Source: Chloroflexaceae bacterium (GTDB taxonomy: Bacteria; Chloroflexota; Chloroflexia; Chloroflexales; Chloroflexaceae). Taken from it: a stretch of DNA of 37,137 nt. Of the stretch, positions 1 through 37,137 are shown piece by piece; position 1 is the stretch's first letter, and the number at the start of each line of letters is the position of its first letter. Under the pieces are notes generated by a model, which did no database searches, had not been told where the DNA came from, and was given only the letters and a program-made list of their open reading frames with translations. Location of the stretch: NCBI GenBank assembly GCA_012031225.1, contig JAAUTZ010000033.1, positions 1 to 37,137 on the forward strand, written 5' to 3'. The translations under genes and the position numbers were made by a program.

Positions 1-275
1 GAGGAAGGGGCGGCAGGAAGGGCGCGAGGAGGGGCGCGAGGAGGGGCGGCAGGAGGGGCGCGAAGAGGGGGCGGCAAGAGGAGCGCGCAAGCGTCACGAT
101 GCGCTTCCTGACGCGCCGCTTCGGGGAGTTGCCCGAACCAGTGGTGGCGCAGGTGCGCGGCTTAGGCAGTGCCGGCTTACTGGAACTGGCGGATGCCCTA
201 CTGGACTTCACGGAGTACCGCGACTTGACCGATTGGCTGGCGGCACACCATTCTGCAACCACGCACGAGGGGTAG
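1..275 (+). pseudogene. C-terminal end of a DUF4351 (Rpn/transposase-like) protein, frameshifted
   Basis: Only the 3' end of this gene lies in the window. The first ~65 bases read, in frame 2, as a Glu/Gly/Arg repeat of the REEGRQEG type. From about position 72 the sensible reading is frame 3, giving RFGELPEPVVAQV and then LLELADALLDF, and ending at the TAG at 273-275. A charged EGRQEG linker followed by this block is the usual ending of DUF4351 proteins, which often carry an Rpn/PD-(D/E)XK nuclease domain at the N-terminus; that domain would lie outside the window. The two frames join if the five-G run at 67-71 had four Gs. The frame break may therefore be a sequencing error or a real pseudogene. 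The repeat itself is a GGGGCGCGAGGA-like tandem array, which is prone to slippage. Confidence 0.6.
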
Positions 276-284
276 TGCAGTGTC

Positions 285-952
285 CTAACGCAGTGCCGCC
301 GCCTGTTGCGCCAGAAACGCCGCGCCTTTACCCACGCTGGTATTGATCGGCACGCCTGCCGCGCAGAGTGGGCATGCATCGGCATCCCACGCTTCGAGGG
401 CGAGGCTAGTCAGGGTGACAAGGCGTGGCACGCCAAGCTGTTCTGCCGTCACGCCGCCCCGATTGCACAGCGCAGCCACGCCGATGGGAATACCGCCGCC
501 TGCCACCACTGCATCCACCACTGCCCGCGCCGATTGCCCCGTTGTGAGTATATCCTCGACAATCAAGACCCGCTTGTTGGGGAGATGCTGAGCGTAGCCG
601 CGCCGGAATACGCGCTGCTTTGGGCCTGTCGCATCGAGCTGCTCTTCGGCATAGATTGCTAGCACAGGCGTACCCAGTTGCGTCAATGATAGGCAACCCA
701 CTGCGCGAGGATCACACCGCCGATAGTAGGCCCTGCCACCACCTCCACGCCTGCCGCTCCAAACGGTGTAGCCATGCTGTGGGCAACGTGGCTGGTAATC
801 TGGGCATGTGGATAGAGGGCATCTTTATTGACATAACTGCTACCGTGCTTGCCAGAGGTGTAGACGATGTGACTGTTGCTAATCAGCGCACCGACTTGCT
901 CTAGCAGCTCTAGCACCGATGAGGCTACTTCTAGTGGGGTTGCATCGCTCAT
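285..952 (-). pseudogene. pyrE: Orotate phosphoribosyltransferase, broken by a 1-base frameshift
   Basis: PyrE transfers phosphoribose from PRPP to orotate to make OMP in cytoplasmic pyrimidine synthesis. The first part (952 to about 687) encodes SNSHIVYTSGKHGSSYVNKD and GPTIGGVILAQWVAYH and then meets a stop. The second part (to 285) encodes GTPVLAIYAEEQ, the PRPP-binding loop VLIVEDILTTGQSA and a CPLCAAGVPINT ending. Adding one T (an A on the plus strand at 685-686) joins them as AYHLTQLGTPVLAIYAEEQ, giving 222 aa, close to the ~213 of E. coli PyrE. The ATG overlaps the stop of the upstream nucleotidyltransferase gene by 4 bases (ATGA), so the two are probably translationally coupled. The identity is firm; whether the gene is really broken is doubtful, since the break sits at a short homopolymer. 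Confidence 0.85.
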
Positions 953-1479
953 TGCCTACCCCCCCGATACACGCGCACAATCTTCTCGACGAGTGCCGTT
1001 GTCGAACGCCCCGCCTGATACGGCAACAGTACCACCTCGCCGCCGTAGTCGCGTACAATGCGGGCTTCGGGCAGACGTTCATAATCCACTGCCTGCGGTG
1101 CGCCTACATCGGCCGTCATATCCGGCACGGCATAGTCGCCGCCTTTCACATACACGTCAGGCTTCAGCGTTGCGACAAGCTGCTCGGCGGTAGTCGGCTC
1201 AAAGATGGTGACATAATCAACGCAACGCAGAGCCGTCAGCACCAGTGCCCGCTCCGCCGCTGGCATGAGCGGGCGCGATGTGCCTTTGATCGCCTGTGTT
1301 GAAGCATCGCTGTTTAGCCCCACCACCAACACATCGCCGAGTGCGCGGGCTTGTTCCAGATAGACCACATGCCCACTGTGCAGCAGATCAAACACCCCAT
1401 TCGTAAACACGAGCTGAAGCCCATCGCGCTGCCACTTCTCGCGCATAATGTGCAGTTCTTCGAGGGTTGCGGTACGCAT
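949..1479 (-). CDS. rfaE2: RfaE2-like nucleotidyltransferase (heptose 1-phosphate adenylyltransferase type)
   Basis: This 176-aa protein is a stand-alone cytidylyltransferase-fold enzyme. It shows TNGVFDLLHSGHVVYLEQAR with the HxGH nucleotide-binding motif at residues 34-37, then GLNSDAS and a C-terminal GRSTTALVEKI. These match the C-terminal domain of HldE, which makes ADP-heptose from heptose 1-phosphate and ATP. The length fits a single-domain RfaE2. The kinase domain of HldE is not in the window. A heptose kinase and GmhA lie 13 kb away, which supports a sugar-nucleotide role, but related enzymes use other substrates. AGAGGA precedes the ATG and a TATAAT lies at 1521-1516. The gene overlaps pyrE by 4 bases and is divergent from the glucan phosphorylase gene. 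Confidence 0.8.
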   Translation of the reverse strand: MRTATLEELHIMREKWQRDGLQLVFTNGVFDLLHSGHVVYLEQARALGDVLVVGLNSDASTQAIKGTSRPLMPAAERALVLTALRCVDYVTIFEPTTAEQLVATLKPDVYVKGGDYAVPDMTADVGAPQAVDYERLPEARIVRDYGGEVVLLPYQAGRSTTALVEKIVRVYRGGRQ

Positions 1480-1515
1480 CGCCGTGTCCTCTCTTGCTCA
1501 GATCATCCTGCTGCT

Positions 1516-1521
1516 ATTATA
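1516..1521 (-). promoter_or_regulatory. Probable -10 element for rfaE2-pyrE
   Basis: A perfect TATAAT reads on the minus strand, placing a transcription start about 30 bases before the rfaE2 ATG. No good -35 hexamer is seen at 16-18 bases spacing (ATCGTG at the expected place). Confidence 0.4.
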
Positions 1522-1550
1522 CCCCCTTTGATCGCCTGCACGATGCTTAT

Positions 1551-1580
1551 TCGACAGAACCCGCGTGTTTCAGTTACAAT
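1551..1580 (+). promoter_or_regulatory. Candidate promoter for the glucan phosphorylase gene
   Basis: TCGACA (1551-1556) is followed after 18 bases by TACAAT (1575-1580). Each differs from the sigma-70 consensus by one base. The predicted start is about 80 bases before the ATG at 1667, which is preceded by a GGAG at about 1654-1657. Confidence 0.5.
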
Positions 1581-1666
1581 AGGGAAACATGATCAAGGTT
1601 TGGTAAAACAGACAGACCAATTGGTGGTTATCTGGTTATCTCGCATTCTGGATAGGAGTATACCCC

Positions 1667-3805
1667 ATGTTTGTACGAGATATTGATTTGATCTACACGC
1701 CCATCCCAGAGCGGATCGCCCGCTTGCAAGAAGTGGCGTACAACCTGTGGTGGAGTTGGCATTCGGAAGCCCGTGACCTGTATCAGCAGATTGACCCCGT
1801 GCTATGGGAATTAGTCTATCACAGCCCGACCCGCTTTTTGCGTGAGGTGCGCCAAGACGCGCTCAAAGCGGCGGCGGCTGATCCGGACTATCTTGAGCAG
1901 TATGATGCAGTGTTGGCGGCATTCGATGCCTACATGAGCACCGAAGACACGTGGTTCAGGCGCAACCATCCCGAAGCCGAAGGGCACATGATCGCCTACT
2001 TCAGTGCCGAATTTGGCATGCACGAATCGCTACCGATCTACTCTGGCGGTTTGGGGATCCTCTCCGGCGATCACGTCAAAGAAGCCAGCGACATGGCCCT
2101 GCCATTCGTAGCGGTGGGCTTCATCTATCCGCAGGGCTACTTCCGCCAACGCCTCGATCCGAGCGGCTGGCAGAACGCTGAGTACCCCAAGCTCGTCTTT
2201 GCCGAAGCCCCCGCTACCCCCGCCCGCACGGCCGATGGCGATGAAGTCGTTGTCACCGTCGAGCTACCCGGCCGCAAGATCTACGCCAAAGTCTATCAGA
2301 TCCAAGTTGGGCGTGTGCGGCTACTCCTGATGGATACCGACATCCACCCGAACAGCCGGCAAGACCGCGAACTCTCGGCGCGGCTCTACGGCGGCGATCA
2401 AGAGATGCGGATTGCCCAAGAGATGGTGCTGGGCATTGGCGGGGTGCGGGCCCTGCGGCGGCTGGGGCTGGCCCCAACGGTGTGGCACATGAACGAGGGG
2501 CACTCGGCGTTTCTGACGCTGGAGCTAGCCCGCGAGCGGGTGCAGCAGGGTGAGGATTTCCACGCGGCGATGGAGGATATTCGCCACCACGCGGTGTTCA
2601 CCACGCACACGCCCGTACCAGCTGGCAATGATGCCTTTCCCGTGCCGATGATCGAAAAGTTCTTCAAGGACTACTACCCCCAACTGGGCATTAGCCGCGA
2701 GGAGTTTCTCAATGTTGCCCACCAGCAGCAGAGCTGGGGGCCTACCTTCGCCATGACGGTGCTGGCTATTCGAACCACTGCTCTGCGTAATGGCGTGAGC
2801 AAGCTACACGGGTATGTCGCACGCGGGATGTGGAATTGGCTCTACCCCGATACGATCCGCGACGAGGTGCCGATTGGACATGTAACGAACGGGATCCATA
2901 CGGCTTCGTGGCTTGCAGCGGAAATGCGCGAACTGTTTGATACCTATGTTGGCAAGGATTGGGAGCGCAACCTCGATGATCCGATCACATGGGATACGGT
3001 CAAGGATATTCCTGATGCCGAGCTGTGGGCTGTGCGCGAGAAACTGCGCCGCCGCCTGATCCGCTTTGCCCGCGAACGCTACAACGCACACCTGCTGCAC
3101 AACAATCCCAACGCGCAGCCGCCCGCCGTACTGAACGATACCTATTTCACGATTGGCTTTGCGCGGCGGTTTGCTACCTACAAACGGGCTACGCTGATGT
3201 TTAAGGATGTCGAGCGCATGCGGAATATCCTCATGCGGGCGGATCGTCCAGTGCAGATTATCTTTGCTGGCAAAGCCCACCCCGCCGACAACCCCGGCAA
3301 GCACCTGATCCAAGATGTCTACCAGATGGCATTTCAGCACGGCTTTCAAGGGCGGGTGATCTTTGTCGAGGAGTATGATATTGCCGTCGGGCGGGCGATG
3401 GTGCAGGGCGTGGACATGTGGCTGAACACCCCGCGCCGCCCGTATGAAGCGAGCGGCACGAGCGGGCAGAAAGCCGCCTTGAATGGTGTGCCCAATGCGA
3501 GCATCTTGGATGGCTGGTGGCCGGAAGCCTACAACGGCAAAAACGGCTGGGCGATTGGCGACGAGCGTGAGTACATGAGTCCTGAGGAGCAGGATTGGAA
3601 TGATGCCCAATCGCTGTATGTGCTACTGGAAAATGAGATCATCCCAGCCTTTTATGATCGGGATGAGGATGGCGTGCCGCATGCATGGCTGGCAGTGGCT
3701 AAGGAGTCGATTCGCACCTGTGCGCCTCAGTTCAGCATGCGCCGCATGCTCACCGATTACATGAATCAGTTGTACATTCCGGCAGCACTTGGCAGTACCC
3801 GCTAG
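1667..3805 (+). CDS. glgP: Alpha-glucan (glycogen/maltodextrin) phosphorylase, GT35
   Basis: The enzyme splits alpha-1,4-glucans with phosphate to release glucose 1-phosphate, using PLP, in the cytoplasm. The 712-aa product begins with a DUF3417-type N-terminus (VAYNLWWSWHSEARDLY). It has FSAEFGMHESLPIYSGGLG at about residues 113-131, WHMNEGHSAF, GHVTNGIH, and the PLP-lysine segment EASGTSGQKAALNG with Lys602. The GTSGQK form is that of the short alpha-glucan phosphorylase class (TIGR02094-like), not the long GlgP with GTGNMK. The ATG at 1667 has GGAG about 9 bases upstream. The next gene (DUF507) starts ~98 bases downstream on the same strand. Transcription is divergent from rfaE2-pyrE. No truncation is seen. 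Confidence 0.95.
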   Translation: MFVRDIDLIYTPIPERIARLQEVAYNLWWSWHSEARDLYQQIDPVLWELVYHSPTRFLREVRQDALKAAAADPDYLEQYDAVLAAFDAYMSTEDTWFRRNHPEAEGHMIAYFSAEFGMHESLPIYSGGLGILSGDHVKEASDMALPFVAVGFIYPQGYFRQRLDPSGWQNAEYPKLVFAEAPATPARTADGDEVVVTVELPGRKIYAKVYQIQVGRVRLLLMDTDIHPNSRQDRELSARLYGGDQEMRIAQEMVLGIGGVRALRRLGLAPTVWHMNEGHSAFLTLELARERVQQGEDFHAAMEDIRHHAVFTTHTPVPAGNDAFPVPMIEKFFKDYYPQLGISREEFLNVAHQQQSWGPTFAMTVLAIRTTALRNGVSKLHGYVARGMWNWLYPDTIRDEVPIGHVTNGIHTASWLAAEMRELFDTYVGKDWERNLDDPITWDTVKDIPDAELWAVREKLRRRLIRFARERYNAHLLHNNPNAQPPAVLNDTYFTIGFARRFATYKRATLMFKDVERMRNILMRADRPVQIIFAGKAHPADNPGKHLIQDVYQMAFQHGFQGRVIFVEEYDIAVGRAMVQGVDMWLNTPRRPYEASGTSGQKAALNGVPNASILDGWWPEAYNGKNGWAIGDEREYMSPEEQDWNDAQSLYVLLENEIIPAFYDRDEDGVPHAWLAVAKESIRTCAPQFSMRRMLTDYMNQLYIPAALGSTR

Positions 3806-3824
3806 CACCCGCTAGCCCAATACC

Positions 3825-3873
3825 GACCTGCGCGGCGTGACATTGCGCTCGGAATGGCGCGCCGCCGTAGGTC
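3825..3873 (+). terminator. Imperfect hairpin after glgP
   Basis: GACCT (3825-3829) pairs with AGGTC (3869-3873) and GCGGCG (3832-3837) with CGCCGC (3860-3865), leaving small bulges and a ~22-base loop. No T tract follows, so it may be a weak terminator, a processing site or chance in GC-rich DNA. Confidence 0.25.
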
Positions 3874-3903
3874 AGTCTCGCGCTCGCTTGAAAGGAGCCT
3901 GTG

Positions 3904-4206
3904 ATGCGCCTCAGTGAAGATAAAGTGCGGCGAATTGCTGAACGCTTGCACGATGAGCTTCAGCAACGGCAGATGCTCGATTACCGCGACCCGCCGAGCA
4001 GCAAACGTGGTGCGGGGCGGGCGCGGCGCGTCAAGCAGATCTACGACTTTCTGGTGGCTGATCTCCAAAAGGAAGCAGAGCTAGACGCGGAAGTTGAGAA
4101 GATCCTTGCTTCATATAGCCGTGAGATCAAAGGCACGGAGTATGATATTATGTTCCGCAAGCATAAAGATGAGATTGCCCGCAAGCGCGGGATTGTGTTG
4201 TGGTAG
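3904..4206 (+). CDS. DUF507 family protein
   Basis: This is a 100-aa, charged, probably all-helical protein of unknown function. MRLSEDKVRRIAERLHDEL at the start, a middle IYDFLVADLQKEAELDAEVE, and a C-terminal FRKHKDEIARKRGIVLW ending match the DUF507 family in length and layout. A GTG at 3901 lies one codon upstream, but AAGGAG at about 3892-3897 is 6 bases from the ATG at 3904 and only 3 from the GTG, so the ATG is preferred. The gene lies 98 bases downstream of glgP and may be co-transcribed. No catalytic residues are evident and no function can be assigned. Confidence 0.85.
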   Translation: MRLSEDKVRRIAERLHDELQQRQMLDYRDPPSSKRGAGRARRVKQIYDFLVADLQKEAELDAEVEKILASYSREIKGTEYDIMFRKHKDEIARKRGIVLW

Positions 4207-4264
4207 ATCAGGTTTCAGGTGCGTAGGTGTCAGGGGGATGCAGGGATGCAGGGATGCAGGGATG
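4207..4264 (+). repeat. Intergenic GGTTTCAGG-type repeat plus 8-bp tandem repeat
   Basis: After the DUF507 stop the sequence reads ATCAGGTTTCAGGTGCGTAG, a word family seen in other gaps of this window. It is followed by 3.75 copies of GGGATGCA (4235-4264). The rest of this convergent gap, to 4331, shows nothing further. Confidence 0.7.
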
Positions 4265-4331
4265 GCTCAGTGTGCCGCAAGCCGTGCCTCCGAACCCCCC
4301 ATCCCCGCAATCGCCCTAATCGCTCCTCCCG

Positions 4332-5621
4332 CTACTCGTTCGGTAGCACCGCCACGTATGCAATTGCGGTGTGCCCGCTGCGGTTGCCTTGCCCCGTCAC
4401 TGCCCATACCCCAATCGGATCGCTGCGGCGTGTGAATAGCGTGATTGGTGTGCGCCCAAACAACGATGCCTCGCCCGTTGCGGTGGCGATGCCTAGCTCT
4501 GGTGCAGAGACAACCGACTGATCGGGTAGCGTTACCCACAGGCTGATCTCCTCGCCCGGCGCGAAGCCAAACAGCACAAGGGCGAAATCGGTTCCGGCCG
4601 GAGCCTGCTCTGGCGTAGCGGTGGCACTGACGTTGGGCGGGCGGTCAAAGCTCGGCGGCGGCGGCGGGGCGGTCAGTTCATACCGCCACGTCAAGTAGTG
4701 CTGGCCGACGTTGCCCATCTCCACCTGCCAGCCAAGCGGGTTGGCGGGGTTGTAGGTCAGGACGCGCCGCTCATACACCTGCACCAGCAGATCGGTTGGT
4801 TGGTTATCTACATTGGTTGTAATCCAGTACGGTTCGCTTGCCGGATGCCCTACCAGATACAGCCAGTCAATGGGCATATCGGCGCGGTTCTCGCCATTCA
4901 GGGCAACCTGCTCAATCTGCTGGAGGAAATCCCAGAACACCTGCGGAATGTTGTGGCTGAGGGTGCCATCATAGTAGACAAGGCGGGTGCCCGCGTGTGC
5001 GGCGGCTAGTTCGGGGCGACGGATAATATCTCCATTTGCATCTAGTCCTTCGGCCACGAGATCGCCGAAACGCGGTGGGGCGGGGTTGTCGCCTACCTGA
5101 GGCCCGATGGGGCTAGCTGAGATGGGCTGGAGGCGGCTATCGAGAAAGACGGTGGTGACGCTGAAGAAGGCATCGTAGGTCGGGGCATCTGGGTTGCTGA
5201 TGGGGTCCGGGTCGCCGGCAATCGGGATCGCAGCCCGCGCTCGGCGTTGCAGGCCCACATCGCCCAAACGCACCCGACCGGAAATCATCTCAATCGGGAG
5301 CATGCCACTGCTCACATACCACGCGCTCTGCGGATCGTCGTTGGGGTTGGAGATCTCCATGCGCCCTTTGTCGTAGTATTGCACGCGGCGCACGCCATCC
5401 ACGCCTTCGAGGTAGTCCTCATCGAATGTGGCAAGTGGCTCAGGGCCCCAATACCACGGGCGTTGCGCTTCACCGCGTGCGGTTGCCCCATCGGTGCGGG
5501 TCCACACCCGCTCGAAGGCGGCTTCATCGGGGGTGGGGTTGGCGGCAACGGGCAGGGCCGGGCCGATGATGCCGATGACGATCAACAGAACCACGCTGTA
5601 CAGACTGAACCGCTGTTTCAT
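4332..5621 (-). CDS. Secreted protein with FERxR-type repeats
   Basis: This 429-aa protein starts with a clear signal peptide (MKQRFSLYSVVLLIVIG, cleavage near ALPVAANP). It continues with ERVWTRTDG, RPWYWGPEP and VQYYDKGRMEISNP (about residues 80-93), and later VQVYERRVLTYNPANP followed by GNVGQHYLTWRY. These words recur in large secreted proteins of Chloroflexota; their function is unknown to me. After a Pro-rich linker (APPPPPSFDRPP) comes a beta-rich domain with FAPGEEISLWVTLPDQS. AAGGA lies before the ATG. It starts 33 bases after the subtilisin gene stop, so the two probably form one operon. No catalytic motif is visible. It likely acts outside the cell membrane. Confidence 0.7.
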   Translation of the reverse strand: MKQRFSLYSVVLLIVIGIIGPALPVAANPTPDEAAFERVWTRTDGATARGEAQRPWYWGPEPLATFDEDYLEGVDGVRRVQYYDKGRMEISNPNDDPQSAWYVSSGMLPIEMISGRVRLGDVGLQRRARAAIPIAGDPDPISNPDAPTYDAFFSVTTVFLDSRLQPISASPIGPQVGDNPAPPRFGDLVAEGLDANGDIIRRPELAAAHAGTRLVYYDGTLSHNIPQVFWDFLQQIEQVALNGENRADMPIDWLYLVGHPASEPYWITTNVDNQPTDLLVQVYERRVLTYNPANPLGWQVEMGNVGQHYLTWRYELTAPPPPPSFDRPPNVSATATPEQAPAGTDFALVLFGFAPGEEISLWVTLPDQSVVSAPELGIATATGEASLFGRTPITLFTRRSDPIGVWAVTGQGNRSGHTAIAYVAVLPNE

Positions 5622-5654
5622 ACTGTCCTTCTTTCTGGGTATCTAGGGGCGCGT

Positions 5655-7562
5655 CTACTCGCGCCAACCACGCTGTGTTGCGAGTTCGCCACTCAGCAAT
5701 CCGAGCAGTACGCCGGTGTCTGGGTGCTGCTCAAAGCGGGCCCGCTCAAACCACTGCACGGGCACACTTACGCCCGGCGCAATCTCCTCAATCTGCACGG
5801 GCGAGAGCGGTTGCCCAAACAGGGCAAGGCTCTCGGCGAATGATTTGCCGGCCACGCCATCAAATTCCAGCCCATTGCTGCGCCACACGCTCAGGAACGG
5901 CTCACAGATATGCTGGCCCGTTTCTGCAAAGAAGAGGCACACCGGATCGGGCGCGGGGCGGGCAAAGTCCCACCAGCTGCGCCCCTGCTGTTGCAGGCGC
6001 AGATCGCCTACGCGAGCAAGCTGCACATGGTAGGGTGGGGCATTGGCGGGGTGCGCTTCAAAGCGGTGGCGTTCAAAGTATTGCACGGTGTACAGCTGCC
6101 CATCGTCACCCACTTCCTGAAACTCCTCGCTGATTGGGTAGCCAAAGATCGGCAGCCCACCGTGCGCTTCCCAGTAGGCTTTGAAAACGCCGCGCAAGGT
6201 GTGCCCAGTTTCGGGATAATAGGTCAAGTCGCTGGTGTTGGCGACAGGCGGCACACTGGCAAAGGGGGGGCTTGGTTCGGTGTCGGGCTGGATGATGGGC
6301 GTGTCGAGCGGGCAGGTGGTGTACTCTAGCGCAAGCTGTACGGCCCGGTAGGTATTCAGCCGGCCCCAGCCATACTGCGGGTCTTTGCCGGGCACGCCTT
6401 GATCGTCAGCACTTGCCTGAAGGATACAATGCACCGCGTCACCGGGCAGGTCGGGGCGCACTGTCCGCACCAAGCCAGCCGTGCCCGTGACATACGGTGC
6501 AGCGAACGATGTTCCATTGGGGGGGCCATAGTCGTTGCCGGGCAGGGTTGTCCACACGCCCACGCCGGGTGCGGCGAGGTCAATGTAATCGCCCGTATTC
6601 GCAAAGCCGGTAATCAGATCGGTGGTGCCGGTGCTGCTCACCGCCAGCACTTCAGGATAGGCGGCGGGGTAGCTGGTGGGGTTGCCCTGCTGCTGCTCGT
6701 TGCCGGATGCGGCAATGAGCAGTACGCCGCGGGCTGTGGCATATTTGACGGCCTCGTGGAGGGTGACACTAGGGCTGTTGCCGCCCAAGCTGAGGTTGAT
6801 GATCTGTGCGCCTGCGTCGGTGGCCCAGACGATGCTCCGGGCGATGCCAGCATCGGTGCCCGCGCCCGCCTGATTGAGGGCTTTGATTGGGATGATCTGG
6901 CAGTCCCAACACATCCCAGCAATGCCGCGCCCGTTGTTGGTGCGGGCGGCAATCAAGCCTGCAACGGCAGTACCGTGCCCATTGTCATCGGTGGTATCGG
7001 TGCTGCCGGTGAACACGTTGTAGCCAGTGCGGATCTGCCCTTCGAGATCGGGGTGGCTCGCATCTACGCCAGTGTCAATCACCGCAATCGGGATCGGGCT
7101 ACCAGTGGTGATCTCCCATGCCGCAAAGGCTTGGATGTTAGTCAAAGCCCACTGTTCGCGCAGGGCAGGATCGTTGGGGGTGCGATAGGCGATGCGGGTA
7201 TAGTTTGGCTCGGCAACGCGCACGCCCGCTTGGGCCTGTAGCTGGTGCGCGGCGTGGGCAGGAGTACGCGCGGCGCGGTAGCGGATTAGGTAGATTTGGG
7301 GCAGGATCGGCTCGGCGGCATAGGCCTGTAGCTGATCGAGGTGGCGGGTGAGGTGGGCGACGGTGCGTGCAAGCTGGGCTGTGGTGGGCGTGGCAGGCGC
7401 GGCGAGCTGCGCGGCGGGGTTCAAGTGCAGCTGGGGGTCAAGGTGCAGCAGCAGCGTGTGGGCTTCGGCTGGGGCAGGGGGCTGGGCCTGCGCGGGGGGC
7501 AAGGCAAGCGACGGGTACAACAGCGCAACCACACACACCAGCAATACGCGGACAGGTTGCAT
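5655..7562 (-). CDS. Secreted subtilisin-like (S8) serine protease with C-terminal FERxR domain
   Basis: The open frame extends to 7628, but the ATG at 7562 is preferred. It begins the signal peptide MQPVRVLLVCVVALLYPSLA and has AGGAAG just upstream. The mature part holds an inhibitor-like pro-region (about residues 30-125). The S8 catalytic domain has Asp163 in AVIDTGVDASHPDL, His196 in DDNGHGTAV, oxyanion Asn288 in AASGNE and Ser352 in NGTSFAAPYV. The last ~180 residues contain AHGGLPIFGYPISEEF, VQYFERHRFEAHPANAPPY and VQWFERARFEQHP, the same domain type as in the downstream gene. All catalytic residues are present, so it should be active outside the membrane. A strong promoter lies at 7666-7638. 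It is first in a two-gene operon. Confidence 0.92.
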   Translation of the reverse strand: MQPVRVLLVCVVALLYPSLALPPAQAQPPAPAEAHTLLLHLDPQLHLNPAAQLAAPATPTTAQLARTVAHLTRHLDQLQAYAAEPILPQIYLIRYRAARTPAHAAHQLQAQAGVRVAEPNYTRIAYRTPNDPALREQWALTNIQAFAAWEITTGSPIPIAVIDTGVDASHPDLEGQIRTGYNVFTGSTDTTDDNGHGTAVAGLIAARTNNGRGIAGMCWDCQIIPIKALNQAGAGTDAGIARSIVWATDAGAQIINLSLGGNSPSVTLHEAVKYATARGVLLIAASGNEQQQGNPTSYPAAYPEVLAVSSTGTTDLITGFANTGDYIDLAAPGVGVWTTLPGNDYGPPNGTSFAAPYVTGTAGLVRTVRPDLPGDAVHCILQASADDQGVPGKDPQYGWGRLNTYRAVQLALEYTTCPLDTPIIQPDTEPSPPFASVPPVANTSDLTYYPETGHTLRGVFKAYWEAHGGLPIFGYPISEEFQEVGDDGQLYTVQYFERHRFEAHPANAPPYHVQLARVGDLRLQQQGRSWWDFARPAPDPVCLFFAETGQHICEPFLSVWRSNGLEFDGVAGKSFAESLALFGQPLSPVQIEEIAPGVSVPVQWFERARFEQHPDTGVLLGLLSGELATQRGWRE

Positions 7563-7637
7563 CGGCTTCCTACTTTCTAGATGGATTGATAGGCGCAACC
7601 AGTGTGGCACGGAGGCGCATGGGAACATAGTTTTACC

Positions 7638-7666
7638 ATTATATCAGGGATACCGATGTGTGCCAA
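7638..7666 (-). promoter_or_regulatory. Promoter for the subtilisin operon
   Basis: On the minus strand TTGGCA (7666-7661) and TATAAT (7643-7638) are 17 bases apart, and TGA just before TATAAT makes an extended -10. This is one of the two best sigma-70-like promoters in the window. The start would be about 70 bases before the ATG at 7562. Confidence 0.7.
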
Positions 7667-7766
7667 ATGTGGGGGGCAGGTGTTAGGTGGCGGATGGCAT
7701 GGGCTAGGGTGGATCATGCGCGTGCTGGGTGTTCTTCGGGGGCTGTCCGGCTAGCTTCGGTGACTG

Positions 7767-8396
7767 CTATTCGCCGAGCAGCACCAATTGCTCGCGGTAG
7801 GCAGCTTCCAGTTCGCCGAGTAGCGCACGCAGTTCGGTGCGTTCGGCTTGTTGGGTGCCGGTGGTGATGATCGCTAAGCCGCCCTGTGTATTTGCCGACA
7901 TCGCCGCGCGAAACGGCTGGTCGAAGTCCATCCCGATCTGGATTGTCAACTCGGTTGCGCCGATGGAGAACGTGGATGCGGGGGTGACGGGTAGATCGGG
8001 GAAGGCGGTGCTGCGCTCCTGCTGCAAGCGCACCACGAATTGTTGGCGGTTGTCTACAATCGTTTGGGCAGTATCGCGCAGGCTGCTATTCTTGATCCGG
8101 CTTACGCCTTGATTGGCAAGGTCAATCGAGCCAAGTAGGTGCGCGGTGAGTGCGTCAATCAAGAGGGCATCGTAGGGCACATCGGGGTTCTGGGCGACAA
8201 GCTGCTCAAAGTCGCGGCTCGCATCAGCAATCACCTGCGCTACGACACTGCTCTGCTCAGGGATTGGGGTGGGCGGTGGGCCAATGTTGCGATCCATGAT
8301 GCCGCAGCTGCCTAGCAGCAGGGGGGTGACAACAAGCAGCACAAGGCGTGCGATGCCGAATATCATTGGCTGAGAACGGCGATCCTTCATACCCAT
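7767..8396 (-). CDS. Small lipoprotein with a degenerate DUF305-like domain
   Basis: This 209-aa protein has a lipoprotein signal (LVLLVVTPLLLGSC, lipid-bearing Cys about residue 31). It continues with a PPPTPIP linker and a helical domain, ALLIDALTAHLLGSIDLANQG, then SSLRDTAQTIVDNRQQFVVRL. The spacing recalls DUF305, whose usual HHxxAIDMA stretch is here HLLGSIDLA, so one of the paired histidines is missing. That likeness is my inference. The gene begins 3 bases after the LysR stop (TAA CAT ATG) with no clear Shine-Dalgarno of its own, so coupled translation is likely. A second ATG lies two codons in. It should be anchored on the outer face of the membrane. Confidence 0.6.
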   Translation of the reverse strand: MGMKDRRSQPMIFGIARLVLLVVTPLLLGSCGIMDRNIGPPPTPIPEQSSVVAQVIADASRDFEQLVAQNPDVPYDALLIDALTAHLLGSIDLANQGVSRIKNSSLRDTAQTIVDNRQQFVVRLQQERSTAFPDLPVTPASTFSIGATELTIQIGMDFDQPFRAAMSANTQGGLAIITTGTQQAERTELRALLGELEAAYREQLVLLGE

Positions 8397-8399
8397 ATG

Positions 8400-9305
8400 T
8401 TACAACATCTGAAAGCGCGTGGCAACTTCGGTACGCAGGCGTTCGGGCAGGAATTGGCGCATTGCCCGTGCCGCCGGAGCCGATACGCGGTCATCGCGCC
8501 ACGCCAAGCCAAGCGTGCGCGTGAGGTCAAGGTCTGTCACTTGTAGCACCGTTAGGGTTTCGTCCGGCGGAATGCCGAGTCGGGGCATAAGCGAGATGCC
8601 CAAGCCAGCTGCCACAAGGCGCAGCAGGGTATCAATCTCGCCGCCTTCGAGGATGACCTGCGGTACAAAGCCGACCTGCTGACAGGCACTCAGGACGGAT
8701 GCGCGGAGATCGTAATCTTCGGCCGTCAGCACCCAGCGTTCGCTACTCAGATCGGCAAGGCGCACCTGCTGTTGCGCGGCAAGCGGGTGCAAGTTGTTGA
8801 CGACCACCACGAGTTCTTCGCTAAACAGCTCCTCAACGGTAACGGCTGGATCGCCGAGTGGCAGCGAGACAATGACCATATCGGCTAGCCCGGCTTCGAG
8901 TTCCTCAAGCAAGGTTTGCAAGCCAGCTTCGCTCAGGCGAAATTCGATGCCCGGATACATCCGGCTGAAGTCAGCCAACGCGGGCGGGAGCAGGCGGGTG
9001 CCGACGGTGGGGGTGGTGCCGATGGAGACGCGCCCCTTGCGTAAGCCGACGCGCTCGGACATTTCGGCGCGGGCGACGGCAACCTGCGCGAGGACGGCTC
9101 GCGCATGCGGGAGCAGGGCTTCGCCCGCTTCGGTGAGACGCACGCTGCGCCCAACCCGATTGAAGAGGGCAATGTCCAGCTCTTGCTCAAGCTGGCTGAT
9201 CTGCTTGCTGAGTGCGGGCTGGGCGATGTGTAGCTCTTCGGCGGCACGGGTGACGTGCGAGTGGCGGGCTACTGCCTCGAAGTAGCGCAGGTGGCGTAAT
9301 TCCAT
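8400..9305 (-). CDS. LysR-family transcriptional regulator
   Basis: The 301-aa product is a textbook LysR-type regulator. An N-terminal winged helix-turn-helix (MELRHLRYFEAVARHSHVTR, then LHIAQPALSKQISQLEQEL) is followed by a substrate-binding-like effector domain with ISLMPRLGI. The family binds DNA as tetramers and responds to small-molecule co-inducers; the ligand here is unknown. Regulators of this family usually control a divergent gene, but the gene on the far side (HEAT-repeat protein) runs in the same direction and ends 168 bases away, so the target may be the co-transcribed lipoprotein or a distant gene. The gap 9306-9473 holds only weak AT-rich -10-like sequences. Confidence 0.92.
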   Translation of the reverse strand: MELRHLRYFEAVARHSHVTRAAEELHIAQPALSKQISQLEQELDIALFNRVGRSVRLTEAGEALLPHARAVLAQVAVARAEMSERVGLRKGRVSIGTTPTVGTRLLPPALADFSRMYPGIEFRLSEAGLQTLLEELEAGLADMVIVSLPLGDPAVTVEELFSEELVVVVNNLHPLAAQQQVRLADLSSERWVLTAEDYDLRASVLSACQQVGFVPQVILEGGEIDTLLRLVAAGLGISLMPRLGIPPDETLTVLQVTDLDLTRTLGLAWRDDRVSAPAARAMRQFLPERLRTEVATRFQML

Positions 9306-9473
9306 GCAAAGGCCTCCGTCAAGTCTTGTGGCAGGCGGTTGGTTAGCGTCGGTCAGTTTCCGTCAGCGTGCGCCAGCTTATGCCAAAAGTGAATAATACC
9401 CGTAACCAGTATAGCTGATTTGTTATGAATAGCGAAAAGGATTTGTTTACGTGGAGCGGATATTCGACAACGC

Positions 9474-10439
9474 TTACGCATCATCATCCAATTGGGACAG
9501 GGCTTCTTGGGCGGCTTCGCGGCGTTCAGGTGCGTTGCTGCGGAGCAGGCGTTGCAGGGTAGCGTGGGCCCGCTGCCCACCGATCTCGCCCAGTGCCCAA
9601 ATTGCAGCCAGTGCAATTTCGAGGTCGTCTTCATCTACCATTGGCAGGAGCAGGGGCAAGAGGGGCAGGGCAAGGTCGGCCATTTCGCCGGCGGCACGGG
9701 CGGCTTCATAGCGCATGGCTGGCGAGGGGCTACGCAGTTCGAGTTCGATCATCGGCAGGAACTCGGCCGAGACGGTGCGCCCCATAGCGACAAGGGCACT
9801 TTCACGGAGGCTCTGTTCATCGCCGCGATAGGCGGCATCAATCAAATCGCCGACGGCGGGCTGATTGGCAAAGAAGCCGAGTGCTTCGAGCGCACGGCGG
9901 CGCACATCAAGCGGCTGGCGCGGGTCTTGGGTTAGGTCGTGCAGCACCGTGTAGAGTTGCTGGCTGCTGGCTGGGTCAAGCTCGGCGAGGCTAGCGCGGT
10001 AGGCGAAGCGGCTCAAGCTCAGGACGGCGGCTACGCGCACACTGCCTGCTGGATCGGCAACTAGCCGCAGGAGCCAATCGAGCATCAGTGCGCTTTCTTC
10101 TTCCCATAGGCTCTCGATGGCAGTTGCCCGCACATGCTCATCGGTATCGCTGAGGCAACCGAACAGGAACGAGCGGAAGTCCAGTTCGAGGGTATCTTCC
10201 ATCAACGTCTGGATGGCTTGCACGCACTCGTGCCGCCGCGCTGCATCGAGGCTGCGCCACACACTCTGGAGGGCCTGTACCTGCGCCTGATCTAGCCCGG
10301 CGAAGGCGGCTAGCTCACGCTTGGCAAGGCGGCTCTCTGGTTCAGCGAGAGCCGCCAGCTTGTGGCGCAGTTCTTCATCTGACAACACCTGCGTTGGATC
10401 GTAGAGCGGTTCGTAGGCGGGATCATTCATCATCATCAT
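9474..10439 (-). CDS. HEAT-repeat protein
   Basis: This is a separate gene that the raw sequence appears to fuse to its upstream neighbour. The start lies in a run of four ATG codons (10439, 10436, 10433, 10430) preceded by GTGGAAG; from 10439 the product is 321 aa. It is built of alpha-helical HEAT/armadillo-type repeats such as DEHVRATAIESLWEE, GSVRVAAVLSLSRFA, DVRRRALEALGFFA, SPAMRYEAARAAGEMA and LEIALAAIWALGEIG, then an acidic end. HEAT repeats form curved scaffolds that bind proteins or nucleic acids; no enzyme motif is seen. It overlaps the corrected end of the 626-aa gene by 8 to 17 bases and is the last gene of that operon, suggesting a shared complex. Confidence 0.8.
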   Translation of the reverse strand: MMMMNDPAYEPLYDPTQVLSDEELRHKLAALAEPESRLAKRELAAFAGLDQAQVQALQSVWRSLDAARRHECVQAIQTLMEDTLELDFRSFLFGCLSDTDEHVRATAIESLWEEESALMLDWLLRLVADPAGSVRVAAVLSLSRFAYRASLAELDPASSQQLYTVLHDLTQDPRQPLDVRRRALEALGFFANQPAVGDLIDAAYRGDEQSLRESALVAMGRTVSAEFLPMIELELRSPSPAMRYEAARAAGEMADLALPLLPLLLPMVDEDDLEIALAAIWALGEIGGQRAHATLQRLLRSNAPERREAAQEALSQLDDDA

Positions 10440-12302
10440 ACTTCCACGCACTGTAGGCACTGTCTTCTTCATCCGCATCTGCATCCGCATCGCTCGTCTC
10501 TTCGCGCTCTGGGGTATAGATGAAGAGATTGGGCCACTATCAGCTACTACAATTGCTGGATCGCGTTCAATCAGGTCAAGCACGTAGGGGCGCGATGTGG
10601 GGCGTAGCACGGTAAAGGCAAGCACCAATGTGTCAAGTTCGATCTGGTAGCGTGGTTCTGCCCGCGTGCCGAGATTCTCACCGAGCACCTCAAACACATG
10701 GCGCAGCACCACATCTCCTTTGCGCCGATCATTCATCGGGAGGGCTTTCAGGTTGCGGAACCGGCCATACACATTCTGCGCTAGCAGGCGCGTCTCATCC
10801 ACCATACAGAAGTAGCTGATCTCGGTGAATCCAAACTTGTTCTTCTTCTCATCCAACGTGAGCAGCCGTTCGGAGGCTTCACCTGCTTCATCGTACCGGA
10901 TCGTAAAGACATTGGGCACATCGGTGCGGGCAATTGTGAACAGTGCCCCCGCCACCAGATATTCTTGGAAGAACTCCTCTAGCCCTTGCAGCCAGCCGCC
11001 CCGATTGCCCGTCGGGTAGCGCACTTCAACGACGTAGCTGGTGAAGTGTTGGGGCGACTCGAAGGTCAGCACGGCACTGCGCTGGTCATTCAACACGGGG
11101 CGTGGCAGCAGCGCGGCAAGAGCCGCATCGAAGGGCAACACGCCATACGTCCACTCAAAGAAGGTGAGGAAGCGGCTCACCTCGCCCTGCTCCTGAATCG
11201 CTTGAAAGCTCTGGTCTTCGAGGCTATCATCGAGGCCATCCGGCAGGTAGCCCGTGAGTTGGGCCATCTCAGCCGCCTTGACGCGCTTGGTACCAATCGC
11301 GGGCAAGCCTTTTGCAGCCCACAGATTGGCACCCGGCACGCCCACATACTCGAAGTCTTTCTCGCGGCTCAGGCGGTAGTTCAGGGCAAAGCGGAAGCCC
11401 TCATAATCAGCTTGGCGTTGGCTGTGATAAAGGTCGTCAATGATCGTGGCATCGAGCAGGGGCCGACCGGCTTCGATAATATCATCACGGATGCGGCGCA
11501 AGTCGTTCTTGCCGAGCGTGGGCAGATTGTCGCCCGCATAGATGAGCGTGCCGAACCGCACGAGCCGATTGAGCGGATCGTTGTCAATTTGGTAGAGCAG
11601 GGCTGCCGACAGTGCGTGGCGATGGGTTTGCAGCAAGTCGGGGGTGGGCTGGCTCAGATCTATCGCCGTACCATCCGGCAGCGTAAAGACCGCCTGCACC
11701 GTGCTGACTGGCTCGGCGGGGGGGGGCGGCACGACTTCGGCTTCGGCATCGCTGAGGGCAACCTCGGCCAGTGTCGCGGGGGCGGGGATGTCTGTTGGTG
11801 GCGCAACACCCGATCCATCTTCGTCCGGCTCGCGTTCGGTCAGTTCCCGGGCGGTACTATGGGTGGGTGCTTGCTGCCAATAATCGGAGATGAACACCGG
11901 CTCAACGGTGGTCAGTACAGGGCGCGACGTAGAAATGACCACACTAATGTCATCCACAGGCAATGGCTTTTCGGGGTGGTACAGGCGTTGCTTGTAGGTG
12001 TGGGTATTGACATCTTGGCGCGGGTGGTACATGCCCAAGCGCGAGGTGGTGTAGATGACATCGCTCTCACCCGTCTCACGGATGAAGATCTGCTGGTTCT
12101 CTTGGATGGCCGCATCAATTGCTGCGGCCATGGCCGCGTGCTCTTGCTGGTGCAGGTGCGCCAAGAAATCGGCAAGGTTGCCGAGCGTCTGGCGGATGGG
12201 GGCATCATCGGCGAAGAATTGCCCTTGCGCCACCATTAGGCGAAAGACTTCCGCTGCCAACGATTGCTGTTCGGCTGTGCCCACAAAGGTGATCTCACTC
12301 AT
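10423..12302 (-). CDS. Unknown 626-aa protein with acidic tail (frameshifted in this sequence)
   Basis: I do not recognise this family. As deposited, the frame reads through into the HEAT gene (942 codons), but the stretch near 10530-10440 translates to an implausible MRMQMRMKK/GSMMMM segment. Adding one C (G on the plus strand, run 10531-10533) restores GPNLFIYTPEREE, a DADADADEED acidic tail and a TGA at 10425-10423, giving 626 aa. The N-terminal ~140 residues are helical with KQRLYHPEKPLPVDD. A Pro/acidic linker follows (about 145-205). The middle has FALNYRLSREKDFEYVGVPG, LWAAKGLPAIG, which faintly recalls a winged-helix (HARE-HTH-like) fold; that is inference only. Its ATG overlaps the stop of a 49-aa ORF by 4 bases. 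Confidence 0.65.
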
Positions 12303-12448
12303 GCTTGCGCCTCCATCACCAACTCGCGCAATAATTGCAAATACTGCTCAATGACGGCTTCTAGCTCTTGAGGTTGCCCGCTGGCGTGGAGCCACTGCAT
12401 CAATTGATCGAGCGCAGTTTCGCCGTAAATGATCCCTTTTGCATCCAT
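12299..12448 (-). CDS. 49-aa small protein, first gene of the HEAT operon
   Basis: A short frame starts at ATG 12448 and ends with TGA 12301-12299. It begins MDAKGIIYGETALDQLMQWL and ends LRELVMEAQA, so it is mostly amphipathic helix. GGGAG lies about 10 bases before the ATG. Its stop overlaps the next start as ATGA, which is the best evidence that it is real: the same coupling style joins all three genes. No family is recognised. It could be a small subunit or chaperone of the 626-aa protein. Confidence 0.6.
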   Translation of the reverse strand: MDAKGIIYGETALDQLMQWLHASGQPQELEAVIEQYLQLLRELVMEAQA

Positions 12449-12475
12449 GCTTCTACATCTCCCAAACACACAACA

Positions 12476-12495
12476 CAGCAGGTCAAAGCCTGCTG
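12476..12495 (-). terminator. Hairpin with T-rich tail after the ROK gene
   Basis: CAGCAGG and CCTGCTG (7-bp perfect stem, 6-base loop) are followed on the minus strand by TGTTGTGTGTTT. It lies between the ROK gene end (12560) and the 49-aa ORF start, so it may end ROK transcription. The tail is T-rich but not a pure T run. Confidence 0.4.
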
Positions 12496-12559
12496 CTCAA
12501 TTTTAGATACGCCTCATTCAAATGCGTATTGTACCATGCCTATGGCGCATCTGCAACGC

Positions 12560-13564
12560 TCAATCACCCAAGCTGCTCAATGCTAGCGCAAGTGCGCCGA
12601 CGGCCACGCTATCTGCGCCCAACACGGAAGCAACGATAGGCAGTGGATGGGCAATATGCGGAGCGTGATAGCGGTGCATGTGTTCAGCAATTTGGGTGAT
12701 AAACGCAGCTCCGCTTAGGCGGATGATGATTCCGCCGAGCACAATCAGCTGCGGATCAACAAGGGCACTGACCTGCGCCAATCGTAGCCCAAGCAGATCG
12801 GCGGTTTCAGCAACAACCCGCTGGGCTATCGGATCATCGCCAAACACGTCGTGCAGGTTGTCGGTTTCCAAGCCCGCAGCCCGCGCCCGCTGGAGCAGGC
12901 CACTCACGGAGGCGATCTGCTCTAGGGTGACCATCGGCTGGTCGGGTGGGGTGGGGATGACGGCAACGTGGCCAATCTCGCCGGCAATGTCGGTGCTGCC
13001 TTGATACAGCCGATCCTGCACCACCAAGCCACCGCCAACGCCACTGCTCAGGTGGAGGTAGAAGAGGTGGCTAATATCTTTGCCGACCCCGAAGAAGGCT
13101 TCGCCGAGTGCGATGAGGTTGGCATCGTTTTCGAGCAGGGTCACCGTATCAAAGGCCTGCTCTACTTCGTCGCGCAGCTGGAAGCCTTCCCACCCAGCCA
13201 TGCGGGGCGCAACGCGCACCTCGCCGCGCTGCGTATCCACTGGCCCACCGAAGCCCACGCCTACCCGCAGGAGCTTATCGAGCGAGACTTCGTACTCTGC
13301 CAGCAAGTCGTGTGCGAGGGCGAGCGCGTCCTGCGTCATCGCGTAGGGGTTGGTGCTTTGCACTTCGGCATGGGCACTGGCGTAGGTCTGCTGTTGCATA
13401 TCAATCAATGCTGCCCGTAGCCCATACACACCGAGATCAATGCCAAGCACGTAGCCCTGCGTACTTAAGATTCCCCAATTGCGGTTGGCAAGTTGTTCTT
13501 CGACAAGCGCGATGGCCCGCGCATCGGTGGGTGAGTCGGCATAGAGATCGGCAGGCATATGCAT
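12560..13564 (-). CDS. ROK-family sugar kinase or regulator lacking the zinc Cys motif
   Basis: The open frame reaches 13729, but AAGAGGTG 6 bases before ATG 13564 sets a 334-aa protein. It has the actin-like phosphate loop YVLGIDLGVYGLRAALID, VGVGFGGPVD, ENDANLIALGEAFFG, LHLSSGVGGGLV and AGEIGHVAV, all hallmarks of ROK proteins (glucokinases and repressors). The catalytic Asp of ENDAN is present. The usual CxCGxxGCxE zinc cluster after GEIGH is replaced by a stretch with no cysteine. The ~40 residues before the phosphate loop are too short for the winged-helix domain of ROK repressors. It may be a sugar kinase with altered metal need or a non-catalytic sensor. It is divergent from the 155-aa gene. 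Confidence 0.8.
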   Translation of the reverse strand: MHMPADLYADSPTDARAIALVEEQLANRNWGILSTQGYVLGIDLGVYGLRAALIDMQQQTYASAHAEVQSTNPYAMTQDALALAHDLLAEYEVSLDKLLRVGVGFGGPVDTQRGEVRVAPRMAGWEGFQLRDEVEQAFDTVTLLENDANLIALGEAFFGVGKDISHLFYLHLSSGVGGGLVVQDRLYQGSTDIAGEIGHVAVIPTPPDQPMVTLEQIASVSGLLQRARAAGLETDNLHDVFGDDPIAQRVVAETADLLGLRLAQVSALVDPQLIVLGGIIIRLSGAAFITQIAEHMHRYHAPHIAHPLPIVASVLGADSVAVGALALALSSLGD

Positions 13565-13689
13565 CGGGCACCTCTTTTCACAGGCTAGTGCAGGCTGATA
13601 CCTGCCCAGATTGGAACAAACATGAAAGGTAGTATAGCAGATATTCACTGGCCCCGCCGCTAGAGATGCGGTAGCACTGCGCCCCGCTG

Positions 13690-13719
13690 CTGACCGCAAC
13701 CCAGAAAATCTGGTATAGT
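13690..13719 (+). promoter_or_regulatory. Promoter for the 155-aa protein gene
   Basis: CTGACC (13690-13695) is followed after 18 bases by TATAGT (13714-13719), with TGG just before it as an extended -10. The ATG at 13770 has AAAGGAG upstream. Confidence 0.55.
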
Positions 13720-13769
13720 AGTAGCGCATATCCCGTACATCAGCCTAAGGCAAGCAAAAGGAGACACGT

Positions 13770-14237
13770 ATGTCCGTACTTGAAGAATTGGCAAAAACCG
13801 TAGCGGCGCAGGCAGGGATCGAGACTGGACAGGCAACGACGGTGACCAATATGGCCGCAGGCTTTCTCACCGATAAGCTCCCCGCACCACTGGCGGAGCA
13901 AGTCAACAGTGCGCTGGGCACACCCGCGCTGACCGGTATTGCGGGTGATCTGGTGAATGCGGTGGCGGAGAAGACCGGCTTGCCCGAAGCGCAAGCAGAA
14001 ATGGCAGTGCGGGCGGTGGCGGATGAGCTGAAGAAGCACCTGCCGCCCCCGATGGCGGAGAACATCTACCCCTTGCTCGGCTTGGGCGGCACGCAGAGCG
14101 GCGATCTGGCGGGCCTGCTCGGCTCGCTGATGGGTGCAGCAGGTGGAGCTGGTGGAGCCACCGATGCAGGTGGCGCAGCGGGCGCGTTGGGCGGCTTGCT
14201 GGGCGGCTTGCTGGGCGGCGATAAGGATAAGCAGTAG
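13770..14237 (+). CDS. Small helical protein with internal duplication and Gly-rich tail
   Basis: This 155-aa protein contains two 44-residue units, Leu7-Gly50 and Leu61-Gly104, that align without gaps at 15 identical positions. Both carry a LPxPxAE core (LPAPLAEQV and LPPPMAENI) and end in LG. The layout faintly recalls DUF2267/DUF937-type helical repeats; I would not assign it. The last ~45 residues are Gly/Ala-rich (GGLLGGLLGG) and probably disordered. There is no signal peptide, so it is likely cytoplasmic. AAAGGAG and an extended -10 promoter lie upstream and a hairpin follows, so it looks like a single-gene transcript. Confidence 0.7.
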   Translation: MSVLEELAKTVAAQAGIETGQATTVTNMAAGFLTDKLPAPLAEQVNSALGTPALTGIAGDLVNAVAEKTGLPEAQAEMAVRAVADELKKHLPPPMAENIYPLLGLGGTQSGDLAGLLGSLMGAAGGAGGATDAGGAAGALGGLLGGLLGGDKDKQ

Positions 14238-14256
14238 CGCGATTGGCTCTGTTGGG

Positions 14257-14304
14257 GAGCCGGGCGATCACTCAACTAACAATGCACCCCGTCTCGCCCG
14301 GCTC
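14257..14304 (+). terminator. Inverted repeat after the 155-aa gene
   Basis: GAGCCGGGCGA (14257-14267) and TCGCCCGGCTC (14294-14304) form an 11-bp perfect stem around a 26-base loop, starting 20 bases after the stop. No T run follows. A transcription-end or mRNA-stabilising role is likely but unproven. Confidence 0.4.
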
Positions 14305-14308
14305 GCCT

Positions 14309-14338
14309 CCGTCAGCATCCGTCAGCATCCGTCAGCAT
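14309..14338 (+). repeat. Three tandem copies of a 10-bp unit
   Basis: CCGTCAGCAT is repeated three times exactly, directly after the inverted repeat and upstream of the heptose-kinase gene. Copy number may vary between strains. Confidence 0.85.
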
Positions 14339-14379
14339 CGGCAATCATCCAAGCCCTCACACCTGCGCGGGCCTTGTGG

Positions 14380-14385
14380 TAAGAT
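14380..14385 (+). promoter_or_regulatory. Possible extended -10 for the sugar cluster
   Basis: TGG TAAGAT reads as an extended -10 element about 55 bases before the GTG start of the heptose-kinase gene. The -35 position (TCACAC) is poor. Confidence 0.3.
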
Positions 14386-14440
14386 AGGCGGCAGTGCGCC
14401 GGATTGCTACACGGCGCGGATAGTGTGAGGAGAGTGAGCT

Positions 14441-15520
14441 GTGAAAGTCTATAAAGCCCGTGCCCCGATGCGGATTGGCTTCTTTGGCGGCGGCACGGAT
14501 GTTAGCCCCTATGCTGAAGAACACGGCGGCAAGGTGCTAAACTGCACGATCAACCTTTTTGTGCGGTGTGCCTTGCGCCCTGCCGATACGCCCGGCATCA
14601 CGATCCGCTCGCTCGATCTGGCTGAAGTCAGCCGGCGTGTGACGGGGCGCGATTGGGATGGGCGGCTGGCTTTGCCCCAAGCCGTGCTGGATGCGGTGCA
14701 TGGCGATACGCGCATGCTCACCGCGCACCAGCACCGCCTTGCGGATGCGTCCGGCGTAGAGGTGCTGATGTTCAGCGATGCGCCGCCGGGCAGTGGGCTT
14801 GGCTCATCTTCCGCGCTGGTGGTGAGTATGCTGCGCATGCTGTATGCCACCTATGAAGCGACAGCCGATCCGCATACGCTGGCTGAGCTAGCCTATCAGA
14901 TCGAGCGGGTGGATCTCGGCATCCCCGGCGGGCGGCAAGATCAGTATGCGGCAGCCTTTGGGGGTATGTGTGTGTACCACTTTGGTGCCTCGCGGGTCAT
15001 TGTTGAGCCAGTGCTTGCCGATCCAGCCGCGCTGCTCGAATTGGAAAGCAGCTTGCTGCTCGGCTACATCGGGGATCGTCAGCTGCTCGACAACCACCTG
15101 ATGCAGGATCAGGTGCAACGCCTTGCACGCGGCGATACCCTGCGCTACCACGATGAGACGAAAGCCTTTGTGGATCAGGCCACGCGCATGCTCCGTGCGC
15201 TCCGCATTGATGAATTTGGCTTGCTGCTGCACGATGCGTGGGAAGTCAAGAAAGCCTTCTCGCCGCACATCTCTACGCCCTACGTGGATGAGGTGTATGC
15301 ACTGGCTCGCAAGCACGGCGCATGGGGCGGCAAGATTACGGGCGCGGGTGGTGGTGGCTTTATGGTCTTTGCGTGCCCCTTTGAGCGGCGGCTCGAACTC
15401 ACCCGCGTGCTGACTGAGGCGGGGGTGCAGTTGCGGCCTTTCTCATTCACAACGCATGGTGTCCAAGTTTGGGCTACGGAGGAGACGAACGATGCCGTCG
15501 CTGTTTCAGACCCACGCTGA
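14441..15520 (+). CDS. hddA: GHMP kinase, heptose 7-phosphate kinase (HddA) type
   Basis: The 359-aa product is a GHMP-superfamily kinase. It has RAPMRIGFFGGGTDVSPY near the N-terminus, the ATP loop DAPPGSGLGSSSAL (about residues 113-126), IPGGRQDQYAAAFGG, and the C-terminal ITGAGGGGFMVFAC. The FGGGTD opening and RQDQYAAAFGG are typical of HddA, which phosphorylates D-glycero-D-manno-heptose 7-phosphate at C1. GmhA, which makes its precursor, is the next gene, overlapping by 29 bases. Related fucokinase-like enzymes cannot be excluded. The start is GTG at 14441, chosen because GAGGAG sits 8 bases upstream. It is cytoplasmic and the first gene of the sugar cluster. Confidence 0.88.
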   Translation: MKVYKARAPMRIGFFGGGTDVSPYAEEHGGKVLNCTINLFVRCALRPADTPGITIRSLDLAEVSRRVTGRDWDGRLALPQAVLDAVHGDTRMLTAHQHRLADASGVEVLMFSDAPPGSGLGSSSALVVSMLRMLYATYEATADPHTLAELAYQIERVDLGIPGGRQDQYAAAFGGMCVYHFGASRVIVEPVLADPAALLELESSLLLGYIGDRQLLDNHLMQDQVQRLARGDTLRYHDETKAFVDQATRMLRALRIDEFGLLLHDAWEVKKAFSPHISTPYVDEVYALARKHGAWGGKITGAGGGGFMVFACPFERRLELTRVLTEAGVQLRPFSFTTHGVQVWATEETNDAVAVSDPR

Positions 15521-16058
15521 AGAATTGGTGCAGGTGGTGCAGGCGTTGCAGTCCCAAGCTGCCGCCATTGATGCACTAGTGCAAGAGATTGCGGCTGCGC
15601 TGTATGCTGGGCACACGCTGTATGCGTGTGGCAATGGCGGCAGTGCCACCGATGCCATGCACCTGACCCAAGAGTTGATCGGCCGCTACCGCAGCAACCG
15701 CCCGCCGCTGCCCGCCGTCTGCCTGAATAGCGATGGCGGGGCGATGACGTGTATCGCCAATGACTTTGGCTACGATCAGGTGTTTGCGCGGCAGATCAGC
15801 GCACTTGGCCAAGCAGGCGATGTCCTCGTCTGCTTTAGCACGAGCGGGCAATCGCCCAACATCTTGGCGGCGATGCAAGCGGCTCGCGCCCGCAACGTGA
15901 TCACCGTTGCGCTGCTGGGCAAGGATGGCGGCGCAGCTCGCCCGCTTGCCGATCACGCGATCATTGTGCCGAGCTACACCACCGCCCGCATCCAAGAGGT
16001 GCATACATTGCTGCTGCATTGCATCTGCGAGCAGATCGAGCAGGCGTACCATCCATAG
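15492..16058 (+). CDS. gmhA: Sedoheptulose-7-phosphate isomerase
   Basis: GmhA converts sedoheptulose 7-phosphate to D-glycero-D-manno-heptose 7-phosphate, the first step of heptose synthesis. The 188-aa product is a SIS-domain protein with CGNGGSATDAMHLTQELIGR (metal/catalytic His and Glu in MHLTQEL), LNSDGGAMTCIANDFGYDQV, CFSTSGQSPNILAAM, and a C-terminal EVHTLLLHCICEQIEQ with the conserved His. Length matches E. coli GmhA (~190 aa). The ATG at 15492 is chosen over an upstream in-frame ATG at 15456 because GGAGG lies just before it. It overlaps hddA by 29 bases. The AT-rich R-M pair begins just 60 bases after its stop. Confidence 0.92.
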   Translation: MPSLFQTHAEELVQVVQALQSQAAAIDALVQEIAAALYAGHTLYACGNGGSATDAMHLTQELIGRYRSNRPPLPAVCLNSDGGAMTCIANDFGYDQVFARQISALGQAGDVLVCFSTSGQSPNILAAMQAARARNVITVALLGKDGGAARPLADHAIIVPSYTTARIQEVHTLLLHCICEQIEQAYHP

Positions 16059-16117
16059 GGCAGGGGCGAAGTGATTATGTGCTGTTGTATAGAAACAAGC
16101 TCCGTAACGATATAATT

Positions 16118-17536
16118 ATGAATAATCAACTGGAAACACTTCAACAACATCGGCAAGCGTTATTTCAAGCCTATCAAGATCGCATCAGCATTAATCATTA
16201 TCTAGATCGCAGATTAGTAAGTTATCAGGCTAACAAGAGTCGATCTGGATACAATTGGTTTAAGTACCGAGAAGGCTTTTCCTCACAACTCGTTAACTAC
16301 TTACTTAAAGAGATTCATCCCGTTCCCGGACGTTTACTAGACCCATTCGCTGGTTCGGGGTCTGCATTGTTTGCCGCAGCATTACAAGGGTGGGAGACCT
16401 GCGGCATAGAGATACTTCCTGTTGGAGCATACATTATTCGTGCTCGTGTCGCAGCTGAACAAGTATCACCTCACAAGTTCGCCGGCGTTGTCCAGAATCT
16501 TCTTTCACTTGATTTCACCGACTATTACGACGAAGCCTATGCGTTTCAGCATATTCCAATCACACATGGAGCGTATATCCCTGAAGCCGAGCGCGAACTT
16601 ATTGGCTACTTGTCGTATTGTATGACAAATATTGCAGATGAACAGATACAGCAACTTTTGGAGTTTGCCGCTTTTTGTATCCTTGAAGAGATTAGCTACA
16701 CGCGGAAAGATGGACAGTTTCTGCGCTGGGATGCCCGTTCAGGACGTTCATTAGGCAAGAAGCCTTTCTTCAAAGAGAAGATCTGGAGTTTCCGCGAAGC
16801 AATTACGATGAAGCTTTCCCAAATAGCTTCTGATCTTATGTCGTACAGGATCTTTGGCTCTAACTGGGATATAGGTAGTAAGTATCCAACGGTATATGTA
16901 GGTTCAAGTTTAGACATTCTGCCCACGCTAGACAAAGAAAGTTTTGATGTTATTTTAACTTCGCCTCCCTACTGCAATCGCTACGATTACACTCGTACAT
17001 ATGCACTGGAATTAGTGTATCTCGGTTATCGGCATGAAGACGTAACGCACCTTCGACAATCTATGCTGTCTTGCACTGTGGAAAATAAAGACAAGCAGCA
17101 GCACATGCGAAGGCTCTATCAAGGTCTCGCCCGTATAGCTGATTTTGACCAAATAACTGCCGTGTACGAAGCTCAATGTGGGTTGCATGAAGTTCTTGAA
17201 ATACTTGAACAGCAGCGAGAGTCCAATCTTCTCAACAACCCAAATGTAGTTCGTATGATACGTAATTACTTTTATGAAATGTCTTTCATTGTTTTTGAAA
17301 TGTCACAGTTGCTTGCCCCAAACGGACATATTATTATGATAAATGACAACGTTCGCTATGGTGGTGAGGAAATACCGGTTGATCTGATCCTATCAAATAT
17401 GGCGGCGGCTTATGGGTTAGAGGTAGAACACATCTGGTCGCTACCGAAGGGCAAAGGAAATAGTAGTCAACAGATGGGTTTATATGGGCGCACTGAGTTA
17501 CGGAAAGGGGTCTACGTTTGGAAGAAGAACAAATGA
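16118..17536 (+). CDS. Restriction-modification DNA methyltransferase, probably N4-cytosine type
   Basis: This 472-aa enzyme would methylate DNA to protect it from the neighbouring restriction enzyme. It has the SAM-binding motif I LLDPFAGSGSALFAAAL (DPFAGSG at 75-81) and the catalytic motif IV FDVILTSPPYCNRYDY (TSPPY at 281-285). A serine-proline-proline-tyrosine form usually means N4-cytosine methylation. About 200 residues lie between motifs I and IV and may hold the target-recognition region (an alpha-class-like order). The frame is open to 16019 inside gmhA, but the ATG at 16118 starts at the base-composition break; it has no strong Shine-Dalgarno. The region is much richer in A+T than its flanks. 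Its stop overlaps the next gene by ATGA. Confidence 0.88.
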   Translation: MNNQLETLQQHRQALFQAYQDRISINHYLDRRLVSYQANKSRSGYNWFKYREGFSSQLVNYLLKEIHPVPGRLLDPFAGSGSALFAAALQGWETCGIEILPVGAYIIRARVAAEQVSPHKFAGVVQNLLSLDFTDYYDEAYAFQHIPITHGAYIPEAERELIGYLSYCMTNIADEQIQQLLEFAAFCILEEISYTRKDGQFLRWDARSGRSLGKKPFFKEKIWSFREAITMKLSQIASDLMSYRIFGSNWDIGSKYPTVYVGSSLDILPTLDKESFDVILTSPPYCNRYDYTRTYALELVYLGYRHEDVTHLRQSMLSCTVENKDKQQHMRRLYQGLARIADFDQITAVYEAQCGLHEVLEILEQQRESNLLNNPNVVRMIRNYFYEMSFIVFEMSQLLAPNGHIIMINDNVRYGGEEIPVDLILSNMAAAYGLEVEHIWSLPKGKGNSSQQMGLYGRTELRKGVYVWKKNK

Positions 17537-18749
17537 CTGGTATCCCGAAGTCATCAGCGTTGCCTCCTTTTGCCAGTACTCTTGACGAAATTCGTACTGC
17601 CGTTGAGCGTAATGCTATTCGACGTGGGGTTTTTCTGATCAATTCATTGCAAGCACTAGGTGTTAATAATCTTGTAAGCCGTGTAGCTGAGTTGTCATCT
17701 ACTTACGACAAAGAAGAATGGCGAGACCAAGCAGATAAGTGGGGCATTGATCCAGAAGAAGTCTTATCTATTCTTGACAGTAGTAAAGTCGCGTATCCCG
17801 TTTTCTTCTGTTCACCTTCAGCTATTGTAGAGACACCGCAGCTTCTTAGCTATTATCGTAATCTTGCAATGCTCTCAAACAAAGCAATGCGTGATATTAA
17901 ACTTTCAACAGAAAGATACGAAGTGTCCCTACAGGCTATTAGTGCTGACCAGGCGCTGGTTGTGTCACGGTATCTTAACTCGACAATCAGCAACATCATC
18001 CTCGCTAGAGGTACAGTAACATCGCAACTTGCTAGTGAAATGTTGTATACCAATATCGGTGATAGTTTGGGAGGGGTATGGCGCAATGAGATCGGTAGGC
18101 TAGCCTATGAAGAAGTTCTTTCACTATTAATTATGCATCTTTATCAAATCAACCGATTAGAGTATATCAAATACACTGTGAAAGGGCAATTAGTTGATAT
18201 TGAAGCTGAAGCACTCGCTAAACAACGGCCTCGATCTCAAGAATTGAAAGTTTCTGAGATTGACTCATCAGATTCGCTGCAAAACTTCTTAAATCACCTT
18301 CACACAAATCGCGTAAAGTATCAAGAAATAGGTCTCCATAATGGTACTCGTTTATGTGTGGATCGCCAAATTATGTGGACGTTGCCAATGGTAAGCGAAC
18401 AAAATTTGGCTCCGATTTGGTTGCTGAAGATACTCGATCCTCGTATCCGTGGGCGGCCGAGCTAAAAGGTGGGGCCGATCCGGCTGGCTCTGATGAACAC
18501 TGGAAGACGGCTGTGAGTGCATTTGATCGTATTTTGCTGGCTTGCGAGCAAATGAACAAGACACCTCCCCAGCTTACGTTTATTGCAACTATCATTGTTG
18601 AACGTGTTGCTGTTGAGGCGGCAACACGCATAAAGCAAGGAAAGCTTTCAACAGTGTATAATCTTACCCAGATCGCTGAAAGCACGGAGCTTCAGCAAAA
18701 ATTTCTTGCTGATCTCACCAACTTCCTCTGCCCCGGTATGAAGTCGTAA
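17533..18749 (+). pseudogene. Type II restriction endonuclease (XcyI-like), broken by a 1-base frameshift
   Basis: The gene starts at ATG 17533 (ATGA overlap with the methylase; a TTG at 17518 is the alternative). The first frame runs ~280 residues to DRQI and then goes off frame. One more T at 18371-18372 gives DRQIYVDVANGKRTKFGSD and leads on to AAELKGGADPAGSDEHWKTA, for 405 aa in all. ELK fits the E-x-K of a PD-(D/E)XK nuclease, and the GGxDPAGxDEHWKTA block is, from memory, like that of XcyI/AvaI-type enzymes that cut CCCGGG or CYCGRG; the family call is tentative. The methylase is intact and the break is at a homopolymer, so the nuclease may really be whole. Strongly AT-rich compared with its flanks. 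Confidence 0.7.
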
Positions 18750-18856
18750 GTCTAAGGATATTATTGATATGTTAACTGTTAATCCATGTAAGCTCAGCCC
18801 TCAGTTCCGCCACATCCGGCTCAAGCTACGCAAGGAATGCAAGGAGTACATCAACG

Positions 18857-19816
18857 GTGCGCGTATTCATCACGGGTATAACGGGCCCTGTCGGCAGTGC
18901 CCTTGCGGATTATCTGCTGGCACTGGATCGCCCCGATCTGGAGATCCACGCCTTCAAACGGTGGCGCAGCGATCCCCGCCCGATTGAACACCTCGCGGGG
19001 CAGGTCACGTTCCACGAGGGCGATATTGAAGATCCCTTTGTGCTGCTGCAAACGCTGCAACGGATTGTGCCGGAGCGCATCTTCCACCTTGCCGCGCAGA
19101 GCTATCCGAGTGCCTCGTGGGATGCCCCGATTGTCACGATGCGGACGAATGTTGAGGGGACGATCAATGTGCTAGAGGCGGTGCGCCGCACCTGCCCCAC
19201 CGCCCGCGTGCATCTGGCGGGCAGCAGTGCCGCCTACGGCCCGGTGCGCCCCGAAGATACGCCGATCAGTGAGAGCCAGCCGCTGCGTCCGGTTAGCCCC
19301 TATGGGGTGAGCAAAGCCACCACCGAGTTGGTCGGGCTGCAATATGCGGCGAGCTATGGCTTGCATGTGGTAGTGACGCGCTCGTTCAATCATGTTGGGC
19401 CGCACCAGAATGACCGCACTGCGATTATGACGTTCTGTAAGCAAATGGCCATGATCGAGCGCGGCATGCAAGAGCCGATCATCCGCGTTGGCAATCTCGA
19501 GGCGCGGCGCGATTTCAGCCACACGCGGGATGCTGTGCGCGGGCTGTGGCTGCTGCTCGAACACGCCCCCGCCGGGCAGGTCTACAATCTCTGTTCGGGC
19601 ATTGCCACCCAAATCGGCGAGATTGTCGCATTGGTGCAGGCCCATGGGCACGCCGCCGCGACGGTGCAAGTTGACCCGACGCGCCTACGTCCGACGGATG
19701 AGCCGTTGTTGGTCGGCGATAACCGCAAGCTGCGGGCGGCGACAGGGTGGCAACCGGAGATCATGATGCCGGAGATTGTCGCCGAGTTGCTCGACTATTG
19801 GCGGGCACGGCTGTGA
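18857..19816 (+). CDS. NAD(P)-dependent sugar-nucleotide epimerase/dehydratase (extended SDR)
   Basis: The 319-aa product has the Rossmann motif GITGPVG (Gly7, Gly10, Gly13), GDIEDP, FHLAAQSYPSASWDAP, NVEGTINVLEA, a Ser123/Ser124 catalytic site in HLAGSSAAYG, and SPYGVSK with Tyr149 and Lys153. A later TRSFNHVGPHQ and RRDFSHTRDAVRG complete an extended-SDR pattern closest to GDP-mannose 4,6-dehydratase and RMD-type reductases. With gmhA and hddA nearby, it may act on a heptose nucleotide; the exact substrate cannot be read. It starts at GTG 18857 with AAGGAG 10 bases upstream. Its TGA overlaps the next GTG by 4 bases. GC-rich like the left half of the cluster, and separated from it by the R-M pair. 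Confidence 0.82.
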   Translation: MRVFITGITGPVGSALADYLLALDRPDLEIHAFKRWRSDPRPIEHLAGQVTFHEGDIEDPFVLLQTLQRIVPERIFHLAAQSYPSASWDAPIVTMRTNVEGTINVLEAVRRTCPTARVHLAGSSAAYGPVRPEDTPISESQPLRPVSPYGVSKATTELVGLQYAASYGLHVVVTRSFNHVGPHQNDRTAIMTFCKQMAMIERGMQEPIIRVGNLEARRDFSHTRDAVRGLWLLLEHAPAGQVYNLCSGIATQIGEIVALVQAHGHAAATVQVDPTRLRPTDEPLLVGDNRKLRAATGWQPEIMMPEIVAELLDYWRARL

Positions 19817-20541
19817 ACCTAGATCGTGAGGCGTTGGTGATTAACCCGGATTACTTTATTCTGTGGGATGTAGATGCCACCCTGCTGACCACTGGCGGGG
19901 TTGGGGGCGAGGTGATGCGAGCGGCAATGGAGCAGGTCTTTGGGGGCACGCTGCCGCGTGAACGGACCTTCTTTTCGGGCAAAACGGATCGCCAGATCAT
20001 CCACGATGCCTACCCCGACATTACCCCCGAAGCTCTGCGTGATCGCCTCGAACAGTTTACCGCCGTGTATGTGGCTGAGTTCGAGCGGCGCACCCCCGAT
20101 CTGCGGGCCCGCACCCGCCTGCTGCCGGGCGTGGCCAAGCTGCTGCCGCTCCTATCCGGGCGGGTGGCGCAGGCTCCGCTCACGGGCAACATCGCGCCCA
20201 TCGCCGAACGCAAGCTGGCTATCGCGGGCTTGCTCGATTACCTTGACCTCGCGGCGGGGGCGTATGGCAACGATGACCATGATCGGGCGCGACTGTTGCC
20301 GCTTGCGGTGCAGCGGGCTGAGCAATACTACGGGCGCAGCTTTGCCCCAGAGCAGGTGGTGATTGTCGGGGATACGCCCAACGACATTCGCTGTGGCAAG
20401 CAGAGCGGCGCACGCACGGTGGCGGTAGCAACCGGACCGTATACGCTGGAAGAGCTGGCCGCCCACGCCCCTGATGCGCTCCTGCCCGATCTGGACAACC
20501 CCGCCGCCGCGTTGCAGGCAATTTTCGCATCAGGGCAGTAG
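19813..20541 (+). CDS. HAD-family phosphatase
   Basis: This 242-aa protein has HAD motif I as ILWDVDATLLTTGG (usual form DxDGT, here Ala for Gly), a cap domain (about residues 25-90), a Thr in LTGNIAPIA (motif II), and motif IV IVGDTPNDIRCGKQSGA. It resembles phosphoglycolate-phosphatase-like enzymes more than GmhB, which carries a DRDGT motif. It may remove a phosphate from a sugar intermediate made by its neighbours, but the substrate is not shown by the sequence. The start is GTG 19813, overlapping the SDR stop as GTGA; the frame is open to 19747, but that would lie deep inside the SDR gene. Last gene of the cluster. Confidence 0.8.
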   Translation: MNLDREALVINPDYFILWDVDATLLTTGGVGGEVMRAAMEQVFGGTLPRERTFFSGKTDRQIIHDAYPDITPEALRDRLEQFTAVYVAEFERRTPDLRARTRLLPGVAKLLPLLSGRVAQAPLTGNIAPIAERKLAIAGLLDYLDLAAGAYGNDDHDRARLLPLAVQRAEQYYGRSFAPEQVVIVGDTPNDIRCGKQSGARTVAVATGPYTLEELAAHAPDALLPDLDNPAAALQAIFASGQ

Positions 20542-20565
20542 TGTGCCTTGCGTCACTGCATACGC

Positions 20566-20594
20566 TTGACAGGCATGGAACAAGCCCTTATCAT
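20566..20594 (+). promoter_or_regulatory. Promoter for the DUF4015 lipoprotein gene
   Basis: A perfect TTGACA (20566-20571) is followed after 17 bases by TATCAT (20589-20594). It is the strongest sigma-70-like promoter seen here. Transcription would begin near 20601, leaving a leader of ~120 bases before the TTG start. Confidence 0.75.
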
Positions 20595-20720
20595 ACAGCA
20601 GACCACGATTTTGAGGTGCTGCCAAATGTCGCGCTCCACAGCGCGTTGCCCACACCGATAATAGACTGTATGGCGATACAACGCCGCGACCAACCACGAA
20701 CAGCAGAAGGAGAAGCCACA

Positions 20721-22838
20721 TTGATCCAAAGGCTCATTACCCCATTCCTATGCCTCGTAGCAGTGCTGGCACTGGCCGCCTGCGGCGCAAACACCGTACC
20801 CCTCGAAGGCACGATCACCGATAGCTACACGGGGCAGCCACTTGCCGCGGCCAACCTCACGGTTGGCCCAAACAGCGTGTCCTTGAATGCCGATGGTAGC
20901 TATAGCACAACTGCGTGGCAGCCGGATGATGCTGTTGCTGTGGCTTTGCCCGGCTATGATCCTGTCACGATTGCGCTTGCCGATGTGGTTACGGGCCGCC
21001 CCGCCGCCGGTACGACAGTCAGCCTCGATGTTGAGCTACGCCCAAACACGCTCGCCGGTACCGTCAGCAACAGTGCTACTAATCAACCGCTTGCCAACGC
21101 ACTGGTTGCAGTGCAGATCGTATCGGGAACTGAGACGGTGACGCTTGCACAGGCGACAACCGATGCCAATGGAGCCTACCAACTCAGCGACCTGCCCGAG
21201 CAGTTTACGCTGCTGGTGCAAGCCACCGACCACGCGCTACTCGAAGATTCGCTCGCCCGCACCACTAGCTACGATGCTGCCCTGCGCCCGAATGTGCTGA
21301 GTGGCACGATCACTGACCAGTTCAGTGGTGAGCCGATTGCCGATGTGAAGATTGCCGCAGGCACGGCGCGGGCCACAACCGGGAGCGACGGCAGCTATCG
21401 CCTTGAAGATATTCCCGCTGACGCGACTACGGTGACGATTAATGCCGATGGCTACGCCCCAATCACCGAGCCGCTTGACCTCGCCGCTAGCCAGACCCTC
21501 GCGGTGGTGCTGCGCCCGAATACGCTGCAAGGGGTGCTTGTAGATCAGGATACCGGTGAGCCGATCCCGCACGCTACAATCATCGCAACCGAAACGATGA
21601 CTGCAACGGCAGTTTCGTCAGTCCGGATTGACCGCAGCACCGATGGCACGTTCAAGCTCGACGATGTGCCTGAGAGCGGCTATGTACAGGTGCTTGCGCC
21701 CGGCTATCGCAAGGCGGTGTATGCGATCAAGCCCGGTAGCATTCCGAGCCAGATTGGGCTAGAGCCGTTTAAGGCGCGGGCAATCTATGTCAAAACCAGC
21801 ACCGCCGCCTACATGCCGGAAGTGATGGAGGAGTTTTGGCAGAAGATTGATGAGACCGAACTGAACGCGCTCGTGATTGATATTAAGTCCGACAACATGG
21901 TTGATCTGGGCTTGATCTACTACCAATCAAATGTGCCGATCATCCGTGAGCTAGGCACATCGCGTGACTTGATGGATATTCGCGGCATCCTTGCCGAAGC
22001 CAAGCGGCGCAACGTCTATACGATTGCTCGGATCCACGTCTTCTCGCACGACAACCTGCTGGCTGAGACCCGCCCCGATTGGGCCGCGCAGAACAAGAAT
22101 GGTTGTGTGCCCAACGAAAACCGCAAGTGCAATGGGCCAATCTTCTATGCTGATTGGGACATCGCATGGCTCGATCCGTGGAACCGCGATGTGTGGGATT
22201 ACAACATCCAGCTCGGTATCGAAGCTGCTCAACTCGGCTTCGACGAGATTCAGTTTGACTACATCCGCTTCCCCAGCGATGCCGCCGACATCAAGAATAT
22301 GGTGCTGTCGGGGCCCTACAACTGGCGCGAAGACCCCGACCCGATGTACAACAACATCGTTGAATTTATGACGCTGGCCCACAAAGCCATGAATGACCAC
22401 GGCGCGTTCTTCTCGGTAGATGTCTTCGGCTACGCCACATGGGAGCCGCAGGCAAGCATTGGGCAACGCGCCGACAAGATGGCTGAACACGCCGATTACA
22501 TCTGCCCGATGATCTACCCCTCGCACTTCTCGACGAATGAGCTAGGGCTAGACAATGCTTCCGCGCACCCCTACCGGATCATCGAGGAGAGCCTGATTCG
22601 GGGGCAGGCTTTGATGGGCGATGCTCGCGCCAAGCAACGCCCGTGGCTCCAAGCCTTTACGCTGCTGTGGGTTCCGGAGAATCTGAAGGTGCGCTACGGC
22701 GACTTCGAGGTGCGCGAACAGATTGATGCCACCGAGAACTCGCCCTACGGCTACGGCTGGGCGTTGTGGGACCCCGACAACCATTTCGAGTGGGGCGCAC
22801 TCAAGCCCGCCGCCCAAACCGGCGCAGCCGGGCAGTAG
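20721..22838 (+). CDS. Lipoprotein with four carboxypeptidase-regulatory-like domains and a DUF4015 glycosidase-like domain
   Basis: The frame opens at 20541, but AAGGAG 8 bases before TTG 20721 and the start of a lipoprotein signal there (IQRLITPFLCLVAVLALAAC) set the start; the product is 705 aa. After the lipid-bearing Cys come four beta-sandwich repeats, each with GTxTDxxTGxPL-like openings: PLEGTITDSYTGQPL, TLAGTVSNSATNQPL, VLSGTITDQFSGEPI and TLQGVLVDQDTGEPI. From about residue 350 a DUF4015 TIM-barrel follows: ARAIYVKTSTAAY, ALVIDIKSDN, FDEIQFDYIRFPSD, FFSVDVFGYATW and CPMIYPSHF. DUF4015 is a predicted glycosyl hydrolase of unproven substrate. It should sit on the outer face of the membrane, perhaps acting on envelope glycans. 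Confidence 0.85.
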   Translation: MIQRLITPFLCLVAVLALAACGANTVPLEGTITDSYTGQPLAAANLTVGPNSVSLNADGSYSTTAWQPDDAVAVALPGYDPVTIALADVVTGRPAAGTTVSLDVELRPNTLAGTVSNSATNQPLANALVAVQIVSGTETVTLAQATTDANGAYQLSDLPEQFTLLVQATDHALLEDSLARTTSYDAALRPNVLSGTITDQFSGEPIADVKIAAGTARATTGSDGSYRLEDIPADATTVTINADGYAPITEPLDLAASQTLAVVLRPNTLQGVLVDQDTGEPIPHATIIATETMTATAVSSVRIDRSTDGTFKLDDVPESGYVQVLAPGYRKAVYAIKPGSIPSQIGLEPFKARAIYVKTSTAAYMPEVMEEFWQKIDETELNALVIDIKSDNMVDLGLIYYQSNVPIIRELGTSRDLMDIRGILAEAKRRNVYTIARIHVFSHDNLLAETRPDWAAQNKNGCVPNENRKCNGPIFYADWDIAWLDPWNRDVWDYNIQLGIEAAQLGFDEIQFDYIRFPSDAADIKNMVLSGPYNWREDPDPMYNNIVEFMTLAHKAMNDHGAFFSVDVFGYATWEPQASIGQRADKMAEHADYICPMIYPSHFSTNELGLDNASAHPYRIIEESLIRGQALMGDARAKQRPWLQAFTLLWVPENLKVRYGDFEVREQIDATENSPYGYGWALWDPDNHFEWGALKPAAQTGAAGQ

Positions 22839-22859
22839 GGCCGGCGGGCATCGGCTGAG

Positions 22860-22944
22860 CCAACGTTACGTTGGTGGGGGCGTACCCTTTGGGGCGGATC
22901 TGGCTGATTGACGCTGCGATCACGCTCGGCAACGGAGCCGAGCG
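22860..22944 (+). terminator. Two hairpins between the DUF4015 and amidase genes
   Basis: CCAACGT-T-ACGTTGG (22860-22874, 7-bp stem) is followed by CGCTCGGC and GCCGAGCG (22923-22930 and 22937-22944, 8-bp stem, loop AACGGA). Neither has a T run. The second sits just before the amidase Shine-Dalgarno (AGGAG at 22952-22956), so it could be an attenuator or a processing site. Confidence 0.3.
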
Positions 22945-22962
22945 ATAGTTTCAGGAGTATGC

Positions 22963-25460
22963 ATGAAACGCGACGTGCCGTATCACATTCGGCTCTGGCT
23001 GCCAGTCTGTTGGCTGGCGGCTTTGCTCATGGTTGTGCCTGCCCTTGCCCAAACCCCTAGCCCATCCGATGCACCCGCTCGCCAAGTAGATGCGTGGAGC
23101 CTCGATACGGTGCGCGATTGGGAAGCGGGTAGCCTTAGTGGGATTATCGTCACGAATAACTCTGGGGGCGAAGTGCGCCTTGCCACCGATCAAGTCGAAG
23201 GGGTGTACGTCTCGCAGCCACTGGCGGCGAGTTTCCCGTTTAATGCCATCGGTGCGGTGTGGCGGGCAGAGCTACCCCCAGACACGACACTGCTGCTGGA
23301 TGTACGGGGGCGGGCTTCGTTGCCGCCACCCGAAGAAGCCTTCACCAACGACGGCTGGTCGGCGTGGGTTGTGCTGAACAGTGGCGATGCGCGTTCGCTG
23401 CGCGAGGATGGCGCGTTTGCGATTGCCGACGTGATCGAGTTCCCGCCGGATACGAGCTACCTGCAACTGCGCGTGCGCTTCATTAGCGAGAGCGTGCTTG
23501 CCTCGCCCGTGCTAAACAACATCACCCTGAGCTATTTGAATACTATCGCGGGCCCCCCCACCACGCCGAGCCTGCCGCGTGTGCCCGCTAGCACCGCCAA
23601 TACCACGCTCACTGCCGCGCCGTTGCTGGTGCAGCGCAGCCTGTGGAATGCCCGCCGCGAAGGAGCCATCCCCACCCGGGCTACGCCGCGTGGGATCATC
23701 CTGCACGAGCTAGACGTGACGACTGGCTTGACTGAGACGCTCGCTCTGCTGCGGGCTTTGACCACCTACCAGACTGAGGTGCTCGGCTGGGAAGACCTTG
23801 CCTACCACTATCTGATAGACCCAGCGGGCACGCTGTATGAAGGGCGGCTCGGCGGCCCAACTGCCTTTGTGCCGCGCCTTGCGGCTGGCGATACGGCTGT
23901 GCATGTCGCCGTGATCAATCCGAGCGAACAAACCCCGTCCGAAGCAGCCCAAGAGACGCTCGTGCAACTACTGGCGTGGCTAGGGCAAGCCTATCAACTC
24001 AACCCGCTTGGTGAGCATCAGGTCGTGGTTGAAGGAGCAGTGCAGAGCCGCCTCTCGCTTGCGGGACATAATCAGGTGGCCCCAGCGGCCCCGGATCCGG
24101 GGCGCCTCTGCTGGAGCTACTGCCGGAACTCCGCACGCGCACCGATCAGGCGACGGTACGGGCGCGGCAGTATTTCGCCATCGGCAATGTTGCCGATTAT
24201 GTGCAGGAGTTTACCTTCCTCAATCTCGGCAACAGCGAGACGCTCGCTAGCATCACGATGCTCCCCGCTGGCGCAACTGAGCCGCTCTTGCTCGAACTGT
24301 CGGTCCCGGCCAATGGCCGCGCACAGGTCCGCCTAAACGATATTGTCAGCGATACCACGAGCATTCCCGCCGTTGTCACCAGCAATCAGCCCCTCATCGC
24401 CGAGCGCATGCTCCGCACCCCCACCGACATTGACGCGACGCTAGGGCAGCCGGATCTGGCGCGGCTGTGGTATTTCGCTGAAGGCAATACAGCGGAGAGC
24501 TTCAGTACTGATCTGGTGCTGTTCAATCCGCAACCAACCTCAACCGAAGTTGGCATTGTGTATATGCAGCCGGACGGCAGCCGGACCACCCAGCAAGCCC
24601 TGATTCCAGCCCGCCAACAACTGGTGATCGCGGTAGATGATGTCTTGCCCAATCACCAATTCGGCTCCCAGATTAGCAGTAGCCAGCCGATTGTTGCCGA
24701 ACGCCTGATGCGGTTCGGCAGTGAGCGCGGCGGCTTCCACAACAATGCCGGCAGTGCCCAGCTATCGCGCACATGGCTGTTTGCGGAGGGCAGCACCCGT
24801 AGCCCCTATCAGATGCAGATGCACATTCTCAACCCCAATCAGCAAGCCGCAACGGTGAATGTGCAGTTTATGACGGCGGATGGCACATCGCTCATGCGCC
24901 GCTACGCCCTTCCGCCGACGACGCGCCTGAGCATTGATGTGAACGAGCTGATCCCTGACTCCGATGTGGCGACGATGATCGAAGCGGATCGCCCCATCGT
25001 CGCTGAGCGTGCGCTCTACTTCCGCCCAACCACCGCCGCCATCACCGGCACCCTAGCGTTCACCGATACGGTGCTGCCGGATATGGCCACCCCGCTTGTG
25101 GGGACGATCAGCACCGGCGCGACACGCGGCGCATTCTCGTGGCGATTCGCCGATGCCCCCACGCAGGGGTCCCGCCAGCAGCTGCTGTTGAGCAATCCGG
25201 GGCGGGGGCAGGCGCGGGTGCAGATCGAGTTCCTGCTCGCTGATGATAGCCGCCCAGTTGAAACGATTGTGATGCCGCCTGAGTCGCGGGCGACGGTGAA
25301 CATTCACGAACTGCATCCCGATCAGCCGGGTGTAGCGGTGATTGTCCGCGCAACCCAGCCGATTGTGGCCGAGCGCACGCTCATGCCTGAGGCTGTGATC
25401 AACGAGGATGGTACTCCGGCGAGCGGCGGCACGACGGTGCTTGGCGTGGCGGGTGAGTAG
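22963..25460 (+). pseudogene. Secreted N-acetylmuramoyl-L-alanine amidase-like protein with DUF5719-like repeats, frameshifted
   Basis: A signal peptide (MKRDVPYHIRLWLPVCWLAA, cleavage near ALAQ) is followed by a beta-rich region (to about 230). An Amidase_2/PGRP-like domain then shows GIILHELDVT (His248), LAYHYLIDPAGTLYEGR and LAGHNQVAPAAPDPG (His369, Asp378). The frame then breaks at the four-G run 24099-24102. With one more G it continues as APLLELLPELR and QYFAIGNVADYVQEFTFLN, giving 832 aa. The rest holds about four repeats with LWYFAEGNT or TWLFAEGST and QPIVAERLMRF, like DUF5719. The zinc ligands His/His/Asp are present, but the Lys before the Asp in AmpD is not seen. It would cleave or bind peptidoglycan outside the membrane. 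Confidence 0.8.
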
Positions 25461-25480
25461 GGGCAACGTTACACCGTTAA

Positions 25481-25568
25481 CTGTTAACAGGGGCGGGTAA
25501 CTCCTGAGCGTTAGGGCGGGGGCAGTGCAGCCGTACCGACTACATCACCCGCAACACCCCTAACGCTC
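25481..25568. repeat. Palindrome and long inverted repeat between convergent genes
   Basis: CTGTTAACAG (25481-25490) is a perfect 10-bp palindrome. GAGCGTTAGGG (25506-25516) and CCCTAACGCTC (25558-25568) form an 11-bp perfect inverted repeat with inner GCGGG/CCCGC pairing. Lying between the ends of the amidase and SRPBCC genes, it could end transcription from both sides. No T runs are present. Confidence 0.5.
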
Positions 25569-25588
25569 GCAGCTCAATCAGCTTGGCA

Positions 25589-26197
25589 TTAGCTCGCCAG
25601 CCGGCGGCGCAGCAGCTCTAGCCCCGCCAGCCCAAAGCCGAGAAAGATCGGGACACCCAGCAGCGCAGCCGGCGGCAGCAGAGCCGTCAGGCTCGTGGGT
25701 GGGGCGATACTCACATCGTAGGCGACGGGTGGGCTGACATTCAGGATGGTGGCGATATTGTGCAGCGTGGGGCGGATCATATTGCTCTCGAACTGCCCGA
25801 ACTGCTGTGCTCCCGCCGCAAAAGGGAAGATCGTTGGTAGCACATACGGCAACACCATGCCATTTTCCACCAGCGTCCCATCTTCTTGCGGGGTCAGCAC
25901 GAAATGCCAAATCTGCCCAAAGGCGGGCGTGCCCGGCAGCCCGATGCGCCACGCGATGCGTCGCTCAGCTTCGTACACAACCACATGCGAAACGGTGGCA
26001 TACGTGATCCCATTGATATTCTGCTCTGATTGGAAGCGCGAGCCAAGCCCAAACGGTGGCTCAGTAATGACTTCTGTCTGCACCACTTGGCCACTGCCAG
26101 CAAGCTGCGGGTGGCGGGTTGGATCACTGACCAGTGCCCAAATATCGGCGGCGGGGGCGGGAATAACCGCACGGACAAACGCTCCTAAATACTTCAC
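25589..26197 (-). CDS. SRPBCC (START-like) domain protein with C-terminal membrane segment
   Basis: The 202-aa product opens with FVRAVIPAPAADIWALVSDP, the first strand and helix of the SRPBCC/polyketide-cyclase fold. It continues with the beta-sheet pieces GSRFQSEQNINGITYATVSH and ERRIAWRIG, then a long helix. These proteins have a deep pocket for hydrophobic ligands; no ligand can be named. The C-terminal ALLPPAALLGVPIFLGFGLA is a single membrane segment followed by ELLRRRL, so the domain is probably tethered. The start is GTG 26197, chosen because AAGGAG lies 8 bases upstream. It converges on the amidase gene and stands alone. Confidence 0.75.
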   Translation of the reverse strand: MKYLGAFVRAVIPAPAADIWALVSDPTRHPQLAGSGQVVQTEVITEPPFGLGSRFQSEQNINGITYATVSHVVVYEAERRIAWRIGLPGTPAFGQIWHFVLTPQEDGTLVENGMVLPYVLPTIFPFAAGAQQFGQFESNMIRPTLHNIATILNVSPPVAYDVSIAPPTSLTALLPPAALLGVPIFLGFGLAGLELLRRRLAS

Positions 26198-26249
26198 GGT
26201 TGGTTCTCCTTGTGTGTAACTGATTGCCTGTTAGCTCAAATCCTGCATC

Positions 26250-26311
26250 ATCCTGAGACCTAACCCCTGAAACCTGAAACCTAACCCCTGAAACCTGAGA
26301 CCCGAAACCCG
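26250..26311 (-). repeat. Intergenic GGTTTCAGG/TTAGG repeat block
   Basis: On the minus strand the gap reads as repeats of GGTTTCAGG, GGGGTTAGG and GGTCTCAGG, with two near-identical copies of GGGTTAGGTTTCAGG in tandem. The same words appear in at least three other gaps. It lies between the NAD kinase stop and the SRPBCC start. It is not coding. Confidence 0.75.
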
Positions 26312-27142
26312 CTACTCACGGCGCAACCCGCGCACGAAGCTGGCATAGAGTTGGCGGGGCGGGTTCACCCGTGCCAGCATGCACATCTGACGGCTACGTC
26401 GTACCAGAACAACATCGTTCTGGAGAATAGGAATACTGTCGCCGCCATCTACCGAGAGCGCGGCTTTGTGTGGGCTGAGTTTCGTCAGGCGCACGATGGT
26501 ATCTTCGTGGAGTACCAGCGCAGGCACTGCTGTCAGGTGCGCGGCAATCGGCACTAGCACGAGCGACTTCGAGCGGGGATCAACGACAGGCCCCCCCGCT
26601 GCAAGCGCATATGCCGTCGAGCCGGTGGCGGTAGAAACTAGCACCCCATCCGAGCGGTAGGTAATCAAAGGAATGTCGTCAATCTCGACGGCAATCTCCA
26701 CAATGCGGTTAATATCGCCCCGCGACAGCACCATCTCATTTAGGGCAACGCCGGTGTACAGCTCTTGTTCGTCACGCAGCAGCGTGGTGCGGAGCAGGGT
26801 GCGCTGCTCGTACCAGCCTTTGCCCGCCAGAAAAGCCGCCACCCCTTCCTGCATCGCCTCTGGAGCCAGCTCTGCGAGAAAATTGAGCCGCCCCAAGCCA
26901 ACCGTAAGCACGGGAATATTGTAGGGGATCGCAAGGCGAGCGGTACGCAGAGCCGTGCCATCGCCGCCGCATGAGATCAGCAGATCGAACTGCTTCACCA
27001 ACTCCGTCAACTCGCGTGCCTGATCAGACGTGCCCCACCAAATGTTGTGCTGATATTCTTGTTCAAGCCACTGCCGTAGCTCTTGCGACAGCTGTAGGGA
27101 ACGTGTTGAGGTTGGGTTGTAGATGATGCCGATGCGTTGCAT
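26312..27142 (-). CDS. nadK: NAD kinase
   Basis: NAD kinase phosphorylates NAD to NADP in the cytoplasm. The 276-aa protein shows the family marks GIIYNPTS at the N-terminus, ISCGGDGTALRTARL (GGDGT at 59-63), GLGRLNFLAEL, the NE motif in VALNEMVLSRG, and VSTATGSTAYALAAGGP. The C-terminal LSVDGGDSIPI completes the fold. Length fits the family. The start at ATG 27142 follows a weak Shine-Dalgarno (GCAGAAG), a 7-bp hairpin and a TATAAT at 27184-27179. It is divergent from the M42 peptidase gene. Confidence 0.95.
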   Translation of the reverse strand: MQRIGIIYNPTSTRSLQLSQELRQWLEQEYQHNIWWGTSDQARELTELVKQFDLLISCGGDGTALRTARLAIPYNIPVLTVGLGRLNFLAELAPEAMQEGVAAFLAGKGWYEQRTLLRTTLLRDEQELYTGVALNEMVLSRGDINRIVEIAVEIDDIPLITYRSDGVLVSTATGSTAYALAAGGPVVDPRSKSLVLVPIAAHLTAVPALVLHEDTIVRLTKLSPHKAALSVDGGDSIPILQNDVVLVRRSRQMCMLARVNPPRQLYASFVRGLRRE

Positions 27143-27156
27143 AGACTTCTGCGATA

Positions 27157-27184
27157 GTTGCCCGTGCGCTGGGCAACCATTATA
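27157..27184 (-). promoter_or_regulatory. nadK -10 element and 5'-leader hairpin
   Basis: TATAAT reads on the minus strand at 27184-27179. Just after it, GTTGCCC and GGGCAAC (27157-27163 and 27171-27177) form a 7-bp perfect stem with a 7-base loop. The nadK mRNA would thus begin almost at this hairpin, which may protect the 5' end or serve as an operator. No clear -35. Confidence 0.45.
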
Positions 27185-27243
27185 CTTTAGCTCCTTTGCC
27201 TATTCTCTTGAGTAGCATACCACAGGTGCATGCACATTGCCAG

Positions 27244-27302
27244 TCAGCCCGCCCCACGCGGGCGCAGCGGCGGGCTGAGCAGCCCCGTGTCTGTGGTATA
27301 AT
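27244..27302 (+). promoter_or_regulatory. M42 peptidase promoter with overlapping inverted repeat
   Basis: TGG TATAAT (-10 at 27297-27302) is a perfect extended -10, with CTGAGC (27275-27280) at the -35 position, spacing 16. TCAGCCCGCC (27244-27253) and GGCGGGCTGA (27269-27278) form a 10-bp perfect inverted repeat whose right arm covers part of the -35, a layout expected of an operator. Confidence 0.5.
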
Positions 27303-27359
27303 ATCGTGCTACATAGCCGTTCCCAAGAACAACGCTTGCAATGCCAAAGAAGGAAATCT

Positions 27360-28418
27360 ATGCAAGAACCGAATGTGACGTTTCTGAAACAACTGTTAAG
27401 CACACCCGCTCCCTCCGGTGCCGAAGCTCCTGCGGCGCAGGTCTGGCGGAATGAGGCGCGAACCTTTGCCGATGAGGTGTATGCCGATGTGCAAGGCAAT
27501 AGCTATGCTGTGTTGCACGGCAACGGCGTGCGGATTCTGCTCGCTGGGCATATTGATGAAATCGGGATCATGATCAGCCACATTGACGATGAGGGCTATC
27601 TCTATTTCCAGACGATTGGGGGGTGGGATGCCCAAGTCTTTGTTGGGCAACGGGTGTTGTTGCTCGGTGTGACGGGCGAGGTGTGCGGCGTAATTGGCAA
27701 GAAGCCGATCCACCTAATGAAGACCGAAGAGCGCGACGTTGCCAGCAAAGTGGATACGCTGTGGATTGACATTGGCGTGCAAAACCGCAGCGAAGCTGAA
27801 GCACAGGTGCAGGTGGGCACGGTGGGGGTGCTGGATGCGCCGATCAAAGAGTTTCCACACGGGCGCATTGTCAGCCGCAGTATTGACAATCGCATCGGCG
27901 CATTCACGGTGCTAGAGACGCTGCGCCTGCTCGCACAGGATCGCCCGCCTGCCACTGTCGCCGCTGTCGCAACAACCGGCGAGGAGACCACCTTTGCGGG
28001 GGCAACCGCAGCGGCGTATCGCTTTGAGGCCCATCTGGCGATTGCGGTGGATGTCACCTATGCCACCGATCATCCCGACTCAAACAAGCGCAAAGATGGC
28101 GATGTGCGACTCGGCGGGGGGCCTGTGCTGGCACGCGGCGCAGCGAATATGCCACTGGTGTATGCCCGCCTGCTCAGCCTTGCACGGGAACATAGCATCC
28201 CCTATGCGCTCCAGATCACGCCGCGCTACACTGGCACAGATGCCGATGCCATGCAGAGTGTACGGGGGGGCCTTGCGACGGGGGTGGTCAGCATTCCCAA
28301 TCGGTATATGCACTCGCCAAATGAGATGATCCAACTTTCGGATGTTGCCTATGCCGCGCAACTGATCGCTACGTTCGTGCGTTCAGTGCAGCATTTGGAT
28401 GAGTTCATCCCGCACTAA
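27360..28418 (+). CDS. M42-family metalloaminopeptidase
   Basis: The frame opens at 27306, but ATG 27360 has AAGGAA upstream and begins the conserved part, giving 352 aa. M42 enzymes are dinuclear-metal aminopeptidases, often tetrahedral dodecamers, that trim peptides in the cytoplasm. Metal ligands and catalytic residues appear in order: LLAGHIDEIGIM (His64, Asp66), RSIDNRIGAF (Asp176), TTGEETTFAGA (Glu208, Glu209), AVDVTYATDHP (Asp231) and the final YMHSPNEM. Some M42 members were misnamed endoglucanases. The gene end overlaps the convergent response-regulator gene by 14 bases (28405-28418). Confidence 0.93.
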   Translation: MQEPNVTFLKQLLSTPAPSGAEAPAAQVWRNEARTFADEVYADVQGNSYAVLHGNGVRILLAGHIDEIGIMISHIDDEGYLYFQTIGGWDAQVFVGQRVLLLGVTGEVCGVIGKKPIHLMKTEERDVASKVDTLWIDIGVQNRSEAEAQVQVGTVGVLDAPIKEFPHGRIVSRSIDNRIGAFTVLETLRLLAQDRPPATVAAVATTGEETTFAGATAAAYRFEAHLAIAVDVTYATDHPDSNKRKDGDVRLGGGPVLARGAANMPLVYARLLSLAREHSIPYALQITPRYTGTDADAMQSVRGGLATGVVSIPNRYMHSPNEMIQLSDVAYAAQLIATFVRSVQHLDEFIPH

Positions 28419-29373
28419 CGGCACGTTGCTTGAGGGGCATTTCGGGGGGGCAGGCGGCGGCGCGAAATAAGGCAACCTGATCGCGCCCGCTACGCTTGGC
28501 TGTGTAGAGGGCTTCATCCGCATGCTGAAAGAGCGTATCAAGCAGCAAGTAGCTACTCTGGTGGAAGTTGGTACAGCTCACGCCAACACTGACGGTCAGG
28601 CGTAAGCGCACCCCCGACGGCAGGTTGAAGATGTGCTGGCTGAGGGCGTGGCGTACCCGTTCCGCAATTTGGATGGCTGTTGCGCTGTCGGTGTCCGGCA
28701 GCACCAAGAGGATCTCTTCGCCGCCCCACCGCCCTACGCTATCATAGGGGCGGACAAGGCCTTTGACGATCTGCCCCACGACAATCAGGGCCTCGTTGCC
28801 AACCAAGTGCCCGAACGTATCATTGACGCGCTTGAAGTGGTCAATATCAATCAAGGCAAGGCTGAATGGTTGATGGGCCCGGCGGCTACGCTCTAGCTCC
28901 ATCGTCGCCCGATCAATAATTGCCATGCGATTGAGGAGACCAGTGAGGCTATCGTGGGTGGCTTGATGATAGAGCTGATCGCGGGTTTCGCGCAGGTTGC
29001 GCTCGAGATCCAGAATGCGCCGCGCAATGTTCAGCCGCGCCAGCAGCTCACCCTCGTGAAAGGGCTTGGTCAGGAAATCATCCGCGCCCGCTTCCAAGCC
29101 ATGCACAATATCGCTCTGCGTACTCAGCGAGGTGAGGATGACGATGTAGCTATAGCTAGGGAAATTGGTGGCACGGATGCGGCGGATCAGCTCAATCCCA
29201 TCCATTCCGGGCATCAGCCAGTCGGTGAGGATCAGCGGCACGAAATCTTGCTGGAGTAGCTCCCACGCCTGCTGCCCATTGATGGCCGTTAATGGTTCAT
29301 ACCCGTGCATGCTGAGGGTAGTTTCCAAAACACGCCGAGTAATCACGTCATCATCTACTATTAAGATCCGCAT
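28405..29373 (-). CDS. Response regulator with GGDEF (diguanylate cyclase) output
   Basis: The 322-aa protein joins a receiver domain to a GGDEF domain. The receiver has acidic DDD at 7-9, the phospho-acceptor Asp51 in LILTDWLMPGMDG, and Lys103 in FLTKPF. The output domain starts HDSLTGLLNRM, then LIDIDHFKRVNDTFGH, and the active site is GGEEI at 217-221 (a common GGEEF-like form with Ile last). An RxxD inhibitory site (RPYD, 208-211) lies five residues before it, so product inhibition by cyclic di-GMP is expected. No cognate sensor kinase is adjacent. It stands alone, converging on the M42 gene with a 14-base overlap. Confidence 0.93.
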   Translation of the reverse strand: MRILIVDDDVITRRVLETTLSMHGYEPLTAINGQQAWELLQQDFVPLILTDWLMPGMDGIELIRRIRATNFPSYSYIVILTSLSTQSDIVHGLEAGADDFLTKPFHEGELLARLNIARRILDLERNLRETRDQLYHQATHDSLTGLLNRMAIIDRATMELERSRRAHQPFSLALIDIDHFKRVNDTFGHLVGNEALIVVGQIVKGLVRPYDSVGRWGGEEILLVLPDTDSATAIQIAERVRHALSQHIFNLPSGVRLRLTVSVGVSCTNFHQSSYLLLDTLFQHADEALYTAKRSGRDQVALFRAAACPPEMPLKQRAVSAG

Positions 29374-29552
29374 CTAAGAATCCTAAACGGGTTAGAGCAA
29401 AATACTGATAATATTAAGCGTAGTGTACCACAACTCTTGATCTTGCTCTATGATAGAATTGGTGCAGGTTTCTATACCATTACGCATACCTGTTTCTTGT
29501 ATTGTACAGTAATGTTTGTAACATAGTTTTCGGGTAGGCAGAAGGAGTAGGC

Positions 29553-30710
29553 ATGGCGGGTACAGTGGGTATAGTGGGCACGGATGCCGTGCTGATGCTG
29601 GAAGATGGGCGTAGCTTCTGGGGGCAGGCGTTCGGGGCGGCGGGAGTTGCGCCGGGTGAAGTTGTTTTTAATACCGGTATGACCGGCTATCAAGAGATCC
29701 TGTCTGATCCTTCGTACAGCGGGCAACTCGTGGTGATGACGGCCGCGCACATCGGCAATACCGGCGTGAACGATTTTGACCCTGAATCGTTGCAGCCGCA
29801 AGCGGCGGGCTTGATTGTCCGTAGTTACAGCGATCAGTACAGCTCGTGGCGAGCGCAGCGCAGCCTTTCCGACCTGCTGCGCGAGAAGGGCGTGGTGGCG
29901 ATCAGCGAAGTGGATACGCGGGCGATCACGCGCCACATTCGCTCGGCGGGAGCGATGCGGGGGATCATTGCCACCCACCCAGCCGATCTTGCTGCGTTGC
30001 ACCGCCAAGTTCTCGCGGCCCCGCAGATGCAAGGGAGCGACCTAACCCGCGCCGTCACCAGTGCCGAGCCGTATGGCTGGAGCGACAGCAGCCAGCCGTG
30101 GCAGCCGCGTGCATCGGGCGTGACGCTCGCCGATGGTAGTGAGCGGCTGCATGTAATCGCCTATGACTTCGGGCTGAAGCGCACGATCCTGCGCCGCCTT
30201 GTGGATCACGGCTGCCGCGTGACCGTGGTGCCGGCTACGACTGCCGCGAGCGAGGTGCTGGCACTGGGCCCGGATGGGGTCTTCTACTCGAATGGCCCCG
30301 GCGATCCGGCGGCGGCGACCTACGCCGTTGCGACCATGCGTGAGTTGCTCGGCAAAACGCCGATCTTTGGCATCTGTCTGGGGCATCAGCTCATGGGCTT
30401 GGCCCTCGGCGGGCGTACCTACAAGCTCCCCTTTGGGCATCACGGGATCAACCATCCCGTGCGCCACCTGCCGACGGGTACGGTGGAAGTTACCTCGCAG
30501 AATCACGGCTTTGCGGTAGATCTTGAGAGCCTGCCTGCTGAGGTGGAACTGACCCATATCAACCTCAACGATCAGACCCTAGAAGGTTTCCGACATCGGG
30601 CGATTCCTGCCTTTGGGGTGCAGTATCACCCCGAAGCGGGGCCGGGCCCGCACGATGCCACCTACCTGTTTCAAGAGTTTGTAGACTTGATGCGGGCCGG
30701 GCGCGGTTAG
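29553..30710 (+). CDS. carA: Carbamoyl-phosphate synthase small (glutaminase) subunit
   Basis: CarA frees ammonia from glutamine for the large subunit CarB, feeding pyrimidine and arginine synthesis. The 385-aa protein has [35 protein letters not shown], and the class I amidotransferase triad Cys275 ([14 protein letters not shown]), His359 and Glu361 ([12 protein letters not shown]). Length is normal. AAGGAG lies 6 bases before ATG 29553. CarB does not follow; the next gene is a coiled-coil protein. No pyr attenuator or arginine operator is evident in the 179-base gap upstream, which holds only weak promoter-like words. Confidence 0.96.
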
Positions 30711-30740
30711 CGCGGCTGCATTACGCTTGCCAAAATTGGG

Positions 30741-30746
30741 TATAAT
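30741..30746 (+). promoter_or_regulatory. -10 element for the coiled-coil/SH3 gene
   Basis: A perfect TATAAT follows TTGGG, 72 bases before the ATG at 30819. The -35 position is weak. GAGGAGG precedes the ATG. Confidence 0.4.
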
Positions 30747-30818
30747 ACAAGAGGTTCTCCCATTTGAGATGATAGCGTAAGTACAAATCTGGTAGTACCA
30801 AGAGGAGGCAAGACGACT

Positions 30819-31385
30819 ATGTGGGGACGTGGTAAGAAGGAAGACCAAGAGAAAGAACAGCAGGCTGCGGCACAGGCGACACAAGCCAACGAAGAGATTA
30901 AGGCGACAGTTGCTAATTTGCAGAAGCAGCTGGGCGATGCGACGGCGGAAGTCTCCAAGCTGAAGCGGGAGCTGGACGACGAGCGCAAGGCAAAAGATGC
31001 GGCTGCGAAAGAACTTGCGGCGGCGAAGAAGGAAGCGGCCGATGCGAAGAAGGAAGCCGCCGATGCCAAGAAAGCTGCGACTGATGCGAAAGCCGGTGCA
31101 GCCAAAGTGACCGCGCAAGCCGCTGCTCCGGCTCCTGCGGCGAAGCCAACCGGCATGGCCATTGGGGCGACGGTGGTGGTGGCGGGGACGGGGGCGGACA
31201 AGCTGCGCCGCCGCGATGCGCCGGGCATGAACTCGCAAATTCTTGATATGATGCTGGAAGATGGCATGCGCGTCACGCTCCTTGATGGCCCCGTAGCGGT
31301 GGATGGCCACAACTGGTGGTATGTGCGGCAGGAAGGCACCAACGCGATGGCGGTGGTGGCGGGCGAATACCTCAAGCCGGCCTAA
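30819..31385 (+). CDS. Coiled-coil protein with C-terminal SH3-like domain
   Basis: The 188-aa product starts MWGRGKKEDQEKEQQ. It then forms a long Lys/Glu/Ala coiled coil (about residues 15-95) with repeated AKKEAADAKKEAADAKK units, an Ala/Pro linker (APAPAAKP) and a ~75-residue domain. That last part (GATVVVAGTGADKLRRRDAP, EDGMRVTLLDGP, NWWYVRQEG) follows the bacterial SH3 pattern, with LRRRDAPG in the place of the usual LNVRSGPG. No signal peptide is seen, so its place in the cell is uncertain. It may bind peptides or the cell wall. The function is unknown. Confidence 0.7.
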   Translation: MWGRGKKEDQEKEQQAAAQATQANEEIKATVANLQKQLGDATAEVSKLKRELDDERKAKDAAAKELAAAKKEAADAKKEAADAKKAATDAKAGAAKVTAQAAAPAPAAKPTGMAIGATVVVAGTGADKLRRRDAPGMNSQILDMMLEDGMRVTLLDGPVAVDGHNWWYVRQEGTNAMAVVAGEYLKPA

Positions 31386-31402
31386 GCGGTACGTGCTGCC
31401 AC

Positions 31403-31429
31403 GATCAGGTTGTCATCCAAAACCTGATC
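31403..31429 (+). terminator. Hairpin after the SH3-like gene
   Basis: GATCAGGTT (31403-31411) and AACCTGATC (31421-31429) form a 9-bp perfect stem with a 9-base loop, 18 bases after the stop codon. No T run follows. Its arm shares the AGGTT word with the dispersed intergenic repeats. Confidence 0.4.
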
Positions 31430-31440
31430 CAAAGCCGTTG

Positions 31441-31468
31441 TGGACAATGTGCCTGTTGCCCGTATACT
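31441..31468 (+). promoter_or_regulatory. Promoter for the cobalamin adenosyltransferase gene
   Basis: TGGACA (31441-31446) is followed after 16 bases by TATACT (31463-31468). The leader to ATG 31532 is ~57 bases, too short for a cobalamin riboswitch, and no B12-box-like sequence was noticed. Confidence 0.5.
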
Positions 31469-31531
31469 GATAGGGTAGCAGGCACACGGTTTTGTTGCTG
31501 CTTAGGGTTTGGTTACAGTAAGGATAGAACA

Positions 31532-32110
31532 ATGAAGATCTACACCAAAACGGGTGATGCAGGGGAAACGGGCTTGTGGGGTGGAATACGGGTTCGCAAG
31601 GATGCCGCCCGCATTAAGGCGTATGGCAATGTGGATGAGTTGAATGCGGTGCTAGGCATAGTCCGGGCGGGGGCCTTGCCCGATGGGCTTGATCCGTTGC
31701 TGGAGCGCATTCAGAATGAACTGTTTGTGCTTGGCTCGGATCTGGCTACGCCCGGCGATTCGGCGCGGATTCCGCGCATCCAAGAGGGCTACATCACGCA
31801 GCTAGAGCGGGAGATTGACCAGCTTGAAGCTGAGCTAGAGCCGCTCAAGAATTTCATCTTGCCGGGCGGCACGCTTGGCGCAGCCCAGTTGCATCTTGCC
31901 CGCACCGTCTGCCGCCGCGTCGAACGCAACATCATCACGCTCGCTGGGCTAGAGGAGATCAACCCGTTTGTGTTGCCCTATGTCAACCGGCTCTCGGATT
32001 GGCTGTTTGTGCTGTCACGGGTGGCCAATGCCCGCGCTGGTGTGCCCGACGTAATCTGGCACAATCCGGCTACGGCTACGGCTACGGCTACGGCTACGGC
32101 TGAGGCATAG
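31532..32110 (+). CDS. ATP:cob(I)alamin adenosyltransferase, PduO type
   Basis: The enzyme moves adenosyl from ATP to cob(I)alamin to make coenzyme B12. The 192-aa product begins MKIYTKTGDAGETGLWGG, the PduO ATP-binding start, followed by RVRKDAARIKAYGNVDELNA. It ends with FILPGGTLGAAQLHLARTVC, RRVERNI and VNRLSDWLFVLSRVAN. All family landmarks are present. An upstream in-frame start at 31316 would lie inside the SH3-like gene; ATG 31532 has AAGGAT before it and a promoter at 31441. The last residues are an Ala-Thr run made by a hexanucleotide repeat. No other B12 gene is adjacent. Confidence 0.93.
   Translation: MKIYTKTGDAGETGLWGGIRVRKDAARIKAYGNVDELNAVLGIVRAGALPDGLDPLLERIQNELFVLGSDLATPGDSARIPRIQEGYITQLEREIDQLEAELEPLKNFILPGGTLGAAQLHLARTVCRRVERNIITLAGLEEINPFVLPYVNRLSDWLFVLSRVANARAGVPDVIWHNPATATATATATAEA
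32067..32096 (+). repeat. Five tandem CGGCTA hexamers inside a coding end
   Basis: Five exact CGGCTA units, then CGGCTG, encode an alternating Ala-Thr tail of the adenosyltransferase. A hexamer keeps frame on slippage, so the tail length may vary without breaking the gene. Confidence 0.9.
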
Positions 32111-32115
32111 GGGCA

Positions 32116-32180
32116 GGTATCAGGGGGGCAGGGAACACAGGAAGTTCTAGGGCAGGGCTGGTTACCTAGCACCTGATACC
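32116..32180. repeat. Intergenic inverted repeat of the GGTATCAGG family
   Basis: GGTATCAGG (32116-32124) and CCTGATACC (32172-32180) are perfect inverted copies, 47 bases apart, in the gap between two convergent genes. Minus-strand GGCGGGTATCAGGTGCTAGG resembles the copy near 35500. Confidence 0.6.
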
Positions 32181-32198
32181 CGCCACCGCGCTCCTGCG

Positions 32199-33365
32199 TC
32201 ACTGCCGCTTCAGCCCCAAGATGCTGATGAAGAAGCTCGCCCAGATCACCTGTGCGCCGAGCATAATCAGCGTTGCGGCGGGGATAATCACGCGCAGCAT
32301 CTGCGAGGGGATCAGGTCGCCAAAGTCCTGCTGGCTCCACACGCCAAAGGCAACGCCCGACGCGCCCAAGCCAAGCAGCAGCAACAGCCCCCCGCCGATC
32401 AGCCCAACCTCAAGCGTGAGCCGTTCGAGCAGGCGCGTGAGCCGCGCATCGGCGGGCAGCAGCCGCTCGCTGATGGCAAACACTTTGGTGAAGAGCGCGA
32501 ACAGCACCGCCTGAAAGCCCACCACAATCGCCACTGCCGCATACAGCAGGGTATGCACATCGAAGGTGATGCCGCCTACCGTGCGCGGTGACGGCAGCAG
32601 CCACAGCCACGCCAGCAAGCCTAGCCCGATCAGCAGCAGCCCCGGATAGAGGAACAGCCAGCGTGGGCTGTAGAGCAACAGGAAGCGCAGATGCCGCCAG
32701 CCGTCGCGCCAGCTGCGGAGGTGTGGTGGGCGGCTGCGCCCATCTACGGCGAGCGTGGTCGGGACTTCGCGGATCGTCAAGCCGTGCAGCGTGGCCTTGA
32801 CGACCATCTCGCTGGCAAACTCCATACCCGTCGTGCGGAGGTCAAGCGCAAGGATTGCAGCGCGCCGGAAGCCGCGCAAGCCGCAGTGGAAATCGCGCAC
32901 GGGGCTGCGGAAGAAGAGCCGCCCGATGGTGGTGAGAATGGGATTGCCGAGATAGCGGTGCAGGGGGGGCATTGCGCCGGGCGCGATCCCGCCTGCAAAA
33001 CGATTGCCCATCACGAGATCGGCTCCGGCCCGCAACTCATCCAGAAACGGGTGCAGCGCGGTGAAGTCGTAGCTATCATCAGCATCGCCCATGATGACGT
33101 ACTGCCCGTGTGCCGCCTGTATCCCACCCATCAAGGCACTGCCGTAGCCGCGTGCCGCAACGTGAACCAGCCGCGCCCCGTGCTGCGCGGCAAGCGTAAT
33201 GGAGCCATCGGTGCTGCCATTATCGGCAACGATCACCTCGCCTGCCACGCTGTGCGTGTGCAGGAACTGCTGGGCCTTGCGAATGCAGGTAGCCAGCGTT
33301 TCGGCTTCGTTCAGGCACGGCATCACAATCGAGAGTTCACACGCCTGCTCAAGGGTATCGCTCAC
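32199..33365 (-). CDS. Family 2 glycosyltransferase (dolichol/polyprenyl-phosphate type) with membrane tail
   Basis: The 388-aa product has a GT-A domain: LSIVMPCLNEAETLATCI, EVIVADNGSTDGS, YVIMGDADDSYDF (metal-binding DAD) and MGNRFAGG, with FHCGLRGFRR. It is like enzymes that move a sugar from a nucleotide to a polyprenyl phosphate. The second half has about four membrane segments (FLYPGLLLIGLGLLAWLWLL; LYAAVAIVVGFQAVLFALF; IGGGLLLLLGLGASGVAFG; a last one near ATLIMLGAQVIWASFFISI). Its ATG overlaps the stop of the upstream membrane glycosyltransferase by 4 bases, so the pair likely supplies and uses a lipid-linked sugar at the membrane. Confidence 0.9.
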   Translation of the reverse strand: MSDTLEQACELSIVMPCLNEAETLATCIRKAQQFLHTHSVAGEVIVADNGSTDGSITLAAQHGARLVHVAARGYGSALMGGIQAAHGQYVIMGDADDSYDFTALHPFLDELRAGADLVMGNRFAGGIAPGAMPPLHRYLGNPILTTIGRLFFRSPVRDFHCGLRGFRRAAILALDLRTTGMEFASEMVVKATLHGLTIREVPTTLAVDGRSRPPHLRSWRDGWRHLRFLLLYSPRWLFLYPGLLLIGLGLLAWLWLLPSPRTVGGITFDVHTLLYAAVAIVVGFQAVLFALFTKVFAISERLLPADARLTRLLERLTLEVGLIGGGLLLLLGLGASGVAFGVWSQQDFGDLIPSQMLRVIIPAATLIMLGAQVIWASFFISILGLKRQ

Positions 33366-35398
33366 AGCGCAGCCTCTGCTGGTGGTGGGGGCGCACGGTC
33401 AGCGTGCCACGCTCGCCATATGCCCCGTCCGCCTAGCCCTAGCGTGGCAATTCCTAGCCCGCCATACAGGGCAATGTGCAGCAGCATGGGTGCAGTGGGC
33501 ATGCCCGTCACCGTGATGTACCACAGCCAGTGATCGAGCAGGTGCTGATTGGGCGTGTCGTAGTACCATAGCCACAGGTCGCGCCGCCCGCGCTTGACCG
33601 ACGGGATCGGCAACGCCTCGCGCAGGGCGAGGGTGGTGTCGCCCTGTGTCAGGCTGAGGCTTTCGAGCAACAGCCCCAAATCCTCATTGCGCGGATTGTC
33701 GGTAGTGGTGCGGGTGGGGTTCCACGTATCGCTGTGCAGCGTGAGCCGGGTGCCCGTGTGCAGGTATTCCGGCGGGAGCGTGAAGGCTAGCTCCCACATG
33801 ATCTGCTCCCCAGTCAGATCGGTGCGCTGCACATCAGCCAGTGGCTGCCCATCGAGCCGTAGCTCGAACTGGGCCCGCTCCAATGGCCACGGGCGATGAT
33901 CGCCAACCACGATGCGCCCGTCGAGGGGTAGCGTCGGATCGGCATAGAGCCAGAACGTGGCATCGGCATATGTCCAGCGCGGCAGCAGCTCGCCCTGCTT
34001 GCGATCCCCTTCGGAGTAGGAGAAGCCATCGCGCAGCACTGCCGTATTGGTTGGGGGAAGGTAGCGCACCAGCCACGCCCCTAGCCGCGCATTGAATAGC
34101 TGCCAGTGCCCCACAATCGGCGATGCCGCCGGTGTGAAGAAGCGGGTGTACTGGTCGGAGAGCTGCATATAGGTATTCATGTTGGCGAGTACGGGCAACA
34201 GCTGCACCGCCAAACTGACTACCACAACGGCCCCTGCCAGCGCGTGCAGGGCGGGCTTGCGCTGGGCGGCGAGCCACGCCAGCAAGCCTGCGGCGGGCAG
34301 CAGCAGAAATGGTACGACAAAGACCATATAGCGTGGGCCCCAGCTACCGTCGCCGTGCCAGTAGTTCAGGCGCATGTAAAAGGCGAGGTGGATCAGCAGC
34401 ATCAGCACCGCTAGCACACTCTCGCGCCACTGTTGCCGCCACTGCATCGGGATGCCGACAAGGCCCAACAGCACTACCGGCGAGAAGATGAGTACGCCCT
34501 TGCCGGGACTGGTGAGCAAGCCGTGCAGCCCTTCCGTCCACACCACGCCTAGCTCGGCGGTGGGATCGAGGCTGCCGTAGCCAGAGGTGAACGGATTGCC
34601 AAACAGGGCATTGTTGTAGAGCAGATATAGCCCGATCAGGGGCATTGCGCCCGCTACGCCCGCTACGCCGCGCCCAAGCACGGCGCGTAGCGTTGTGGCA
34701 GATAGGCCCTGCCAACTGACCAGCAGCGCATACACGGCAAGCGCGGGCAGGGCAAGGGCGACCTGCACCTTGACAGCCAGTGCCGCCGCCGCCGCCGCGC
34801 CCGCCACGAGCCACCACTGCCACGTAGCACGGCGGATGCCATAGCCACCCAGCACTAAAAACAGGGTGGCGGTTGGCTCGGCAAAGAGCGTGCGGCTATA
34901 GGGCATGGCAAGGCTGGCTGTGCCATACAGCAGCCCGACGGCAAGCGCAATTCGCACGCGGTAGCCCATCGCCCGCACCCACGCATAGAGCACGGCTCCG
35001 GTGGCGGCGGTCACGAGCGCGGGCAACAGGGAGACCCACAGGCGCACGGTGAAGCTCCGCGCAAAATCGGGCACAGTTGCTGCGAGCGTTTCGCCCAGCA
35101 CCACAAACGGCACAAGCATTACTGACTGACCGGGCCCATAGCGGCTGTAGCGTTGCCCATCTGCGCCGCCTGCGCCGTAGTTCATCAGGAAATCCGGCTC
35201 CAACGCAAACGAGCCGCGGGCCACAAGGCTCTGCGCGACGGCGAGCATCGTCTCCTCATCGGAGGTGTAGGTGTGCCCGCTTGACAGCAGCAGCAGCCAG
35301 CCAAACAGGAAGAGGAACAGGGCCACACCCGGACGTAGCCCCCGCCACACGGGGGGAGCCGCCGCAGCGGGCGCATGGGTTGGCAGCTTGGTATCCAT
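33362..35398 (-). CDS. Multi-pass membrane glycosyltransferase-like protein (GT39/GT83 fold)
   Basis: This 678-aa protein has about ten hydrophobic segments in its first ~430 residues (for example GVALFLFLFGWLLLLSSG and LWVSLLPALVTAATGAVLYA), then a soluble C-terminal domain and a last membrane helix near IALYGGLGIATLGLGG. After the first helix come TYTSDEETMLAVAQSLVARG and then YSRYGPGQSVMLVP. Acidic residues after the first membrane segment are the usual catalytic site of PMT/ArnT-like GT-C enzymes. These use polyprenyl-linked sugars on the outer face. The downstream GT2 (ATGA overlap) would make such a donor. The acceptor is unknown. Confidence 0.78.
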   Translation of the reverse strand: MDTKLPTHAPAAAAPPVWRGLRPGVALFLFLFGWLLLLSSGHTYTSDEETMLAVAQSLVARGSFALEPDFLMNYGAGGADGQRYSRYGPGQSVMLVPFVVLGETLAATVPDFARSFTVRLWVSLLPALVTAATGAVLYAWVRAMGYRVRIALAVGLLYGTASLAMPYSRTLFAEPTATLFLVLGGYGIRRATWQWWLVAGAAAAAALAVKVQVALALPALAVYALLVSWQGLSATTLRAVLGRGVAGVAGAMPLIGLYLLYNNALFGNPFTSGYGSLDPTAELGVVWTEGLHGLLTSPGKGVLIFSPVVLLGLVGIPMQWRQQWRESVLAVLMLLIHLAFYMRLNYWHGDGSWGPRYMVFVVPFLLLPAAGLLAWLAAQRKPALHALAGAVVVVSLAVQLLPVLANMNTYMQLSDQYTRFFTPAASPIVGHWQLFNARLGAWLVRYLPPTNTAVLRDGFSYSEGDRKQGELLPRWTYADATFWLYADPTLPLDGRIVVGDHRPWPLERAQFELRLDGQPLADVQRTDLTGEQIMWELAFTLPPEYLHTGTRLTLHSDTWNPTRTTTDNPRNEDLGLLLESLSLTQGDTTLALREALPIPSVKRGRRDLWLWYYDTPNQHLLDHWLWYITVTGMPTAPMLLHIALYGGLGIATLGLGGRGIWRAWHADRAPPPPAEAAL

Positions 35399-35474
35399 CG
35401 CGGATAGTGTAGCACAGGTAGGGCGGCGGTGTGCGCGGGGCGGATCACTATTCGTAGCTAAAGCGTGACCACGC

Positions 35475-35509
35475 TACACCATCGCACCTGAAACCCGCCA
35501 CCTAGCCCC
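35475..35509 (-). repeat. Intergenic GGCGGGTTTCAGGTG repeat
   Basis: On the minus strand this short gap reads CTAGGTGGCGGGTTTCAGGTG, the fourth copy of the GGTNTCAGG word family. It lies between the methyltransferase stop and the membrane glycosyltransferase start (35398). Confidence 0.6.
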
Positions 35510-37137
35510 CTAGCCCCTCTCACCATTCAGGGCCAGCAGGTGCGTCAGGATCTCGTCGTCGCTCAGCGGCCACTCCCAGCCATACGCCGCCGCTACCGCC
35601 GCATCGAGGGCCGAGTGCAGGTCCACCAGATCATCCGGGCGGGCGTTGTACAGGGTGGTCAGGGTGCGCTTGGCCAGTTCCTTTGGGGGCAAGTCGGGCG
35701 GGTTCAGCCACGCCTCGCGCCACTCGTGCAGGTTCCGCGCCGCCGCGCCAATGGCGGCGACGTGCGGGTCATCGGGTGGCTCCTGCCCGGGCGGGTACGG
35801 GAAGGGGAACGTCTCGAAGCAGGTGGTGGGGGTGTAGCGCGGAGTAGGCCCAAGCGATGTGCCCATCCGCAACGCCCAGACTTCGTGGATGCGCGAGTGC
35901 AGCACCCCGAAGAAGTAGTCATCCTCACGGGCGGTTACAATCAGCTGATGATCGGGTAGTGTTGGGTGGTACACCCAGAGAAAAAGCCGATATTTCGATA
36001 GAGTCGGGGTAACGATAAATCGTGATAAAGGGTGGATAGCTGCTCGCATCTCTGGCCGGGGAGCATAATGTATCCACCATTCATCGCGATACCAGTTACG
36101 CTGATGAGCTTCACGGCGCGGTTTGACATTGGCCAGCACATGACCATATGGCAATTCATACTGCATTGCTTTGGCTTCAGTCATAGCGACACCAAAATCA
36201 ATGATCCACATCTTGCGTGGGCGGCGGGTAATGTCTAGTCCGTTGATCCACGGCACAATCACATCAGCATTCGATTTGCCGGACACATTCTGCGTGTTCA
36301 ACATCATCTGAGCCGTCTCGTTATCAATATCGAAGGCTCCTTGTTTTGTATCACCCATAAAGCTCAAGTTGGCATTCTCGGTAAGGCGGGCGGCAGCGGT
36401 AATGTCTACATCACCCGTCAAGTCAGCATTGATTGCCTGCACCTGCTGCCCATCCAGCACGCGCTCCTGTTCGCTACCACCGTCAAAGCCAACCATCGCG
36501 ACGCGCACCGCCGCGCCCTCTAGCAGCCATGGACGATCAGCCCATGCCATAAAGATGTCGCCGTTTTGCTTGATGCGCTTGAGTACCTCGCGGTTCGCAC
36601 CGCCCCGGATCGAATTGGTTGCCAGCAGGCCCACACGCTGGGCGTTGCCTGTGACCAGCTGAGCGCGGGCTTGCTCAAACCAATAGCAGACCAGATCGGC
36701 TTCGTGCGGGACACGTTGAGCATAGACGATAAAGAGATCATCTATGTAATCATCATCCAGCTCACGACGCAGGAACTTGCCGCCCAAGAAGGGCGGGTTG
36801 CCGATAATCACATCGGCGGGGGGCCATGCAGGGGTGGTGGGCGTACCATCGGCAGTGAAGCTCAGGATCGCATCGCGCTGCTCAATCGTGGTGAGTGGCT
36901 GCAAGATCGGTTCAGGCGCATCCCAATAGCCATTTGTGCGCCGCCACTGCCAATAGCCAATCCACAGCACCACCTGCGCTAGCTCGGCGGCGAAGGGGTT
37001 CTTCTCAATGCCATAGAACTGGTTGGGCGTTACGCCGAGCGGCGGGCGGGACAAGCCCACCCCTTCGGACACATTGCCGACTTCTTGTTCAAGGTCTTTC
37101 AGTTGCTTCAACGCCACATACAGGAAGTTGCCACTGC
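35510..37137 (-). CDS. C-terminal part of a large adenine-specific DNA methyltransferase (COG1002/MmeI-like)
   Basis: The gene enters from beyond the window; the last codons before the edge read SGNFLYVALKQLKDLE, the end of a CGSGNF SAM-binding motif I, so the GTG at 37117 is not a real start. The part seen has YGIEKNPFAAELA, the catalytic IIGNPPFLGGKFLRREL (NPPF, N6-adenine), LLATNSIRGG, then a target-recognition-like region with DDYFFGVLHSRIHEVWALRM, PRYTPTTCFETFPFP and a C-terminal AAAYGWEWPLSDDEILTHLL. This pattern is known from MmeI-type (type IIL/IIG) enzymes and from the methylases of DISARM-like systems. Which one depends on the missing N-terminus and neighbours. No nuclease is visible here. 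Confidence 0.85.
   Translation of the reverse strand, partial: SGNFLYVALKQLKDLEQEVGNVSEGVGLSRPPLGVTPNQFYGIEKNPFAAELAQVVLWIGYWQWRRTNGYWDAPEPILQPLTTIEQRDAILSFTADGTPTTPAWPPADVIIGNPPFLGGKFLRRELDDDYIDDLFIVYAQRVPHEADLVCYWFEQARAQLVTGNAQRVGLLATNSIRGGANREVLKRIKQNGDIFMAWADRPWLLEGAAVRVAMVGFDGGSEQERVLDGQQVQAINADLTGDVDITAAARLTENANLSFMGDTKQGAFDIDNETAQMMLNTQNVSGKSNADVIVPWINGLDITRRPRKMWIIDFGVAMTEAKAMQYELPYGHVLANVKPRREAHQRNWYRDEWWIHYAPRPEMRAAIHPLSRFIVTPTLSKYRLFLWVYHPTLPDHQLIVTAREDDYFFGVLHSRIHEVWALRMGTSLGPTPRYTPTTCFETFPFPYPPGQEPPDDPHVAAIGAAARNLHEWREAWLNPPDLPPKELAKRTLTTLYNARPDDLVDLHSALDAAVAAAYGWEWPLSDDEILTHLLALNGERG

Follow-up and report, generated by a model that had tools for sequence, protein, structure and literature searches.

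The window analysed here, a stretch of 37,137 nucleotides from a Chloroflexaceae bacterium, carries on its minus strand genes for a 49-residue protein, a large protein and a HEAT-repeat protein, preceded by a promoter-like box and a leader element (Table 1). As assembled, it holds two frames at this place, one of 49 aa (12299-12448) and a single one of 942 aa (9474-12302), the latter running from its start at 12302 into the HEAT-repeat region without an intervening stop, which amounts to a fusion of the large and HEAT proteins. The acidic tail of the large protein, PNLFIYTPEREETSDADADADEEDSAYSAWKYDDDE, is read in a different frame, open from 10536 down to a stop at 10423-10425. Hence, the 626-aa acidic-tailed protein described in the earlier note requires a frame change near 10535, since the window's own frame is uninterrupted up to HEAT, although the tail itself is found in Chloroflexales homologues. 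A relative of the same genus (locus L033, CALCJV010000079), whose large protein is 88% identical, carries an additional base near 10535, and there the large and HEAT genes occupy different frames; judged from this comparison, the 942-aa fusion would thus stem either from faulty assembly or from a change that is very recent.

Table 1. Features of the operon and its leader, with the predicted domains of the large protein.
Feature	Position	Strand	Remark
Small gene, 49 aa	12299..12448	minus	helical/half winged-helix-like; like N-terminus of Anaerolineae homologues
Large gene, conserved part up to frame change	10537..12302	minus	~588 codons
Large-protein acidic tail and stop	10423..10536	minus	other frame, 1-base deletion near 10535
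HEAT-repeat gene, ~320 aa	9474..10439	minus	Pfam HEAT_2 E 1.5e-22; conserved downstream neighbour
N-terminal winged helix, residues 8-94	12021..12281	minus	pLDDT >90 over most
Linker, residues 96-200	11703..12017	minus	predicted disordered, acidic, proline-rich
Second winged helix, residues 262-331	11310..11519	minus	resembles RNA polymerase delta / TFIIE beta
Predicted B3-type beta barrel, residues 371-474	10881..11192	minus	best match ARF1
C-terminal helical, winged-helix-like domain, residues 509-580	10563..10778	minus	model secondary structure only
TACAAT, putative -10 box of operon promoter	12528..12533	minus	TGCTATAAT-like box
Leader hairpin CAGCAGG-CTTTGA-CCTGCTG, then T/G-rich stretch	12476..12495	minus	candidate operator or RNA leader

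The three-gene operon of the earlier note is real as a triplet, although two frames and not three stand in the window as assembled. Both the conservation across about 150 genomes of the class and the constant gene order establish the genes as real, well beyond chance. The overlaps that had been read from the sequence are borne out as well: the 49-aa frame shares 4 bases with the frame that starts at 12302, and the candidate HEAT starts (10430-10439) would overlap the stop of the acidic tail by 8 to 17 bases. The HEAT-repeat nature of the third protein is confirmed by Pfam.

The large protein was found in 148 of the 158 genomes of the class Chloroflexia and in all 93 of those with a completeness of 90% or more and low contamination. 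A sample of the whole phylum gave matches in 101 of 400 genomes; these include divergent homologues of about full length from many non-Chloroflexia families, which we take to be Anaerolineae. Comparison of the Chloroflexia and Anaerolineae profiles aligns 365 columns (probability 99.8, E 2e-27), indicating homology between the groups. In a tree of the large protein, monophyly holds for seven of the nine class families represented by several members; within the order to which the window belongs, two families intermix with low support. Inheritance of the gene is largely vertical. No relative of it was found in a plasmid collection or among viral contigs. Altogether, the locus is an old, near-universal chromosomal core locus of the class and not an accessory system.

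Homologues of the operon's genes do co-occur, contrary to the outcome that would have spoken against the earlier reading. The small-protein profile finds its match immediately before the large gene in nearly all class loci read, and in most Anaerolineae homologues it is best placed on their own N-terminal segment; matches to single Anaerolineae proteins are weak (best E 2e-6), with a consistent position. As far as these placements tell, Anaerolineae carry the counterpart of the small gene as a fused part of the large protein. The 49-aa protein would thus be a detached piece of the same machine, and it probably binds the large protein. Between the part resembling the small protein and the core, the Anaerolineae homologues carry an extra beta-rich segment (residues 66-130 in L115) with the pattern GDxLVFPAL..GxV..RPGxNP, which by eye looks SH3-like.

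Complete copies of the HEAT gene downstream were recognised with E-values of about 1e-62 to 1e-127. The gene is not downstream in Herpetosiphon, in the family f5, in the single loci L070 and L083 and at contig ends, and it is likewise missing downstream in the Anaerolineae loci. Its lack in Herpetosiphon, f5 and Anaerolineae marks HEAT as a dispensable partner. Conservation within the HEAT protein brings out no motif that looks catalytic. In most Chloroflexia, the HEAT solenoid would be translationally coupled to the large gene and serve as a further protein-binding partner, and a role as scaffold, as had been suggested, is supported as a possibility. As to the operon as a whole, the earlier view that its products form a shared complex may well be right.

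Several other genes accompany the locus. Frequent further neighbours are a ROK kinase gene upstream and PIG-L, FemAB and Mur-ligase genes downstream. In the place of HEAT, Anaerolineae carry a different conserved gene of about 145 aa with FHIDFxWW.. and LCxEHQ motifs and without a Pfam match (L100:5027-5482, minus strand; equivalents in L096, L099, L101-L106, L108, L110 and L115). In L113 and L114, two loci from genomes of other families, a bifunctional-nuclease (BFN) gene comes after the small and large genes; a DnaB-like helicase frame is next in line in L113.

Neither Pfam, NCBIfam nor PADLOC has a model that matches the large protein, and a sequence search found no PDB chain; the earlier reading of an unrecognised system holds, with no match to any named housekeeping family. 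Structure prediction was run on the large-protein family, giving an AlphaFold model of the window's protein (m4e200983cbd5, pLDDT 82) and a second model from a separate alignment of Anaerolineae sequences alone (pLDDT 88). The models show winged helices on both sides of a barrel, in agreement with the winged-helix-like region noticed earlier, yet the chief feature is the barrel itself, a predicted B3-type pseudobarrel. The N-terminal winged helix resembles many winged helices with Z of about 7-7.7. The linker that follows has pLDDT mostly below 50 and varies in length among relatives.

Compared with solved structures, the barrel of residues 371-474 matches ARF1 best (Z 11.8, 2.4 Å over 102 residues), and every match above Z 8 is a plant B3 domain or a B3-type domain of a restriction enzyme. 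B3 domains again come first for the Anaerolineae model, with FUS3 at Z 11.6. The Foldseek E-values are modest (0.007 and 0.034). By sequence, Pfam B3 (PF02362) gave no match over the cut-off in 21 genomes and none at the large gene, and an hhalign comparison of the large-protein profile with one built from eight plant B3 sequences gave a non-significant probability of 2.3. "B3" is thus a statement on the predicted fold, and the protein is not filed in Pfam B3. In the Chloroflexia large proteins, R434 is conserved in at least 90% and E383 is invariant; a hand alignment on a shared glycine places them on R186 and H136 of ARF1, respectively, both base-contacting residues. In Anaerolineae the C-arm differs and the ARF1-aligned positions are not conserved, and the B3 domain of the window's protein is slightly acidic overall.

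Plants and bacterial restriction enzymes are the described sources of B3 domains (PMC6599366, PMC4081073). With the plant factors (ARF1, ARF5, FUS3, VAL1, LEC2, NGA1 and RAV1), the large protein shares the predicted barrel fold and, in the models, the general place of the two DNA-facing arms; it differs from them in being bacterial, flanked by winged helices and encoded in an operon with small and HEAT genes, with no significant sequence similarity. B3-type restriction-enzyme domains match the barrel with Z 10.3 (LlaJI.R1), 8.2 (BfiI), 7.5 (UbaLAI) and 6.9 (NgoAVII), whereas the large protein has no nuclease domain and no methyltransferase neighbour and is universal in the class instead of scattered. 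A literature search returned no paper linking B3 domain, Chloroflexi and DNA-binding.

The second winged helix points to an alternative, namely that the large protein is a general transcription factor on RNA polymerase, this domain contacting the polymerase and the B3-like barrel holding DNA with little specificity. In the Anaerolineae model, the domain matches RNA polymerase delta with Z 6.6-7.5 and the TFIIE beta core with Z 6.8, a weak Pfam TFIIE_beta match (E 0.007) was seen in one family member, and universal presence suits a general factor. However, winged helices commonly match one another at Z of about 7, and Pfam HARE-HTH gives no match to the large-protein family. Compared with RNA polymerase delta (RpoE, HARE-HTH) and TFIIE beta, to which this winged helix is similar in fold, the large protein is also much bigger and multi-domain. 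We consider a polymerase factor rather unlikely.

Upstream of the small gene, the Chloroflexales have a TGCTATAAT-like box, then a hairpin and then a T/G-rich stretch, the box lying at the same place in nearly all leaders read. The sequence AGCAGGGAGG..CTCTCTG occurs in 8 of the 12 genomes searched, once in each and always just upstream of the operon; the window's version of the hairpin has one other copy in its own genome. Folding of the window's leader alone is no better than that of shuffled sequences, and RNAalifold on 24 leaders yielded 5 pairs only, 3 of them with changes on both sides, because the stems vary in length. Of 155 leader pairs 24 are G-U, a count biased toward pairing by the delimitation of the arms by hand; within that limit, the G-U pairs and the two-sided changes fit an RNA hairpin. 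Rfam has no match in the window, and weak microRNA-like Rfam hits in relatives were taken as chance. The leader element may thus act on the DNA level, as an operator, or as an RNA leader; both would be compatible with autoregulation.

A second alternative is that the barrel no longer binds DNA and instead binds RNA or protein, for example the RNA of the leader hairpin. The share of G-U pairs is more in keeping with RNA than with a DNA palindrome, and the slightly acidic barrel and the unconserved C-arm of Anaerolineae point the same way. Against this stands the conservation in Chloroflexia of the positions aligned with base contacts of ARF1, and the hand-chosen hairpin arms favour pairing by themselves. 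A barrel turned to RNA or protein seems to us quite improbable.

Winged helices together with HEAT repeats could also recall the non-SMC subunits of an SMC complex, whose roles the operon would take as a substitute or accessory subunit. The N-terminal domain matches a JetABC chain with Z 7.7, and neither ScpA nor ScpB was found in the window's own genome. Yet in the near-complete class genomes ScpA (87 of 93) and the SMC hinge (80 of 93) are present besides the operon, both genomes of the window's genus keep the operon without detectable ScpA and SMC hinge, and no SMC gene adjoins the operon in the loci read. With the operon kept both alongside ScpA and SMC and where these are undetected, an SMC-accessory role is very unlikely. 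As a separate matter, no ScpA or SMC hinge was detected in the window's genome (G000, 97% complete) and the same-genus G022, and G000 also has no detected ScpB; most of the class having SMC and ScpA, these searches suggest that the genus may have lost the SMC complex. Finally, a restriction-modification or defence system employing a B3 domain, brought to mind by the occurrence of known bacterial B3 domains in restriction enzymes (PMC4081073, PMC4267653), is barely credible given domain content and distribution: the large, small and HEAT proteins and the conserved neighbours give no nuclease or methyltransferase match, PADLOC has nothing for the large or small protein and generic HEAT matches only for the third, and the gene is absent from plasmids and viral contigs, universal and mostly vertically inherited.

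We thus propose that the large protein is a DNA-binding protein of B3/winged-helix type, specific to Chloroflexota, that it works with a small partner and in most Chloroflexia also with the HEAT protein, and that it has a core chromosomal role and is probably autoregulated. We judge this proposal to have an even chance of being right. As a member of an unannotated Chloroflexota family of chromosomal proteins with predicted DNA binding, it would recognise DNA, probably at specific sites, through the B3-type barrel aided by the adjacent winged helices. The complex with its partners would most likely serve the chromosome in a core role, as regulator or organiser, and would hold down its own production through the leader that separates the promoter from the first gene, so that the operon is probably autoregulated. 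In favour of this proposal speak the presence in 93 of 93 near-complete class genomes, the mostly monophyletic families, the B3 domains heading the matches of two models, the flanking winged helices, the placement of R434 and E383 on ARF1 base contacts, the adjacency or fusion of the small gene, the 365-column homology and the once-per-genome leader. The non-significant B3 profiles, the modest Foldseek values, the slightly acidic barrel, the differing C-arm of Anaerolineae and the weak fusion scores weigh against it, as does the general point that likeness in fold is no proof of function.

In summary, our analysis reveals a chromosomal operon conserved throughout the class whose large product has a predicted B3-type barrel between winged helices. 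More tentatively, and with somewhat less than an even chance, it may represent a universal, non-restriction B3-domain regulator in Chloroflexota, that is, a B3/winged-helix DNA reader in a core role that is structurally nearest to plant transcription factors and under operon-specific leader control. If true, this would be a core, non-restriction use of the B3 fold in bacteria, and the evolution of plant B3 domains would gain a new comparison point. It would also provide a testable function for an unannotated core gene in a phylum with little molecular biology.
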